Origin: Candidatus Latescibacterota bacterium
GTDB taxonomy: Bacteria; JAAXHH01
Assembly: GCA_022822725.1 (NCBI GenBank)
Contig: JAJEAN010000007.1
Coordinates: forward strand, 1,809,045-1,873,044
Length of the DNA: 64,000 bases
Direction of reading: 5' to 3'
A program made the position numbers and the translations under genes. Shown here one piece after another: positions 1 through 64,000 of this stretch. The first letter of the stretch is position 1, and every line of letters begins with the position of its first letter. Below the pieces are notes generated by a model. The model was not told where the DNA came from. It ran no database searches and was given only the letters and a program-made list of their open reading frames with translations.

Positions 1-195
1 CTTTTCAATACGCAAGGCCATCTCCGCAGACAGAGACGCATTGCCGTTGAGCAAAGCGGAGAGTGTTGCCCGGCGGACGCGTAGAATTTCGGCAGCCTTC
101 GTGACGCTGAGATCAAATTCCTCGATAATCTCAGCGCGAATAAAGTCTCCCGGGTGGGAAGGGGTCATTTTAACATTGATCCCAACAGCGGCCAT
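1..195 (-). CDS. higA: HigA-type antitoxin, Xre family (3' end outside window)
   Basis: The product starts MAAVGINVKMTPSHPGDFIR and continues into a helix-turn-helix with AAEILRVRRATLSALLNG, the usual HigA/VapI arrangement in which the protein binds both the operator and the HigB toxin. The ATG is preceded by a good GGAGGA ribosome site, and it overlaps the TGA of a short toxin remnant (TGATG). Only 65 codons are visible; the rest lies before base 1. No complete toxin gene precedes it, because the antiporter gene ends 48 bp upstream. It may therefore be an orphan antitoxin. Confidence 0.85.
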   Translation of the reverse strand, partial: MAAVGINVKMTPSHPGDFIRAEIIEEFDLSVTKAAEILRVRRATLSALLNGNASLSAEMALRIEK

Positions 196-243
196 CAGTG
201 ATAATCCTCCAGGTTCAAGCGGTCGATATAGCCGTCCGCCACC
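196..243 (-). pseudogene. Remnant of a HigB toxin C-terminus
   Basis: Between the antiporter stop and the HigA start, the minus strand reads VADGYIDRLNLEDYH followed by TGA, which overlaps the HigA ATG. HigB toxins commonly end in DYH directly ahead of HigA, and the intact HigB at 62719-63000 ends VELVDYH. Only about 15 codons remain. The body of the toxin appears deleted or replaced by the antiporter gene. The match is short, so chance cannot be excluded. Confidence 0.4.
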
Positions 244-1851
244 TCACGGCACTTCCGTACTGGTCTGCTCGGTCACGTGCGCGGCAAATCCCGAGCCTGC
301 TTCCGCGTAGATGTAGTACACGCTCGATGCGCCGGCTGCTTCGAGGGGCTCGATCTCATCGGGAAACCGGGCTGTGGCTACTACCCGGCCGCTGTACGAG
401 GTGGTCTTGAGCTGATCGAGGACGGCGACGTTGGCCTCCAGGTTCGGCAGCGTCAGCATCACCAGTTCCAGGGTATGGGCTTCCCGCACGCGATCCCAGA
501 AGTCCGCGTCGCTTACGTCGCCCAGCAGCACGTTGCGGCCATTAGCCTGCTGACGTTCTACTTTTACAGCGTCGATCTCCACGCCGACGACGGTCCCGCC
601 GTGAAGCCGATGCATGTTGTCGTACGTCGCAGTGCCGACACGGCCCATGCCGATCACCGCGATCTTCGACCCCCCGATGTCGAACAACCGGTCATCGTCA
701 AGCCGCTCGGACCGTTGAAGTCGGTTCAACCACGACCGATACCGGGCGTGGATCTGCTGGGACCGGACATTGAGACCCGCCGCGACGACGCAGGACAGGG
801 CCAGGGCGATCGCTATGGCGATCAGCCAGCTCCCGTCGAGCCAGCCGTTGCCCACGCCGATAGCCATAACGATGAGCCCGAACTCACTGAAGTTGGTCAG
901 GTTCAGCGACGCCATGAGCGCGGTCCGGGCCCGTAATTTGAATCCCGTCAGCAAGGCGTAGAAGAACGCGGCCTTGAGCAGCACCAGCGGCGTGATGGCC
1001 GCGCCGACGAGCACTGCGTCCAGCGTCAGGGGGCCGGACAGGCCGACGGAGAGGAAGAAGGCGAGCAGGAAGAGATTCTTGAAGCCGAGCATGGTCTTGG
1101 CCATTTCGTCGGCCTTGGCGTTATTTGCAATAAGCACGCCCAGGGCGAGGGCGCCCAGGTCGCCCTTCAGGCCGACCAGCTCGAATATCTCCGCGCCGCC
1201 CAGCGCGAGCAGAAAGCCGTAGAGGACCAGGAGTTCGCCGTGGCCGACGCGCAGAAGCACGAAAATCAGCAGCGGCCGCATCGGTATGAGGAGCAGCACC
1301 AGCAGTGCCGTGAATGACGGACTCAGACCCGTCGAAAGCGCGATGAAGACGACGGCGACCAGATCCTGTACGATGAGTATGCCCACGGCGATCCGGCCAT
1401 GCAGCGAAGCCGTCTCCCCCTTTTCTTCCAGCACCTTCACGACAAACACCGTGCTCGAAAAACTCAATGCAAAGGCGATCAGCAGAGATCGGCCGAGATC
1501 GAGACCGGAGAAGAGCGACGTTCCCCAAAGGGCGAAGGCAAAGATGGCCGTTCCGAAGACCAGGGCGACCATGGCCATATGCAGTCCGGTGACGGCCCAG
1601 ACCTGCGGCCGTGCGAAGGTGCGGAGGTTCAGTTTGAGGCCGACGATGAACAGTAGCAGGGTGATGCCGAGGTCCGACAGCCTCCGGAGCACTTCGCCGC
1701 CGCCGATTCCGTACAGGTTGAGCACGAATCCCGCACAGAGGAATCCTACCAGGGGCGGCAGCCCGACGGCCCTGGACAGCAGGCCCAGTGCGAACGCTAT
1801 GACCAGCCAGGCGAGGTCTCCGAAGGCAAATGCGATCTGTTCGAAATCCAT
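244..1851 (-). CDS. CPA2-family cation/proton antiporter with RCK (TrkA-N) domain
   Basis: A 535-residue inner-membrane protein. Residues about 5-370 form a Na+/H+ exchanger domain of some 11-12 hydrophobic segments, including the conserved stretch GILIVQDLVAVVFIAL. Residues about 395-510 form a Rossmann NAD(H)-binding regulatory domain starting KIAVIGMGRVGTATYDN. This architecture is that of Kef/YbaL-type K+/H+ antiporters, which are gated by nucleotide or glutathione binding. It is slightly shorter than E. coli KefB/YbaL (about 560-600), with a short C-terminal tail. A 15-bp tandem repeat lies just upstream of the start. The ion specificity cannot be read from the sequence. Confidence 0.9.
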   Translation of the reverse strand: MDFEQIAFAFGDLAWLVIAFALGLLSRAVGLPPLVGFLCAGFVLNLYGIGGGEVLRRLSDLGITLLLFIVGLKLNLRTFARPQVWAVTGLHMAMVALVFGTAIFAFALWGTSLFSGLDLGRSLLIAFALSFSSTVFVVKVLEEKGETASLHGRIAVGILIVQDLVAVVFIALSTGLSPSFTALLVLLLIPMRPLLIFVLLRVGHGELLVLYGFLLALGGAEIFELVGLKGDLGALALGVLIANNAKADEMAKTMLGFKNLFLLAFFLSVGLSGPLTLDAVLVGAAITPLVLLKAAFFYALLTGFKLRARTALMASLNLTNFSEFGLIVMAIGVGNGWLDGSWLIAIAIALALSCVVAAGLNVRSQQIHARYRSWLNRLQRSERLDDDRLFDIGGSKIAVIGMGRVGTATYDNMHRLHGGTVVGVEIDAVKVERQQANGRNVLLGDVSDADFWDRVREAHTLELVMLTLPNLEANVAVLDQLKTTSYSGRVVATARFPDEIEPLEAAGASSVYYIYAEAGSGFAAHVTEQTSTEVP

Positions 1852-1893
1852 TTTGCAACCACTCTTTCCTACAAATCGTTATCTTTAGGGATT

Positions 1894-1983
1894 GGATCGT
1901 CAGAGAATGTATCGTCAGAGAATGTATCGTCAGAGATCGTATCGTCAGAGAATGTGTTGTCAGACACCGTGTCGTCCGTCCAG
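1894..1983. repeat. 15-bp tandem repeat, about six copies, upstream of the antiporter start
   Basis: Units start at 1894, 1909, 1924, 1939, 1954 and 1969, with consensus gtatcgtcagagaat. The first four are near-identical and the last two have drifted. The array begins 43 bp upstream of the antiporter ATG (minus strand) and 84 bp before the next plus-strand gene, so it sits in the shared upstream region. A 15-bp unit keeps both reading frames open. Confidence 0.9.
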
Positions 1984-2066
1984 GTTCGTACAACAATTAT
2001 CCGTTGAGCACTACCGGTGTCAATGCAAAACCACAGCAGTAAAGGCATAGCGGATTGGAGTGATCT

Positions 2067-2498
2067 ATGGCAGGGAAAAGATCCGGAAAGTCGACAAAGC
2101 CGGTTCTCCTGTCGGGAGGCAACCCTCAGATCGCGAAGGCAGACGGAGACGTCCCCGTGCAGGCATACATCGCGGCCATGCCGGGTTGGAAGAGCGATCT
2201 GGGACGCCGGCTCGACGAACTCATCGTCCAAACCGTGCCCGGTGTGCGCAAGGCAGTGCGGTGGAACTCGCCCTTCTATGGCATCGAGGACCAGGGCTGG
2301 TTCCTGAGTTACCACGTATTCACGCGCTACGTGAAGGTGACGTTCTTCCAGGGCGCGGCGCTCAAACCCGTCCCACCCGGTTCGGGCAAGGACAAGGACT
2401 CGCGCTGGATCGACATCTACGAGGGCGAATTCGACGCGGAGCAACTGGCGGGTTGGATCCGGCAGGCGGCCTCAATACCCGGTTGGCGGGGGTTCTGA
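2067..2498 (+). CDS. DUF1801 (YdhG-like) domain protein
   Basis: A 143-residue cytosolic protein. The DUF1801 signature region is visible as VQAYIAAMPGWKSDLGRRLD, then KAVRWNSPFYG and FLSYHVFTRYVKVTFFQG. Members of this family are small proteins of frataxin-like fold with no settled function. The ATG follows a GGAG site at 6 bp spacing. The gene lies 7 bp ahead of the next gene, so the two are probably cotranscribed. Confidence 0.85.
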   Translation: MAGKRSGKSTKPVLLSGGNPQIAKADGDVPVQAYIAAMPGWKSDLGRRLDELIVQTVPGVRKAVRWNSPFYGIEDQGWFLSYHVFTRYVKVTFFQGAALKPVPPGSGKDKDSRWIDIYEGEFDAEQLAGWIRQAASIPGWRGF

Positions 2499-2505
2499 GG
2501 GTTTC

Positions 2506-3501
2506 ATGATCGAATCGCGGCCGTCGCATCCATCGACACCGGAAACCGTCCTGCTGACCGGGGCCACGGGATACATTGGGAGCCGACTGCTTAAGCGCCT
2601 GGATGCAGGGTCGCACCGGGTGCGATGCCTTGTTCGGCATCCGGATGCACTGTCATCGGTGGAATCGACCGATGTCGAGGTAGCGGAAGGCGACCTGCTG
2701 CGACCGGAAACGCTTCCGGCTGCCATGCGAGGTATATCAACAGCCTATTACCTGGTCCATTCCATGGCGTCCGGCGGCGACTTCGAACTGGAAGACCGGA
2801 AGGCTGCGACAGACTTCGCGGAGGCAGCGCTCGCGGCAGGGCTACAGCGTATCGTTTACCTGGGAGGCCTGGGTAATGGACGACAACTGTCCGGTCACCT
2901 TCAAAGCCGTCGTGAAGTCGGGGAAATCCTTCGGAACTCCGGCGTGCCGACGATTGAGTTCAGGGCATCCGTCGTCATCGGCTCCGGCAGTCTTTCTTTT
3001 GAAATGATCCGCGCCCTTGTTGAGAAGCTCCCGGTGATGTTGACACCGAAATGGGTACACACCCAGTGTCAACCCATCGCCGTCGATGACGTACTCGACT
3101 ACCTGGTAAACGCCCTCGATTTGCCCAGTTCGGTATCCGACCACGGCCAGGTCTTCGAAATCGGTGGTCCAGACCGTGCCTCCTATCGGGATCTGATGTT
3201 GGAATATGCCCGGCAGCGCGGCCTGAAGCGCATGCTGATCTCTGTACCGCTCCTTTCACCCCGTCTTTCCAGCCTGTGGCTCAACCTGTTCACGCCCGTC
3301 TACGCACAGATCGGACGAAAACTCGTCGAGAGCCTCCGAAACGAAACAGTCGTTGTCGATGAGTCCGCTTTGGAATCGTTTCCAATTCGGCCCCGGAGTA
3401 TGGCCGATGCGTTGCGAAGGGCGTTGGTCAACGAGGAGACAGGTAATCCTAAGGCCACGGCGCGATCAGACACGGACAAAGCTTCTCAGACAACATCCTG
3501 A
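2506..3501 (+). CDS. NAD(P)-binding epimerase/NmrA-like protein (YbjT family)
   Basis: A 331-residue atypical short-chain dehydrogenase. The N-terminal dinucleotide motif is TGATGYIGSRLL (about residues 19-30), followed by VRCLVRHPDAL and the DLLRPETLPAAMRG stretch typical of NmrA/YbjT Rossmann proteins. The substrate is unknown. A GAGGG site sits 5 bp before the ATG. The catalytic Tyr-x3-Lys of true dehydrogenases is not evident, as is usual in NmrA-like sensors. The last codons border a degraded toxin-antitoxin locus. Confidence 0.85.
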   Translation: MIESRPSHPSTPETVLLTGATGYIGSRLLKRLDAGSHRVRCLVRHPDALSSVESTDVEVAEGDLLRPETLPAAMRGISTAYYLVHSMASGGDFELEDRKAATDFAEAALAAGLQRIVYLGGLGNGRQLSGHLQSRREVGEILRNSGVPTIEFRASVVIGSGSLSFEMIRALVEKLPVMLTPKWVHTQCQPIAVDDVLDYLVNALDLPSSVSDHGQVFEIGGPDRASYRDLMLEYARQRGLKRMLISVPLLSPRLSSLWLNLFTPVYAQIGRKLVESLRNETVVVDESALESFPIRPRSMADALRRALVNEETGNPKATARSDTDKASQTTS

Positions 3502-3557
3502 CCTGTTCCTCCAGGCTATCGATCAGGATATTCTGTTCTTCGAGCCCAGAGGAAGCC

Positions 3558-3689
3558 TTGTCGGAGAAGCTGGATCGTCTCAAGCGGGGACGGCTGGCGC
3601 GGGAATGTGCGAAACTGGACCCGGTAGAGGAACGGGAACTGGCTGAAGATGGAATAGAGGAGGATGCGGAAAATTGGCCCGAATATTGA
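3558..3689 (+). pseudogene. Shortened MazE-like antitoxin (C-terminal part only)
   Basis: This frame encodes the acidic tail of a MazF-partner antitoxin: LARECAKLDPVEERELAEDG, ending WPEY. It overlaps the TTG start of mazF by 16 bp, the normal coupling for such pairs. The usual N-terminal ribbon-helix-helix of about 35-40 residues is missing. The frame stays open upstream, but what it encodes does not resemble a DNA-binding domain and contains no ATG. A TTG at 3558 with AGAGGA 4 bp upstream could still produce a 43-residue toxin-binding peptide. It may be either a relic or a functional mini-antitoxin. Confidence 0.55.
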
Positions 3690-4012
3690 GGGGTGAAATC
3701 CGCTGGGCTGAACTGAGTCCCACTCGTGGCCGGGAGCAAGCTGGACGACGTCCTGTACTTGTCTTGAGTCATGAGGTCTTTAACCAGCGATCCGGTACGG
3801 TAATTGCCATGGCGATTACGAGTCAGTCCCAACGTGCCGGTTTCCCTCTTATCCTTCCGCTTGATTCGGCAGATCTTCCGAAACAATCATGGGTTAAGAT
3901 CGGCCAGATTCGTACCCTTCCAACACACAGAATCGGTAGCAGGTTGGGCCATGCCACCGCCGAAGAAATGGATCGTATTGTAGAAGGACTTTGCGAGGTA
4001 ATTGGTCCATAA
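3674..4012 (+). CDS. mazF: MazF/PemK-family mRNA interferase toxin
   Basis: A 112-residue PemK-like protein. The conserved opening is RGEIRWAELSPTRGREQAGR, followed by RPVLVLSHEVFN, GTVIAMAITSQ and LPKQSWVKIGQIRTLP. These toxins cut single-stranded mRNA at short motifs and are held inactive by the tail of the upstream antitoxin. The start is a TTG inside the antitoxin frame, supported by GAGGAGGA at 3657-3664 (9 bp spacing). Length is normal for the family. The partner antitoxin is truncated, which raises the question of how the toxin is restrained. Confidence 0.9.
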   Translation: MARILRGEIRWAELSPTRGREQAGRRPVLVLSHEVFNQRSGTVIAMAITSQSQRAGFPLILPLDSADLPKQSWVKIGQIRTLPTHRIGSRLGHATAEEMDRIVEGLCEVIGP

Positions 4013-4090
4013 CATCCTGAGAACGGTAACGAGCCAGCACCCTAGATTCCGGGCTTACGAGTACGGTCCATTTCATCTGCTTTTTACCGT

Positions 4091-4110
4091 ATTGAGTAAA
4101 TTCACTCAAT
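4091..4110. promoter_or_regulatory. 20-bp near-perfect palindrome between convergent genes
   Basis: The sequence attgagtaaattcactcaat has 7-bp arms that match perfectly around a 6-bp centre. It lies between the ends of mazF (plus) and the TPR gene (minus). There is no T-run, so it does not look like an intrinsic terminator. It resembles a dimeric repressor site, possibly left from a lost gene. Confidence 0.4.
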
Positions 4111-4173
4111 AGCGTAATTGATGTAGAATCAGGATGGAGTACTCACCGCTCATTCATCTCACGTCACCGTCGC

Positions 4174-5823
4174 CTACCGGCAGAAGCAGGACGTTTCTAT
4201 AGGAATGTCAGCGCGGGCCTTGGCGAACGCCAGCCGCTGTCGCAGGACGTGAAACTCGTTCGCGTCTCCCGCGTGTTCGACGCATTCTACCAGCCCCTGG
4301 AGCCCCCACACGTTATCGGGATGCTGGCAGCAGCGCGGCAAGCTGCTGTCGTAACCGAGGTCGGCGCGGAACACGGTTTCGGCTTCGCTGAACAGGCCTT
4401 GCTCGGCGAGCAGCGCGCCGAGGGCGTGGCGCGGGGGATGCATCCAGGCCCAGGGTTCTGTGTAGTTGAGCGCGTCGTCGCGCGAGACGGCAAGGCGCAG
4501 GCTGTCGAATGCGCGGTCGTAGTTCCCCTTCCGGTATTCGAGCTCGCCTTCGAGCATGGCCGCGCCGATGCGGAGCATGTCGCGCACCGTGTTGCTGAGA
4601 AAGATTGCGTCCTCGGGAATTTCCGCCGCGGCCTCGTCGAACGCGTCGCGGGCGGCTTCCGCCTCTTCGATCTGGCCGAGGGCCGCGTGCGCCACGCCTT
4701 GCCCATAGGCGTGCAAGGCGGTTTCGATCGGTCGAAGCGATGACTCCTGCGGCGCGGGCGATGCGATAAGGTCGTGCCAGCGCCCGAAGCGAACAGAAAC
4801 GTGGATGCTCATGGCGGAGTAGCCGTCGAGAATGGAGGCCATGAATGGCGCGCTCCGGGCGATCAGGTCGGGCGTGGCCATGGCGCGGATCCGGCTGGCG
4901 GCATGGGTGGCTTTGCCGAACTGGCCGAGAAACATGGCGGTGTACATGTAAAGATGGAGGTCGTGACACCGCATGGTGGTGTAGAAGTTCTGGTCTCCGG
5001 CATAGGCAAGGTACCTGTCGTCGGCGGAGACCGCCCGTTCGCTCTGGACCACCGACTGCGCCCAGTCGCCGCAGAGGACGTAGATGTGGGCCGACATGTG
5101 CTCCAGGTGGCCGGCGTCGGGCAGCAACCCGCGCAACAGGTCGGCCGCGTTGAGCCCGCGCTCCGGCATGGGCGACATTTCCAGCATATGGATGTACAGG
5201 TGGCAGATGCCCGGATGAATGGGGCCAGTACGCTCGATCCGTTCCATCCAGGACTCCATCACCGGCATCACCTCGGCCGTGTGGCCGCGCGGGTTGGGCT
5301 GCCCGGTCTGCAGGTCCCATAGCTGGCGCGGCGTGCAGTTCATCGCCGCGTCGAAATAGAGGGCGGCGACGTCGGGATCATCCTCAAATGCCTGTCGCGT
5401 GTCACGCATGGCGTCGGCGTAGTCCCAGTGCCAGGCGTTCAGCACCTCGGTGTCGCGTTCGTCGCTATTCCGGTACCGCGTCGCCAGGGCCTGGATAAGG
5501 GCCTGTTCGGCCGGCGTCCCATCGCCGGCGAGCGAGACCGCGGTCGTCACCGCTTCATGGCAGATCGGCAGGGTTTCGCCGATTTCGGCTTCGGTATACC
5601 TGATCCAGGCCCGGTTGTAGTGGGGGCCGTTGGCGTAGGCGATCCCCCACCACGCCATCGCGCAGGTGGGGTCCGCTTCGGCCGCGCGTTTGAAGCAGTC
5701 CACCGCCTCTTCGTGATTGAAGCCGTACGTCCAGTTCAGCCCGCGGTCGAACCAGCGTTGGGCGTCATCCGAATCCGTCGTGACCTTCCGGGACCACTTT
5801 CCCAAATCGAATGGATAGTTCAT
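4174..5823 (-). CDS. Tetratricopeptide-repeat protein
   Basis: A 549-residue soluble protein with no signal peptide or membrane segment. TPR-like helices start early (FNHEEAVDCFKRAAEADPTC, then AMAWWGIAYANGPHYNRAW) and recur towards the C-terminus (YRKGNYDRAFDSLRLAVS and LLAEQGLFSEAETVFRADLG). It probably acts as a protein-binding scaffold; no partner is evident. The ATG at 5823 (MNYPFDLGKW) is preferred because the family-like sequence begins there. The open frame extends to 5928, but the added residues look like non-coding translation. It is followed by a 20-bp palindrome. Confidence 0.8.
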   Translation of the reverse strand: MNYPFDLGKWSRKVTTDSDDAQRWFDRGLNWTYGFNHEEAVDCFKRAAEADPTCAMAWWGIAYANGPHYNRAWIRYTEAEIGETLPICHEAVTTAVSLAGDGTPAEQALIQALATRYRNSDERDTEVLNAWHWDYADAMRDTRQAFEDDPDVAALYFDAAMNCTPRQLWDLQTGQPNPRGHTAEVMPVMESWMERIERTGPIHPGICHLYIHMLEMSPMPERGLNAADLLRGLLPDAGHLEHMSAHIYVLCGDWAQSVVQSERAVSADDRYLAYAGDQNFYTTMRCHDLHLYMYTAMFLGQFGKATHAASRIRAMATPDLIARSAPFMASILDGYSAMSIHVSVRFGRWHDLIASPAPQESSLRPIETALHAYGQGVAHAALGQIEEAEAARDAFDEAAAEIPEDAIFLSNTVRDMLRIGAAMLEGELEYRKGNYDRAFDSLRLAVSRDDALNYTEPWAWMHPPRHALGALLAEQGLFSEAETVFRADLGYDSSLPRCCQHPDNVWGLQGLVECVEHAGDANEFHVLRQRLAFAKARADIPIETSCFCR

Positions 5824-6038
5824 GGCGGTATGCTCGTGGTTAGTCTTTTTCCCGTAGCCACGCCTGTGTGGCCGGCAATCGCTTCTGCGCGGCTGTCGTT
5901 TGCCGGTTACTTGACCAGCGCGGATCACGATTGCCGGGTTTGCGTCGGCTATCGGTAGTTAGGTTTACACGCCACATCGGTTGTCGGACTTACGAGGTCA
6001 TCGGCTGCGAGGTTCAGACACCCTTTCGGTCGCCCGGC

Positions 6039-6851
6039 TTACGCGGGCTCCGGATAACCCGCGGCCTCGGCGGCCTGCGCCCATTCCAAAGTAAGCAAAA
6101 ACGTATCGCGTGTCACCGCCTCAAATCCCTCGATCAGGAGCGATTCCCTGAACGGTGCGAACCAGGTCCGCGCATGGGCTGTCGCAAATGCCTTGCGCAG
6201 ACGCTCGACAGTATGCTTGGGCATCGCCGACACCGCGACGAATGCCGGCATCGGCACGGACTCTGTCGCATCCAGTACGCGGACTCTCTCCGTCAGCCGT
6301 GGCTGGTATTTCCTCGCGAGCATGTGCCAGAAGGCGTCCAGCGGCCCGATGTCGATACTGCCGTCCGCCACACTTTCGAGGATGCGCCGCGCGGTGACGA
6401 GGTTGCCGACGGAGCGGCGGTAGAGGCGGGAGCGATTCTCGCTACGGTATTGCAGAAGATGATGTCGCAGTGCGTTGAAGCCTGACTGCGAGTGTGCCAC
6501 GGTCCAGCCCACGGTACCGCCGAAGGTGTCGGATAACTCACAATAAGGCGCATCGTCTCGCACGATCAGGTCGGTTCGGGACAGCGCCTTGCCTCCAGCC
6601 CAGGACGCGGCGGGGATGGGCGATGCCAGCGGCACCACATCGGCAAGGTCGAGCGCGATCGGATATCCGCACATCTGCACGCAACCGATGTCGCTCCGCC
6701 GCCAGAGCTCCTCCAACGGCTGCGGCGCCGGGTACGGAACGTAGTCGAACCCCGTGCCGGCGTCCTCGGTGACGTGGGCGATGAGATCCTTCCAGGCCGC
6801 TTCGGCTTCTGGGCTCACGGCGTACATCCGGGCGTTGGAGACGTAGGGCAT
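6039..6851 (-). CDS. PhnD-like phosphate/phosphonate-type substrate-binding protein
   Basis: A 270-residue single-domain periplasmic-binding-protein fold. Characteristic parts are DIGCVQMCGYPIAL, then GWTVAHSQSGFNALRHHLL and the lobe-2 motif VADGSIDIGPLDAFWH. Unlike classical PhnD it has no signal peptide and no neighbouring ABC permease or ATPase, so it may be cytosolic or a sensor, or the product may be exported by a missed upstream start. The ligand is unknown. It is transcribed away from the vapBC promoter region. Confidence 0.7.
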   Translation of the reverse strand: MPYVSNARMYAVSPEAEAAWKDLIAHVTEDAGTGFDYVPYPAPQPLEELWRRSDIGCVQMCGYPIALDLADVVPLASPIPAASWAGGKALSRTDLIVRDDAPYCELSDTFGGTVGWTVAHSQSGFNALRHHLLQYRSENRSRLYRRSVGNLVTARRILESVADGSIDIGPLDAFWHMLARKYQPRLTERVRVLDATESVPMPAFVAVSAMPKHTVERLRKAFATAHARTWFAPFRESLLIEGFEAVTRDTFLLTLEWAQAAEAAGYPEPA

Positions 6852-7092
6852 GGGCAGAGGTTCTTCTGGTCAGGCCGACCGCGGAACGTAGCGCTCAACC
6901 TCGATCTGGTCCTCATTTGTAGAAACGTACTTGCTCCAGATGTAGTTGTTTCCCATTCTCATAATGTAAAGTGTCCATAGTCTTTTGTCGATGTATCCTA
7001 TATGCTCGATGTTTGGTTAAGAACCCAACCGATGACTAAATTCAGAAACTGAACGACGAGTTGGCGGCATTGGTCGTCCCTGACACTGTTGT

Positions 7093-7130
7093 CTTTACTT
7101 ATTGACATTAAGTAAAGCATTCGTTATAAT
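7093..7130 (+). promoter_or_regulatory. Consensus sigma-70 promoter with overlapping operator for vapBC
   Basis: A perfect -35 TTGACA (7102-7107), a 17-bp spacer and a perfect -10 TATAAT (7125-7130) lie upstream of vapB. An inverted repeat CTTTACTT (7093-7100) / AAGTAAAG (7110-7117) straddles the -35 box, exactly where a VapB-VapC autorepressor would bind. Transcription should start near 7137, which excludes the ATG at 7134 and supports the start at 7164. The rest of the 312-bp stretch 6852-7163 is AT-rich and shows no gene. Confidence 0.85.
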
Positions 7131-7163
7131 AGCATGGTCAACAAGCATAGCGCATTGGAGTCA

Positions 7164-7403
7164 ATGATGCCCAAAATCAGTGCAAAGCGCCAACTTACGC
7201 TTCCGGCCAATCAGTGTCGCGTGGCCGGTATCGAACCAGGTGATGAATGCCGGAGTTTCGTTGCCGAAGGTCGCATTACGATTATCCGCCAACAGTCCGG
7301 GAGCGCATGGGGATGTCTCGCCCATCTTAGAGCGGATGAGAAGGTCTCCGACGAGCAGTCGCGCCAACACGCCATTGAAACAGAGCGGGAACGCCTATCT
7401 TGA
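7164..7403 (+). CDS. vapB: VapB-type antitoxin, AbrB/SpoVT swapped-hairpin family
   Basis: About 79 residues. The N-terminal swapped-hairpin DNA-binding region reads MPKISAKRQLTLPANQCRVA, followed by GIEPGDECRSFVAEGRITI. The C-terminal part, rich in Glu and Arg, would wrap the toxin. ATG codons at 7164 and 7167 follow a GGAG site; both lie downstream of the predicted transcription start. The stop overlaps the TTG start of vapC, consistent with translational coupling and autoregulation at the operator around 7093-7117. Confidence 0.85.
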   Translation: MMPKISAKRQLTLPANQCRVAGIEPGDECRSFVAEGRITIIRQQSGSAWGCLAHLRADEKVSDEQSRQHAIETERERLS

Positions 7404-7801
7404 TTGCAGTGGATACCAACGTACTGCTCCGCTATCTCTTGAAAGACGACGATGCGCAGGCGGAAAAGTCGCGGCGTGTTTTTGAACGCGCCGAGTGCAT
7501 TCTCATTACGGACGTCGTATTGGTGGAAGCGGTATGGACGTTGATTGGTCGCCGCTATCGCGCAACCAGGGATGACATCATCGCTGTCGTCGAAAAACTT
7601 TTGCAGGAACCCAACGTGCGCTTTGAGGACGATGAAGTGATCTGGAGCGCCTTGCAGGCATATCGTGAGACAGAGGCAAATTTCGCCGATGCCCTGATCG
7701 TGCACAAGGCGCATAAAACGGCAGCATTCGACGATGAGTTGCAGACTGTTTACACTTTCGACACCACTGCTTTGCAGTTGCCCACTACCGCCAAACCGTA
7801 G
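7400..7801 (+). CDS. vapC: VapC-type PIN-domain ribonuclease toxin
   Basis: A 133-residue PIN-domain nuclease. The acidic metal-binding residues are visible: Asp in AVDTNVLLRYLL, Glu in VLVEAVWTL, Asp in ANFADALIV and Asp near AAFDDELQTVYTFD. PIN toxins of TA loci cut tRNA or rRNA when the antitoxin is degraded. It begins with TTG, overlapping vapB by 4 bp. Length is typical. Confidence 0.9.
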   Translation: MIAVDTNVLLRYLLKDDDAQAEKSRRVFERAECILITDVVLVEAVWTLIGRRYRATRDDIIAVVEKLLQEPNVRFEDDEVIWSALQAYRETEANFADALIVHKAHKTAAFDDELQTVYTFDTTALQLPTTAKP

Positions 7802-7941
7802 CTTCTCCCACCACCAGCAGTGGTACATCTTGAGCGACCCGGACCGATTGGCCGGAAGCGAACTTGGTGACGCATGCGGAGTTTCCTTGCCGCCGGTCAA
7901 TCCCATTTCATAAACTTGCACCAGAGAGAGTCCTGATAACG

Positions 7942-9291
7942 ATGACTGCCCACAAGAACAAGACATCTGTCAGCCGCAGGAACTTTCTCGCCCAGGGTGG
8001 CGGCGCCCTGGCCTCTCTATGGCTGGGAACAGCCTGCTCGGACAACGTCATGGGTCCGGACGAAAGTGACCCGACCGAGCCGACGACGCCCGAGCCGTCG
8101 GCACCACCGACACCAACCGAAGACCGGGTCGACGTGATCGTGGTGGGTGCCGGTCTGTCCGGGCTGGTCTCCGCATACGAGTTGGTCCGGGCGGGGCACG
8201 ACGTCCGGGTCCTGGAAGCATCAAACACGATCGGGGGCCGGGCACAGACGTTACGCGAGCCTTTCGACGACGGGCTCATCGCCGAAACCGGCCCGGCCCG
8301 CATCCCGCCCTCACATGATCTGACGCTCGGTTACATCGACCACTTCGGCATCGAGACATCGCCCTTCTATACGCAGGAGGGTGAGTATCTCGTCGTTACC
8401 GATCAGGGAGTCCGCCAACGGCAGTCACCGGGCATGTTCCTCAGTGGGGAGCTGGACGCGTGGCTCAAGATCCCAGCCGGGATCGATGCTTTGCCGATGG
8501 CCTTCGCCGAATCGCTCGGAGACCGTGTACAGACCGGCATGCCGGTGACGAAAGTGGTCCGGGATGAGAACGGAGTGGCGGCCACCTACGGACCCGCCGC
8601 GAAGGAACTGAGGGGCCGCAAGCTCATCTGTACGGTCCCCCTCCCCGTCATCGACAAGATCGAGTTCGACCCTGTCCTCTCGGCATCGAAGCAAGCGGCG
8701 TTCGATGCCACCTCCTACCAGGACGTCACCCGGGTTTACGTCCAGTATGCGCAGCGAATCTGGGAGGACGATGGCTTGAACGGATGGGGGTTGACGTTCG
8801 CGGATGGGTACTTCGAGTTCTGGCATCCCACCTGGAACCAGGAAGGGCCTCGGGGTATTCTGATGTCCTACATGTTCGGAGAATTGGCACGTAGGATCGC
8901 GGCGACGTCTCCCGGCGCCATCGTGCCCGGTTTCATCGGTCGGTTCAATGCCCTGTTCCCCGGCACACGCGAAGTTGCGGAACACGGAACCCACTTCGCG
9001 TGGGAACACCAGCCCTGGATCGGGGCGGCCTTCGCCAATTACAATCCTCCGTTCTCGGAGCATCCGGAACTGGCATCGTCCGAGGGTCCTGTTCACTTCG
9101 CCGGTGAGCACGCCTCGGGCTATCGGGGGTGGATGCAGGGCGCCCTCGAGTCGGGCCTGCGGGCTGCGAAGGAGATCGATGCGACGGTGACCGGGGAGCG
9201 CGCCGCCCGCGCGACCGTGGTGATCTCGCGGCGGCAGATGGTGCGCCGTATTGCGGGCATCCCGAATATGCCGGGGTGGCTGGCGCCTTGA
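7942..9291 (+). CDS. Exported flavin-containing amine oxidase (Tat substrate)
   Basis: A 449-residue FAD enzyme of the monoamine/L-amino-acid oxidase family. The N-terminus carries a twin-arginine signal ([17 protein letters not shown]) ending at a possible lipoprotein cysteine (LGTAC), then a Pro/Thr/Glu-rich linker. The FAD motif is [19 protein letters not shown] with [15 protein letters not shown]; the C-terminal FAD region is [18 protein letters not shown]. The ATG at 7942 places the signal at the N-terminus; the frame is open upstream to 7864. The region between residues about 165 and 190 is shorter than in typical family members. The substrate is unknown. Confidence 0.85.
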
Positions 9292-9385
9292 GCCGTTTGG
9301 GCCTTGACGCTCCATTCCTATCCGCCTACCTTCCTCCCAATAATTGAATAGCCAAAAACCCCACGAACACCCCCCGGAGACCCCC

Positions 9386-10231
9386 ATGTTCACCCCGGCC
9401 CAAATCGAACATTACAACCGCGAAGGCTATGTCGTCTACCCGGATTTCATTTCCGGGGACGACCTGGCGAGACTGAAGGCGGAAATCGATCGGGTATCGG
9501 AAGGCAGTACGAAGGAAAATCACGACGCCGCGCGCATGGAGATGGAACCGAACCAGGCGCCGGACGGCACGCTGGTACGCCGTATCTACGAACCGTGCAC
9601 ATTCTATCAGCCCTTCCGGGATTTCTCCGAATCGACCGCCCTGCTGGACTGCGTCGAGCAACTCTTCGGACCGAACCTGCTCTTCCACTACAGCAAGATC
9701 AACATGAAGCCGCAGAACATCGGGTCCGTCGTGGAGTGGCACCAGGACCTGTCCTACTATCCCCTGACCAACAGGGACTCGGTGTCCATCCTCTTCTACC
9801 TTGACGACACGTCCGAGGAGAACGGCTGCCTGAAGGTCATTCCGCGGCGCCACACGGAAGCGCTGATGAGCCACAGTACCGAGGGGTTCTTCCGGGGCAA
9901 GGTCACCGAAGAGGTGGACGACTCGGAGGCGGTGCTGCTGGAGGGCACCGGGGGCACGGCGATCTTCATGAGCGCGATGACGCCCCACGCGTCGGCCATC
10001 AACTCGTCGGATCGCCCTAGGAAGACGCTCATCCTGAGCTACCGCGCGGCAGACGCCTTCCCCATCCACTGCGGGGTCATGTCGGACAAGGTCGAGGCGC
10101 ACAGCCGGCTCGTCCGTGGCAAACGGGCGTCGCAGGCCCGTTTCACCATGACGGATTTCCCCATTCCGCGCTATGAAGACGAGGTCGCGTCGCTGTACGA
10201 TCTGCAGGAGAGGTCGAGAAAGTCGGCGTGA
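9386..10231 (+). CDS. Phytanoyl-CoA dioxygenase (PhyH) family protein
   Basis: A 281-residue Fe(II)/2-oxoglutarate dioxygenase. The iron ligands are recognisable as His and Asp in EWHQDLSYY and the distal His in MTPHASAINSS; an Arg in the following RPRKTLILSYRA could bind 2-oxoglutarate. The N-terminus FTPAQIEHYNREGYVV is typical. The start at 9386 follows CGGAGA; the frame is open to 9344. The substrate is not predictable. The stop codon sits inside a 22-bp tandem repeat. Confidence 0.88.
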   Translation: MFTPAQIEHYNREGYVVYPDFISGDDLARLKAEIDRVSEGSTKENHDAARMEMEPNQAPDGTLVRRIYEPCTFYQPFRDFSESTALLDCVEQLFGPNLLFHYSKINMKPQNIGSVVEWHQDLSYYPLTNRDSVSILFYLDDTSEENGCLKVIPRRHTEALMSHSTEGFFRGKVTEEVDDSEAVLLEGTGGTAIFMSAMTPHASAINSSDRPRKTLILSYRAADAFPIHCGVMSDKVEAHSRLVRGKRASQARFTMTDFPIPRYEDEVASLYDLQERSRKSA

Positions 10232-10278
10232 TCAGACGCGCTTGTTGGCGTGATCAGACGCGCTGGTCGGCGTGATCG
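10222..10278. repeat. 22-bp tandem repeat spanning the PhyH stop codon
   Basis: Units 10222-10243 and 10244-10265 are 20/22 identical (gtcggcgtgatcagacgcgc core), followed by a 13-bp partial copy at 10266-10278. The stop TGA (10229-10231) is inside the first unit, so the repeat begins within the last codons of the gene. Confidence 0.9.
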
Positions 10279-10316
10279 AGGATTCATGGCTGGAGCGACC
10301 ATCACCCGCTCGCAGT

Positions 10317-11813
10317 CTACGGCAGATCCGTACTGCCCATGAGGTAGCGGTCCACTTCCCGCGCGGCGCCGCGTCCTTCGTGGATGGCCCAGACCACCAG
10401 GCTCTGGCCGCGACGGGCGTCGCCGGCCGCGAAGACATGCTCCACGCTGGTGGCGTACTTTCCATACTCGGCCTGGGCGTTTGACCGGCCGTCTCTTTCC
10501 ACTTCCAGCTGATCGATCACCGGATCCTCGGGACCCGAGAATCCCATGGCCAGAAGGACGAGGTCGGCGGGCCATTCCTGTTCGGTGCCCTTCTTCGGGC
10601 TGAAGGGCGCCCCGTTGCTGGGGACCGACCAGTCGAGGTCGATGGTGCGCAGGGCCTTGATCCGTCCCTGACCGTCGTCGATGAACTCGACGGTGCTGGT
10701 GTCGTAGCGCCGGGGGTCGTCGCCGAAGAGGGCCTTGCCTTCTTCCTGGCCGTAGTCGAGCTTGTAGACCACCGGCCACTGAGGCCAGGGGTTGTTTGGA
10801 GCGCGTTCGGGAGGCGGTTTGGGGATCACGTCGAACTGGCTGATGGTCTTGCAGCCGTGGCGGAGGGCCGTGCCCACGCAGTCGGTTCCCGTATCGCCGC
10901 CACCCAGGACGATCACGTGCTTGTCCTTCGCCGAGATGTAATTCCCGTCCGCGTGTCCCGAATCCAGCAGGCTCTTGGTATTGGCGTGCAGGAACTCCAT
11001 GGCGAAGTGGACGCCGTCGAGATCCCGCCCGGGCGCGTTCCGCACGAAGTCGTTAGGCTTGGTGGCACCGGTGCAAATCACCACCGCGTCGTTTTCATTG
11101 CCCAGGTCCGCGGCGGGCAGGTCCTTCCCGATCTCCACACTGGTCACGAATTCAACGCCCTCGGCGGTCATCTGGTCCAGGCGGCGCTGGACGACCTTTT
11201 CCTTATCGAGCTTCATGTTCGGGATACCGTACATGAGCAGTCCACCGGGTCGGTCGGCCCGTTCGTAGACCGTCACGTTGTGGCCGGCGCGGTTGAGCTG
11301 GGCGGCGCAGGCCAGGCCCGCGGGTCCGGATCCGATGACGGCGACCTTCTTGCCGGTCCGTTCCGGGGGCGGCTCGGGCTGGATCCAGCCTTCCTCGAAG
11401 CCGCGGTCGACGATGGCGCATTCGATCGTCTTGATGGTCACCGGGTTGGCGTTGATGCCGAGGACGCAGGACCCCTCGCAGGGTGCGGGGCATACGCGGC
11501 CGGTGAATTCGGGGAAGTTGTTGGTCTTGTGGAGCTGCTGGAGGGCTTCCTTCCAGTGGTTCCGGTAGACCAGGTCGTTCCAGTCGGGGATCAGGTTGTT
11601 CAGGGGGCAGCCCGAGGCGCCGGGGCCTTTGCCCATCGGCACGCCGGTGTGGCAGAAGGGGATGCCGCAGTCCATGCAGCGCGCGCCCTGCTCCCGCAGC
11701 GAATCCTCCGCCATGGGGAGGACGAATTCTTCCCAGTCGCCGACACGTTCGACAGGGTCGCGGTAGCCCGCGGTCCCCCGCTCGTATTCCATGAAGCCGG
11801 TGGTTTTTCCCAT
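10317..11813 (-). CDS. gltD: Glutamate synthase (NADPH) small subunit
   Basis: A 498-residue beta subunit that passes electrons from NADPH through FAD to the large subunit in ammonia assimilation. The N-terminal cysteines for the two 4Fe-4S clusters are present ([36 protein letters not shown]). The FAD Rossmann motif is [20 protein letters not shown] and the NADPH motif [20 protein letters not shown]. The length is normal. It lies 94 bp downstream of gltB and is probably cotranscribed with it. Confidence 0.97.
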
Positions 11814-11907
11814 ATTTCCCTAAGCTACGCTCTGATTCGCGATCGATTTCCCGAAAATCCGTCCGCCAGGCGTGACTCTATACTGGCGCGGTTCGTTCCT
11901 GACGCGC

Positions 11908-14900
11908 CTACCCTTTGCCGCCGTTCACACCCACGGGAACCGCTTCGCGCGCGGGCTCCGTTGCATGGCCATTGGTCTTGGCTTCCTCGGCCGCCCGGGC
12001 GGCCATCTCCTGCAACGCGCGACGGTAGTCGACGGGCATGACCTTGACGAAGGCGTCCTGGAGCTCGTCCCAGCGGGCCAGCACGTCTTCGCCCCGGTCG
12101 CTGCCGGTATGGCGCACGTGGGCTTCGATCAGCCGCCGGACATCGGCGATATCCTCGTCGTCCACGAGTGGTTCCAGGTCCACCATCTCCTGGTTGCACA
12201 GGCCCGGGAAGACGCCCTTCTCGTCGAGTACGTAGGCGACGCCGCCACTCATGCCCGCGGCGAAGTTGCGCCCCACCGGACCGATGACGACGACGCGGCC
12301 GCCGGTCATGTACTCGCAGCCGTGGTCGCCGATGCCTTCGATCACGGTTTCGGCGCCGCTGTTCCGCACGGCGAACCGTTCGCCGCCGCGTCCGCGGAAG
12401 AAGGCCTGGCCGCCGGTGGCGCCGTAGAGGGCCACGTTGCCGATGATCACGTTCTCGTTGGGCACGAAGCCTGCGTTCTCCGGCGGAAAGACCGCCATGA
12501 TGCCGCCGGACAGTCCCTTGCCCGTGTAGTCGTTTGATTCGCCTTCAAGGTGGAAGGAGATGCCCGGCGCCAGGAAGGCCCCGAAACTCTGGCCGGCCGA
12601 CCCGTACAGCCGGACCCGGATCGTGTTTTCCGGCAGGCCCTCCTCGCCGTGCCGACGCGAAACCTCGGCGCTGAGCATGGCGCCCGCCGTCCGGTCGATG
12701 TTGTTGATGGCGTGCCGCACAGCCACGGGCTGTCGGTCCTCGAGGGCTTCCGTCGACAGTTCGATGAGCCGCTGGTCGAGCTTCTTCTCCAGGCCGTGGT
12801 CCTGGCTCTCGCAGCAGTACCGGGCCACGCGGTCGGGCGCATCGACGGGCGTGAGCATCCGGGTGAAGTCCAGGCCCTTCGCCTTCCAGTGCTCGATGGC
12901 CTTGCGCGTGTCGAGGCAGTCGGTGCGTCCCACCATTTCATTTATGGTCCGGAAGCCAAGCTGGGCCATCTGTTCCCGCATTTGCTCGGCGATGAACATC
13001 ATAAAGTTGATAACGTGTTCCGGCTGGCCCGTGAAGCGCTTGCGAAGCTCCTCGTCCTGCGTCGCCACACCCACGGAGCAGGTGTTCAGGTGGCACTTGC
13101 GGAGCATGATGCATCCGCTCACCACCAGGGCGGCCGTGGCGAAGCCGAACTCCTCGGCGCCCAGCATGCACGCGATGACCACGTCGCGGCCCGTCTTGAG
13201 CTGGCCGTCGGTCTGTACCACGATGCGGCCGCGCAGGTCGTTCTGCACGAGCACCTGCTGGGTCTCGGCCACGCCCAGTTCCCAGGGCACGCCCGCGTGC
13301 TTCATGGACGATTCCGGCGAGGCGCCGGTGCCGCCGTCGTACCCGCTGATGAGGACCACGTCGGCCTTGCCCTTGGACACGCCGGCCGCCACGGTGCCCA
13401 CGCCCACCTCGGCCACCAGCTTGACGTGGATGCGGGCCCGGTCGTTGGCGCTCTTCAGGTCGTGGATCAGCTGCGCCAGGTCCTCGATGGAATAGATGTC
13501 GTGATGGGGCGGCGGCGAGATGAGCCCCACGCCGGGGGTCGACTTCCGCACGCGCGCGATTTCTTCGAAGACCTTGTGACCCGGCAGCTGGCCGCCTTCT
13601 CCGGGCTTCGCGCCCTGGGCCATCTTGATCTGCAGGTCCGTGGCGTTGACCAGGTAGTTGCTCGTCACCCCGAAGCGTCCCGAGGCCACCTGCTTGATGG
13701 CGCTGTTCCGCCAGTCGCCGTTCTCGTCGGGATGGTAGCGGTCCGGGTCCTCGCCCCCCTCGCCCGAGTTGCTCCGTCCGCCGATGCGGTTCATGGCGAT
13801 GGCGAGCGTCTCGTGGGCTTCCTTGCTGATTGAACCGTAGGACATGGCGCCTGTCGAAAAGCGCTTGACGATCTCCGAGGCCGGTTCCACTTCCTCGATG
13901 GGTACGGGCGGTTGTACCTGCCTGTAGTCGAAGAGGCCCCGCAGGGTACCCAGCAGCTTCGTCTGCTCGTCGATCTGGTCCGTGTACTGCCGGAAGAGTT
14001 CATAATCGCCCGTGCGCGTCGACGACTGAAGCAATGCGATGGTTTGGGGGTTGAAGAGATGGTGCTCGCCGTCGCTGCGCCACTGGTAGTAGCCGCCCAC
14101 GTCCAGGGTCTGGTTGTCCGCCACCGGCCGGTCCGGATAGCCGTGATGGTGGTGCTGCCGGTATTCGGCTTCGATCTCGGACAGCCCGATGCCCTCGATG
14201 CGGGACGCGGTCCAGGTGAAGTACTTGTCGATGACCGACTGCTTCAGGCCGATGGCCTCGAAAATCTGTGCGCCGTGATAGGACTTGATGGTGGAGATGC
14301 CCATCTTGGACATGGTCTTCAGCACGCCTTTGCACAGGGCCTTGAGCAGGTTTTCCTGGGCCGTGTTCCCGTCGACCTGTGAGGCTTCGGCCGGCGCGTC
14401 GATCAAGCCGTCGATGCTCATCCAATCCACCGTTTCCAGCGTCAGATAAGGGTTGATCGCGTTGGCGCCGTATCCGATGAGCAGGCAGAAGTGCATGACC
14501 TCCCGCGGCTCGCCTGATTCCACGACGATGGCCGCGCTGGTCCGCAACCCCTCCCGGATGAGGTAGTGATGTACGGCCGCGGTAGCCATGAGGCTGGGGA
14601 TCTGGACCTGGTCCGGTCCCACCCCGCGGTCCGACAGGATGAGCAGCGTCGCGCCCCGTTCCCGGATGGCCCGGCCCGCCTCGCGGCACAGCTCGTCCAC
14701 GGCCGCTTCGAGGGCGCCGGGTGCGGAGCCGTCAGGCCCCGAAGACCCGTCAGGCCCCGAAGACCGCTTGAACAGGGCCGGCAGCGTCTCCGACTTCAGT
14801 CCCGGCCGGTCGAGATCACGGATGCGGGCCAACTCGCCATTGGACAGCACGGGCCGCGGGATACGGAGCTGGCGGCAATGCTCGGGCGTTTCGGCGAAGA

Positions 14901-16548
14901 GGTCCTGCTCCGGGCCGATCGACGTGTCCACGGACGTCACGAGTTCTTCCCGGATGGCGTCCAGCGGGGGATTGGTCACCTGGGCGAAAAGCTGCTTAAA
15001 GTAATGGAAGAGCAGTTGCGGCTTGTTGGACAGGACGGCCAGCGGCGCGTCGTTGCCCATGGACCCGACGGGCTCCGCGCCCGTGGCGGCCATGGGACCC
15101 ACGAGGATCTTCAGCTCTTCGCTCGTGTATCCGAAAGCCCGTTGCCGTTCTTCCAGCGTCTCCAGGTTCAGCCGGGGCACGTCGGCGGGTTCGGGCAGGT
15201 CGTCCAGGTTCTCCATGTATTCCGACAGCCACTCGCCGTAGGGCCTGCGCGCGCTTATCTCGTGCTTGATCTCGTCGTCTGTGACGATGCGGCCCCGGAC
15301 CGTGTCGATCAGGAACAGGCGTCCGGGCTGCAGCCGGCCCCGCGTGAGTATGCGTTCGGGCGGGATCTCGAGCACGCCGGCTTCCGAAGCGCCGACGACG
15401 AAGTTATCCTTCGTCACCACGTACCGGAAGGGCCGCAGTCCGTTGCGGTCCAGCGTGGTGCAGATCCGGTCGCCGTCGCACGCGGCGATGAGGGCCGGAC
15501 CGTCCCACGGCTCCATGAGACAGGCGTGGTATTCGTAGAAAGCCTTTTTCTCGTCCGACATGGACTCGTGGTTTTCCCAGGCCTCGGGGATCATCATCAT
15601 CAGGGCGTGGGGCAGGGACCGCCCCGTGGAGACCAGCAGTTCCAGCGCGTTGTCGAACCCCGCCGTATCGCTGGCGCCTTCGCGTATGATCGGGCTGAGC
15701 TTGGCCATGTCGTCGCCGAAGAGCGGGGACGCGAAGAGCGCCTCGCGGGCGCGCATCCAGTTCTGGTTGCCCCGGATCGTGTTGATCTCGCCGTTGTGGC
15801 AGAGCAGTCGGTAAGGATGGGCAAGCCGCCAGGAGCCCAGCGTGTTCGTGCTGTAGCGGGAATGGACCAGGGCCAGGGACGTGACGATGGACTCGTCGGA
15901 CAGGTCGCGGTAGAAGGAGTCCAGCTGGTCCGCCCGCAGCAGGCCCTTGTAGACGATGGTCTTGCTCGACAGGCTCGCGATGTAGAAGTCGTCCCGGTCT
16001 TCCTCCGGCAGGTGCGCGTCCACGGCGTTCTCGATGACCTTGCGCACCACGTAAAGCTTGCGCTCGAACCGGTCCTGGTCCGCCGCCAGCTCGCCCCGGC
16101 CGATGAAAAACTGCCGGATCAGCGGCGACACCTGGGTGGCCAGTTCGCCGGCCTGAGAGAAATCCACCGGCACGTCGCGCCAGCCCAGGAACACCTGGTC
16201 TTCTTCCCAGACCGTCTTCTCGATCGCCCGCTCGCACCAGCGGCGGTGTTCGGCCTTGCGCGGCAGAAAGACCATGCCGACGGCGTATTCACCGGCTTCG
16301 GGCAGGGATATGCCGCCCAGCCTGCACTGCCTCTTGAAAAAGGCGTGGGGAAGCTGGAACAACAGCCCGGCCCCGTCGCCCGTGTGCGGGTCGCATCCGC
16401 AGGCGCCGCGATGCTCGAGATTAACCAGCACGCGAATGGCGTTGCGAATGATGTCGTAGGACTTCTCGCCATTGAGATTCGCGACGATACCGACACCGCA
16501 CGCGTCGTGCTCATAGGCCGGATCGTAAAGGCCTTTGGGTTTTTTCAT
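11908..16548 (-). CDS. gltB: Glutamate synthase (NADPH) large subunit
   Basis: About 1546 residues. The amidotransferase nucleophile is Cys17 ([16 protein letters not shown]), implying removal of a 16-residue propeptide. The FMN-binding synthase domain includes [15 protein letters not shown] and the 3Fe-4S motif [15 protein letters not shown]. The C-terminal GXGXG beta-helix domain has [20 protein letters not shown]. Start: the ATG at 16548 ([10 protein letters not shown]) gives the usual short propeptide; an upstream GTG at 16572 is possible. An in-frame 18-bp duplication (14730-14765) adds [12 protein letters not shown] in a surface-like segment. Confidence 0.97.
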
Positions 16549-16867
16549 ATAAAAATCGCCCGTCAATCGCACCCTTTCGGTTGCGAAATTCGAATACAGG
16601 AACGCGTTTTCCAGGTGCTCGCTTCAAACCGGAGTACTGGAATCCCGTTGATTTGCAATAACAGACACGGTTACTTGAAGGAGGAAAAGAGAGGATAGTC
16701 CGTTATGCGCACATTTTACCAAATTCCGGTTGAAACCCTGTATATAACCCGCGCGATCAACATTGTAAAGTAGAAAATGCACCACTCCACCAGGAAATGA
16801 CGGTGAACGTTCGCTCCACTACCTCACGTTACCGCACGCCCGACAACGCCTTAGATGGGTTCCGATC
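16549..16867. other. Divergent gltB / pgk upstream region
   Basis: This 319-bp stretch separates gltB (minus) from pgk (plus) and must hold promoters for both, although no box is clear enough to call. It contains one very small frame, 16705-16773, encoding MRTFYQIPVETLYITRAINI plus two residues. It has GAGGA 9 bp before its ATG and an AAGGAGGA about 23 bp before it. It could be a leader peptide upstream of pgk but has no other support. Confidence 0.4.
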
Positions 16868-18055
16868 ATGAGGGTACGCCCTCTCGCCGACCTCGATTTG
16901 CACAGCCGGCGCGTGCTCGTACGCGTCGATTACAACGTGCCCCTCGACGCCGATGGAAAAATCGCCGACGACACACGCATCCGGGCTTCGCTGCCCACGC
17001 TGCGGCATATCCTGGACCGGGGCGGCCGGACCATCCTGATGACTCATCTTGGGCGGCCGAAGGGCGTGACGGAAGAACTGCGACTGAAACCGGTGGCGGA
17101 CCGGCTGTCCCTCCTCCTGGAACACCCGGTCGGCTACGTGCGGGAAACGGTCGGGCCGGCTGCTGAGCGCGCGGTCGAAGCGCTGAAGGACGGCGAATGC
17201 CTGCTGCTGGAGAACGTCCGGTTTAACGACGGGGAGACCCGGAACGACGCCGCCTTCGCGTGCGAGATCGCTGACCTGGGCGATGTCTATGTCAACGACG
17301 CCTTCGGTACGGCCCACCGCGCCCACGCGTCCACCGAGGGTGTTGCACGACTGCTGCCCGAACATGCGGCCGGTTTCCTCATGCAAAAGGAACTGGACTA
17401 CCTTTCGGGGGCGATTGAAAACCCAAAAGGGAAACTGGTCGTCGTACTCGGCGGGGCAAAAGTGTCGGACAAGATCGGGGCTACGCGCCGGTTCATCGAG
17501 ATTGCCGATGCGCTGATCATCGGGGGCGGCATGGCCTATACCTTTCTTGCGAGCCGGGGCGAGGCCATCGGAAAAAGCCTGCTGGAGGAAGACCGACTGG
17601 AATTCGCGGCGGACATCCTCGAAAGGGCGGATGAGCTGGGTAAACCCTTGCTACTGCCGAAAGATCATGTCGTGGCGGAATCGCTCGACCAGGATGCGGA
17701 CACGCAGCAGGTCGACCGGATCCCCGCCGGATCGATGGGACTCGACATCGGGCCTGAGTCCCGGAGGCAGTTCGCAGAGACGGTGCGCGGAGCGGGGACT
17801 ATACTGTGGAACGGTCCCCTGGGGGTCTTTGAAATGAAGGCATTTGCCGGTGGATCGCGGGAGGTCGCGCAGGCCATCGCGGACGCCACCGGCCGTGGTG
17901 CGGTTTCCATCATCGGAGGCGGCGATACGGCGGCGGCCGTCAACCTCCTGGGTCTTGCCGACCGCATGAGCCACGTGTCCACCGGGGGCGGTGCTTCGCT
18001 GGAATTGCTGGAGGGCAAGGTGCTGCCTGGGGTCAGCGTACTGGAGGAGGGATGA
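16868..18055 (+). CDS. pgk: Phosphoglycerate kinase
   Basis: A 395-residue cytosolic glycolytic enzyme interconverting 1,3-bisphosphoglycerate + ADP and 3-phosphoglycerate + ATP. Signatures seen: VLVRVDYNVPLD, TILMTHLGRPKG, LLLENVRFNDGE, VVLGGAKVSDKIGATRR, ILWNGPLGVFE and the nucleotide loop IIGGGDTAAAVNLLG. The length is standard. It stands alone, without gap or tpiA, and diverges from gltBD. Confidence 0.97.
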   Translation: MRVRPLADLDLHSRRVLVRVDYNVPLDADGKIADDTRIRASLPTLRHILDRGGRTILMTHLGRPKGVTEELRLKPVADRLSLLLEHPVGYVRETVGPAAERAVEALKDGECLLLENVRFNDGETRNDAAFACEIADLGDVYVNDAFGTAHRAHASTEGVARLLPEHAAGFLMQKELDYLSGAIENPKGKLVVVLGGAKVSDKIGATRRFIEIADALIIGGGMAYTFLASRGEAIGKSLLEEDRLEFAADILERADELGKPLLLPKDHVVAESLDQDADTQQVDRIPAGSMGLDIGPESRRQFAETVRGAGTILWNGPLGVFEMKAFAGGSREVAQAIADATGRGAVSIIGGGDTAAAVNLLGLADRMSHVSTGGGASLELLEGKVLPGVSVLEEG

Positions 18056-18079
18056 TACTCCGGTCACCTGTAGCGAGCA

Positions 18080-18658
18080 TCAATTCCCGATAAAACTGAT
18101 GCGCCCGAGGTTGTCGGGAAACCGGCCGAAATGCTGGGGCATTATATCGTAGGAGCGCCAGTCACGTTCCACGGCGTACCGGGGCGTTCCAATCCTGGCG
18201 GCCACCGGCCCCGCGATGGGTTCGATCACCGTGGAGTTGCCGCGAAAATCGGTAACACGGACCTTGATTTCGCCTCTCTTCCTCGGCGTATCGGTGGTCA
18301 GCACCAGTTGCAGGCGACGGAACTGATTGAACCGCTGACCATAGATGGTACCTCGCAGATTAACCTTGATCCCTTCGGGCGTCTTTTGCTGAATGATTTC
18401 GAATTCCTCGGGCAGCACCAGCACCTTGCATCCCTCGAGGTGCGGCGAGATGAACTCCACGCTCGTCAGGTGTTCGGCGCTTTTGGTCTCGACGGTGTAT
18501 CGCCAGTTGTTGGGTCCGGCCGGCATGACCGATACCGCCACCAGGTCCCTGGATTCAACGAGTGCCGGCCTGCGGGCCGCGCAGCCGACTACGGTTAGCA
18601 GAACGAAGGTCGCCAGGACTGCATAGACGGTGATGCGCTGGGTGCGGTGAAGAGACAT
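18080..18658 (-). CDS. Predicted lipoprotein of unknown function
   Basis: 192 residues. The N-terminus MSLHRTQRITVYAVLATFVL is a signal peptide leading to the lipobox LTVVGC, so it should be a lipid-anchored envelope protein. The mature part is predicted to be mainly beta (LTSVEFISPHLEGCKVLVLP, RRLQLVLTTDTPRKRGEIKV). No named family is recognised. The ATG at 18658 is chosen because it places the signal at the N-terminus. The gene converges on pgk. Confidence 0.7.
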   Translation of the reverse strand: MSLHRTQRITVYAVLATFVLLTVVGCAARRPALVESRDLVAVSVMPAGPNNWRYTVETKSAEHLTSVEFISPHLEGCKVLVLPEEFEIIQQKTPEGIKVNLRGTIYGQRFNQFRRLQLVLTTDTPRKRGEIKVRVTDFRGNSTVIEPIAGPVAARIGTPRYAVERDWRSYDIMPQHFGRFPDNLGRISFIGN

Positions 18659-18818
18659 GTTGCACCTCCGGAATGTGACGCCTTGTAAACCTGTATCTAA
18701 TACGCTTTTACCCACTATACCCCTACCATATAAACCGAACCAGGCGAAACGGACGGTTCGGGACGAATCACCCTACTATCGCGCTCAGTTCTATCCTGCC
18801 GACGGCGCCCGGAACCAT

Positions 18819-19088
18819 CTACTTGCCTGCCCCGCCTCTTTCTTCTTCGATCAAACGGTCCCCGGTCTGTTGGCGTACGACGATTTCAGCCGCCGCGCGC
18901 TGATCCGCGTTCCGCAGCGCGTCGGTAGTTCCCACGAAGAATATCGTCGCGCTGCCGCCGCCTCGGCGCGGGGAGCGTGCCAGGCGAAAGAGCCCGTAGC
19001 AGATAATCAGAATCCCGCAAATGGCGAGCAGAGGACCCAGGTGCGGCTGAATCAGCATCAACAGGTCATTCGCCGTAAACTGAATCAA
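18819..19088 (-). CDS. Small single-pass membrane protein
   Basis: 89 residues with one hydrophobic helix (GPLLAICGILIICYGLFRLA), then a basic RSPRRGGG stretch and a soluble tail rich in charged residues. No family is recognised. Codons in the middle (18890-18922) are duplicated exactly at 19241-19273, outside the gene. The gene lies between the lipoprotein gene and lysR, all on the minus strand. Confidence 0.5.
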   Translation of the reverse strand: MIQFTANDLLMLIQPHLGPLLAICGILIICYGLFRLARSPRRGGGSATIFFVGTTDALRNADQRAAAEIVVRQQTGDRLIEEERGGAGK

Positions 19089-19240
19089 AGTAGCACGATC
19101 CTCCCCCGATGCGTCCGCTTACCGTCCTCGTTCATTCCAGAATGTGGCAGACTTTGCATCGCCGACTGGGTGCCTGAAAGCAATCACTACGTATAGACGC
19201 CTATATGCCGGGGGAAGTTCCCTGCTTCAATCCTGATCAA

Positions 19241-19273
19241 CCGCCGCGCGCTGATCCGCGTTCCGCAGCGCGT
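19241..19273. repeat. 33-bp exact copy of a segment of the small membrane-protein gene
   Basis: The 33 bases here match 18890-18922 without a mismatch (ccgccgcgcgctgatccgcg core), in direct orientation and 351 bp apart. The source copy lies inside the 89-residue gene. This copy is intergenic, immediately next to the 36-bp repeat that covers the lysR stop. Confidence 0.92.
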
Positions 19274-19274
19274 T

Positions 19275-19346
19275 CGACCCCGGTCAGGCCGTCGGCTTGC
19301 CACTGCCCTTCGAACCCGATCAGGCCGCCGGCTTGTCCCGGCCTTC
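19275..19346. repeat. 36-bp tandem repeat spanning the lysR stop codon
   Basis: Units 19275-19310 and 19311-19346 share about 29 of 36 positions, with the core caggccgncggcttg. The lysR stop (complement of 19320-19322) is inside the second unit. The first unit is therefore a copy of the gene's 3' end placed just downstream of it. Confidence 0.8.
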
Positions 19347-20261
19347 TGCGAGCTTCCTGCGCCCCGGCCTGAAGTACGCCTGCAGGGCCTCCAGGAAACT
19401 GCGGGCCGCCCTGGATAGGTACCGCCCCTTCAAATAAACCGCGCCCATTTTCTGGCGGGGGCGGTTTCGGAAGTCCCCGATCGTGACCTGCGCCAGTGTG
19501 CCGTTATCAAGCTCTTCCTGGATGGCTATGGAGGGGACGATGGACAGGCCCGCCTCGATCCGGACGAAATGCTTGATGACCTCGATAGAACTGAGTTCCA
19601 TGGCGACGTCGAGCTGTACCCGCGACTTCTCGCAAAGATCGTCGATCAGCCGTCGCGAAGCGCAGTGCTGATCGAGCAGGATCAGCGGATACTGCTCCAT
19701 GTCCTTGAGATGCACGGTCCGCCTTTTCGCAAGAGGATGGCCCGGCGGCGTGATCAGCACGTCGTGGCGGGAGAACAGCGGGATCGTCTCGATCTCCCGG
19801 GGCAGGTAGGCCAACGTGACCACGCCGAGATCCACCTCGCCGTCGACCACAGCCTGGATGGTCCGCAGCGATGTGGCGTTCTTCACGACGATGTCGATGC
19901 CGGGATAGCGGTCCTGGAAGGATTTGAGGATGGCCGGAAGGCGGTAACAACCCGTGGTGTCGGACGTACAGAGCACGAGACGGCCGGCCTCGAGACGGTC
20001 CAGGTCTTCCAGTTCCTGCACGGCCTCTTTCATCAGCCCTTCCATCTCGCTCACGTACTTGAGCAGCACCTTACCGGCCTCGGTGAGCGCGAGATGGCGG
20101 GTTGTCCGGTGGAAGAGCGGCTGGCCGATTTCGCCCTCGAGCTTGGCCACCTGGATGCTCACGGCGGACTGGGACCGGAAGAGGGCTTTCGCCGCCAGAG
20201 AAAAGCTGCCGTGCCGGGCCACGGTGTGGAAGGCGACGGCCTGATCGTAGGACAGGTTCAT
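19320..20261 (-). CDS. LysR-family transcriptional regulator
   Basis: 313 residues. The winged HTH is at the N-terminus (FHTVARHGSFSLAAKALFRS, then QSAVSIQVAKLEGEIG), and the inducer-binding domain starts near residue 92 (GRLVLCTSDTTGCYRLPAIL). It resembles the CysB/CbbR-like branch, but no specific role can be read. It is divergent from the IMP dehydrogenase gene. The 208-bp gap holds overlapping promoters and a 17-bp dyad centred between them, so it probably controls itself and that gene. Confidence 0.9.
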   Translation of the reverse strand: MNLSYDQAVAFHTVARHGSFSLAAKALFRSQSAVSIQVAKLEGEIGQPLFHRTTRHLALTEAGKVLLKYVSEMEGLMKEAVQELEDLDRLEAGRLVLCTSDTTGCYRLPAILKSFQDRYPGIDIVVKNATSLRTIQAVVDGEVDLGVVTLAYLPREIETIPLFSRHDVLITPPGHPLAKRRTVHLKDMEQYPLILLDQHCASRRLIDDLCEKSRVQLDVAMELSSIEVIKHFVRIEAGLSIVPSIAIQEELDNGTLAQVTIGDFRNRPRQKMGAVYLKGRYLSRAARSFLEALQAYFRPGRRKLAEGRDKPAA

Positions 20262-20300
20262 TTATTTATCCACGTAATAGCTCGTATTTAAATTATTAAT

Positions 20301-20333
20301 TTGACTAATATATCATACCCGGTATTATGTCAA
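20301..20333. promoter_or_regulatory. Overlapping divergent promoters and LysR-type operator
   Basis: Plus strand: TTGACT (20301-20306), 16 bp, TATTAT (20323-20328), reading towards the IMP dehydrogenase gene. Minus strand: TTGACA (complement of 20328-20333), 17 bp, TATTAG, reading towards lysR. Between them lies the dyad atcatacccggtattat (20312-20328), which fits the interrupted palindromes bound by LysR proteins. Binding there would cover both promoters. Confidence 0.6.
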
Positions 20334-20469
20334 GGCAAAATCGGCGGTATGATGTATATTGAATGACGCTGACGCTGAACGGATTCTGGACAGGTCTTGG
20401 ACAAGATCACCGTACCGGGCATCCGAACGGGGAAATGGATCCTCGAACGGTTTCCCACGGAGGACATAA

Positions 20470-21957
20470 ATGGCTCGCATTGCCTCTACCGTTTCTCACA
20501 GTCTCAAGGAATACCGGCTTTTGCCCCGGCTTACGCAGGCCGACGCCAACGCCCAGCTCGTGTCGCTGGAGACGCGTCTCTGCCGGCAGGGGGACGGCTA
20601 CCTGGCGCTGCGCACGCCCTTCCTCAGCGCGGCCATGCAGTCGGTCACCAGCGTGGAGATGGCCATCGCCATGGCCCAGCTGGGCGGCATGGGCGTGTTC
20701 GCCGTGAGCCAGACCATCGAGGAACAGTGCGGCAAGATCGACGCGGTGAAGCGGTTCAAGGCCGGGTTTCAGACCGATATCGTCACGCTGTCGCCGGAGC
20801 AGTCCATCGGCGAAGTGATCGGCATCATGAACGACACGGGCTACCACACCTTCCCGGTGACGGATACCGGCGTCTTCCACGGCAAGCTGGTGGGCGTGAT
20901 CACGGACAAGGACTTCGACGAGCGGTACGATCATGGCATGCGGGTGGGCGACCGCATGAAGACCGACGTGCAGACGGGCGCCGCGGAGGACGACCTGAAG
21001 ACGGCGAACACGCGGATGATCGAGTACGGGCGCGGGTTCCTGCCCATGGTTTCTTCCGAAGGGACGCTGGTGTCGGTGGTGTTCAAGCGCGACCTCGACA
21101 AGCATATCCGACATCCCCATTCCACGGAGGACGCCCAGAAGCGCCTCGTGGTCGGCGCCGCCGTATCTACCCATCCCGAGGACCGGGAACGGGTTGAAGC
21201 GCTGATCGAGCACCAGGCCGACGTGATCGTCATCGACGCCTCCGACGGCCATACCGAGTACCAGGGCGAGACCCTGAAATGGATCAAGTCCCACTACGAC
21301 ATCCCGGTAATCGCCGGGAACGTGGTGACGCGGGAGGGGTTCGACTACCTGGCCGGCTGCGGCGCGGACGCCGTCAAGATCGGCATGGGCATCGCCTCGG
21401 GCTGCACGACGCAGATGGTGAAGGCCACCGGCCGCGGGCAGGCCACCTCCATCGAGCAGGTTTCCGCGGCCCGCGACGCGTGGACGCAGACCACGGGCGA
21501 CTATCTGCCCCTGGTGGCGGACGGCAGCATCCAGGGACCGGCGGACATGCTCGTCGCCCTTTCGCTCGGGGCCGACACGCTCATGATGGGCAATCTCCTG
21601 GCGCGGTTTACCGAAAGCCACGGCGAACTGGTCCGCAACGCGGCCGGGGACCTGGTCAAGGAATACTGGATGGAAGGCAGCCGGAAGGCCTTCAACAACC
21701 GCCGCTACGCGCAGCTCGCCAGCACGTTCTTCGAGGAAGGCATCGTGGGACAGGTGCCCCACGCCGGGTCGGTCTACGACAAGCTGCCCATCGTCATTCA
21801 GATGCTCAAGTCGGGCATGGCCACGGCGGGATGCGCCACGATCGAGGCGCTGCACCGGGACGCCGTCCTTGAACTGCAGTCCAACGTTTCCCTCGATGAC
21901 AGCGGCGTCCATGACATGTCCGCCATCCAGTCCATCCAGGAGTTCGGCATCACCTGA
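20470..21957 (+). CDS. guaB: IMP dehydrogenase, divergent Tritrichomonas-like type
   Basis: 495 residues: a TIM barrel interrupted by two CBS domains (about residues 105-225). It oxidises IMP to XMP in GTP synthesis. The catalytic cysteine is in GIASGCTTQ, compared with GPGSICTTR in common bacterial enzymes. The mobile-flap region is EYWMEGSRKAFNNRRYAQLA, followed by FEEGIVGQVPHAGSVYDK. This GRGQATS/RRYA/FEEG pattern matches what I recall of Tritrichomonas foetus IMPDH better than E. coli GuaB. The gene is divergent from lysR and not next to guaA. Confidence 0.88.
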   Translation: MARIASTVSHSLKEYRLLPRLTQADANAQLVSLETRLCRQGDGYLALRTPFLSAAMQSVTSVEMAIAMAQLGGMGVFAVSQTIEEQCGKIDAVKRFKAGFQTDIVTLSPEQSIGEVIGIMNDTGYHTFPVTDTGVFHGKLVGVITDKDFDERYDHGMRVGDRMKTDVQTGAAEDDLKTANTRMIEYGRGFLPMVSSEGTLVSVVFKRDLDKHIRHPHSTEDAQKRLVVGAAVSTHPEDRERVEALIEHQADVIVIDASDGHTEYQGETLKWIKSHYDIPVIAGNVVTREGFDYLAGCGADAVKIGMGIASGCTTQMVKATGRGQATSIEQVSAARDAWTQTTGDYLPLVADGSIQGPADMLVALSLGADTLMMGNLLARFTESHGELVRNAAGDLVKEYWMEGSRKAFNNRRYAQLASTFFEEGIVGQVPHAGSVYDKLPIVIQMLKSGMATAGCATIEALHRDAVLELQSNVSLDDSGVHDMSAIQSIQEFGIT

Positions 21958-21983
21958 TCCGTCCCATCCTTGTTCGGGAGTCC

Positions 21984-22655
21984 ATGAAGACCGTCTTTTT
22001 CGATTTATTCGAAACGCTGATAACCGAAAAGACAAGGAGCGCTTACCGGTCAAGAGTGCCGATGTACGTTGAAATGCGCACGACGCGGGAAAAGATGTCG
22101 AGGTGGTGGGAGGTCTTCGGCGAACGCGTGATGACCGGCGGATTTCCGGATAGCCTGGACCGGTTCCTGCACATGCGCGATGAAGTCGGATCGCCGGTAC
22201 CGGACCCTGAAATCGCCGGGATCGCCCGGGAATACGAACAGTGGAAGAGACGCGTGCTGTCGGAAGTCGACTCCGCGGCGTTCGAGATGCTGAGCAGGAT
22301 CAGATCCCTTGGACTCGGCATCGGGATCATCAGCAACGCGATGCCCAATGAAGCGCTCGCATGGGACGGCTGCCCGCTTAGGGATCACGTGGACGACGCG
22401 GTCTTTTCCTGCAGCGTCGGGATCATGAAACCGGACCGGGAGATCTACGAGCTTGCCTGCCGGCGCATGCGCGTCGAAACTTCCGACGCGTACTTTGTCG
22501 GAGACGGGAATTTCGACGAATTGCGCGGCGCGGAGTCGGCCGGCATGAAGGCCATCCAGGCGGCCTGGTACCATGACCAGGAAGTGGCATGGCCCTGGGA
22601 CCATCCCCTGCCCCGGGCGGAATCGATGGAAAGCCTGCCGTCCATGTTGAACTAG
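21984..22655 (+). CDS. HAD-superfamily hydrolase
   Basis: 223 residues. HAD motif I is FFDLFETL, motif II the Ser in GIISNA, motif III the Lys in GIMKPDREIY and motif IV VGDGNFDELRGAESAG. The helical cap between motifs I and II resembles haloacid-dehalogenase-like phosphatases. The substrate is unknown. It follows the IMP dehydrogenase gene by 26 bp, so a nucleotide phosphatase role is conceivable, though only from context. Confidence 0.85.
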   Translation: MKTVFFDLFETLITEKTRSAYRSRVPMYVEMRTTREKMSRWWEVFGERVMTGGFPDSLDRFLHMRDEVGSPVPDPEIAGIAREYEQWKRRVLSEVDSAAFEMLSRIRSLGLGIGIISNAMPNEALAWDGCPLRDHVDDAVFSCSVGIMKPDREIYELACRRMRVETSDAYFVGDGNFDELRGAESAGMKAIQAAWYHDQEVAWPWDHPLPRAESMESLPSMLN

Positions 22656-22925
22656 AACTATTAGTTAAGAGGCCATCGGTGACGCCGCCCTCTCCCGTGA
22701 CCACGTGAGACCACCGGTCGGGCGTATGGCCCGGGGCGAGGAGCAGGAAGTCATGCCTTTCGACATGAGACTGGATGAATTCCTTGTAGTAGCGGTGAAT
22801 ACCCGGTTTGTGAAGCAGATTCAGACGTCCCGGGTTGTCTGCAGGAAGCCCACCAGGTGCTGGTCTGAGACACCTACTTCTCCACCCGGTCTCGCTGACA
22901 GTACCCACCGCCATTGCGCGATCAT
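22656..22925. other. 270-bp gap with a possible decayed minus-strand gene
   Basis: No intact gene is seen. On the minus strand, one frame reads plausibly protein-like for about 60 residues (LLHKPGIHRYYKEFIQSHVE, then FLLLAPGHTPDRWSHVVTGE). It has no good start and runs out of its natural end into the neighbouring gene. It could be the relic of a lost gene; no family is assigned. Confidence 0.3.
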
Positions 22926-24875
22926 CTACGGGATGGGTTGGGAATCGGCGTAGCTCCACGTCGCCCATGTCGCCTCGATCAGTTCCTTGCGCCGTGTCGG
23001 ATCGTCGAGTACCACGCCGAGCCAGACTTCGGCCATCTCGTCTTCAGACTTCCAACCCCAGGTGAGGGGTCGGGGCGGATCGAAGGGATTGTCGAAGTTG
23101 TCGGCGGAGTTGTCCCATACGAACCAGGCATCGAGTTTCGAGCCGGCCGGGATGTGTAGCGGGGTCCGAAGCAGGTAGATGTTCTGCCAACGTAAATCCC
23201 AGTCCTCGACGCCGACTATCGACTGTTGGCGCCCATCAGGAAAAGTCACGACCACGCGGGCCTTCGAACCGACGTAGTGCATGTGAGGCATCACGTCCAG
23301 CAGGCGAAAGCCGACCGGAACGTCCATCGAGACGTGACGCGTGTAGGACTTCTGCCCCGCCGGGATGCTCAGGTCCTGGGTGCCGATCAGCAGGCCGTCG
23401 GCGTATTCGGGGGTCGGCCGATCGGCGAAGTAGAATCCGATCTGGCTCTGGTCCGTCGTCGATCTGCCGTTCAGCTTGTAATGGATCTCAATCACGATAT
23501 CGCCGCCTCTGGGCAGCCACAGGCCGATCCCGTTCGGTAGCGTGTACGGCTCCGCACCCGGCGCCCAGCCGCCGATGCCGAACGAATCCTCGTCGGTGCC
23601 GTCATAGGACATGAAGGACCCGGTACCGAAAACGGAGAATCCCGGCGGTACGTCCTTGGCATCCTCGGCCCGCGCCTTGCCGCTGTAGTCGGCAAAGAAG
23701 TTGGCGTGATGGACGACTGAGGCGTCTCCGGGACGGAAGTCTATGGCGGTGACGGTCCGGTCCCTCGTCAGGCCCGACGGGATGACGAAATAGCGGTACA
23801 CGTCGTCCCCGCGGGCCGGCACGTCAAAGGGTTCGGTCATTTGCAGCACCAGATCGGGCTGGCCGTGGCGCCAGCCGGGGTCCGGCAGCCTGACATCGGG
23901 CGCGCGGTCTTCGGGTGCGCCTTCATTGTCTTCGTTTTCTATCCAGGCCTTCAGCAGGTCGATCTGGGTCCTGGACAGATAACGTTCGTCGCGAAAGCGG
24001 CCGTAACGGGGCGCGGGGCGCCAGGGCGGCATCTGGCCTTCGGAGGTCACGAAAGACAGCATGGTGGACCAGAACGAGGCCTGCTCATAGGTCTGCAGTT
24101 CCATAGGAGCGACTCCGCCGGCCTGATGACATTCGACGCAGTTGGCGGCGAGGATCGGCGCTACGTCGCGTACGTAGGTTACCTTACGCTGATCGACTGA
24201 GTCCCAGGATTTGAAGTAACAGCCCACGGGCAGGGTAGCGCGACCTTCAACACCCGGATCGTGGGCGACTGCGAAGGCGTCCAGGAGGTCGTGGTTTCGG
24301 ATCACCCGGCGTAATTGTCCGATCCCCGCAAACCGGTCGTCGATCCGACCGCGATAGATCATTCGGTCGTGCTCATTGACGACGAAGGCCTCGGCCAGCG
24401 TGATCGGGGCGAGGCGCGCCGCAAGATCGCCTGAAGGATCCAGGAGGACTGTCGCGCGCAGCCCGTAGTCGTCCCGCAACTTGCGGGCGTCTGCCCAGGT
24501 GCGTTCGGGGCTGGACACGACCGCGTAGAAATCGATACCCGCCGCTTCGGCCGCGGCGGCAAAGTCGTTCATCTCGCCCAGATATCGCGCCGCAACGGGA
24601 CATCTGTCGTCGACGAACACCAGTGCCGCGGGTCCGGGGCCGTTCTCGTCGCCCAGTCGGCGGATATTGCCGTCGATGTCAAGGAAGCGGGCGCCGATGA
24701 TCCGCGCGAAGCCGTCCTTAAGGGTGCCGGCCACGTCGGTAACCACACGGTTTCCCTTTGTATCGCCGTCGTCCTGATTCCCATCGGCCGGTCCGGTTGT
24801 CGGCTGATTGGTCGCGACGAATAACGTTGCTGCGACTACCAGCCCGGCAAATCCCATCAGGAAGAAACGTCGCAT
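22926..24875 (-). CDS. Secreted redoxin - cytochrome c - copper monooxygenase-like fusion protein
   Basis: 649 residues. After a signal or anchor (MRRFFLMGFAGLVVAATLF) comes a thioredoxin-like AhpC/TSA domain, about residues 60-200 (ALVFVDDRCPVAARYLGEMN). Next is a single c-type haem site NCVECHQAG (about residue 250). The C-terminal half resembles the copper type II ascorbate-dependent monooxygenase fold, with the histidine pairs VVHHANFF and MPHMHYVGSKARV. ATG 24875 is supported by GGAG 9 bp upstream. The redoxin cysteine pair is reduced to one Cys (DRCPVA). The reaction is unknown; the domains suggest periplasmic redox chemistry. Confidence 0.85.
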   Translation of the reverse strand: MRRFFLMGFAGLVVAATLFVATNQPTTGPADGNQDDGDTKGNRVVTDVAGTLKDGFARIIGARFLDIDGNIRRLGDENGPGPAALVFVDDRCPVAARYLGEMNDFAAAAEAAGIDFYAVVSSPERTWADARKLRDDYGLRATVLLDPSGDLAARLAPITLAEAFVVNEHDRMIYRGRIDDRFAGIGQLRRVIRNHDLLDAFAVAHDPGVEGRATLPVGCYFKSWDSVDQRKVTYVRDVAPILAANCVECHQAGGVAPMELQTYEQASFWSTMLSFVTSEGQMPPWRPAPRYGRFRDERYLSRTQIDLLKAWIENEDNEGAPEDRAPDVRLPDPGWRHGQPDLVLQMTEPFDVPARGDDVYRYFVIPSGLTRDRTVTAIDFRPGDASVVHHANFFADYSGKARAEDAKDVPPGFSVFGTGSFMSYDGTDEDSFGIGGWAPGAEPYTLPNGIGLWLPRGGDIVIEIHYKLNGRSTTDQSQIGFYFADRPTPEYADGLLIGTQDLSIPAGQKSYTRHVSMDVPVGFRLLDVMPHMHYVGSKARVVVTFPDGRQQSIVGVEDWDLRWQNIYLLRTPLHIPAGSKLDAWFVWDNSADNFDNPFDPPRPLTWGWKSEDEMAEVWLGVVLDDPTRRKELIEATWATWSYADSQPIP

Positions 24876-25272
24876 GGTATTGCGCTCCATTCTACAGGCT
24901 TTGTCGGCCGAAACGCCAGGTCCGTATCTACCAGAGAGGTCTTGTATTCCGAAGAGCCGGCAGTTTCCGCAAAAGGACCGCAACCTCGCATTGGCTCCAT
25001 AGGGTAAAATGCATCACTCAAGGTTGCCAAGTCAACGAACATGGCAATGCCCGTTAAGAAGGACCGGCGATTTCGGGTAAACAGCTGACTTGCCGGATCC
25101 GGCAGGAGAGTATCAGTCGGTTGCGGTATCAACGGCTTAAGGCTTGACTGGGGTACCTGACGTATGTGATCTTTACACCTGCCAGGTGTGAAATAGTTTA
25201 TTTGTTCTCTGGCCAGTACTACCTGGTTTGGACCATAGAAGGAAGCAAATCGTAAGGCAACAAATCGGCCCC
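24876..25272. other. 397-bp divergent intergenic region with two palindromes
   Basis: No gene is supported. The region contains a perfect 14-bp palindrome tgccggatccggca (25090-25103) and a dyad acacct-gcc-aggtgt (25175-25189) whose flanks extend the symmetry (ttt/gaa). A TTGACT at 25144 could be a -35 box, but no good -10 follows. The dyads could be operators for either flanking gene. Confidence 0.45.
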
Positions 25273-25719
25273 ATGACCATTCCCCAGCTAAAACGCAAAC
25301 TGCGCCAGCTCAAGCAGACCGAGTGCCGCATCCGGTTCAGGACCCGCCCGCAGGAAGCGCACCAGACGCTGGTCTGGGACGCGTTCTTCTCCACCCGGTC
25401 CGCAAACGATGACCGTGTGACCTACCCCTTGAACCGGCTGGCGAATATGGACCACGACGAGATCAAGAAAGTCTACGAGGCCTTCTTCTACCGCGTCTAT
25501 TTCCAGTATTTCAAGGAACACGGCCTCTCCATGGCCGACGCCTACGATCCAGGACTGCTCTCCCTCCTCGGCCTGCCGCCCGGCGCGACGCTCCGGGACA
25601 TCAAGCGAAGATACCGGGAGCTCGCCCAGGTCCACCACCCCGACCACGGCGGCGACCACGACACCTTCATCGAGGTCGTGGACGCCTACGAGCGGCTTAC
25701 GGACAAGGGCCGCCCTTGA
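25273..25719 (+). CDS. J-domain (DnaJ-like) protein
   Basis: 148 residues. The C-terminal third is a J domain: LLGLPPGATLRDIKRRYREL with the diagnostic HPD in AQVHHPDHGGDHDTF, which stimulates Hsp70 ATPase. The basic N-terminal part (PQLKRKLRQLKQTECRIRFR) has no known domain and could bind a client or nucleic acid. It lacks the G/F and zinc-finger regions of DnaJ. The ATG at 25273 is preferred over a TTG at 25228. Confidence 0.85.
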   Translation: MTIPQLKRKLRQLKQTECRIRFRTRPQEAHQTLVWDAFFSTRSANDDRVTYPLNRLANMDHDEIKKVYEAFFYRVYFQYFKEHGLSMADAYDPGLLSLLGLPPGATLRDIKRRYRELAQVHHPDHGGDHDTFIEVVDAYERLTDKGRP

Positions 25720-25793
25720 TCTTCCCGCAAAAACCCTCCATATTTTCGGTATCCATTCGAACCGATTTCATGATTCCTGTAGGAGTTCCCCCC

Positions 25794-27677
25794 ATGAAAA
25801 CCGTTCCATGTCCCGTCCTGCTTTTCGGACTGCTGGCCATTTTAATCCTGCCCGGTACCGTCATCGGCCAGTCCAACGCCGACGCGCAGTACATCGTGGA
25901 GCACTATGATAAGATGGAGCGTTACGTGCCCATGCGCGACGGGGCCAGGCTGTTTACTTCCATCTACGCGCCGAAGGACGATTCACAAACCTATCCCATC
26001 CTGCTGCAGCGCACGCCCTACAGCGTGGCGCCCTACGGGGCGGCGTACAGGACGCGGATCGGCCCGTCCATGCTCTTCGCCCGCGACGGGTACATCATCG
26101 TCTACCAGGACGTACGCGGCCGCATGATGTCGGAAGGGGAATTCGAGGCCGTGCGCCCCCATAACCCGGACAAGGCATCGGACAACGACATCGACGAGAG
26201 CACCGATACTTACGATACGGTCTCCTGGCTGCTTGAGCACGTGCCCAATCACAACGGCCGCGTGGGCGTATGGGGCATTTCGGCGCCGGGTTTCTACGCC
26301 ACCCACGCCCTGATCGACGCCCATCCCGCCGTTAAGATCGTTTCGCCCCAGGCGCCGGTGACCGACTGGTGGATCGGTGACGACCGCCACCACAACGGCG
26401 CGTTCCAGCTGCAGGCCAGCTTCAGCTTCCTGTCCTTCTACGGTGCGCCGCGTCCGGCGCCCACGACCCAGCGGGCCACCGGCTTTCGGGACTACGGCAC
26501 GCCGGACGGCTACAAATGGTACCTCGACCTCGGCCCCCTGTCGAACATTAACGAGAAGTACCTGCACGGCGAGAACAAGATCTGGAACGACATGATGGAG
26601 CATCCCGATTACGACGCGTTCTGGCAGGCCCGCACGCCGCTGCCCCACCTGAGGGACGTGAAGCCGGCGGTGCTCGTGGTAGGCGGGTTCTACGACGCCC
26701 AGGACCTGTACGGTCCGCTGAAGACCTACGCAGCCGTGGAAGACAACAACCCGGGCATCGTGAACCACCTGGTCATGGGACCGTGGTGGCACGGCGGATG
26801 GGCGCGGGGCAGCGGCCTGCGGTACCAGGACATCTATTTCGGCCAGCCCACGGCGGAGCACTACCGGGAAGCCATCGAACTGCCCTTCTTCAACCACTAT
26901 CTGAAGGACGGCCCAGATCCGGAGCTGCCTGAAGCCAGCATCTTCGTCACGGGTTCGAACCAGTGGCACGCCTTCGACCGCTGGCCGCCCCACGAGGCGC
27001 GCGAAGCGAACCTCTACCTGGCGCCCGGCGGCGGCCTGTCCTTCGACCGGCCTGCGGGCGCGGACGACTACGCCGAGTACGTCAGCGATCCCGCGAAACC
27101 CGTGCCCCACACCTCCCAGACGGTCATCAACCGGGACGACCGTTACCTCATCCAGGATCAGCGGTTCGCGGCAACACGGACCGACGTGCTGGTCTTCGAG
27201 TCGGATGTGCTAGAGGAAGACGTCACCGTGGCGGGAGATCTCTTCGCCAACCTCTACGTGACCACGACGGGGGAGGACGCGGACTTCGTCGTCAAGCTGA
27301 TCGACGTGTATCCCGATACGGCGAGCTACGTGGGCGAGAACCCCATGAACGTGAAAATGGGCGGGTTCCAGCTCATGGTGCGGGGCGAGGTCATGCGGGC
27401 GAGGTACCGGAACAGTTTCACCCATCCCGAGCCCATGCGGCCGGGCAGCATCACGCGCATCGAATTCGACATGCAGGACGTGGCCCACACCTTCAAGGCC
27501 GGGCACCGCATGATGGTGCAGGTGCAGAGCTCGTGGTTCCCCATGGTGGACCGCAATCCACAGACCTGGGTGCCGAGTATCTACGAAGCAGTGGAAGAAG
27601 ACTACCAGGCAGCCACGCACCGGGTGTACTTTTCGCGGAGTGCGCCTTCCCACCTTAAAATGAAGCTGCTGGAGTAA
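25794..27677 (+). CDS. Secreted CocE/NonD-family alpha/beta hydrolase
   Basis: 627 residues with a signal peptide (VLLFGLLAILILPGTVIG). The alpha/beta hydrolase domain carries the nucleophile Ser in VWGISAPGFYA, an acid residue near DAQDLYGPLKTY and the His in MGPWWHGGWARG. The C-terminal half (from about residue 420) is the jelly-roll X-Pro dipeptidyl-peptidase C domain (VLVFESDVLEEDVTVAGDLF). Such enzymes hydrolyse esters, amides or acyl-amino acids; the substrate is not predictable. Start: AGGAG 8 bp upstream of ATG 25794. Confidence 0.88.
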   Translation: MKTVPCPVLLFGLLAILILPGTVIGQSNADAQYIVEHYDKMERYVPMRDGARLFTSIYAPKDDSQTYPILLQRTPYSVAPYGAAYRTRIGPSMLFARDGYIIVYQDVRGRMMSEGEFEAVRPHNPDKASDNDIDESTDTYDTVSWLLEHVPNHNGRVGVWGISAPGFYATHALIDAHPAVKIVSPQAPVTDWWIGDDRHHNGAFQLQASFSFLSFYGAPRPAPTTQRATGFRDYGTPDGYKWYLDLGPLSNINEKYLHGENKIWNDMMEHPDYDAFWQARTPLPHLRDVKPAVLVVGGFYDAQDLYGPLKTYAAVEDNNPGIVNHLVMGPWWHGGWARGSGLRYQDIYFGQPTAEHYREAIELPFFNHYLKDGPDPELPEASIFVTGSNQWHAFDRWPPHEAREANLYLAPGGGLSFDRPAGADDYAEYVSDPAKPVPHTSQTVINRDDRYLIQDQRFAATRTDVLVFESDVLEEDVTVAGDLFANLYVTTTGEDADFVVKLIDVYPDTASYVGENPMNVKMGGFQLMVRGEVMRARYRNSFTHPEPMRPGSITRIEFDMQDVAHTFKAGHRMMVQVQSSWFPMVDRNPQTWVPSIYEAVEEDYQAATHRVYFSRSAPSHLKMKLLE

Positions 27678-27710
27678 TGGGTCGACGGACTGGCGGCGAG
27701 GGGCGGCCCG

Positions 27711-28865
27711 TCAGACGAAGTTGAACCCGTACCAGGGAAGCTGGAGGGGGAAGACCTGCGCAAGCGCGGTCCGGATCGGGCCGGGCGGCACGGTCTTGAA
27801 GGGGTCCGGATCGGGCGGTACCACGCCGAAGACGAGCGCGCCCAAATCACCCGTCGCGATCGGATGCGCCTGGCCGCCACTCCGGAACGTCACCGACGCC
27901 CCGGAAACCTCCCACGCCAGCGTATCCGGTCCCAGCACGTCCCGGATATATCCATCGAATACTCGTAGCAGCCGTTCGGGTTGCAGGACGAGTACCGTGC
28001 CCGTAAATCCCTGGGGCGCCGCGGTCACGCCGTGGGGCTGGAGCAGGCTGGCCAGTTCTATGTCGGACGCCGTGGTCATGATTTCGAGGTGATCCACGCC
28101 ATAGCGGTCATACAGGCACGGCAGCGCGCGCAACATTGCGGACCGTGAGCCTGCGATCTCGGCCAGCCTGGCCGTGCGTGCTTCGTCTTCCCGGTCGGGA
28201 CGGCGTTTCTGGATGCCCGCGTAGGCCACCAGACGGCCTTCCTCGCGAATCACCACGGTCTCGCCGTCGCGGTCGCAGATCCATGCAGCGTCGACAGCGG
28301 TCCCGAGATCGGCGGTCGATCGCACATATCGGCTGGGTTCTTCCGCGTACAGCCGCGTCATTTCGTGCAGGTCCTCCGCTTCGGCGCGACAGATATCGGT
28401 TTCTCCCGCGGCCGCGCCGTCACCGGCGGTCAGCGTGTCCCGGGGAACGGAGAAAAGGGCGTACTGGCCGATGCGCTTCGCGCCCAGCCGGGTGTACAAT
28501 CCCCTTCCGCCCGATATGGGCATGAGCACGGCGTCCCGTTCGACGGCTTTGCGGATCGCCTCCTCCATCAGCCGGGTCGCCAGGCCCTGACCCCGGTGTG
28601 ACGCGTAGGTCGCCACCGCGCCGATGCTCATGGTGGACATCCTGCATCCGAGCACGGAGATGTCCCGCGTCAACGCGCCCACGTGGGAGACCACGACGCC
28701 ATCGTCGACCATGACGTAGAGGTCATCGAAGTTCTCCGGTGCGAACAGGAGGGGATACTGTTCTTCCATCCTCCCGGCGCCGTCGCTTCGGAAAACGGTG
28801 TTGACCAGGTTGCAGAGCGAATCGAACTCCTGCGCCACCAATCCCCTCGGACCTTCCACTTTCAA
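27711..28865 (-). CDS. Eis-like GNAT N-acetyltransferase
   Basis: 384 residues. The N-terminal GNAT domain has the acetyl-CoA loop ASHRGQGLATRLMEEA (about residues 88-105), with VMVDDGVVVSHVGAL before it. A second degenerate acetyltransferase-like part and a C-terminal SCP2-like region (about residues 280-384) follow, as in Eis-family enzymes that acetylate amines. The gene converges on the CocE hydrolase gene. The substrate is unknown. Confidence 0.82.
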   Translation of the reverse strand: MKVEGPRGLVAQEFDSLCNLVNTVFRSDGAGRMEEQYPLLFAPENFDDLYVMVDDGVVVSHVGALTRDISVLGCRMSTMSIGAVATYASHRGQGLATRLMEEAIRKAVERDAVLMPISGGRGLYTRLGAKRIGQYALFSVPRDTLTAGDGAAAGETDICRAEAEDLHEMTRLYAEEPSRYVRSTADLGTAVDAAWICDRDGETVVIREEGRLVAYAGIQKRRPDREDEARTARLAEIAGSRSAMLRALPCLYDRYGVDHLEIMTTASDIELASLLQPHGVTAAPQGFTGTVLVLQPERLLRVFDGYIRDVLGPDTLAWEVSGASVTFRSGGQAHPIATGDLGALVFGVVPPDPDPFKTVPPGPIRTALAQVFPLQLPWYGFNFV

Positions 28866-28921
28866 TACTCCTCCGTTCGATCTTCCTGCTTTCGCTCACG
28901 CCCACGCCACGTGTAAACGAT

Positions 28922-28961
28922 ACGACCGGTCATTCTTGATTATGACCGGTCATCCTGGATT
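28922..28961. repeat. 20-bp direct repeat abutting the DUF3500 stop
   Basis: Units 28922-28941 and 28942-28961 agree at 17 of 20 positions (atgaccggtcatcctggatt). The second unit ends on the first base of the stop codon of the minus-strand DUF3500 gene, so the array starts exactly where the gene ends. Confidence 0.85.
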
Positions 28962-30064
28962 CACTGGGCCGCGATCCACGCCGAACCGTAGTCGTTATCA
29001 GGCTCACGATACATACTGTGGGCGTGATCAACCGTGCCTCTACCGTTCTGAATCGCATACTCGAGCACCAGGGACGGACCGGTCACGCGGTAATACGCGG
29101 CGCCCAGGACGCCTTGCCGCCCCCACCAGCCAAAGTACGTGTCCTCGATCTCGGCCACCACGGTATTCATTTTCTCCACATAGTCGTCACTGTTCATGAA
29201 TCCCAGGCGGGCCGCGATCACTTCCAGGAGCAGCGTTCTCTGCTCGGTTGTAAGTTCGCTGCCCTTGATGCCCTCCGGCGCAACGGTCATGCCATCCTTT
29301 CCCGGACCCAGCACGAGGTCGATTGGGTGCGCTGCGCGTACGGCTTTTTCTTTCTGTTCGTCCGTAAGTCCGTCCATGAACGCCTGCGCCGCCGCATTTT
29401 CCCGCTGCGTAATAAAGATGTCGTCGCCGTCATGGCGCAAATGCAGCGGTTGGCCGCCGGTCAGCATCGGCGAAAAGGAAACGTTGGGTCCGAATACTGT
29501 GGCGTTTATGGCGAGATGGTGCCCGCCGAACTGGAACATCCAGGGCGCTGTAGTGGATGGTTCACCGAGGAACGCGGCATAAAAGTACGCACTGCCATAT
29601 TTCATAACGCCGATCACGCCTCCCGATACCAGCTGGTCTTCGGCGGCCAATTGATAAATGACGTTCTTTACCCCGTCTTCACTCAACAGCGCTCCAAGGA
29701 GCCCGTCGAGACTTGCCCGTTGTAATTCAGAAAGCGTACCGAGCTTTACACCACCACGCGGGACCATGCCTTCAGGCAGGTTGGACCAGTTTGCGCGTTG
29801 CGCGTTGTCCGTAAACCGGTAGGTCGCCGCCTGTCTCTGACTGTCGTCCAGCGAGTCCAGAAAGCGCCAGGCCGCCGCCACGATGGCCGCGGTCTTCTTG
29901 TCTGCCGCAGGCACGTCGTGAACGGGCCTGATGTTTAGATCTACTGATGAAGAAATCGCTCCAAAAAACACCCGGGATGCAATATCGGGGCGAATCAACA
30001 GGTAGACGAAAATCGCGGCAACGACAGTCGCGGCACCCAGAAGGTAGATCAATACGCGTTTCAT
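28961..30064 (-). CDS. DUF3500-family exported protein
   Basis: 367 residues. It has an N-terminal signal or anchor helix (VLIYLLGAATVVAAIFVYLL), and the mature part shows DUF3500 features: FQFGGHHLAINATVFGPNVS, then PMLTGGQPLHL and YFGWWGRQG. The family has no established function. The ATG at 30064 is preferred because the signal begins there. The frame remains open upstream through the 27-bp repeats, which would add copies of MNRSGARR. Confidence 0.78.
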   Translation of the reverse strand: MKRVLIYLLGAATVVAAIFVYLLIRPDIASRVFFGAISSSVDLNIRPVHDVPAADKKTAAIVAAAWRFLDSLDDSQRQAATYRFTDNAQRANWSNLPEGMVPRGGVKLGTLSELQRASLDGLLGALLSEDGVKNVIYQLAAEDQLVSGGVIGVMKYGSAYFYAAFLGEPSTTAPWMFQFGGHHLAINATVFGPNVSFSPMLTGGQPLHLRHDGDDIFITQRENAAAQAFMDGLTDEQKEKAVRAAHPIDLVLGPGKDGMTVAPEGIKGSELTTEQRTLLLEVIAARLGFMNSDDYVEKMNTVVAEIEDTYFGWWGRQGVLGAAYYRVTGPSLVLEYAIQNGRGTVDHAHSMYREPDNDYGSAWIAAQ

Positions 30065-30100
30065 GGGATCCGTCCCAGTGTAATCATCCGCTGCCAGCAC

Positions 30101-30235
30101 ACACCGCGCGCCGGACCGGTCTATCGATCGCCGTGCGCCGGAGCAATTCATCTGTCGCCGCGCGCCGGACCGGTTCATCTATCGCCGTGCGCCGGACCGG
30201 TTCATCGCACGCCGTGCGCCGGACCGGTTCATCGA
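30101..30235. repeat. 27-bp tandem repeat, five copies, upstream of DUF3500 and queE
   Basis: Units start at 30101, 30128, 30155, 30182 and 30209, with core cgccgtgcgccggaccggtt. The array fills most of the upstream region shared by the DUF3500 gene (minus) and queE (plus). On the minus strand every unit is open and in frame with the DUF3500 gene, encoding MNRSGARR plus one residue. Confidence 0.92.
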
Positions 30236-30248
30236 TCGCCAGGCTCCT

Positions 30249-30276
30249 TTGACAATAGGCCTCAGGTCTATATATT
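30249..30276 (+). promoter_or_regulatory. Predicted sigma-70 promoter for queE
   Basis: TTGACA (30249-30254), a 16-bp spacer and TATATT (30271-30276) lie just past the 27-bp repeats and point to queE, whose ATG is about 117 bp beyond the expected transcript start. The leader was checked for a preQ1-type riboswitch; none was recognised. Apart from this promoter and the repeats, 30065-30399 shows nothing. Confidence 0.6.
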
Positions 30277-30399
30277 TCCGATGGAATGGGGTGTCAAGAA
30301 CGACGGCGGCCCCTTCGCGCGTCCGTAGGGTACGATAGGCAGGATTTGCCAGGCAACGAAACCACGGCGCCGCCAAACAACCCCGGCCTCTTTCAGCCC

Positions 30400-31086
30400 A
30401 TGTTCATCTCCGAGATCTTTCATTCCATCCAGGGCGAGGGCCTGCTGACCGGGGTCCCTTCCGTCTTCATCCGCACCTCCGGATGCAACCTGCGGTGCCG
30501 CTGGTGCGACACACCGTACACGTCGTGGTCGCCCGAAGGCGAGGAGCGCTCCGTGGGCGAGATCATGGCGGAAATCGCCGGCTTTCCGTCCCGTCACGCC
30601 GTGATTACGGGCGGCGAACCGCTCCTCATGAAAGACCTGCCCGAACTGACCGGGAAACTCGGCGACGCGGGATACCACGTGACCATCGAGACCGCGGGTA
30701 CCGTGTACGCTGACCTGCGCTGCGACCTGGCCTCCCTCAGCCCCAAGCTGTCCAACTCCACGCCCTGGGCCGAGGAAGACGGGAAGTACGCCCGGAACCA
30801 CGAACGCCTCAGGATCAACATTCCGGTACTCGACAGGTTCTTGGCCGCCTACCCCTACCAGCTTAAGTTCGTGGTAGACCGGCAGGAAGACCTGGACGAA
30901 GTCGAATCGCTACTCGCGGAACTGGACGATGTGGACCGGAACCGGGTGCTCCTCATGCCCCAGGGGCGGACGGCCGGAGAACTGCACAGCAAAGGCGCCT
31001 GGGTCGCCGAAGCCTGCAAATCCCGCGGTTTCCGGTACTGCCCGCGGGTTCATATCGACCTCTACGGGGACACCCGCGGGACCTGA
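30400..31086 (+). CDS. queE: 7-carboxy-7-deazaguanine synthase
   Basis: 228 residues. A radical SAM enzyme that contracts the ring of 6-carboxytetrahydropterin on the route to queuosine. The cluster motif is Cys-x3-Cys-x2-Cys in SGCNLRCRWCDTPYTSW, preceded by the classical FHSIQGEGLLTGVPSVFIR. The glycine-rich SAM motif is VITGGEPLL. The start at 30400 matches the family N-terminus. No queC or queD is adjacent. The stop codon overlaps the first unit of a 45-bp repeat. Confidence 0.95.
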   Translation: MFISEIFHSIQGEGLLTGVPSVFIRTSGCNLRCRWCDTPYTSWSPEGEERSVGEIMAEIAGFPSRHAVITGGEPLLMKDLPELTGKLGDAGYHVTIETAGTVYADLRCDLASLSPKLSNSTPWAEEDGKYARNHERLRINIPVLDRFLAAYPYQLKFVVDRQEDLDEVESLLAELDDVDRNRVLLMPQGRTAGELHSKGAWVAEACKSRGFRYCPRVHIDLYGDTRGT

Positions 31087-31174
31087 CGCCAGCCCATTTC
31101 CCGCTTGTCCACGGGCCGTCCGCGACATAGACGCCAGCCCATTTCTCGCTTGTCCACGGGCCGTACGCGACATA
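31085..31174. repeat. 45-bp tandem duplication beginning at the queE stop codon
   Basis: Units 31085-31129 and 31130-31174 differ at only two positions (gacgccagcccatttc at the head, cgcgacata at the tail). The stop TGA of queE (31084-31086) overlaps the start of unit 1. The repeat occupies most of the spacer before the SMP-30 gene. Confidence 0.95.
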
Positions 31175-31236
31175 TCTTGAGCCGTTGCGTCAATGGCGAC
31201 CGGACGGACAGGTCACACCTCATCATGGAGCGGGGT

Positions 31237-32205
31237 ATGAAGGACCATGACAGAGACTGGGACCGGGGTCTCGTGAGCTATCCCGATCCCAATGTCGAGA
31301 TCATCGACGACCGATTCAAGCCCTATGTGCTGAGCACGGCCGCGATCGAGCGGTTGTTTACCGGGACGAGGTGGTCGGAAGGCCCCGTCTGGATCGGCGA
31401 CGCCCGTTGCCTGGTGTGGAGCGACATCCCCAACAATCGCCTGTTGCGCTGGGACGAGGAGACCGGCGCGGTGTCCGTCTTCCGCAAGCCTTCCAACAAC
31501 ACCAACGGCAACACGCGGGACCGCGAGGGGCGGCTGGTCTCCTGCGAGCACGACAGCCGGCGGGTGACCCGGACGGAACACGACGGGACGATCACCGTGC
31601 TGATCGACCGGTTCGACGGCAAGCGTCTCAACGCACCGAACGATGTGGTCGTACACTCCGACGGTTCGGTCTGGTTCACCGACCCGGGATACGGCATCCT
31701 GATGAACTACGAAGGGCACAGGGCCGAATTCGAACAGCCCACCCGGGTGTATCGCCTGGACCCGGCCACGGGCGGCGCGACCGTCATCGCCGACGACTTC
31801 GTGCGTCCCAACGGAATCTGCTTCTCGCCCGACGAATCACGTCTATACGTTGTAGATACAGGCGCTTCCCACGACCCCGACGGCCCCGCCCATATCCGGG
31901 TACTGGACATTGCGGGCGCCCGCGTTACGGGTTCCCGCGTATTCGCCGATATGAAACCGGCCTCTTCCGACGGCGTCCGGGCCGACGTGGACGGCAACCT
32001 GTGGGCCGCCTCCGGCTGGGGCGGGCCGGACACGAACGGCGTGGTCTGCTTCTCCCCGGAAGGCGAGAGGCTTGGCATGATCCACCTGCCCGAGCCCTGC
32101 GCCAACCTGTGCTTCGGCGGCGTGATGAAGAACCGCCTGTTCATGACCGCCAGCCAGTCGCTGTACGCCCTCTACGTCGAAGCCCAGGGGGTGCAGCGGC
32201 CGTGA
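31237..32205 (+). CDS. SMP-30/gluconolactonase-family protein
   Basis: 322 residues forming a six-bladed propeller. Metal ligands fit the family: Glu in WSEGPVWIGDA, Asn in NAPNDVVVHSDGS and Asp in CFSPDESRLYVVD. It probably hydrolyses a sugar lactone. The ATG at 31237 follows GGAG at 7 bp. Its TGA overlaps the GTG start of the HAD gene, giving a tightly coupled trio of lactonase, phosphatase and sugar kinase. Confidence 0.9.
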   Translation: MKDHDRDWDRGLVSYPDPNVEIIDDRFKPYVLSTAAIERLFTGTRWSEGPVWIGDARCLVWSDIPNNRLLRWDEETGAVSVFRKPSNNTNGNTRDREGRLVSCEHDSRRVTRTEHDGTITVLIDRFDGKRLNAPNDVVVHSDGSVWFTDPGYGILMNYEGHRAEFEQPTRVYRLDPATGGATVIADDFVRPNGICFSPDESRLYVVDTGASHDPDGPAHIRVLDIAGARVTGSRVFADMKPASSDGVRADVDGNLWAASGWGGPDTNGVVCFSPEGERLGMIHLPEPCANLCFGGVMKNRLFMTASQSLYALYVEAQGVQRP

Positions 32206-33011
32206 CCGGTCTACAAGCTTCCGATATCGGATCCATGCTCATATTCGACTTCGACGGCGTCCTGCTGAACTCCGTCGTGGAGATGTCGATCACGGCCTAC
32301 AACGCGGTCACCGGCGGACTGGCCACTTCCCCGGACGATCTGCCCGGGAACGCGGCGGCGCTTTTCGTGACCAACCGGTACCACGTCCAGCCGGCCGGCG
32401 ACGCGATCAACTTGATGGCCTGGTGCGTGGAGAACGCCGGCCTGCCCGGCGGCCACCGGATGGGACCGGCGGAATACCGGGCAATCCGAGACAGTTCGGA
32501 CGTTCCCCTCAAGGAGCGCACGGTCCGGTTTTTCGCGGCACGGAAGCGGCTCGTCGCCCGCGATCCCGTCGAGTGGGCGTCGCTCAACACCGTGTACCAG
32601 CCGGTCTGGGACGAATTGAAAGGGGTGGACGCCGAAGGGATCGTGATCCTGACCAACAAGAACCGGGAAGCCACCGTAACCCTGTGCCACCACTTCGGCC
32701 TGGCCGTCCGGCCGGAGAACGTGTACGCGGGCGATCACGGGGCCACCAAGATCGAGAACCTGGAGGCGATCCAGGCGCGGTTCCGCCGGGAGCGGTACGG
32801 ATTCGTCGACGATTCCATCGGGAACCTGGAGGAACTCGACGCCTATTTCAATGCCGGTGAGCCATGCCTGGAACTGATGCTGGCTTCCTGGGGATACATC
32901 GGACCGGACGACCACAAGCTGGCCCGGCGCTCCGGTTACGCCATACTCGACCAGTCCGGCCTCATTGCGCGCATCGCGTCGATGAAGGGCGTCGAAATGG
33001 AAAGCCCATGA
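32202..33011 (+). CDS. HAD-superfamily phosphatase
   Basis: 269 residues. HAD motif I is IFDFDGVLLNS, motif II the Thr in GIVILTNKNRE, the Lys in GDHGATKIENL and motif IV GFVDDSIGNLEEL. The start GTG overlaps the previous stop (GTGA), which suggests coupling; an ATG at 32235 is the alternative. Its stop overlaps the sugar-kinase start (ATGA). The substrate is unknown; a sugar phosphate fits the context. Confidence 0.82.
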   Translation: MTGLQASDIGSMLIFDFDGVLLNSVVEMSITAYNAVTGGLATSPDDLPGNAAALFVTNRYHVQPAGDAINLMAWCVENAGLPGGHRMGPAEYRAIRDSSDVPLKERTVRFFAARKRLVARDPVEWASLNTVYQPVWDELKGVDAEGIVILTNKNREATVTLCHHFGLAVRPENVYAGDHGATKIENLEAIQARFRRERYGFVDDSIGNLEELDAYFNAGEPCLELMLASWGYIGPDDHKLARRSGYAILDQSGLIARIASMKGVEMESP

Positions 33012-34066
33012 AACGGAAACCGGACCACAACCCCGGCAGTGCGCTCGACGTCATCGATCGACTCCCGGAACTGCGCGCCCTCGTTGTCGGGGACGTCATG
33101 CTCGACGTCTACGAGTTCTGCCGGACCGGCGACAGCAAGCCCATCGATTCGGAGAAGGCGGGGAAGCGGGCCTACCAGGCGCAGGAGACGATCAAGGTAC
33201 TGGGCGGCGCGGGCAACGTGGCCGCCAACCTGGCTTCCCTGGACGTGCGCACCACCCTCGTGGGCGTGACGGGCGACGACGAACACTACTTCAAGATAAG
33301 GGAACTCGCCGACGGACTGTCCATCCGCCACGGCTTGATCCGGGACGGCGGCCGGCCCACCACGACCAAGGTCCGGCTGTACCTGGACGACGACTACCTG
33401 CTGCGCCGCGATTCCGAATGTACCGACCGGGTGGACGAAAGGACCTCGGCCGCGCTGGTGAAAGAAGTCCTTCTCGCACTCCCGGAAACCGACGTGGTGG
33501 TCCTGAGCGACTACGACAAGGGCGTCTTTACCGCGGAGAACGCCGGCCAGATCATCCGCGAATGCCGCCTCCACGAAATCCCGGTCGTGGTCGATTTCAA
33601 GCCGGGTAACCGGGAGGCCTTCTCCGGCGTGGACATCATCGCGCCGAACGCCGCCGAGGCCGCCGCGCTCATCGGTGGGTTCTCCATGGAACGGCTGGAA
33701 AGCGACTGCCGGCGCCTGCACGACGCGCTGGGCTGCCGGAACACGGTGGTCACACTCGGTGAGCATGGACTCTGCGGCGTGGGCGCGGGTGGTTTCTTCC
33801 ACGCGCCCGGGCATCGGGTCGAACCCGTGGACAAGGTCGGCTGCGGTGACACGGTACGCGCGGCACTCGCCATCGGCGCGGCGCTGGGGCTTGCCCTCGA
33901 GGAGGCGGGCGTACTCGCCAACGACGCCGCGGCCGTCATCGTGCAGAAACCGGCCACGTCCGTCCTTTCCCGGCGCGAGCTTCACGATTTCGTGGCGCAC
34001 AAACCCGACGGGGAAACGCGACCCGCGGCCGTGCTTGCCGGGCGCGAAGGTGAACCAGCCGGGTGA
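33008..34066 (+). CDS. PfkB-family sugar kinase, RfaE/HldE N-domain-like
   Basis: 352 residues of the ribokinase fold. Visible motifs are ALVVGDVMLDVYEFCRTGD, the substrate-binding stretch VLGGAGNVAANLASLDV, and the catalytic and anion-hole segment VDKVGCGDTVRAALAIG. This pattern resembles heptose-7-phosphate kinase, the N-terminal half of HldE; the nucleotidyltransferase half is absent. The start ATG overlaps the HAD stop. Together they could make a phosphorylated then dephosphorylated sugar, but neighbouring heptose genes such as gmhA are not seen here. Confidence 0.85.
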   Translation: MKRKPDHNPGSALDVIDRLPELRALVVGDVMLDVYEFCRTGDSKPIDSEKAGKRAYQAQETIKVLGGAGNVAANLASLDVRTTLVGVTGDDEHYFKIRELADGLSIRHGLIRDGGRPTTTKVRLYLDDDYLLRRDSECTDRVDERTSAALVKEVLLALPETDVVVLSDYDKGVFTAENAGQIIRECRLHEIPVVVDFKPGNREAFSGVDIIAPNAAEAAALIGGFSMERLESDCRRLHDALGCRNTVVTLGEHGLCGVGAGGFFHAPGHRVEPVDKVGCGDTVRAALAIGAALGLALEEAGVLANDAAAVIVQKPATSVLSRRELHDFVAHKPDGETRPAAVLAGREGEPAG

Positions 34067-34192
34067 GTCCGCCCCACAGGCGAAGGAACCGCGTGCCGCC
34101 GGGGACGTTTAATCCTGTACATTCAATGAAAACCAAATAGAATCTACATGAGCAAAAAAGCAAACTTCAGCCTGTTCGGCAGGAGAGGAACG

Positions 34193-35035
34193 ATGGTGCG
34201 CCTGAGCCTGTTAACCGCGGGTTTCGCGCTGGTCGCGATGGCCTGCGAGTCCGGTCCTACCATAGACAGCACGGACGTCGAGACCTTCGACGCATCCTTC
34301 GCCGAGGTCAAGGCCACCCTATCCGAGGACGACCAGGCAAGACTCGACGACGTGCTGGATGCGTTCGAGTACCTCTACAGCGACAACGTGATCAGCTCGC
34401 TGAACGCGTCAGACGCCATACGAAACCGGATCCGCGGCCGGTTGGACGGCATGAACGCGGGGGACATCTTCGCGGAGTGGAACGAGCGGGTAAATAACGC
34501 CATCGAGGCTCTCGAAGAGAAGAAGGAAAACACGGATTCCGCCATGGAAAGTCTCAAGGACGTGAGGGTGCGGGGGGTCGAGTACTACGTGCAACGGGGC
34601 CAGTCCGTCGTGAAACTCTCCATACACAACCGGACGGAACACCGGATCTCGAAGGTGTACTTCCGCGGATCGCTTATGAGAAGGGAACCCCGGAAGTGGA
34701 TCCTGGACGACGATTTCAACTACAATATCCGTCACACGGAAGGCAAGGACCTGGCGCCGGACGAACGAGCCGTTTGGAACTTCGCCCTGCTCTCTCCGGT
34801 CTGGAGGAACGCCCCGGAGGACGTGGACAACCACTACCTGAACGTGATCGTCACGCGGATCGACGGTGCGCCCGAGCAACCCATCTACGATGCCTACACC
34901 GACCGTTTCACACCCAAGGACAGGAGACGGCTCCGGAGGCTGATTTCCCTCAAGGATTCCATCGGCACGTTCGAACCTGAGCTGGAGAACGAGACCGAGT
35001 CCCAGACCGAGTCCGAAGAAACCTCATCCCTTTAA
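34193..35035 (+). CDS. Predicted lipoprotein of unknown function
   Basis: 280 residues. The N-terminus MVRLSLLTAGFALVAMAC is a lipoprotein signal with a MAC lipobox. The first part is helical and charged (VDNAIEALEEKKE-like segments near residue 105); the middle is beta-rich (VRGVEYYVQRGQSVVKLSIH). The family is not certain; it resembles DUF6694-like envelope proteins. ATG 34193 is favoured by AGGAGAGG just upstream, over ATG 34148. The C-terminus ends in a Glu/Ser/Thr tail built from a 12-bp repeat (ETESQTESEE). Confidence 0.7.
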   Translation: MVRLSLLTAGFALVAMACESGPTIDSTDVETFDASFAEVKATLSEDDQARLDDVLDAFEYLYSDNVISSLNASDAIRNRIRGRLDGMNAGDIFAEWNERVNNAIEALEEKKENTDSAMESLKDVRVRGVEYYVQRGQSVVKLSIHNRTEHRISKVYFRGSLMRREPRKWILDDDFNYNIRHTEGKDLAPDERAVWNFALLSPVWRNAPEDVDNHYLNVIVTRIDGAPEQPIYDAYTDRFTPKDRRRLRRLISLKDSIGTFEPELENETESQTESEETSSL

Positions 35036-35070
35036 TTTAGACCTACCGCCTGGTTCGCACCTTCAGCTTG

Positions 35071-35124
35071 AACCGCTCCTTCCGCCTGGCACGCTCATTC
35101 CGCCCGGTCCGCTCATCCCGCCTG
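35071..35124. repeat. 18-bp tandem repeat spanning the channel-gene stop
   Basis: Three units (35071-35088, 35089-35106, 35107-35124) share the core ccgctcattccgcctg. The stop of the minus-strand channel gene (complement of 35113-35115) is inside the third unit. An identical in-frame stop recurs in the second unit, as an 18-bp unit keeps the frame. Confidence 0.88.
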
Positions 35125-35961
35125 GTCGATATACCGGTCCACCGTATCGGCGAAGATCAGGAATTGCGGGTTGCTGCGGTGGGTCTCCCGCAGCGCCTTC
35201 ACCGAACGGCCTTCCGCCCCCTCCTCGTGAACGCCCCGGCAGTACGCCTCCATCAATGCAGGTTCCAGGGGTTGCCGGGAGTCGTGGAAGCTGTCCGCGA
35301 AAAACCCGAAAATCATGCCCACGATACCGATGCCCACCATCATCATCAGGACGGTGGCCCCCTGTCCCAGGGGTGTGACGGGGTACTTGTCCCCGTACCC
35401 CACCGTGGTGGAGGTCACCACGGCCCACCAGATGCTGTCGCCGTAGACATTGAATACATCCGGCTGGGCGCGGCGTTCCACCTCGTAGATCACGGTGGAA
35501 CTGATCATCAGGTACATGATGGTGATGAGGAAGATGGGGATGACCCGGACGCGATTGTGATACATGGACCGGGCAAATTCCGCCAGCTTGGGGCTGTACC
35601 GGAACATCTTGAGCAGGCGGAGCGTCCGCGCGCCGCGCACCAGGCCGAGCTGCTCCTGGGTCAGGCCGGGATAGAATCCGATCCAGAAGGGCAGGATGCT
35701 GACCAGGTCGATCAGCCCGAGCCCACTGAACAGGTACTTCCCCTTTCGCGGTGCCAGCTTTATGCGCAGCGCGTATTCCAGGGTGAAGATCCCGGCGATG
35801 ACCCGTTCGAACCAGATGAACCCCACCCATGCGCCGGCGTCAAGGCTACTGCGTGTCTGGGTATACTGGAGCTCGATGAAATAGAGGATCATGTTGACGG
35901 CCAGTACGTAGGGACCGAAACGGTGTACGGCCGAAAGGAGGGAGGGCAGGATTCCCGGCAT
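35113..35961 (-). CDS. Voltage-gated-type potassium channel
   Basis: 282 residues, six-helix channel. An S4-like segment RGARTLRLLKMFRYSP carries regularly spaced Arg/Lys, and the pore has the selectivity filter TTVGYGD in VVTSTTVGYGDKYPVTPLG. This indicates K+ conduction in the inner membrane. The C-terminal tail is short. A strong AGGAGG site lies 7 bp before the ATG. It is the last gene of the minus-strand run TAXI-YjfK-PspA-channel, separated from the PspA gene by 118 bp with an inverted repeat. Confidence 0.92.
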   Translation of the reverse strand: MPGILPSLLSAVHRFGPYVLAVNMILYFIELQYTQTRSSLDAGAWVGFIWFERVIAGIFTLEYALRIKLAPRKGKYLFSGLGLIDLVSILPFWIGFYPGLTQEQLGLVRGARTLRLLKMFRYSPKLAEFARSMYHNRVRVIPIFLITIMYLMISSTVIYEVERRAQPDVFNVYGDSIWWAVVTSTTVGYGDKYPVTPLGQGATVLMMMVGIGIVGMIFGFFADSFHDSRQPLEPALMEAYCRGVHEEGAEGRSVKALRETHRSNPQFLIFADTVDRYIDQAG

Positions 35962-35982
35962 GGTTTGCCTCCTGGGAGTATG

Positions 35983-36030
35983 CGGTGGGCTTTCCTGATT
36001 GTGTTAGACTTATATAAGAAAGGCCCACCG
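35983..36030. repeat. Inverted repeat between the PspA-like and channel genes
   Basis: Arms cggtgggctttc (35983-35994) and gaaaggcccaccg (36018-36030) pair with one bulged base around a 23-base AT-rich loop. There is no U-run directly after it, so attenuation, RNA processing or a protein site are all possible. It could set the channel's expression relative to the upstream genes. Confidence 0.5.
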
Positions 36031-36079
36031 TCCGCTTATTGCATCGGGTGAGCCTTTGAATTCAGGTACTGCGACGGTT

Positions 36080-36850
36080 TCAGGACTTTCTGGAACGCAG
36101 GGCCGCCAGCCGGTCCCGCGTCGACGAAGCCGGAAGCGCGGGTTTTTCGGCCGCTTCCAGGGCCGCCGCGATGTTCGGATCGTCGGTGATTTCGGTCTGG
36201 CCGAAGGCACCGATCTTCAGCTCCGCGGCACGGGAGGTCGTTTCCGCCTTCTCCGTCTCCTTGTCCATGGCGTTCAGGGCCGTGTCGAGCCCACCCAGTG
36301 AACTGCTCAGCCCGGCGGCCTGCCTCACGCCTTCGGCGCGTTCGAGGGCCCGTTCCTTCTTCATCCTGGCCTGCTCCATCTTGCGCTGGGCCTGCTTGAG
36401 CTGGACCTGTGCCTGCTTGAGTTTCTCCGCCGCCACATCGTAGGCCTGGCGCAGTTCGGTCGCGAAGGCCTCCGCCTCCTTGTCCTCCTGGCGTTCCCGT
36501 TCGATCTCCGGATTCAGACGCTCCAGTTCCGCGACCAGCTTTTCCAGGCTCTCCTCCAGCTTGGGACGTGCTCCCTCTTCCGCCCCTTCGAGCTGGCCTT
36601 CGATCCGTTCGGCGGCGGCCAGGTACCGGTCGTACTGGGTAAGCAGCGCCTGCGTCTCCTCATGGTCCTTCTTCACGTCCATCTCGGCCTTGCCGACCCG
36701 CTTTCCGAGCTTGTCGAGCTCCTCTTCCATGAGGGAGATCTGCGCCTCGGAGGCGGTCTCCGGGTCGAACGCCACCACGGCCTGGGTGAAGGACTCCAGG
36801 GCGTTGCCGGCCTGTTTCTTGCCGACACGGGATAGAAATCGCCAGATCAT
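36080..36850 (-). CDS. PspA/IM30-family protein (YjfJ-like)
   Basis: 256 residues, almost entirely coiled coil, with the family N-terminus MIWRFLSRVGKKQAGNALES. Later helices are KLKQAQVQLKQAQRKMEQAR and ERAEGVRQAAGLSSSLGGLD. PspA/IM30 proteins are bacterial ESCRT-III relatives that bind and stabilise the inner membrane. The pairing with a DUF2491 gene 17 bp upstream is the YjfJ-YjfK arrangement. The C-terminal 40 residues (ALEAAEKPALPASSTRDRLA) look flexible. Confidence 0.82.
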   Translation of the reverse strand: MIWRFLSRVGKKQAGNALESFTQAVVAFDPETASEAQISLMEEELDKLGKRVGKAEMDVKKDHEETQALLTQYDRYLAAAERIEGQLEGAEEGARPKLEESLEKLVAELERLNPEIERERQEDKEAEAFATELRQAYDVAAEKLKQAQVQLKQAQRKMEQARMKKERALERAEGVRQAAGLSSSLGGLDTALNAMDKETEKAETTSRAAELKIGAFGQTEITDDPNIAAALEAAEKPALPASSTRDRLAALRSRKS

Positions 36851-36867
36851 GTCTTGTCCTTTCGCGT

Positions 36868-37569
36868 TTAAATAACCTTGACTTCCTCGAGCATCAGTTC
36901 CACGCCCAGGTACAGTTCTATAACGCCGTCGCCCGCGCTGATCAACAGGAATTCGTCCACGCGTTCAGGATCTTCCGGGTTCCGGGGATCCCCGCTCGCA
37001 ACCCGGAAGTAGGACATGGCCTGCTGGGTTTCCTCGAAGACCTGCTCGCCGAACGCGTCGCGGATGATGCGTTCGTTGACCTGTACCGGATCAGACTGCC
37101 CGTCGCCGTCCATCCATTCCCGCTGGTAGCTTCGTTCCTCTCCCTCGCCGTGCAGCACCTCCGGGGATCCGATGATGCCGTTCTCGCCGTTCAGCCATTG
37201 TTTCCAGATCTCCTCGGAGTGGGGATACAGATCCCGGTCGAGCACGTACAGGCGGCATTCCACGGGTTCTCCGTGATCGGACACCACCTGGAGGAAGGCC
37301 GAGGTGCCCTGGAGATAGCACCGGTAGGCCATGGCCCCCTCGCCGAGGTCGATCTTTCCGATCGCCTCGATGGACAGGGGAAAGGACGGAAAGTCGAAAT
37401 GGACGAGGCCGGTAAAGGTGGACGACGCGACGCCGTCGATGTCGACCAGCCGGTCGATGGCGACGCCCAGGGGCAGATCCCGGTCGACCCGCTCGGGTTT
37501 CTTCCGAAAGAAACCGGCCGCCTCTTTCGCCTGCTTCTTCGCTACGGAACGAATGATGTGGAAGCTCAT
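36868..37569 (-). CDS. DUF2491 (YjfK-like) protein
   Basis: 233 residues, probably cytosolic. It matches the DUF2491 layout: basic N-terminus (IIRSVAKKQAKEAAGFFRKK), then LPLGVAIDRLVDIDG, YLQGTSAFLQVVSDHGEPVE and the C-terminal FLLISAGDGVIELYLGVEL. No biochemical function is established for the family, but it travels with PspA-like YjfJ. The ATG at 37569 lies 11 bp after the stop of the TAXI gene, so the genes are cotranscribed. Confidence 0.82.
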   Translation of the reverse strand: MSFHIIRSVAKKQAKEAAGFFRKKPERVDRDLPLGVAIDRLVDIDGVASSTFTGLVHFDFPSFPLSIEAIGKIDLGEGAMAYRCYLQGTSAFLQVVSDHGEPVECRLYVLDRDLYPHSEEIWKQWLNGENGIIGSPEVLHGEGEERSYQREWMDGDGQSDPVQVNERIIRDAFGEQVFEETQQAMSYFRVASGDPRNPEDPERVDEFLLISAGDGVIELYLGVELMLEEVKVI

Positions 37570-37580
37570 CGGGCCCTGCG

Positions 37581-39407
37581 CTACTCCTCGCCCACGATGG
37601 GCTTGATGTCGTCGATGGACCGCCACAGGGCGTCTTCGAACAAGGTCATCGGCTTGCTGCCATAGGTATCCACCCACTGCTTGGACAGGATCAGGATGGC
37701 GTCCACCGTCAGCGTCTCCACGCTGCTGTCGAAATAGCCGAAGAGCCAGCCTTCCTGCAGCTCGGGATAGGTCTCGTGGGGGATCGTGGCCACCTCGTAG
37801 ATCGTGTTGCCGAACTGGTCCACGGCCGTACTGAAATAGTGCTCGTCCACGGCGACCATGCTCAACTGCAGGCCGTACTGCCGGTCCGCTTCCTTGAGCA
37901 GTTCCGAGTTAAGGCCGGCGACGAAAAGCATGACCGCGTCGGCGTTCTCCGCCACCTGGCTCAACGCTTCCTCGTAGCTGGCGAACCGTGTATTGAATTC
38001 ACCGTACCTCGGATCCTGCAGGACGAAGCCCTCCCAGGCCCTGTGCGTCCCCGATCCCCGGGGGCCGACGTACACGATATGGGTGTTCGGATCGAGGTCC
38101 GAGACGCTCGCGATGCCGCCGTCCTCGTTGACGATCAGCTGCACGTACTCGGTGTACAGGGTCGACTGCAGTCCGACCAGCTGGTCTTCCGCGCCGGGGT
38201 TCCTGCGCAGGTAGGAGTTCAGGATGTCGCTCTGCACGAGGATCGCGTCGACCTGGTTCTGGACCAGGTTGTTCAGGTTTTCCTCCGAACCCGCCGTCGT
38301 CTCGAGCATCACGTCGAAGTCCGGAAGATGGCCCTGGAGGATCTGTCCGAACCGGTGGTAGTTGCCGTTCGCCACGCCCGTATTCACCGTAATACGGGGT
38401 TGATTCGGATCGGCGGTGGCCACGACTTCGGCGGCCAGGGCGATCTGCGGTGTCACTCCGGGCGGCAGGTAATCGGGATCCCTGGGTGTGCCTTCCAGCG
38501 TGGCGACCTGCTTGTCCAGCTCTTCCAGTTTGGCGCGCAGTTCTTCGTTGTCCTCGGCCAGGCGCTCGGCCTCGCCGCGCCATTCCTTGTAACCCGGATC
38601 GTTGGCGTGGTGATGGGCCATGGCGTAGTGACGGCGGCTGCTCATCATATCCAGCATGGACCACATGAACAGGGCGTCCCACATGCCGAAACTGGGATAG
38701 GACATGAAGGCGTAGCCAGGTGTCCTCCAGCCCATGCCCCCGTAGTACTGGTCCCGGCCGGCGTAGTAGTTGTCATAGGACGTGCGGTTCTGCGAACCCC
38801 TGTTGTAGAGTCCACTGTCCCGGTAGCTGCTCGTATTGGCGGCCGAATTGGATGACCGGGCAAATCCGGACTGGCGGGACTGGTGCGTGGCAAGGGACCT
38901 GCGGGCCGTCTCGCTCTGGACCCTATTGCCCATGACCGAAGACCGCGCCGTGGCCCGGCCGGTTGATGCGCCGGAGACCGCGCCGCCTGCCCGGGTCGAC
39001 CGGGCTGCGGTGGCTGAAGACTGCTGAGCCGTCGTGCTGCGTGCCGGCGTGGCGGATTGCCGCGTCGTACGGGCCGGTGTCTGGCGCGTGGCCGCCGTGC
39101 TGCTCCGGGAGAAGGGGGATCGCCGGCCAAAGGAACTGCGGCGATTCCAAAGGGACCGCGAACTCCGGAAACCGCCGAAACCGCGGCGGGCGTAAGCTTC
39201 TTCCGGACCGAACAATCCGGCGATCTCCCGGATCGTGCGCTCCGTATGCTCCGAGCTTTCCGCGCTTTTTGTGATCCGCGCCGGGTCATCTGCCGAACGC
39301 AGGCGGTCGGTCATATCGGAACGATTGCCACCCGGGCTTATCTGCAAAAACCCGCCCGTCAGCACGAGCAGGCCGGTCATCATGACCAGTTTCAAATGTC
39401 GAGACAT
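37581..39407 (-). CDS. Exported TAXI-type solute-binding protein with Ser/Arg-rich region
   Basis: 608 residues. A signal peptide (LVMMTGLLVLTGGFLQISPG) is followed by about 150 residues of low-complexity Ser/Arg/Thr/Ala sequence (for example STAATRQTPARTTRQSATPA), a Tyr/Gly-rich patch and a short coiled coil (ERLAEDNEELRAKLEELDKQ). The C-terminal 300 residues form a TAXI-like periplasmic-binding fold (ITVNTGVANGNYHRFGQILQ, then AILVQSDILNSYLRRN). No TRAP permease is nearby, so it probably senses or docks rather than transports. It is the first gene of the PspA/YjfK/channel operon. Confidence 0.8.
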   Translation of the reverse strand: MSRHLKLVMMTGLLVLTGGFLQISPGGNRSDMTDRLRSADDPARITKSAESSEHTERTIREIAGLFGPEEAYARRGFGGFRSSRSLWNRRSSFGRRSPFSRSSTAATRQTPARTTRQSATPARSTTAQQSSATAARSTRAGGAVSGASTGRATARSSVMGNRVQSETARRSLATHQSRQSGFARSSNSAANTSSYRDSGLYNRGSQNRTSYDNYYAGRDQYYGGMGWRTPGYAFMSYPSFGMWDALFMWSMLDMMSSRRHYAMAHHHANDPGYKEWRGEAERLAEDNEELRAKLEELDKQVATLEGTPRDPDYLPPGVTPQIALAAEVVATADPNQPRITVNTGVANGNYHRFGQILQGHLPDFDVMLETTAGSEENLNNLVQNQVDAILVQSDILNSYLRRNPGAEDQLVGLQSTLYTEYVQLIVNEDGGIASVSDLDPNTHIVYVGPRGSGTHRAWEGFVLQDPRYGEFNTRFASYEEALSQVAENADAVMLFVAGLNSELLKEADRQYGLQLSMVAVDEHYFSTAVDQFGNTIYEVATIPHETYPELQEGWLFGYFDSSVETLTVDAILILSKQWVDTYGSKPMTLFEDALWRSIDDIKPIVGEE

Positions 39408-39569
39408 GAGGTACTTCCCCTGTGTAGTCGGGTTGTGTGATCGGATTCTGGCTTCCTAAAGATACAGACAAAGCACCTTAGAAGCAAGTTGCTTACCGGC
39501 GGGGAAACCGCGTGAACGACGCATTAAGTTGCCATTGACCCCGGAACACGTCGGCGGTAACATACGGAA

Positions 39570-40784
39570 ATGCGAACTGAAATGCGCATCTCCGATGTCC
39601 GCGTGCGCCAGGTTGCCGTCCCGCGCATCTACGACACCTACTGCGCGGACCCCAAGCAACTGAAGGCCACCATCAACCACGGGCGGTCCACCTACCAGAT
39701 CATCGAACTGAAGACCCCGGACGGCCTGACCGGAATCGGCGAAGTCTCCGATATCGCGCCGCGCATGGCCGCCCCATCGCCCGCGACGCTGCGGGACCTG
39801 TTGTCCGGCGTGCTGGCTGGCACCGGCGTGCGCGCATGGCGCAGCCTCTATGACGGGGTTGACGAAGCGCTTCCCGGAGACTGGTATCCCGAACTGCGGC
39901 AGTTGGTGCTCTTCGGCGTAGAATGTGCGTTGCTTGACCTGGTCGGTAAGGCGCACGGCATTCCGCTGTACGAACTCCTGGGCGGCCGCTGCCGGCGCGC
40001 CGCAGCCGTTTCCTGGGTGGCCTATCTGCGCGGCGACGCCACCATCGAGGACGAACTGCAGGCTCTTGAACGGGAGGTCGCCGACCAGGTGGGATCGGGG
40101 ATGAAGGCCTTCAAGCTCAAGGTGGGCGAGGACCACGAAAGGGACCTCGAGCGGGTGAGGCTCGCACGAAGGATCGCGGGGAACGGCGCTTACATCAAGG
40201 TGGATGCCAGCGGTTACTGGGAGGAAGACGAGGCCCTGACCAGGCTGCGTGACATGGCCGAGGCCGGGGCCGACGCGTGCGAGACGCCGATTCGCGCGCT
40301 CTCACGGCCCATGTCGCGGGAAGATCCCGCCCGTATTGAAACGGATGCGGACGGGATCGCCGAGGCGCTGGCGAAAGTCCGCGGCCGTTCCCCCATTCCA
40401 ATCATCGAACATGTCGCTGATCTCGGAGACGTCTTTCTTACGGCCCTGATCCGCCATCGCGCCGTGGACATCGTCAACGTCGTGCCCTGCCAGGCCGGCG
40501 GGCTTCGCCGTGCCAAGCGCCTGATCCATGCCGCGGAGACCGCCGGCATGCCCGCGCTGCTGGGAAGTACCATCGAACTGGGGCCCGGCACCGCGGCATC
40601 GGTGCATCTCGCCGTTTCTTCGGCGAGCGTCGAGGTGCCCTCGGACCTGGTGGGTCCAGGGTTGCTTCAGGACGATGTATGCGCCAACCCCTTCAACCTC
40701 GAGGGAGGTGAACTCGCTCCTTTCGAGGGTCCGGGGCTGGGCATGGACCTGGATGAAGAGAAAATGGAACGGTGGTCGGGCTAG
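39570..40784 (+). CDS. Enolase-superfamily (mandelate racemase/muconate lactonizing) enzyme
   Basis: 404 residues. The capping domain is followed by a TIM barrel with Lys in FKLKVGEDHERDL, metal ligands Asp in IKVDASGYW and Glu in ACETPIRAL, and a Glu in IPIIEHVADLGD. Late-barrel features are VVPCQAGGLRRAKRLIHAAE and LLGSTIELGPGTAASVHLA. This resembles the muconate cycloisomerase/acid sugar dehydratase groups, but the reaction is not assigned. The stop lies inside a 40-bp tandem repeat. Confidence 0.85.
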   Translation: MRTEMRISDVRVRQVAVPRIYDTYCADPKQLKATINHGRSTYQIIELKTPDGLTGIGEVSDIAPRMAAPSPATLRDLLSGVLAGTGVRAWRSLYDGVDEALPGDWYPELRQLVLFGVECALLDLVGKAHGIPLYELLGGRCRRAAAVSWVAYLRGDATIEDELQALEREVADQVGSGMKAFKLKVGEDHERDLERVRLARRIAGNGAYIKVDASGYWEEDEALTRLRDMAEAGADACETPIRALSRPMSREDPARIETDADGIAEALAKVRGRSPIPIIEHVADLGDVFLTALIRHRAVDIVNVVPCQAGGLRRAKRLIHAAETAGMPALLGSTIELGPGTAASVHLAVSSASVEVPSDLVGPGLLQDDVCANPFNLEGGELAPFEGPGLGMDLDEEKMERWSG

Positions 40785-40842
40785 GTGCACTCGGACGGGC
40801 TCAATGAAACGGTGGTCGGGCTAGGTGCACCTGGACGGGCTA
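40763..40842. repeat. 40-bp tandem duplication spanning an enolase-superfamily gene stop
   Basis: Units 40763-40802 and 40803-40842 agree at about 36 of 40 positions (ggtggtcgggctaggtgcac core). The stop TAG (40782-40784) is in the middle of unit 1, so the last seven codons of the gene are repeated downstream. Confidence 0.93.
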
Positions 40843-40914
40843 AACCGAGACGAACGAGCCGGCGACGTCCCCGGGGATCGTTTCACGTCGCCGTCGTTCG
40901 AAATGTAACACATG

Positions 40915-40950
40915 CATGAGCGCCTGTATCAGCGCCTGTGTCAGCGCCTG
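40915..40950. repeat. 12-bp tandem repeat spanning the stop of a Spy-like gene
   Basis: Three units (40915-40926, 40927-40938, 40939-40950) share agcgcctg. The stop of the minus-strand gene (complement of 40941-40943) is in the third unit, and the second unit carries the same stop in frame. Confidence 0.85.
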
Positions 40951-41378
40951 GTTCTGCCCGACACGATGCTTGAAGCTTCCTCCGCCAGCTTCTCGAATGC
41001 CTTAAATTCGTCTGCAGAGAGCATACCCTTCAGGTTTTCCTTGAACTGCTTCTCTCTTTCTTCCAGTTGTTCACGCAGCCAGCTCCAATCTTCGGTCTTC
41101 GTGGCCTGTTCCACCAGCGCGACCTTCTGAGAAGAGGCTTCCTTGACCACGGCGCGCAACTGCAATACCTGCTCGTCTGTCGTATCCATCCGTACGCTCA
41201 GCACGTGCCAGATCTGGGCGACGGGAAAGGTGCTCACCGCCCTCATTTGTTCCATCATGGCGCTGTTCTGGCCACGGCCGCCGATCCGGCCTAATCCGCG
41301 TCGTTGGGCGTCCGCTTCGTTCACAATAAACGCGGTCATGATCAGGCCGAGTATGGCCAGGTGAAGACGGTAGTTCAT
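40941..41378 (-). CDS. Spy/CpxP-like envelope protein
   Basis: 145 residues with a signal peptide (LAILGLIMTAFIVNEADA) and a helical mature part (TTDEQVLQLRAVVKEASSQK, then LREQLEEREKQFKENLKGML). This is the layout of periplasmic Spy/LTXXQ-type chaperone or stress proteins, although the LTxxQ signature is imperfect. It is the last of three such genes behind an ECF sigma/anti-sigma pair. Confidence 0.65.
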   Translation of the reverse strand: MNYRLHLAILGLIMTAFIVNEADAQRRGLGRIGGRGQNSAMMEQMRAVSTFPVAQIWHVLSVRMDTTDEQVLQLRAVVKEASSQKVALVEQATKTEDWSWLREQLEEREKQFKENLKGMLSADEFKAFEKLAEEASSIVSGRTRR

Positions 41379-41467
41379 TTTTTGCTCCCTTCAGGAACCA
41401 GACCTGGCCATTGCATGCCACGGTCACATTTCATGATAAAATGCGCGGCCGGATTCCAAGGTTGAAT

Positions 41468-41505
41468 GCCGCGGTCGGACCTGGATCCCACCGCGGCAGG
41501 TTTTT
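41468..41505 (+). terminator. GC-rich hairpin with T-run (orientation uncertain)
   Basis: Arms gccgcggt (41468-41475) and accgcggc (41490-41497) pair perfectly and are followed by aggttttt. As a terminator it would act on plus-strand transcription, yet the neighbouring genes are on the minus strand. It may block antisense transcription or simply be a structured spacer. Confidence 0.35.
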
Positions 41506-41571
41506 GTCAACGATCACTGCTTCAGACCATATGACTCGCTTCGAACACCTTCAGCTTGCAACACCCGTTCA

Positions 41572-42198
41572 TCACTGGTTGCGCGATTCGCGGCCGTCGC
41601 GGCCGTGCGATTCACGGCCGTCGCGCCGCCAACGCATCCCGGCATCCCGGCGCCCGTCGCGCCGGTCGCGAAATGACTCACGCAGTTTCTCCTGCTGCTC
41701 CGGCGTCAGCACGTTCTTGAACTCGGCGCGGAATACGGCGCCCCGCTCGAATACGCTGCCCTGGGCCGTCGCTACGGCCGCGGCCAGCGCTTTCACCCTG
41801 TCGATGTCCGGGCTGATTTCACCCATCAGTTCGCGAAGCTCGACCCGCGCGAGCCTGGAGTCGGCGCGAAGCTGTATCATTTCCCGCGTGAAGGCGGAAC
41901 GCAGCGTCTTGATCTTCTCCTGCTGCTCGTCCGTGAGTTCGAGTCCGGCCATCGCTCTCCGGGGCCGACGCGTCCGCACATCATCCGCATCATCATCGGC
42001 GAGATCGACGGCCAGAATGTCAACGAACTCGCCGGACGATCCAGCCGCCGCGAGTTCAGCTACTCCGTCGAGCCAGATAGCCTCCTCGTTCCCGGTCCGG
42101 TCCATCGCATCGAAAGACCAGGCCAGAACATCGATTGCCCAGGCCAGCACGACAATACTCAGTGCACCGGCAAAGATTCCTGAAATGATCTTTTTCAT
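41572..42198 (-). CDS. Spy/LTXXQ-like envelope protein with Arg-rich tail
   Basis: 208 residues. It has an N-terminal signal or anchor (IISGIFAGALSIVVLAWAID), an acidic segment (AVDLADDDADDVRTRR), and then the LTXXQ core: GLELTDEQQEKIKTLRSAFT and NVLTPEQQEKLRESFRDRRD. The C-terminus is Arg/Gly-rich and built from an in-frame 24-bp duplication (41583-41630; GRESHGRDGRES). Proteins of this type bind unfolded proteins or metals in the periplasm. It lies in the ECF sigma operon. Confidence 0.75.
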   Translation of the reverse strand: MKKIISGIFAGALSIVVLAWAIDVLAWSFDAMDRTGNEEAIWLDGVAELAAAGSSGEFVDILAVDLADDDADDVRTRRPRRAMAGLELTDEQQEKIKTLRSAFTREMIQLRADSRLARVELRELMGEISPDIDRVKALAAAVATAQGSVFERGAVFRAEFKNVLTPEQQEKLRESFRDRRDGRRDAGMRWRRDGRESHGRDGRESRNQ

Positions 42199-42361
42199 TT
42201 TGTTGCTCCCTTCATGGTAATACTGGCGGATGTATGGACCACGATCTCCGGAGATCGACTTTGTGCTGCTCTACAGGATTAGACGGCGGACGGATGCCGG
42301 TTATTCCAATCTTTTTGTGCCTGACGCCAAACAGGCGCGGACCGGCCCGGTGATCGACGCC

Positions 42362-42913
42362 CTAGTTGCCGCCGTTATTACCACGCTCCTGCGTTCCGTC
42401 GTTAAGCTGTCGTGATTCGCGGTTGCGCTCCCCAGGCCCGTTACGCTCCCCAGGCCCGTTGCGCCCGTTTGGCCCGTTGCGCCTGCCCGGCCCGATGCGC
42501 CCGTTTGGCCTGTTGCGCGGCGGTCGGGACTCGTGATCACCTGCCCGGCGGAACTCGCGGATGCGTTCGCGTCCCTCGCGTATCCTCTTGATCCGCTCGA
42601 GCTGCGTTACTGTCAGGATAGGTTCCAGGTCACTGTGCAACGAATCGACCAGGACCTGTATTTCCTGTCTGTGGCGCATGTAGTACTCCCGGAATCCGGG
42701 TTCGTGCTCGCCCACCACTTCACGGATCCTTTGCATCTGCGCCGGGTCCGGCCGCACCATCCTGACCCACCGTTCCACGAAGCGTTCCCGGGTCACCTGG
42801 GGCGGAGGTTGCAGGCGGTCCCGGGCAAAGGCGCCCAGGATAAGCGCGCCGCAGACCATGCCGATGATCAATGTGGACAGCAGAATGGCCGCGGTCTTAA
42901 GGTGGATATTCAT
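42362..42913 (-). CDS. Membrane-anchored Spy/heavy-metal-sensor-like protein
   Basis: 183 residues. One N-terminal transmembrane helix (TAAILLSTLIIGMVCGALIL) is followed by a helical periplasmic domain (VRMVRPDPAQMQRIREVVGE, then EPILTVTQLERIKRIREGRE) resembling CnrX/ZraP-type sensors. The tail is a Pro/Gly/Arg/Asn repeat (NGPNGRNGPGERNGPGERN). The start overlaps the anti-sigma stop (ATGA), so it probably takes part in the sigma-control pathway. Confidence 0.7.
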   Translation of the reverse strand: MNIHLKTAAILLSTLIIGMVCGALILGAFARDRLQPPPQVTRERFVERWVRMVRPDPAQMQRIREVVGEHEPGFREYYMRHRQEIQVLVDSLHSDLEPILTVTQLERIKRIREGRERIREFRRAGDHESRPPRNRPNGRIGPGRRNGPNGRNGPGERNGPGERNRESRQLNDGTQERGNNGGN

Positions 42914-43368
42914 AGTTCGCCCTCCGATTCCAGCGCGATGCGCGCGTCGTACAGGTCTTCAGGATACAACTCCTCGGTCAGCCCGAATGACGTGTTGATT
43001 GAGACGCTTTCGGACGTGACCAGGTTGTAGGTCAACAGCAGGACGGCAGCGATTGAAGCGGCCACCGCCACTTTGCGGAACATGTGGGACAGCGCGTCCT
43101 CGAAGGCGAGTGTTGTTTCGCCTGCAGGGTTCGACGCCGACCCGGCCTCGGGTTCCGCCGCCAGGCGTTCCATGACGCGTTGGGAGAAATCCGCCCGGAA
43201 TGAGGGCGATTCCTGGTTTTCGACCAGGCTGCGCAGCCGGACCAGCCGCTCGTATTCGTCGCGCAGCCTGGGATCGCGTCTCATGGCCGCGTCCAGCCGG
43301 CTTTGTTCAACGGACGTCAGGGACGAATCCAGCGACCGGTACAGCAGATCCAGTTCAGACCGTTTCAT
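42910..43368 (-). CDS. Putative anti-sigma factor
   Basis: 152 residues. The cytosolic N-terminus (MKRSELDLLYRSLDSSLTSV) resembles short anti-sigma domains, followed by one transmembrane helix (VAVAASIAAVLLLTYNLV) and a short periplasmic tail. It overlaps the sigma gene and is preceded by GGAG 7 bp before ATG 43368. No zinc-binding His/Cys motif is seen, so it is not a ZAS-type anti-sigma. The role is inferred from position and topology. Confidence 0.7.
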   Translation of the reverse strand: MKRSELDLLYRSLDSSLTSVEQSRLDAAMRRDPRLRDEYERLVRLRSLVENQESPSFRADFSQRVMERLAAEPEAGSASNPAGETTLAFEDALSHMFRKVAVAASIAAVLLLTYNLVTSESVSINTSFGLTEELYPEDLYDARIALESEGEL

Positions 43369-43945
43369 GGACAAGCTCCCTGCTTGAGGAAATGAGCATG
43401 CGTTTCAGTTTCTCCTGGGACCTCCTCAGGCGGGACAGTACCGTCCCGATGGGCAATCCCAGAATCTCGGCGGTTTCTTTCGTCGAGTAGCCCTCCATCA
43501 GCCGGAGTACGATCACGGAACGGAATTCGGGCTTAAGCCGGCTCAGCGCCGCCTGAATCCGGTCGGCCGTGTCGTCGTATTCGGCGCTGGCGGCCGGGTC
43601 GGCGTAATCCAGCTCCGGTGCGTCGTGTTCCCTGCCGGGAGGTGCGAAGGGGACGAAGATCGAACGGCGCCGGCGTTTTTTCAGTTCGGTGAGCGACAGG
43701 TTGACTGCGATCCGGGTCAGATAGGTGCCGACCGACGCCTGACCGCGGAATCCATGCAGGCTTCGATAGAACCGGATGAAAGTCTCCTGCCCCGCGTCCT
43801 CCGCTTCGGGGGTGTTCCCCAGCATGCGGATGACGACGGATGCCACGCGGCCTTCGTATCGTTCCACCAGGGTGCGGAAAGCGTCCCCGCTGCCTCCTCG
43901 GGCGGCGTCGACCAGTGATTCGTCCGTCAAGGCGTCTTCCCTCAT
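43355..43945 (-). CDS. ECF-family RNA polymerase sigma factor
   Basis: 196 residues. Region 2 is AFRTLVERYEGRVASVVIRM with AEDAGQETFIRFYRSLHGFR. Region 4 is LSRLKPEFRSVIVLRLMEGY with the HTH STKETAEILGLPIGTVLSRL. It would direct transcription of its own operon and envelope-stress genes. The ATG at 43945 has GAGGA upstream; the frame is open to 43984. Its last codons overlap the anti-sigma gene. Confidence 0.93.
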   Translation of the reverse strand: MREDALTDESLVDAARGGSGDAFRTLVERYEGRVASVVIRMLGNTPEAEDAGQETFIRFYRSLHGFRGQASVGTYLTRIAVNLSLTELKKRRRRSIFVPFAPPGREHDAPELDYADPAASAEYDDTADRIQAALSRLKPEFRSVIVLRLMEGYSTKETAEILGLPIGTVLSRLRRSQEKLKRMLISSSRELVHETV

Positions 43946-44197
43946 CCCGCTTTCCTCGAAGGGCAGGAACAATATGGTCAGCATCGGACGGACGCTCGGC
44001 CGGCGCGGCCGGACAACGCGTCTCGAACATGCCGGAGATCGATCCGAACGGCTGCCGCTGCCTACCAGTTAGACTCCGCCATCCACGATTCTATTCCCAT
44101 AAAATCAAAAAAGGATTACTTCTTTCAATAGGAACCTGCTCAATGAGCCTGTAACAAGGAACCGGCCCGATTTTGCCGGTGTATCCCCCGTTGCAGT

Positions 44198-44800
44198 ATG
44201 ATGCGGCATGAAAGGCGGTTTCACGTGCGTGTTGTTGGTCTGGCGATCGTGTGTTTGTTTTCGCCGTTGTTGGCCGAGGGCCAGACGAACGTCAGGTTGG
44301 GTGGCGGGCCCGCCATGCCTGTCGGTGACCTGGCGGACGGAACGGAGACGGCAGGCCCTTTTCTGGTCGCTGGCCTGGCCATACCCGTCGATGAAGGTTA
44401 CTTCCTGTTGCTTGAGGGCCATCACAGTCGTTTCGGCATAAGAGAGCCGGCGTTTTTTCATTCGAACGATGGGTTGGCATCGGATGCCGACAGAACGCTG
44501 ACGGGTGTCAATGCAGGACTGTTGATTGAAGGGATCGCGGATCCCGTGGGATTCTATGGTCACGGGGGCCTGGGATGGGTCAGGGCCACGGGCAGGTCCA
44601 ATCGCCCTGTCGCGGGTGTAGACGCGAGTTCCGGTACCAGCGACCACTCGTTCATGTTCGTGTTTGGCCTTGGGGTCAATCTGACCGTCAGCGACCGCGT
44701 GGGGTTGTCCCTTGAGGCGAGGTACAACCATGCGCGTGATGTGTTCGATAAAAGTGCCCGGTGGATACCCGCGACCGCCTTCGTGAAGATTCAGTTGTAA
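44198..44800 (+). CDS. Outer-membrane beta-barrel-like protein
   Basis: 200 residues with a signal peptide (VVGLAIVCLFSPLLAEGQ). The mature part alternates hydrophobic and polar residues in strands (FLVAGLAIPVDEGYFLLLEG, then HSFMFVFGLGVNLTVSDRVG and LSLEARYNHARDVF). It fits a small eight-stranded OmpA/OmpX-like barrel, but no specific family is assigned. It is divergent from the ECF sigma operon and could be one of its targets. Confidence 0.65.
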   Translation: MMRHERRFHVRVVGLAIVCLFSPLLAEGQTNVRLGGGPAMPVGDLADGTETAGPFLVAGLAIPVDEGYFLLLEGHHSRFGIREPAFFHSNDGLASDADRTLTGVNAGLLIEGIADPVGFYGHGGLGWVRATGRSNRPVAGVDASSGTSDHSFMFVFGLGVNLTVSDRVGLSLEARYNHARDVFDKSARWIPATAFVKIQL

Positions 44801-44924
44801 CGCTGAGACGCCACCGGGAATGAAACATGGGACGGTCCTGAAATATATTGACTTTGACGAGACGATCCATCACAGTTGGAGACAGTTGCCCGATCGCGGA
44901 ATACACCCTGACAAGCGTGGTGAA

Positions 44925-45398
44925 ATGGCATTTGACAGCATGGATCAGCGGCGGATCATGGGACATTTCGCGACCGGCGTGACCGTCGTCACTACCTGGC
45001 ATGAGAATAAGCCGCATGGCATGACCGCCAACGCGGTGGCTTCCCTCTCACTGGATCCTCCTCTCGTCCTCGTATCGGTGGACGTCAAGGCCCAGATGAA
45101 CGGCTGCCTCAAGGCCAGCGACTGCTTCGCGGTCAACATTTTGACCGTAGAGCAGGAAGCACTGTCGGTGCGTTTCGCCAGGCACGGCCCGAAGGACTTT
45201 TCAGGCATCGCGTACCGGACCGAGGCCACGGGTTCCCCCGTTCTCGACCTGGCTCTGGCGTTCGTCGACTGCAAGGTCACCAATGTCCTGCCGGGCGGGG
45301 ATCACGACATCTTCATCGGCGAGATCGTGGCGGGCGGTAGCCGGGAAGGTCGTCCGCTGGTCTTCTACGGCGGGCAATACGGAAGCCTTTCCAGCTGA
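44925..45398 (+). CDS. Flavin reductase-like FMN-binding protein
   Basis: 157 residues of the flavin reductase (HpaC/split-barrel) family: RIMGHFATGVTVVTTWHENK, MTANAVASLSLDPPLVLVSV, then CFAVNILTVEQEALSVRFAR and the terminal GRPLVFYGGQYGSLS. It would use NAD(P)H to reduce free flavin for a monooxygenase partner, which is not seen nearby. ATG 44925 gives the family N-terminus; the frame is open to 44820. Confidence 0.9.
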   Translation: MAFDSMDQRRIMGHFATGVTVVTTWHENKPHGMTANAVASLSLDPPLVLVSVDVKAQMNGCLKASDCFAVNILTVEQEALSVRFARHGPKDFSGIAYRTEATGSPVLDLALAFVDCKVTNVLPGGDHDIFIGEIVAGGSREGRPLVFYGGQYGSLSS

Positions 45399-45443
45399 GT
45401 CATCGTCTTAAACAATCCAAATCCCGACTGGTTCCGAGCACCC

Positions 45444-47135
45444 ATGCAATACGGCTTCATCATAGACAACAGGAAGTGTATCGGCTGTCACGCCTGCACC
45501 GTCGCGTGCAAGGCCGAGCACGAGGTGCCCCTCGGCGTCAACCGGACCTGGGTGAAGTACATCGAGAAAGGGACGTATCCGAACACGGCGCGGCACTTCT
45601 CCGTCATGCGGTGCAACCACTGCGAGGACGCCCCCTGCGTGGAGATCTGCCCGGTGACGGCGCTCTACACCCGGAAGGACGGCATCGTAGATTTCGATCC
45701 CCGGCGCTGCATCGGATGCAAGGGCTGCATGCAGGCCTGTCCCTACGACGCCCTGTACATCGATCCGGACACCCATACGGCAGCCAAGTGCAATTATTGC
45801 GCGCACCGGGTGGACATCGGCCTCGAACCCGCCTGCGTGAACGTCTGCCCGGAACACGCCATCATTTCCGGCGACATGGACGATGGTTCGACGGAGATCG
45901 CCCAGTTGCTCGCGAAGGAACAGGTGACGGTCCGGAAGGTGGAAAAAGATACGAAACCCCGGCTTTATTATATCGACGGTGACGAGGCCTCATTGACGCC
46001 CGGGGAAACCGCGACGTCGGACAACTACATGTGGAGTTCACAGTCCGACGGCGTCGGCCATTTCGCCCGGTACATCGAGGAACGGACCGCCAGCGCGGAC
46101 CCGGAGGACATGATCCGGCAACTCGGCGGGGAGGGACAGGACAGACAGATCGGCGACGGGGAAGATGGCGGCGGGCAGACCGGCGGTGGCGGGAAGACTG
46201 CAGCCGGCGGGCAGACCGGCACCGGGCGGGCGGCAGAAAAAACCGGAAACGAACGGGGGAATGGGAAAGACGCCGCGGCGCGCCGGGTCTACGACGCGCC
46301 GGAAAAGGGCGTCCTGTGGGGCAATGACGTGGCGGCCTACGTATGGACCAAGGCCATTTCAGCGGGGGCCTTCCTCCTTCCCTTCGCTGCCTCGGTATTC
46401 GGGTATGCCGTCGATCCGGTGCTCGCCTGGGTCGGCTGTACCGTGGCCCTGACTTTTCTCCTGGCCACGACGATCCTGCTGGTGAGCGACCTGACCCAAC
46501 CCAAACGCTTTCTCTATGTGCTGCTCCGTCCGCAGTGGAAATCCTGGCTCGTCCTCGGCGGATACGCCCTGACCCTTTACGGGCTGGGGCTCACGCTCTG
46601 GGCCGCGGCCATGTGGACGGGCCGGACCGGAGCGGCCGAAATCATCGGCTGGATCACGGCCGCGCTGGCGGTCGTCACGGCGGTCTACACGGCCTTTCTC
46701 TTCGCACAGGCCAAGGGAAGGGATTTCTGGCAGAGCCCGACGCTGGTCCTGCACATGCTGCTCCACGCCGTGCTGGCCGGTGCGGCTGTATTCGCCCTGG
46801 TCCTCCTGTTCAGCGCGCCCGGCGAGGCGTGGACCGCCTTCGTGCGGAGTGTGTTGATCGTCGCCATCGTCCTGAACCTGTTGGTCATCGCGTCCGAGAT
46901 GCTGACGCCGCACCCGACGGCCGACGCCCGGAAAGCCGTTCAGGCCATCGTGCGGGGCAGGTACCGGGGGTATTTCTGGTACCTCGGCATCGCCATCGGT
47001 AACGTGGCGCCCGTCGTACTGGCCTGGATCGGCGGCGAAGCGATGCTCGCTGCAGCGGGCGCGGGCGTGCTGATCGGTCTTTACGCGACGGAATACGTCT
47101 GGGTCAGGGCGCCGCAGGACATTCCGCTGAGCTGA
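45444..47135 (+). CDS. Fused iron-sulfur (DmsB/SoeB-type) and membrane anchor (NrfD/DmsC-type) subunit
   Basis: 563 residues. Residues 1-190 form a four-cluster ferredoxin subunit (NRKCIGCHACTVACKAEHEV, CNHCEDAPCVEICPVTAL, CIGCKGCMQACPYDAL, CNYCAHRV). A Gly/Gln/Asp-rich linker (about 230-285) leads to eight or so membrane helices (for example WLVLGGYALTLYGLGLTLWA) of the quinol-interacting anchor type. These two parts are normally separate B and C subunits. It precedes the catalytic A subunit by 19 bp and should pass electrons between quinone and that subunit. Confidence 0.88.
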   Translation: MQYGFIIDNRKCIGCHACTVACKAEHEVPLGVNRTWVKYIEKGTYPNTARHFSVMRCNHCEDAPCVEICPVTALYTRKDGIVDFDPRRCIGCKGCMQACPYDALYIDPDTHTAAKCNYCAHRVDIGLEPACVNVCPEHAIISGDMDDGSTEIAQLLAKEQVTVRKVEKDTKPRLYYIDGDEASLTPGETATSDNYMWSSQSDGVGHFARYIEERTASADPEDMIRQLGGEGQDRQIGDGEDGGGQTGGGGKTAAGGQTGTGRAAEKTGNERGNGKDAAARRVYDAPEKGVLWGNDVAAYVWTKAISAGAFLLPFAASVFGYAVDPVLAWVGCTVALTFLLATTILLVSDLTQPKRFLYVLLRPQWKSWLVLGGYALTLYGLGLTLWAAAMWTGRTGAAEIIGWITAALAVVTAVYTAFLFAQAKGRDFWQSPTLVLHMLLHAVLAGAAVFALVLLFSAPGEAWTAFVRSVLIVAIVLNLLVIASEMLTPHPTADARKAVQAIVRGRYRGYFWYLGIAIGNVAPVVLAWIGGEAMLAAAGAGVLIGLYATEYVWVRAPQDIPLS

Positions 47136-47154
47136 ATTGACTGGAAAAGAAAAC

Positions 47155-50016
47155 ATGTCAACACGCCATAAACCGGGCTTGATCGAATCGCTGGCCGAGA
47201 AGATCGGCCTGATCCCCAACCTTCATGAAGAGGACGGACCGGATCTCCCGAGTCTCACGGAAGGCGGTGCGCTCACGGACTATCCGCCGCCGGACCAGTG
47301 GGACGACTGGGTGGAGTACGAGGCCCAGGACTGGCCGCGGCAGCAGGCGAAACACTACATGGTGGTGCCCACGGCCTGCTTCAACTGCGAAGCCGGATGC
47401 GGCATGCTGAGTTATGTCGACAAGGAGACGATGGAGGTCCGCAAGTTCGAGGGCAATCCCTACCATCCGGCCAGCAGGGGACGCAATTGCGCCAAGGGTC
47501 CGGCGACCATCAACCAGATACGGGACACGGACCGGATTTTATATCCCATGCGGCGGTCGGGCGCCCGCGGAAGCGGTGAGTGGGAACGGGTGTCGTGGGA
47601 TACGGTGCTGGACGATATCGCCGCACGGATCCGCGAACGCCTGCATCAGGGCGCCAACAACGAAATCGCCTACCACGTGGGCCGGCCCGGCGCTGAAGGC
47701 TACATCGACCGCGTGCTCAAGGCCTGGGGCGTCGACGGGCACAACAGCCACACCAACATCTGCTCGTCGGGCGCCCGATTCGGCTACGCCCTCTGGCATT
47801 TCTTCGACCGGCCGTCGCCGGACCACGCCAATGCACGGTTCATCCTCCTCATCAGCGCCCACCTGGAATCGGGACACTACTTCAATCCCCATGCCCAGCG
47901 CATTATCGAGGGTATGATGAATGGGGCGAAGCTGGCCGTCATGGACCCGCGGCTGTCCAACACGGCCAGCATGGCCGACCACTGGATGCCCACCTATCCG
48001 GGCAGCGAGGCCGCGGTGCTGCTGGCCATGGCCAACGTCATCCTGCAGGACGGCCTCTATGACGGCGAGTTCATGAAGACATGGGTGAACTGGCAGACCT
48101 ACCTGGAAAAGGAACACCCGGACGCGCCGCGCACCTTCGAGCGTTTCATCGAGGCGCTCAAGGCGGTCTACAGCGAATACACACCCGAGTTCGCCGAAAA
48201 GGAAAGCGGCGTGCCGGCGGCGCAGATCGTGGAGATCGCCCGGGAGATCGGCCGGGCGGGGTCGCGGTTCGCCACCCACAACTGGCGCAGCGCGGGCAGC
48301 GGCAACGCCGGCGGCTGGGCCGTGGCACGGTGCCTCCACTTCCTGAACGTGCTCACCGGCAGCGTCGGCACGGAGGGTGGGACCTCTCCGAGCGGATGGA
48401 ACAAGTTCAAGCCCAACGTCTTCGACCATCCGCCAGACCAGAAGTTCTGGAACGAACTGCACTTCCCGAAGGAATACCCCCTTTCCCACTACGAGATGAG
48501 CTTTCTCCTGCCCCATTTCCTGAAAGAGGGGCGCGGGAAGCTGGCCGTCTACTTCACCCGGGTCTTCAACCCCGTGTGGACATACCCCGACGGATTCACC
48601 TGGGTCGAGGCGCTGCGCGACGAGGAGAAGGTCGGGCTCCACGCGGCCCTGACGCCCACGTGGAACGAGACGGCCTATTTCGCCGACTACGTGCTGCCCA
48701 TGGGCCACGCCAGCGAGCGGCACGACATCATCAGCTACGAGACCCATTCGGGTACCTGGATCGGGTTCCGCCAGCCCGTGCTGCGCGAGGCACGGCGGCG
48801 CATGGGCGATCCGGTGAACTTCACCTACGAGGCCAATCCCGGGGAGGTCTGGGAAGAGGACGAATTCTGGATCGAGCTGTCCTGGCGCATCGATCCAGAC
48901 GGCAGCCTGGGCGTGCGGGATCACTTCATCTCGCCCTACCGACCCGGCGAGAAGATCACCGTCGACGAGTATTACCGGTACATCTTCGACCACGTGGACG
49001 GGCTGCCCGAGACGGCGGCGAAAGAGGGGCTTTCCACCCTGGATTACATGCGCAAGTACGGCGCCTTCGAGGTGGAGAAGACGGCCTACGCGAAGCACCT
49101 CAAGAAACTGGATGACGATACCGCCGCGGGCGCCGAGGTCGATCAGGAGACGAATACTTTGGTCGCCGACGGCAAGGCCGTGGGCGTCATGGTGGACGGG
49201 ACGCCGCGCGCGGGTTTTCCCACGCCCTCGCTGAAGCAGGAATTCTACTCACAGACCATGGTGGACTGGGGCTGGCCGGAGTACGCCATACCCACCTATA
49301 TCAAAAGCCACGTGCACCCCGACGAACTCGATCGCGAGCAGGGCGAATTCCCGCTGGTGCCCACCTTCCGGCTGCCCACGCTGATCCACTCGAGGTCGGG
49401 CAACGCCAAGTGGCTCAACGAGATCTCCAACCGGAACCCCGTGTGGATGCATCGGCAGGACGCCGACCGGATGGGCATCGGCACAGGCGACCTGGTCCGC
49501 GTGACCACGGAAATCGGCCATTTCGTGGACCGCGTCTGGGTCACCGAGGCCATGAAGCCCGGCGTGGTCGCCTGCTCCCACCACCTGGGGCGCTGGCGAC
49601 GGCAGCAGGACGCGAAAGGCAACCGCTGGTCGGTGAATCTCGTCGATATTCAGGAGGAGGCCGGCGGGAAGTGGCGCATGAAGGTGATGGACGGGATCCG
49701 GCCCTACGAAAGTGCCGACCGCGACTCCTCCCGCATCTTCTGGAAGGACGGCGGCGTGCATCAGAACATCACCTTCCCCGTGCACCCCGATCCCGTGAGC
49801 GGCATGCACTGCTGGCACCAGAAGGTCAGGATCGAGAAGGCCCGCGACGAGGACGCCTACGGGGACGTGATGGTGGATACGGAGAAGTCATTCGAGGTGT
49901 ACCGCGCCTGGCTGGACCAGACGCGCCCGGCTCCCGGTCCCGGTGGCCTGCGCCGTCCCCTCTGGCTCAACCGCCCCCTGCGACCGGCCGAAGAGACCTA
50001 CTACCTGGAAGAATAG
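47155..50016 (+). CDS. Molybdopterin (bis-MGD) oxidoreductase catalytic subunit
   Basis: 953 residues of the DMSO-reductase superfamily. The N-terminal 4Fe-4S motif is CFNCEAGCGMLSYVD with the fourth Cys in GRNCAKGPATINQIRDTDRI. A likely Mo-ligand Cys lies in SHTNICSSGARFGYALW. The C-terminal cofactor-binding domain has MGIGTGDLVRVTTEIGHFVD. No Tat signal is visible, implying a cytoplasm-facing complex, as in SoeABC-type sulfite dehydrogenases, but the substrate is not settled (sulfite, polysulfide and tetrathionate are all possible). Confidence 0.85.
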   Translation: MSTRHKPGLIESLAEKIGLIPNLHEEDGPDLPSLTEGGALTDYPPPDQWDDWVEYEAQDWPRQQAKHYMVVPTACFNCEAGCGMLSYVDKETMEVRKFEGNPYHPASRGRNCAKGPATINQIRDTDRILYPMRRSGARGSGEWERVSWDTVLDDIAARIRERLHQGANNEIAYHVGRPGAEGYIDRVLKAWGVDGHNSHTNICSSGARFGYALWHFFDRPSPDHANARFILLISAHLESGHYFNPHAQRIIEGMMNGAKLAVMDPRLSNTASMADHWMPTYPGSEAAVLLAMANVILQDGLYDGEFMKTWVNWQTYLEKEHPDAPRTFERFIEALKAVYSEYTPEFAEKESGVPAAQIVEIAREIGRAGSRFATHNWRSAGSGNAGGWAVARCLHFLNVLTGSVGTEGGTSPSGWNKFKPNVFDHPPDQKFWNELHFPKEYPLSHYEMSFLLPHFLKEGRGKLAVYFTRVFNPVWTYPDGFTWVEALRDEEKVGLHAALTPTWNETAYFADYVLPMGHASERHDIISYETHSGTWIGFRQPVLREARRRMGDPVNFTYEANPGEVWEEDEFWIELSWRIDPDGSLGVRDHFISPYRPGEKITVDEYYRYIFDHVDGLPETAAKEGLSTLDYMRKYGAFEVEKTAYAKHLKKLDDDTAAGAEVDQETNTLVADGKAVGVMVDGTPRAGFPTPSLKQEFYSQTMVDWGWPEYAIPTYIKSHVHPDELDREQGEFPLVPTFRLPTLIHSRSGNAKWLNEISNRNPVWMHRQDADRMGIGTGDLVRVTTEIGHFVDRVWVTEAMKPGVVACSHHLGRWRRQQDAKGNRWSVNLVDIQEEAGGKWRMKVMDGIRPYESADRDSSRIFWKDGGVHQNITFPVHPDPVSGMHCWHQKVRIEKARDEDAYGDVMVDTEKSFEVYRAWLDQTRPAPGPGGLRRPLWLNRPLRPAEETYYLEE

Positions 50017-50093
50017 ACCCGCGCCGCACCTGCGTCTGCCTAAATAATCCTGCGTTTCCCGATCGCCTTCCTCAAGCTTCACTTTCGCCTGCC

Positions 50094-51005
50094 TCACACT
50101 TCCCGCAGGATGTCCCGGACCGCGGAGCACACGGCTTCGTCGGCTGCCGGCATGGCACCGGTCTGAGACGCTACCCAGGCACCGAGCCGGTTGGCGGCTT
50201 CGCTCACGCGTTCAAGCGGCACGCCGCGCAGGTATCCGCTGGCCAGGACCGCGGTGAAGGCGTCGCCGGCTCCGATGGTATCCACGACATCGACCGGTAC
50301 GCCCGCGTGAGCCACGGTCTCCGACGCGGTGACCAGTAGGCTGCCATGCGCGCCTCGGGTGACGCAGACCAGTTCCAGGTCGTAGGCATTCTGTAATCGC
50401 CGCGCCATGGACTCGGGATCTTCGCCCCCGAGGTCCAGCAGGGGACAGACCGTGCGCAGTTCCTCGTCGTTCAGCTTGGCCACGTGGGCACGCTGGAAGG
50501 AATCGTGCAGCAGGGCCGGGGTGTACCGGTCCTGCCGCAGGTTCACGTCTAAGAGTCGGAGGGCGGAGGGCCGCAGGGCCTCGAGGAACGCAGCGACCGC
50601 GGTCGCCGCACACGCCCGGTGACGGCACACCGTCCCGAAGCACACGGCATCCGCCCGGGCGGCCAGCGCCGCCCAGCCGGGCGTCCACGCCATGTGCTCC
50701 CAGGCGACACAGTCGTTGATCGTGAATTCGGGCTGTCCGTCCGGTCCTATGGTAACGTCGACCGTCCCGGTGGGATGGGCGTCGTCGCGTTGTATCGCTT
50801 CGGAGGACAGGCCGAGACCGGCAATGCGGTCCACGGCCCGATCCCCGAGGTCGTCCCGGCCGACCCGGCTCGCTACGATGCCCTCTTCACCAAGGAGAGA
50901 CGCGAAGTAGGCGAAGTTCGCCGGGGCGCCGCCGAGCTGAGGGCCCGATGGCAGCATGTCCCACAGCAGTTCACCCAGGCCGACGATGACGAAGCGGTCC
51001 TCTAT
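50094..51005 (-). CDS. PfkB-family carbohydrate kinase (fructokinase-like), probable AUA start
   Basis: About 303 residues. The family N-terminus FVIVGLGELLWDMLPSGPQL is encoded upstream of the first ATG (50957). Next come GGAPANFAYFASLLGE and the catalytic DTIGAGDAFTAVLASGYLRG. No ATG, GTG or TTG exists in frame before the FVIVGLGELLWD segment. An ATA at 51005-51003 has GGAG 5 bp upstream and overlaps the stop of the preceding gene (ATAG), giving MEDRFVIVGLGE. Starting at 50957 would delete the first beta strand. It probably phosphorylates fructose or a related sugar. Confidence 0.85.
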   Translation of the reverse strand: MEDRFVIVGLGELLWDMLPSGPQLGGAPANFAYFASLLGEEGIVASRVGRDDLGDRAVDRIAGLGLSSEAIQRDDAHPTGTVDVTIGPDGQPEFTINDCVAWEHMAWTPGWAALAARADAVCFGTVCRHRACAATAVAAFLEALRPSALRLLDVNLRQDRYTPALLHDSFQRAHVAKLNDEELRTVCPLLDLGGEDPESMARRLQNAYDLELVCVTRGAHGSLLVTASETVAHAGVPVDVVDTIGAGDAFTAVLASGYLRGVPLERVSEAANRLGAWVASQTGAMPAADEAVCSAVRDILREV

Positions 51006-51937
51006 TTTAACTCCACCTCGATCGTGCCGAGTGTCGTGTAGTTCATCACGGCCTTGCTGCCGGCACCCATGCGGGGCGGCGGGAAGACGGTGCCAGTGAT
51101 CACCACGTCCCCTGCCCGGAGGTATTCGTCCGTGTACCGGGGCAACTCGTTGGCCAGCCAGGTCAGCGCTTCCAGGGGGTCCACGCCCATGTTCATGGTG
51201 GCCAGCGCAGAGGCCCTTTCCTCGCCGTCGATCACCACGGTCGCCGTCTCGTTCGTGAAATCCATTTCCGACAGCGGCACCCTTGTCTCGCCCAGAATGA
51301 TGCCGACGTGGAACACGTTGCCCGTGACGTCATGGTCGCGCGTAGAGGGACTTTCTTCTGTACCGTTTGTCCACGTGGAGAGCAACTCGATCACCCCGCC
51401 GACCGCAGTGACCGCATCGCCCACCTGCTCCCTGGTCAACTCCGGTCCGGGCAGATCCTCCCCGATCCAGAAGACGAACTCGCCTTCCACGGTCGCCGAA
51501 TCCGGCACGAAGGCCGACGCTTCCACGGGCGTTCCGGGCTCAAACACGTTCGATGCCATGATGTGGCCGAATATGGGGTCCAGCGTGGCCGGGTCCTCGG
51601 GCATGCGGGAAAACCCGATCTTCCAGCCGATGCGTTCTTCTGTCTTCAGCTTTTCGGCCAGGATGTCAGTCTGTATGTCGTAGGCCGTCTGCCGGTCCAT
51701 GTCGGGGAAATTGACTGCCATAGCCTCGGTATTGATCTTCTTTTTTTCGGCCTCCAGCAGGTGGGCGACAATGGCAGCCCGGTCGGAGTCGGGCGTGAGG
51801 GTGGTGGTGAGGGCTTCTGAAGCGGTCGTGGTTTCGGCGTCGTCCATTGGGGCACTCGTCTGCTCTTCAGCCGTTGTGCAGGCCCCTGACACCGTCATTG
51901 CGCTACCCATGAGTATGGCCAATGCATATCGATACAT
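51002..51937 (-). CDS. Exported lipoprotein with 2-keto-4-pentenoate hydratase/FAH-like fold
   Basis: 311 residues. The N-terminus MYRYALAILMGSAMTVSGAC is a lipoprotein signal, followed by a Thr/Ala/Glu-rich linker. The rest matches the hydratase/decarboxylase fold: RIGWKIGFSRMPEDPATLDP, then ATVEGEFVFWIGEDL and RAGDVVITGTVFPPPRMGAG. Family members are normally cytosolic enzymes of aromatic meta-cleavage pathways, so an envelope-anchored form is unusual. It overlaps the PfkB kinase gene. Confidence 0.82.
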   Translation of the reverse strand: MYRYALAILMGSAMTVSGACTTAEEQTSAPMDDAETTTASEALTTTLTPDSDRAAIVAHLLEAEKKKINTEAMAVNFPDMDRQTAYDIQTDILAEKLKTEERIGWKIGFSRMPEDPATLDPIFGHIMASNVFEPGTPVEASAFVPDSATVEGEFVFWIGEDLPGPELTREQVGDAVTAVGGVIELLSTWTNGTEESPSTRDHDVTGNVFHVGIILGETRVPLSEMDFTNETATVVIDGEERASALATMNMGVDPLEALTWLANELPRYTDEYLRAGDVVITGTVFPPPRMGAGSKAVMNYTTLGTIEVELK

Positions 51938-51981
51938 AATTACTCCTTTGTTGACTCGATGTGTTGGTTTGATCTACTGAT

Positions 51982-52518
51982 CTACTGCAGGATTCCGATG
52001 ACCGATAGTACCAGGACGAGGCAGAATGCAACCGTCAACACCCAGGTCAGCCACCGCGTGTCGGGCCGGCGTACCCAGTAGAACACGATAAAGGAAAAGG
52101 AAAGCGCCTGGGCCAGGGTCTCGATGCTGCCGCCGCCGAACTGCGCGCTGAACGGAATCGTCGTATAGATCAGGCCTTCTATAGAACCCGGTGCCGGACC
52201 GAACGTGCCAATCATCCCAATCACGACCAGAACGGCCCAAATCGTTATCCAGCCATAATCCTGACCGAAGTACACGGGACGCAAAAGGTAGAACACGATA
52301 CCGTACAGCACCCCACGTATCGGCTGGAAAAGCGGTCCGGCCAGTAACAGCGGATCGTCCATGCGCCTCATGTAAACGTCGAATACCGGTTCGTCCCACA
52401 GCGCCTTGTAGTCGAAGAACGCATATGAAAGCGCGCCGGCGACAAAGTATGTCACCGTATGTACGACCGTGGTTTTCGTGACGATACCAGCAAGTGTCGG
52501 TTGAGAGGCCAGAACCAA
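51982..52518 (-). CDS. Multi-pass membrane protein of unknown function
   Basis: 178 residues with about four hydrophobic helices (TVTYFVAGALSYAFFDYKAL, RGVLYGIVFYLLRPVYF, WITIWAVLVVIGMIGTFG, WLTWVLTVAFCLVLVLSVIG). No family is recognised. It lies 44 bp upstream of the hydratase-like lipoprotein gene on the same strand. A 6-bp dyad tcaagt-cattac-acttga sits at 52639-52656, in its upstream region. Confidence 0.65.
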   Translation of the reverse strand: MVLASQPTLAGIVTKTTVVHTVTYFVAGALSYAFFDYKALWDEPVFDVYMRRMDDPLLLAGPLFQPIRGVLYGIVFYLLRPVYFGQDYGWITIWAVLVVIGMIGTFGPAPGSIEGLIYTTIPFSAQFGGGSIETLAQALSFSFIVFYWVRRPDTRWLTWVLTVAFCLVLVLSVIGILQ

Positions 52519-52750
52519 TCCTTACTCCTGAAACTGTCCCGGGATCCAAGCCGGTGGAATGCGCCTGAATCCATGACGATGGTATGCTACGGAAACCACG
52601 ACGGCGATATCAGGAGTTTAACCATAACATGCCCTCTGTCAAGTCATTACACTTGATTTGAGCGCGTACAAAAAGTACTTTCTCCTCGTACTATCTCAGT
52701 AGACAACCCGCGAACCATACGAGCCAAAATCCACGCCGAAGGAGCGATCC

Positions 52751-53818
52751 ATGTCCGCCGACGACCACCTCGTTTCGCTGCTCCAGGAACTCGTTCACGC
52801 CCGGGGGCCGTCCGGCCAGGAAGACGAGGTGCGGGCGGTCTGCGAACGGGAACTGCAGTCCCTGTGCGACGAGACCTGGGTCGACGCCGCCGGCAACGCC
52901 ATCGGCCTGCTGAAGGGCTCTTCTCCAGAGGCCCCGGTGATCCGCGTGATGGCCCACCTGGACGAACTGGCCCTGGTCGTCAAGCGCGTCAACGAAGACG
53001 GCACGCTCCGGGTCAATCCCCTCGGGGGCATCTATCCCGCCAACTTCGGGCAGGGGCCCGTGGAGATCCTTGCCGACGACGGCATCGTTCCGGGCGTCCT
53101 GTCCGTCGGACCGCAGCACACGACGTCCGATTCCGCCCGGATCTGGGAGACCAAGGCCAGGGGCGGCAACGTGGCCATGGACTGGAATCACGTGTATGTC
53201 TTCACGCGCCGGACGGTCGCGCAGCTCCAGGAGGCGGGAGTTCACGCCGGCACGCGCGTCGTCATCGCCCAGTCGCGGCGCGCTTTCTGGGAAATCGAAG
53301 ACTGCATCGGCGGGTATTTCATGGACAACCGGGCGGCCATCGCCATCTCCATTGGCGCGGCCGTGCGCATGAGGGACCACGGCGTCCGGCCCGCGGGCGA
53401 CGCCTACCTCGTGATGACCACCTGCGAGGAAATCGGCGGCCACGGCGCCGCCTACGCCGCGCGGACCCTGCCCGGCGACGTATCCCTGGCCGTGGATTCC
53501 GGCCCGGCCTGCGAAGAATACGGCGTGGCACTCACTGACGAACCCATCGTGGTCTACGGCGACGGGCGTGGTCTCTACGACAAGGCCGTGGCCGATCGCC
53601 TGCTGGCGTGCGGACGCGCGCTGGACATGGAGCCCCAGTGCGCGTACTGGCAGAGCTACGCCTCGGACGCCACCATGGCCAAGTCCGTAGGGCAGACGCC
53701 CCAGGCCGGCCTGCTGTGCATCCCCACGGAGAACACCCACGGTTTCGAGATCATACCCCGCAACAGCCTGGTCCGGTGCGCCGCCCTGCTGGCGGCCTAC
53801 CTTGAAAAACCGGAGTAA
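52751..53818 (+). CDS. M42-family metallopeptidase (glutamyl aminopeptidase/endoglucanase-like)
   Basis: 355 residues. Metal-binding and catalytic residues of M42 peptidases are visible: His/Asp in VMAHLDELALVV, Asp in GGYFMDNRAAIAI, the Glu pair in TTCEEIGGHGA, Asp in LAVDSGPA and the final His in TENTHGFEIIP. Such enzymes form large cytosolic tetrahedral aminopeptidases. The ATG follows AGGAG. It is the first of five plus-strand genes running to 58808. Its stop is followed 4 bp later by an 18-bp repeat. Confidence 0.92.
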   Translation: MSADDHLVSLLQELVHARGPSGQEDEVRAVCERELQSLCDETWVDAAGNAIGLLKGSSPEAPVIRVMAHLDELALVVKRVNEDGTLRVNPLGGIYPANFGQGPVEILADDGIVPGVLSVGPQHTTSDSARIWETKARGGNVAMDWNHVYVFTRRTVAQLQEAGVHAGTRVVIAQSRRAFWEIEDCIGGYFMDNRAAIAISIGAAVRMRDHGVRPAGDAYLVMTTCEEIGGHGAAYAARTLPGDVSLAVDSGPACEEYGVALTDEPIVVYGDGRGLYDKAVADRLLACGRALDMEPQCAYWQSYASDATMAKSVGQTPQAGLLCIPTENTHGFEIIPRNSLVRCAALLAAYLEKPE

Positions 53819-53822
53819 CCGG

Positions 53823-53894
53823 GCAGGCCGAACCAACTGAGCAGGCCGAACCAACTGAGCAGGCCGAATCAACTGAGCAGGCCGAATCAACTGA
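53823..53894. repeat. 18-bp tandem repeat, four copies, after the M42 peptidase stop
   Basis: Units at 53823, 53841, 53859 and 53877 (gcaggccgaaccaactga) differ only by one c/t change. They begin 4 bp after the stop TAA and fill most of the 94-bp spacer before the next gene. Each unit carries a TGA in one fixed frame. Confidence 0.96.
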
Positions 53895-53912
53895 GCATAC
53901 CGGAGGAACTTC

Positions 53913-55178
53913 ATGCCCTTGAAAGTCACCAACGTCGAACGCTTCACCGTCAGCGTGCCGTTCACGCAGGGACAGCGGCCCATGGCGGAGCGGACGGTAT
54001 ACAACTGGTCCGTGTTCGAACTGTGCAAGGTCACCACCGACGCCGGCCTCGTGGGCTGGGGCGAGACCATCGTCCACTACATCCATTCGCGCGTGACAAA
54101 CGAGAGCGTACAGCGCGTCATGGGAAGAAGCCCGGCGGACTTCATGCAGGACGATACGATCGGCGCCGGACTGCAGATGGCCCTCTACGACGTGGTGGGC
54201 AAGGCACTCGAGGTCCCGTGTCACAAGCTGCTGGGAAGCAAGGTCCGGGACTGGGTCCCCATATCCTGGTGGTCCAACGAGGGGCCTTCTGACGACTGGG
54301 TCCGCCAGGTACGGGACGCCGTGGACAACGGATACACGACCATCAAACTGAAGCAACGGCCCTGGCACGACATCAACGAACAGATGTCGGCGATCGACGC
54401 CAACGTGCCGCGCCACTTCCGGGTGGACCTCGACGCCAATGGTTCCATGCACAACGCCGCGGCGGCCATGCCCGTCATGCGCGGCCTGGAACAGTTCGAT
54501 ATCGTGGCCATGTTCGAGACGCCCATACCCCAGCCCGACATCCTGGGGAACCGCCAGTTGAGGCAGGTCATCAGCCGCCCCATCGCCATGCATTTCGGTT
54601 CGCCGCCCTATACCACCGCGATCCGCGAGGCGGTCTGCGACGGTTTTGTCGTCAGCGGCGGCGCCACGCGGGTGAAATACCAGGGCATCCTCAGCGCGGA
54701 AGCCAACATGCCCTTCTGGCTCCAGATGGTCGGCAACGGACTCACCACCACCTGGGCCGCCCATCTCGGCGCCGTACTCACCCACGCCACCTGGCCCGCC
54801 ATCACCTGCATCAACCTGTACCGCCACCACCTGCTCAAACATCCCATCGAGGTTGTGGGCGGCTTCCACCGCGTGCCCGACGGGCCGGGCCTGGGCGTGG
54901 AAGTGGACGAAGAGGCCATGAACAGCTTCCTCGTGCCCGACGACGTAATGGGCCCCTTCCGCGACCGCGACGAACCGTACGATTTTCCCAGGCCGCGATT
55001 CATCCGCACGGCGGTGTTTCCCGACGGGCATCGCGTCCATTTCGGGAATATCCGCCATGGGTGGGAGCTGGAGGCCTACACGTCCGGCATCCGTACCGAA
55101 TACTGGCGGGAGGACGGCACCGATGGTTTCGAAGACCTGTGGCGCCGTACGCGGGAACAGCCCGTAACCGAGCGTTGA
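53913..55178 (+). CDS. Enolase-superfamily protein with altered metal site
   Basis: 421 residues. The capping domain (NVERFTVSVPFTQGQRPMAE) leads to a barrel with Lys residues in TTIKLKQRPWHD and metal ligands Asp in FRVDLDANGSM and Glu in AMFETPIPQPD. At the third ligand position, where Glu or Asp is expected, the sequence reads PIAMHFGSPPYT. The C-terminus is about 50 residues longer than usual. It is likely an acid-sugar-related enzyme or a non-canonical homologue. The context (M42 peptidase, SDR, Gfo/Idh) is catabolic. Confidence 0.82.
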   Translation: MPLKVTNVERFTVSVPFTQGQRPMAERTVYNWSVFELCKVTTDAGLVGWGETIVHYIHSRVTNESVQRVMGRSPADFMQDDTIGAGLQMALYDVVGKALEVPCHKLLGSKVRDWVPISWWSNEGPSDDWVRQVRDAVDNGYTTIKLKQRPWHDINEQMSAIDANVPRHFRVDLDANGSMHNAAAAMPVMRGLEQFDIVAMFETPIPQPDILGNRQLRQVISRPIAMHFGSPPYTTAIREAVCDGFVVSGGATRVKYQGILSAEANMPFWLQMVGNGLTTTWAAHLGAVLTHATWPAITCINLYRHHLLKHPIEVVGGFHRVPDGPGLGVEVDEEAMNSFLVPDDVMGPFRDRDEPYDFPRPRFIRTAVFPDGHRVHFGNIRHGWELEAYTSGIRTEYWREDGTDGFEDLWRRTREQPVTER

Positions 55179-55205
55179 GCTGAATCCAATATCCGGAGCA
55201 TTACC

Positions 55206-55955
55206 ATGAGACTGACAGACAAGACGGCGATCGTAACGGGTGCGGCCTCGGGCATAGGACGCGGCACCGCGGAGAGGATGGCGCGGGAAGGCGCCCGGGT
55301 CGTGGCCGTGGACATCAACGAAGTGGGGCTGGAACAGACGGTCGAATCGATCCGCCAGGAAGGATGGGCAGCCACGGCCTTCGTCGCCGACGTGGGGCGG
55401 GACGAGCAGGTCAGGCACATGGTCCAGTGCGCGGTCGACACCTACGGCGGACTGCAGATCCTGCACAACAACGCGTACTGGCACGCGCCCGGACCGGTAT
55501 GCGACCTGGCGGAAGCCGATTGGGACCGCACGCTCGACGTGTGCCTGAAAGCGATCTACCTGGGGTGCAGACACGCCATTCCGGTCATGAGAGAATCGGG
55601 CGGCGGCGCCATCGTCAACACGGCGTCGGTGCATAGCCTCGTCGGGTTCCGTGACTACGCCGCCTACGACGCGGCCAAGGGCGGGGTCGTCGGGATCACG
55701 CGGTCCGTCGCCGTGGACTACGGACCCGAAATCCGCAGCAACGCGGTGCTGCCCGGCGCCATACTGACGAAGGCCTGGGACGGCCTCGACGAGTCGGTAC
55801 GCAGGCCCTACATCGACCGGCCGCCCCTGAAGCGACTGGGCCTGCCGGAAGACATCGCGTCCGCGGTGGTGTTTCTCGCGTCCGACGAGGCGTCCTTCAT
55901 CACCGGCGCCAGCCTCGTGGTCGACGGCGGACTGACCATCGTCGGGGACGCGTAG
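55206..55955 (+). CDS. Short-chain dehydrogenase/reductase (SDR)
   Basis: 249 residues, classical SDR. The NAD(P) motif is TGAASGIGRGTAERMAREGA, the structural motif NNAYWHAPGP stands where NNAG is usual, and the catalytic Ser and Tyr-x3-Lys are in VNTASVHSLVGF and YAAYDAAKGGV. Asp in VVAVDINEVG favours NAD+. It probably acts in the same catabolic route as the preceding enolase-superfamily gene, 28 bp upstream. The substrate is unknown. Confidence 0.92.
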   Translation: MRLTDKTAIVTGAASGIGRGTAERMAREGARVVAVDINEVGLEQTVESIRQEGWAATAFVADVGRDEQVRHMVQCAVDTYGGLQILHNNAYWHAPGPVCDLAEADWDRTLDVCLKAIYLGCRHAIPVMRESGGGAIVNTASVHSLVGFRDYAAYDAAKGGVVGITRSVAVDYGPEIRSNAVLPGAILTKAWDGLDESVRRPYIDRPPLKRLGLPEDIASAVVFLASDEASFITGASLVVDGGLTIVGDA

Positions 55956-56052
55956 CGGTTCCGGCAGGGACGCGCAGCAATGCGCATTTTCCTGCAAGAA
56001 TCGCTTGTTCCGATCCGACTGATTCATAAGATGCGATGAGTCTGGGACGACA

Positions 56053-56161
56053 CGGAAGATCCGGTCGGCGCGGAAGATCCGGTTCGCGCGGAAGACCAGG
56101 GCCGGCACGGAAGATCCGGTCGGCGCGGAAGATTCCGTCGGCGCGGAAGATCCGGTTCGGC
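56053..56161. repeat. 18-bp tandem repeat, six copies, between SDR and MATE genes
   Basis: Units start at 56053, 56071, 56089, 56108, 56126 and 56144, with core cggaagatccggtcggcg; one unit is 19 bp. The array lies 98 bp past the SDR stop and 75 bp before the MATE start. Confidence 0.93.
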
Positions 56162-56236
56162 ACGTAATGCGATCGGCTGTGCCGCCGTTCCTGGCGTTTT
56201 TACCCGTAGACCACAGGCCACAACCTCCCTGAGAAA

Positions 56237-57619
56237 ATGAGCGTTTCCGAAACATCGAAACCTTCGGCCCGGGACACGGAACCCGCCATCCATACCTCCT
56301 CGGGAAGCGTGAACCAGGTATGGCTGCTGGCGTATCCGATCATCCTGGCCAACATGTCCGAAACGCTGCTGGGCGTGGTCGACACGTACATGGTCGGCCA
56401 GCTGGGCGTGGCGGAGATCGGCGCCGTAGGTCTCGGATCCATGCTTGCATGGCTGTTTTACCTTCCGTTCCTGGGGCTGGCGATGGGGTTGAACACCTTC
56501 GTCGCCCAGAGTTACGGCGCGGGCAAACGGAGGGACTGCGGGTACATGACGTGGCAGGGGCTGTACCTGGCCGTGGCCAGCGGCGTGCTGATCCTGCTCG
56601 TCATCCCCTTCGTACCCCTGTTGTTCGACCTCGCGGGACCTTCCGACGAGGTAAGGCGCCTGGGGGTCACTTACCTGCGATGGCGGCTGATCGACGGTCC
56701 GGCCTTCATGGTCGCCATGGCCGCGGCCAGCTTCTTCCGCGGTATCGGCGATACGAAGACGCCGATGAAGATCGGCATCACCATCAACATCATCAACGTC
56801 ATCCTGAATTACGGGCTGATCTACGGGCACTTCGGCCTGCCCCGCCTCGAGGTGCAGGGATCGGCCATGGGATCGGCGCTGGCTGGTATTATGGGCGGGG
56901 GAATATACCTCGTCCTCTTCCTGTCCCGCCGGCTTCGTCACTACGACAACCGGGCCGTGCCGCGGCCCCGGTGGCCGGACCAGGTCCGGCTCCTGAAGGT
57001 CGGCGCCCCGATCGGTCTGCAACGGTTTCTCGACATCGGCAGCTTCGTCATCTTCGCCGCGATCATCGGAAGGCTCGGGAACGCCCAGTTGGCCGCAAAC
57101 CAGATAGCCATCCAGCTGATGTCCATCTCCTACATGATCGGCCTGGGTATCGGCATGGCCGCTTCCACCCTCGTGGGGCAGTATATCGGGGCCAAACGTA
57201 TCGCTGTGGCCGAACGCAGCGCCTACAGCGCCCTGAAACTGGCCATGGGCATCATGGTCTTCGTCGGTCTGGCGTTCCTGTTGTTTCCCGAACCGCTGGT
57301 CAGCCTGTTCAACGACGATCCCGCCGTCATCCGCTTCGGCAGGCAGGGACTGCTGTACGCGGCGCTGTTCCAGGCCTTCGACGCCCTCGCGGTCATATTC
57401 ATCGGCGCGCTGCGCGGCGCCGGCGACACCCGGTGGTCCGCCGTGGCTGCTTTCATCGGCGCCTGGGTGATCTTCCTTCCGATGACCTACCTGCTCGCCT
57501 TCACCCTGGAACTGGACTTCTGGGGTGCGTGGATGAGCGCGACCATCTACATCTGCCTGCTGGGCATCGCCTGCGTCTACCGGTTCCGGCAGGGCGTCTG
57601 GAAGAAGATGGTCATCTAG
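56237..57619 (+). CDS. MATE-family efflux transporter
   Basis: 460 residues, twelve predicted membrane helices, of the NorM/DinF-like MATE superfamily (for example QVWLLAYPIILANMSETLLG, then VDTYMVGQLGVAEIGAVGLG and GLAMGLNTFVAQSYGAGKRR). It would export organic cations or drugs in exchange for H+ or Na+. The length is normal. Its role beside the catabolic genes could be metabolite export. Confidence 0.93.
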   Translation: MSVSETSKPSARDTEPAIHTSSGSVNQVWLLAYPIILANMSETLLGVVDTYMVGQLGVAEIGAVGLGSMLAWLFYLPFLGLAMGLNTFVAQSYGAGKRRDCGYMTWQGLYLAVASGVLILLVIPFVPLLFDLAGPSDEVRRLGVTYLRWRLIDGPAFMVAMAAASFFRGIGDTKTPMKIGITINIINVILNYGLIYGHFGLPRLEVQGSAMGSALAGIMGGGIYLVLFLSRRLRHYDNRAVPRPRWPDQVRLLKVGAPIGLQRFLDIGSFVIFAAIIGRLGNAQLAANQIAIQLMSISYMIGLGIGMAASTLVGQYIGAKRIAVAERSAYSALKLAMGIMVFVGLAFLLFPEPLVSLFNDDPAVIRFGRQGLLYAALFQAFDALAVIFIGALRGAGDTRWSAVAAFIGAWVIFLPMTYLLAFTLELDFWGAWMSATIYICLLGIACVYRFRQGVWKKMVI

Positions 57620-57660
57620 GGTGGTGCTTTCCAACTAGCGCTGGATTTTTCGGGCGAGTT

Positions 57661-57720
57661 GGTTATCATCGAACACAGGCGGTTATCATCGAAACCAGGA
57701 CCGTTGTCATCTAAGGCAGG
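57661..57720. repeat. 20-bp tandem repeat, three copies, after the MATE gene
   Basis: Units 57661-57680, 57681-57700 and 57701-57720 share ggttatcatcgaa; the third is drifted to gttgtcatctaag and resembles the end of the MATE gene (ggtcatctagg, 57610-57620). The array may derive from that gene end. Confidence 0.85.
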
Positions 57721-57737
57721 CGTTTTTCAACAAGGGA

Positions 57738-58808
57738 ATGGAGTATAGCGTGTCTAATAAAAAGAAATGCCTGATGATCGGCGCCGGCGGCATGGCCGGC
57801 GGCTGGATACGCCGTTTCTACCCCCGGTTCAACGACCGCCACGAGATCGTTGGCCTGGTGGACATCAATGCGGATATCCTCCACGATTCCGGTGATTTTC
57901 TGGGGCTTCCGCGCAGCCGTCGATACACGGACATGGCAACCGCCTTCGGGGAGGTGGACGCGGACTACTGCACGATCGTCATACCGCCCGCGGTGCACCG
58001 GGACGCCGTGATGCTGGCGGTGGAGAGTAAGCTGGACATCCTGAGTGAAAAACCGATTGCCGACACATGGCCCGCGTGCATAGATATATACAGGGCGGTC
58101 ACGGAGGCCGGCCTGAAGATGCACGTGATTCAGAACTACCGCTATTCCAGCCGCATGCTGACCATGCGGCAGGTGCTGCGGGACGGAGAACTCGGACGAA
58201 TCAACTACATCCAGGGCCGCTTCGCCGCGGACTACCGGGAATACGGTGCCTGGGGCGCTTTCCGCTATGAAATACCGCACACCCTGCTCGTGGAAGGCGC
58301 CGTGCATCACTTTGACATGATGCGGAATCTGTCCGGGGGAGACTGCGGGACGATCGCCGGGTGGGAGTGGAACCGGCCGTGGAGCAGTTTCCAGGGGGAT
58401 TGCTGCGCCATGTTCGTGATGGATATGACCAACGGGGTGAAGGCGGCCTACGAAGGTTCGTGCCTGGGTGCCGCCGAGCAGAACAGCTGGCACGGGGAGT
58501 ACTACCGGGCCGAATGCGAGGAAGGCGCTGTCGCCATAGGCAGCGACGGGGTCACGCGCGTATACCGGCATACACCCGGCAAGGGCATGCGCGTCGAGGA
58601 TGTCGGCCCGGTCGTTCCGGAATACGACGGGCACCAGTGGCAGATCAACGAATTTCTGGACTGGCTCGACGGCGGCCCCGCGCCGGATACGCGCCTGGAA
58701 CACAACATCCGGAGCGTGGCCATGGTCTTCGCCGCTATCGAGGCCTCGAAATCGGGAACCGCGGTCGACGTGGAGAAAATGGTAGAGCCGGTCGTAAAAA
58801 CCGCCTGA
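57738..58808 (+). CDS. Gfo/Idh/MocA-family oxidoreductase
   Basis: 356 residues. The N-terminal Rossmann domain begins CLMIGAGGMAGGWIRRFYPR. The family EKP motif is present as LSEKPIADTWPACIDIY, and the catalytic-domain His as EGAVHHFDMMRNL. These NAD(P)-dependent enzymes oxidise sugars, inositols or similar polyols. It closes the catabolic gene run that starts at the M42 peptidase. Confidence 0.92.
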   Translation: MEYSVSNKKKCLMIGAGGMAGGWIRRFYPRFNDRHEIVGLVDINADILHDSGDFLGLPRSRRYTDMATAFGEVDADYCTIVIPPAVHRDAVMLAVESKLDILSEKPIADTWPACIDIYRAVTEAGLKMHVIQNYRYSSRMLTMRQVLRDGELGRINYIQGRFAADYREYGAWGAFRYEIPHTLLVEGAVHHFDMMRNLSGGDCGTIAGWEWNRPWSSFQGDCCAMFVMDMTNGVKAAYEGSCLGAAEQNSWHGEYYRAECEEGAVAIGSDGVTRVYRHTPGKGMRVEDVGPVVPEYDGHQWQINEFLDWLDGGPAPDTRLEHNIRSVAMVFAAIEASKSGTAVDVEKMVEPVVKTA

Positions 58809-58832
58809 GAGAGGGGTAGGTTACCAGGACTT

Positions 58833-60059
58833 ATGCAGAATCAGAAAATCCCTTTTATCGACGCCTTTTTGCGCCTGGAATCCGCCAGCGGCATCCTCCT
58901 GATGCTCGCGACCGCGCTGGCATTGATTTTCGCGAACTCGTTCCTTGAGCCGCTCTATCACTTTCTGCTGAATATTCCGATTCAAATACACATCGCCGCG
59001 CTGGATATACACAAGCCGCTGCAGCTCTGGATCAACGACGGCCTGATGGCCATCTTCTTCTTCCTCGTCGGCCTGGAACTGAAGCGCGAATTCCTCGAGG
59101 GCGAGTTGTCGGACCGGCGAAACATCGTCCTGCCCGGCGTCGGCGCCGTCGGCGGAATGGTCGTTCCCGCGCTGATCTATTTCCTCTTCAACAGTGGTGA
59201 TCCTGACGCCTTGCGAGGCTGGGCCGTACCGGTGGCCACGGATATCGCTTTCGCCCTCGGCGTGCTGGCCCTCCTGGGCTCCCGCGTGCCTATTTCCATC
59301 AAGGTCTTCCTTACCTCCCTGGCCATTCTGGACGACATCGGGGCCATCGCGATCATCGCGTTTTTCTATGCGGCGGAAATATCGATACCGGCCCTGCTGG
59401 TGGCCGCGGGCTGCGTTCTGGTACTGTTCTTCCTGAACAACAGGAACTGGGTCTCCCACAGTTCCTACATGATGGTCGGCGTCGTCCTGTGGATCGCCCT
59501 GGTCAAGTCCGGCGTCCACGCGACGCTGGCGGGCGTGATCCTGGCCATTTTCATCCCCATGCGGTCCAGGACCGACCCCGACGTCTCGCCGCTCAAGGTC
59601 CTGGAGCACGACCTTCATACGGTCGTGGCCTTTGTCATCCTGCCCGTTTTCGCTTTCGCCAACGCCGGGATCAGTTTCGAAGGCATGACGCTCGACCAGG
59701 TCCTTCACGGCGTCCCCGTCGGTGTGGCGCTGGGCCTGTTCCTGGGCAAACAGATTGGCATCTTCGGCCTCTGCTGGATGTTCGTCAAACTCAAATGGGC
59801 CAGCCTGCCCTCGGGCATAACCTGGACGAGCATATATGGAGCCAGCGCCCTGTGCGGCATCGGGTTTACCATGAGCCTCTTCATCGGGTCGCTGGCCTTC
59901 GCGGATATCGACAATTACGGGTTATTCGACGAAAGGCTGGGGATCATGGCGGGATCGCTGCTGTCGGGCGTGCTGGGCTACATGGTCCTGCGGTACAGCC
60001 TGCCGCCAGCCGAAAAGAACAACAAGTCTGTCGAGGAAGAAATCGAGCAGGTGGTGTGA
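58833..60059 (+). CDS. nhaA: Na+/H+ antiporter NhaA (copy 1)
   Basis: 408 residues, about twelve helices. NhaA hallmarks are AFLRLESASGILLMLATALA, VPVATDIAFALGVLALLGSR with the conserved Asp, the Asp pair in AILDDIGAIAII and SGVHATLAGVILAIFIPMR. It exports Na+ or Li+ in exchange for protons and is activated at alkaline pH. A second nhaA follows 40 bp downstream, a tandem duplication with clear protein similarity throughout. Confidence 0.96.
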   Translation: MQNQKIPFIDAFLRLESASGILLMLATALALIFANSFLEPLYHFLLNIPIQIHIAALDIHKPLQLWINDGLMAIFFFLVGLELKREFLEGELSDRRNIVLPGVGAVGGMVVPALIYFLFNSGDPDALRGWAVPVATDIAFALGVLALLGSRVPISIKVFLTSLAILDDIGAIAIIAFFYAAEISIPALLVAAGCVLVLFFLNNRNWVSHSSYMMVGVVLWIALVKSGVHATLAGVILAIFIPMRSRTDPDVSPLKVLEHDLHTVVAFVILPVFAFANAGISFEGMTLDQVLHGVPVGVALGLFLGKQIGIFGLCWMFVKLKWASLPSGITWTSIYGASALCGIGFTMSLFIGSLAFADIDNYGLFDERLGIMAGSLLSGVLGYMVLRYSLPPAEKNNKSVEEEIEQVV

Positions 60060-60099
60060 GGAACAGGGAGTAGGGGCCATTCGACTTCGAAGCGGCTTT

Positions 60100-61293
60100 T
60101 TGCGTAGACTGGAATCCGCCAGCGGCATCCTGCTGATGCTGGCGACCGCCCTGGCCATGGTGTTCGCCAACTCGTACCTGGAACCCTTCTACCATTATTT
60201 GCTGGCATTACCCATCCAGATCCAGATCGCCGCGCTGGATATCAACAAACCCCTGCTGCTCTGGATCAACGATGGTCTGATGACCGTCTTCTTCTTCCTC
60301 GTGGGACTTGAGCTGAAGCGCGAGTTTTTCGAGGGCGAGCTGTCAAACCGGCGTAACCTCATCCTGCCCGGCGTCGGGGCCATCGGCGGTATGGCGATCC
60401 CCGCGCTGATCTATCTCGTCTTCAACAGCGACGACCCCTCCACCTTGCACGGTTGGGCCGTTCCGGTGGCCACGGACATCGCCTTCACCCTGGGCGTGCT
60501 GACCCTCCTCGGCACGCGCGTGCCCATCTCGATCAAGGTCTTTCTGACCTCGCTGGCCATCATGGACGACATTGGCGCGATCCTGATCATCGCCCTGTTC
60601 TACACGGCGGAAATATCGGTGACCGCCCTGCTGGTGGCGGCGGGCTGCGTGCTCGTATTGTTCGTCCTGAACAACAAGCACTGGAATTCCCACAGTTCCT
60701 ACATATTGATCGGCACTGTCCTTTGGATCGCCCTGGTGAAGTCCGGAGTCCACGCGACGCTGGCCGGCGTGATCATGGCCATATTCATCCCCATGCGGTC
60801 CAGGACCGTTCCTGGTATCTCGCCGCTCAAGGTGCTGGAAAACGATCTGCATGCCGTCGTGGCTTTCGTCATCCTCCCCATCTTCGCCTTCGCCAACTCC
60901 GGCGTCATACTGAGCGGCATTACGATCGAGCAGGCGCTTCATGGTGTACCCGTCGGAGTCGCCCTCGGCCTGTTCCTGGGGAAGCAGATCGGGATCTTCG
61001 CACTGTGCGGTCTTTTCATCAAGCTGAAGGTGGCTGCGCTGCCCAAGGGGATGACCTGGACCGGTCTATACGGAGCAAGCGTCCTGTGCGGGATCGGGTT
61101 CACCATGAGCCTGTTCATCGGTTCCCTGGCCTTCGGCGACACCGAGTTACACGATATGTTCGACGAAAGGCTGGGCATCATCGTGGGATCGCTGCTGTCG
61201 GGCGTGACAGGCTACGCCGTCCTGCGATACAGCATGCCGCATGCGGAAAACAAGGTCGAGCCTGTCGACAAAGAGGTCGAGCAGGCAGTGTGA
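60100..61293 (+). CDS. nhaA: Na+/H+ antiporter NhaA (copy 2, unusual start)
   Basis: 397 residues from TTG 60100, closely similar to copy 1 over its whole length (RLESASGILLMLATALAMVF, AIMDDIGAILII). Both Asp residues of the ion site are kept, so it should be functional. There is no ATG or GTG in the right place. TTG 60100 has no clear ribosome site, whereas ATT 60079 has GGGAG 8 bp upstream and would add MRLRSGF, restoring part of the N-terminal helix seen in copy 1. Confidence 0.93.
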   Translation: MRRLESASGILLMLATALAMVFANSYLEPFYHYLLALPIQIQIAALDINKPLLLWINDGLMTVFFFLVGLELKREFFEGELSNRRNLILPGVGAIGGMAIPALIYLVFNSDDPSTLHGWAVPVATDIAFTLGVLTLLGTRVPISIKVFLTSLAIMDDIGAILIIALFYTAEISVTALLVAAGCVLVLFVLNNKHWNSHSSYILIGTVLWIALVKSGVHATLAGVIMAIFIPMRSRTVPGISPLKVLENDLHAVVAFVILPIFAFANSGVILSGITIEQALHGVPVGVALGLFLGKQIGIFALCGLFIKLKVAALPKGMTWTGLYGASVLCGIGFTMSLFIGSLAFGDTELHDMFDERLGIIVGSLLSGVTGYAVLRYSMPHAENKVEPVDKEVEQAV

Positions 61294-61445
61294 GGCTGGA
61301 GTAAGTGGTGGTCAGTCTTGGACAAGTTAGTTTACGTCAGAAAACTTCTACCTTAAACTTTCCCCATTAGTCGTTTCGAATAGATATTTTACGACTAAAC
61401 TACTCGTCATCTACAATTGGCTTGAGTAGTATCGGTACTCCTTTG

Positions 61446-61454
61446 TGTTATAAA
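61446..61454 (+). promoter_or_regulatory. Possible extended -10 promoter for the DUF4238 gene
   Basis: TG-t-TATAAA (61446-61454) is a good extended -10 element about 44 bp before the ATG at 61498. The whole 61294-61497 spacer is AT-rich compared with its surroundings; no other element is clear. Confidence 0.35.
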
Positions 61455-61497
61455 CCATTTAGCCATCGATCCTTTTTTGTGGACTGTCTACTTACGT

Positions 61498-62469
61498 ATG
61501 AATCAACCTCGTAAACACCACTATCTACCTAAGTTCTACCTCCGAAGGTTCTCTTCTGATGGAGAGCAATTAACACAAATTGAGAAATCAACAGGTAAAA
61601 ACTATGTCTGTTCACTTAATGATGTTGCAAGTATCAAGGACTTTTATCGGATAGAAACTGGTGGTAAAGAAGATGATTTTATCTTGGAGAGCTATCTCAG
61701 TAATGTAGAAAGTAAGCTGGCAACTGCATTGCGCGATGCAATTGAGGGTGGTGTATGTAGTCGTGCAATACACGAATCGTTGGTAGTATTGGTTTCCCTT
61801 TTTCGACTACGAGTTCCTTCTTTAGTATCCCAGATTGAAGAATTCATTCGTCAAGTTTCGCGTAGTACTGCTATTCTCCTTCACCGCACACATCAAATCC
61901 CATCATTTAGTCCGACAAGGATGGCAGATTTCGAAGAGGACAAAGTTCCTATTAAGGTTTTAAGAACGTTCCCCCTTGGAATCATGATTGAACTAGCATC
62001 AGACAAAGATATACTTAACGTACTTCTCGGCATGCGACCTGTCATTATTGATGCGCCTGATAACTGTAGTTTCTTCACATGTGATCAACCCGTTGCGTTT
62101 TACAATCCATCTGCTACGTTTAACCAAGCTCGAGGTGCTGCAATTGAAGATCCAGGAACCGAAATTACCCTTCCTTTGTCTTCAAAGAACCTGCTTAAAC
62201 TCGAATGGTCAGAATACGATCCAGACAGAATCATAGCATCACCTGAAGAAGTGGATGAATATAATCGAAGATCAGTTATCATGGCTTCATCGTACATTTT
62301 TACACGGTCCGAATCAGTTACGAAAACCTGCAGGATAGTTAAAAGATATAGGCAGTTCTCGGCAGGAATGCAGCCTCCTCAGTTAGCCGATTTCGGCAGG
62401 ACTTTCTTTACTCGACAGTTTTTCAGACCTGTGTTGACGCAATCCCAATATGAAACTTCCGATCAATAG
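61498..62469 (+). CDS. DUF4238-family protein
   Basis: 323 residues, cytosolic. The N-terminus MNQPRKHHYLPKFYLRRFSS is the DUF4238 signature (HHYLPxFYLxxF), with a later CSFFTCDQPVAFYNP typical of the family. The function is not established. Codon choice and base composition are clearly more AT-rich than neighbours, suggesting recent horizontal gain. The ATG at 61498 is chosen because the signature starts there. Confidence 0.82.
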   Translation: MNQPRKHHYLPKFYLRRFSSDGEQLTQIEKSTGKNYVCSLNDVASIKDFYRIETGGKEDDFILESYLSNVESKLATALRDAIEGGVCSRAIHESLVVLVSLFRLRVPSLVSQIEEFIRQVSRSTAILLHRTHQIPSFSPTRMADFEEDKVPIKVLRTFPLGIMIELASDKDILNVLLGMRPVIIDAPDNCSFFTCDQPVAFYNPSATFNQARGAAIEDPGTEITLPLSSKNLLKLEWSEYDPDRIIASPEEVDEYNRRSVIMASSYIFTRSESVTKTCRIVKRYRQFSAGMQPPQLADFGRTFFTRQFFRPVLTQSQYETSDQ

Positions 62470-62558
62470 TGAATTATGTATACCCAGGTATATTTTGGAT
62501 TGATTAAGACTGTGCATGAATGTGTAGTAATCCTATACGAACCTCCATTCAATGACCT

Positions 62559-62656
62559 TTATACCTCCTCCAGTGCCTGGTCCAGGTTGGCAACGATGTC
62601 GTCTAGATATTCAAGTCCCACCGAAACGCGCACACCGAAGCCCTGATCCGCATCCA
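62559..62656 (-). pseudogene. C-terminal relic of a Cys/Met-metabolism PLP enzyme
   Basis: The minus strand reads DADQGFGVRVSVGLEYLDDI and then VANLDQALEEV before a TAA. This is how cystathionine gamma-synthase/lyase-type enzymes end (RLSVGLE...DLIxDLxxAL). About 31 codons remain; nothing upstream continues the gene. The HigBA operon begins immediately beyond the break, so insertion of that locus may have removed the rest. Confidence 0.65.
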
Positions 62657-62673
62657 CAGACTACCACTCAACA

Positions 62674-62709
62674 TTAACGATTGACGTTAATAACACGTAA
62701 CGTTATTAT
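62674..62709 (+). promoter_or_regulatory. Promoter and operator of higBA
   Basis: TTGACG (62681-62686), a 17-bp spacer and TATTAT (62704-62709) precede higB. Inverted repeats TTAACG (62674-62679)/CGTTAA (62685-62690) and AATAAC (62689-62694)/GTTATT (62702-62707) overlap both boxes, as expected for HigA autorepression. The transcript would start near 62716, so the ATG at 62719 is almost leaderless. Confidence 0.8.
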
Positions 62710-62718
62710 AGCAATGGT

Positions 62719-63000
62719 ATGATCATTTCGTTCAAAGACCGGGAGACCGAGAGAGTTTTCCGACGTGAAATGTCTCGTAAGTTTTCCAGTACTCTGGCCC
62801 GTGCCGCCTTGAAGAAACTAGTCATGCTCCATTCTGCCGAAACCTTGCAGGACTTGATCGCGTTGCCTGGTAACAGAACTGAGAAGCTTGCAGGAGACCG
62901 TAAAGGCCAGTATAGCATACGTGTTAACGACCAATGGCGGTTGTGCTTTGTGTGGAAAAATGGTCATGCCACCGAAGTCGAACTTGTAGACTACCATTAG
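62719..63000 (+). CDS. higB: HigB-type toxin (RelE superfamily)
   Basis: 93 residues of the host-killer HigB family: IISFKDRETERVFRREMSRK, LQDLIALPGNRTEKLAGDRK and the C-terminal GQYSIRVNDQWRLCFVW, ending VELVDYH. These toxins cut mRNA on the ribosome. The toxin gene precedes the antitoxin gene by 9 bp, the usual inverted order for HigBA. It starts only a few bases after the predicted transcript start. Confidence 0.93.
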   Translation: MIISFKDRETERVFRREMSRKFSSTLARAALKKLVMLHSAETLQDLIALPGNRTEKLAGDRKGQYSIRVNDQWRLCFVWKNGHATEVELVDYH

Positions 63001-63009
63001 GAGTTAGAT

Positions 63010-63315
63010 ATGCCTTCCGCCGTAATTCCCCCAATTCATCCCGGTGAGATCCTCAAGGAAGAGTTTCTCGAACCACTTGGCCTGAGCCAGTATCGTGTGG
63101 CCACAGACATTTCAGTTCCCCCGCGCCGTATAAACGAGATCGTTCACGGCAAACGCGCCATATCTGCCGACACGGCATTACGGCTGGCACGCTATTTCGG
63201 AACCACGGATCGTTTCTGGCTGAATCTGCAGACACACTATGACCTGGAGTTGCAGAGGGACCGATTAGGGAAACTCCTGGAGACAGAGGTACGTATCCTG
63301 GATCGATCGAACTAA
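63010..63315 (+). CDS. higA: HigA-type antitoxin (Xre family)
   Basis: 101 residues. It opens IPPIHPGEILKEEFLEPLGL and has the HTH SQYRVATDISVPPRRINEIV with GKRAISADTALRLARYFGTT. It neutralises HigB and represses the operon through the inverted repeats at 62674-62707. It is a different sequence from the partial HigA at 1-195. Confidence 0.95.
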   Translation: MPSAVIPPIHPGEILKEEFLEPLGLSQYRVATDISVPPRRINEIVHGKRAISADTALRLARYFGTTDRFWLNLQTHYDLELQRDRLGKLLETEVRILDRSN

Positions 63316-63327
63316 AGCTGGAATACC

Positions 63328-64000
63328 ATGTCCCAGCCTCCCGCCTACCTTCCCACCCTGGTGTCCGAAGCCGGAATAAGTCTGAACTCCATCCGATGCG
63401 TAGAACCATTCGGCGACGGCGTAACCAACCGGACATCCCTCGTCGTTCTGCGGGACGACACGCGCTTCATCCTTCGTGAATACGAATGGCCCTATGCTTC
63501 AGGCGATGACCTCCGCAGGCTGGAAAAAGAGCTTTATCTGCACGACCTGCTTCTGAAGTACGGTGTGCCGGTACCTGCCATCGTCGCCAGGCACGATGAC
63601 GGCAGTACCCGTGCCGTGCTGATGGAGTTTAAACCGGGACAGCTGCTCGGAAACGTTGTGGATGACCTGCCTGAAACCCCGCGCGCCGAGGCCTGGTGGT
63701 CTGTCGGACTCGCTTTAAGGAAAGTGCATTCGATCCGGTTACCCGATAACTGCGCGGGCCTGATCGTCGGGGAACGCGTACGACCCTTCGAAGAAGGTTC
63801 CTGGGGCGACTTTCACTGCCACCAGGCTGTGCGGCATGCGAGAAACCTGCTGAAGCGGGATATGGGATTCAGTTTCGACCTGAAGTCCATGAAGCGCATG
63901 TTGAAGCGGGCGATACCGGTTCTGAATGCACGGCCCCTGGTCCTGTTGCACAACGATCCCCATCCCTGGAACGTGCTTGTAGACGAAGTAGATGGCCGTT
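63328..64000 (+). CDS. Aminoglycoside phosphotransferase-family kinase (3' end outside window)
   Basis: 224 residues visible, frame open to the window end. It starts MSQPPAYLPTLVSEAGISLN and shows the APH kinase fold: SLVVLRDDTRFILREYEWP (nucleotide-binding strand with a basic residue), a hinge at AVLMEFKPGQLLG and the catalytic loop LVLLHNDPHPWNVLV (Brenner motif HxDxxxxN). Such enzymes phosphorylate small molecules such as aminoglycosides, choline or homoserine; the substrate is unknown. It lies 12 bp after higA. Confidence 0.85.
   Translation, partial: MSQPPAYLPTLVSEAGISLNSIRCVEPFGDGVTNRTSLVVLRDDTRFILREYEWPYASGDDLRRLEKELYLHDLLLKYGVPVPAIVARHDDGSTRAVLMEFKPGQLLGNVVDDLPETPRAEAWWSVGLALRKVHSIRLPDNCAGLIVGERVRPFEEGSWGDFHCHQAVRHARNLLKRDMGFSFDLKSMKRMLKRAIPVLNARPLVLLHNDPHPWNVLVDEVDGR

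Follow-up and report, generated by a model that had tools for sequence, protein, structure and literature searches.

The Yjf operon, represented by yjfIJKLMC of E. coli and its relatives, is the third group of the CesT/Tir-PspA operons, and the occurrence of a K+ channel together with DUF2491, DUF350, DUF1190 and an ATP-grasp ligase has already been described, in a paper where TAXI proteins are unmentioned (PMC11237479). On the whole, DUF2491 is present in 28 of 398 Pseudomonadota genomes, and 24 of these 28 have canonical Yjf operons. A K+ channel lies beside yjfK at 18 of the 24 canonical loci (17 recognized by the filter motif and one by similarity only), and no other channels are found in these 19-kb loci. 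The canonical Yjf channels are of the 2TM type, some of them with a weak TrkA-N match. An ion channel is therefore a usual component of Yjf operons, and not the new addition to the YjfJ-YjfK pair that the first-pass annotation had taken it to be.

A four-gene locus compared with the Yjf operons

The window, which is the whole analysed stretch of 64,000 nucleotides from a Candidatus Latescibacterota genome, has four ORFs on the minus strand, encoding in order a TAXI protein, a DUF2491 protein, a coiled-coil protein (hereafter the coil) and a K+ channel (Table 1). Our ORF check of the window bears out the gene set, order, coordinates and spacings first proposed for it, with intergenic gaps of 11, 17 and 118 bp from the TAXI gene to the channel gene, figures that take the ATG at 37569 as the DUF2491 start.

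Table 1. Features of the four-gene module, in coordinates of the window
Feature	Position	Strand	Basis or remark
Predicted Kv-type voltage-gated K+ channel, 282 aa	35113..35961	-	PF00520; best PDB match Kv2.1
K+ selectivity filter TVGYGD	35389..35406	-	sequence motif
Terminator-like hairpin, 3' of coil gene and 5' of channel gene	36020..36056	-	~11-bp stem, ~-21 kcal/mol
Coiled-coil protein, 256 aa, probable distant YjfJ/PspA/Vipp1 relative	36080..36850	-	hhalign, Foldseek
DUF2491 (YjfK family) protein, 233 aa	36868..37569	-	PF10679
Exported Ser/Arg-rich TAXI protein, 608 aa	37581..39407	-	PF16868, TIGR02122 below cut-off; kept in 14 Latescibacterota genomes
TAXI solute-binding domain	37581..38423	-	Y350, S374, Q392, E420 match VcGluP glutamate contacts
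'GMWDxLF ... HHH..DPG..EW' and coil segment, exported	38442..38756	-	fused to DUF2491 in Azospirillum
Ser/Arg-rich region, residues 71-215	38763..39197	-	21% S, 17% R, net charge +22; alignments
N-terminal hydrophobic segment, residues 5-23, signal peptide or anchor	39339..39395	-	hydropathy
Promoter-like block upstream of TAXI gene	39442..39492	-	near-invariant in 11 genomes; not proof of a promoter

Like the Yjf operon, the locus combines DUF2491 beside a PspA-type coil with an exported Ser/Arg/Gly-rich protein (DUF1190/YjfM in Yjf) and, as is often the case there, a K+ channel. Unlike in the Yjf operon, yjfI (DUF2170), yjfL (DUF350), yjfM (DUF1190) and yjfC (ATP-grasp) are all absent beside the module in the window, where the flanking genes are unrelated; a TAXI domain is present, the coil falls below Pfam PspA, the gene order differs, and the channel is of the Kv type while that of Yjf is 2TM-RCK. 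What is already known is the K+ channel beside DUF2491, and what is new is the glutamate-type TAXI domain on an exported Ser/Arg-rich protein, the exchange of channel class, and a coil outside Pfam PspA. In the literature searched, no paper links TAXI with DUF2491 and this variant was not found.

Related arrangements are seen at other loci. In Azospirillum and Bosea, an exported Ser/Arg- or Ser/Gly-rich region is joined via one TM helix to DUF2491; DUF350 and a coil of the same type come after the fusion gene, and these loci have no channel. The segment just ahead of the TAXI domain is found in two of the 398 Pseudomonadota genomes, each time at a DUF2491 locus. Because of the TM fusion and of this segment, the exported region and DUF2491 likely act together across the membrane. 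An intermediate locus in Indioceanicola includes DUF350, a module-type coil, a DUF1190-like protein, ATP-grasp and a 2TM channel. At a further locus (L084:7977-9014), a Ser/Gly/Arg-rich protein, predicted to be exported and to end in a C-terminal TM helix, has no Pfam match and stands directly before DUF2491 and the coil; judged by its sequence, it is an exported partner without the TAXI domain.

In the vicinity of the module, the plus strand at 34148-35035 carries a conserved ORF that resembles a secreted protein or lipoprotein and matches no family over cut-off; a homologue of it is also near the module in G014, a genome from another family of the phylum. On the minus strand, the genes at 40941-43984 likely form a second envelope-stress operon, among them an ECF sigma factor (43355-43984), an RseA_N-like anti-sigma gene slightly under cut-off (42910-43374) and an LTXXQ/Metal_resist periplasmic protein (41572-42198).

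Predicted properties of the four proteins

The TAXI protein matches PF16868 (NMT1_3) with E 8e-12 and 45.8 bits, over the cut-off of 27, and TIGR02122 (TRAP_TAXI) with E 1e-18 and 67.4 bits, below the cut-off of 84.35. The nearest solved structures to its TAXI domain are TtGluBP and other TAXI proteins (alignment to 1us4). The glutamate contacts of VcGluP include Y45, S75, Q93 and E125 (PMC11574862), which, aligned through TtGluBP, correspond to Y350, S374, Q392 and E420 of the module protein; these four are invariant in ten aligned module proteins from three lineages. The keeping of the pocket residues makes a role as ligand sensor plausible, and the alignment suggests glutamate or a similar solute as the ligand, which is suggestive and not proof since the Tyr and Gln are common among TAXI proteins (78% and 54%, respectively; PMC11574862). 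Although the TAXI domain by HMM and the corresponding contact residues are shared with VcGluP and TtGluBP, the window protein differs in an N-terminal extension of ~300 aa with the Ser/Arg-rich stretch, and its gene has no TRAP permease adjacent. BP0403 of the TAXI-GltS type (PMC12344293) is likewise an elongated TAXI protein with an extra N-terminal domain and without a TRAP partner, but it is a lipoprotein coupled to GltS, whereas the partners in the window are DUF2491, the coil and the K+ channel. The Ser/Arg-rich region and DUF1190/YjfM are both exported and alike in composition and in an RGFG..RSS-like motif; homology between them is unproven, with only 3.7% by hhalign.

The DUF2491 protein matches PF10679 with E 9.7e-19 and 67.8 bits against a gathering score of 25. 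It is predicted to be cytoplasmic and beta-rich (AF2 pLDDT 87.9), and the search of its fold against the PDB gives no convincing match, with TM-scores of at most 0.25.

For the coil, which had been labelled PspA/IM30 at first pass, the label stands only in a wider sense. No match to PspA_IM30 (PF04012) over the gathering score is found for it, nor any at E<=1e-3 in the whole genome, and the Pfam and NCBIfam matches by which it might be named PspA are non-specific coiled-coil matches only. Kinship to YjfJ is given by profile-profile comparison (hhalign 95.1%, E=3e-8, 227 columns), the controls with reversed, block-shuffled and unrelated coils reaching at most 4.2%. The AF2 model, with helices at 2-27, 35-89 and 95-178 and a mean pLDDT of 71.6, is matched in Foldseek by Vipp1 in all nine of the best PDB matches, weakly, as the best E is only 8e-3. 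The predicted N-terminal helix with a long helical hairpin and the full-length YjfJ profile match are like PspA/IM30/Vipp1, the bacterial ESCRT-III-like proteins, whereas a PF04012 match over cut-off is missing. On profile and model the protein is a probable distant relative of PspA/Vipp1 that stays outside the formal Pfam family.

The channel has the Ion_trans domain (PF00520, E 1.1e-27), the TVGYGD filter and an S4-like positively charged segment, RGARTLRLLKMFR. With this predicted fold, filter and S4 charges it has the marks of a Kv-type voltage-gated channel, and its best PDB match is Kv2.1 (7e-20).

Conservation and occurrence in other lineages

Among 16 genomes of the phylum, TAXI, DUF2491 and the coil are present in 14, and a close channel homologue occurs in the same 14; the remaining two (G013 and G015) have neither the three genes nor a close channel homologue. 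The four genes are adjacent in all 14 genomes with the set, with a contig ending inside the block in three. Synteny within the genus extends to the flanking genes, and therefore the 12 same-genus genomes are not independent evidence. The block is also kept, at 56-76% identity, in G001 of another genus and in G014.

Outside the phylum, TAXI (36% identity), DUF2491 and the coil occur in the same order in a gammaproteobacterium, Candidatus Azophilus, with a channel of another class after them, in which SBP3 lobes surround a TVGYGD pore as in the GluR0/iGluR type; its best match is the bacterial iGluR homologue 2pyy. Compared with described channels, the one in the window goes with Kv and that of Azophilus with GluR0, and here the two classes are alternative fourth genes of one module. 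Six more genomes of the Azophilus GTDB family have the same set, making 7 of the 7 DUF2491 loci found in the family. Between the Azophilus locus (L073) and these six loci, the four module genes alone are common, with none of 13 flanking ORFs shared. A small ORF of ~46-53 aa with two predicted TM helices separates the coil gene from that of the GluR0-type channel at five loci (L111, L113, L114, L116 and L073). A third lineage belongs to another pseudomonadotal class, in which 48 genomes were searched and three have DUF2491; TAXI-DUF2491-coil is found at all three loci, and the flanks of one (L085) are not common to the other two. The idea that every TAXI-type module includes a channel fails here, as the channel is absent at all three.

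Overall, the results show a constant trio, in which the exported Ser/Arg-rich protein, DUF2491 and the PspA/Vipp1-like coil travel together; the exported protein has a TAXI domain in three lineages, and a K+ channel follows in two. The clustering is above chance and the four genes are more than chance neighbours. The first-pass annotation had named rare neighbouring of the homologues as evidence against a module, and what we find is the same order in two distant phyla.

Proposed function and rival explanations

Taken together, the module probably belongs with the PSP (phage-shock) membrane-stress systems, as a diverged relative of their Yjf branch. The polycationic exported protein may lie on the periplasmic side of the membrane, where it would sense damage to the envelope or a glutamate-like solute, leaked or external. 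Its state would be passed on by DUF2491 to the inner-leaflet coil, and such a link across the membrane is supported by the Azospirillum protein, which joins the exported region to DUF2491 via one TM helix. The coil may then coat or repair the membrane, and the K+ channel may set or reset membrane potential and K+ content. As the channel classes are interchangeable (Kv-type, iGluR-type and 2TM-RCK), we propose that K+ conductance is the conserved output while the gating input varies. A further reading, which we put forward only tentatively, is that a glutamate-type periplasmic sensor, an ESCRT-III-like coil and an exchangeable slot for a voltage-gated, glutamate-receptor-type or RCK-gated K+ channel make up an undescribed PSP-like class tying membrane repair to ligand-controlled K+ conductance. 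As for the complete sense-and-respond system envisaged at first pass, the cross-phylum order and the plausible sensor agree with it, whereas a hairpin lies ahead of the channel gene and separates it from the other three; the chain from an outside ligand through the coil to channel opening is an inference only.

This hairpin is central to the best of the rival explanations, that the three-gene core is the sole functional unit in Latescibacterota, and the channel is separately transcribed and works alone. In the Latescibacterota loci examined, the 118-bp gap has a conserved hairpin with the form expected of an intrinsic terminator: a GC-rich hairpin with a short T-rich tail is kept in 12 genomes at about -19 to -26 kcal/mol, and the more distant G001 and G014 have hairpins of other sequence at the same position between coil and channel. 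A sigma-70 and terminator scan gives nothing above chance, its loop limit missing the coil-channel hairpin, and Rfam gives no match. Because of the terminator-like hairpin, the channel may be transcribed apart or by partial read-through, and the four genes may not share one transcript. The lack of a channel in the third TAXI lineage and at the Azospirillum and Bosea loci points in the same direction. Against it, K+ channels of three gating classes stand beside DUF2491 in separate lineages, and in the Azophilus family the channel is kept with the module and the flanks are not. We consider a solitary three-gene unit rather unlikely.

Less probable still is an uptake system (TRAP or TAXI-GltS-like) for which the TAXI protein would act as binding protein, with the other genes as incidental neighbours. 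In its favour, TRAP permeases are the normal partners of TAXI domains, a GltS partner has been proposed for one TAXI protein (PMC12344293), and the pocket residues are kept. However, the module has no permease, no TRAP fused permease adjoins the TAXI gene in the window, and the TIGR02123 search finds no TAXI-type permease over cut-off in this genome, which has just a weak match at a distance of 1.3 Mb (one of the 16 phylum genomes has a match over cut-off); across phyla it is DUF2491 and the coil, and no transporter, that remain partners of the TAXI gene. A module for phage defence or abortive infection, with K+ efflux and the membrane coil as effectors, is very improbable: PSP-like proteins and ion channels could plausibly be effectors, but PADLOC gives coiled-coil cross-matches only (at most 19 bits), and the module keeps one syntenic site across the genus, unlike a mobile island. 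That slow genome rearrangement merely holds chance neighbours together, as the syntenic flanks within the genus might suggest, is hardly credible and largely refuted by the same order in another phylum with flanks unshared.

That separate lineages have different channel classes beside the same partners points to a shared function in K+ flow, and the channel variants of these lineages are natural material for testing the role of K+ beside PspA-type coils. In addition, to judge from the Azospirillum fusion, DUF2491 may form the cytoplasmic side of a link across the membrane, and the TAXI domain suggests a definite and testable ligand, glutamate or similar.
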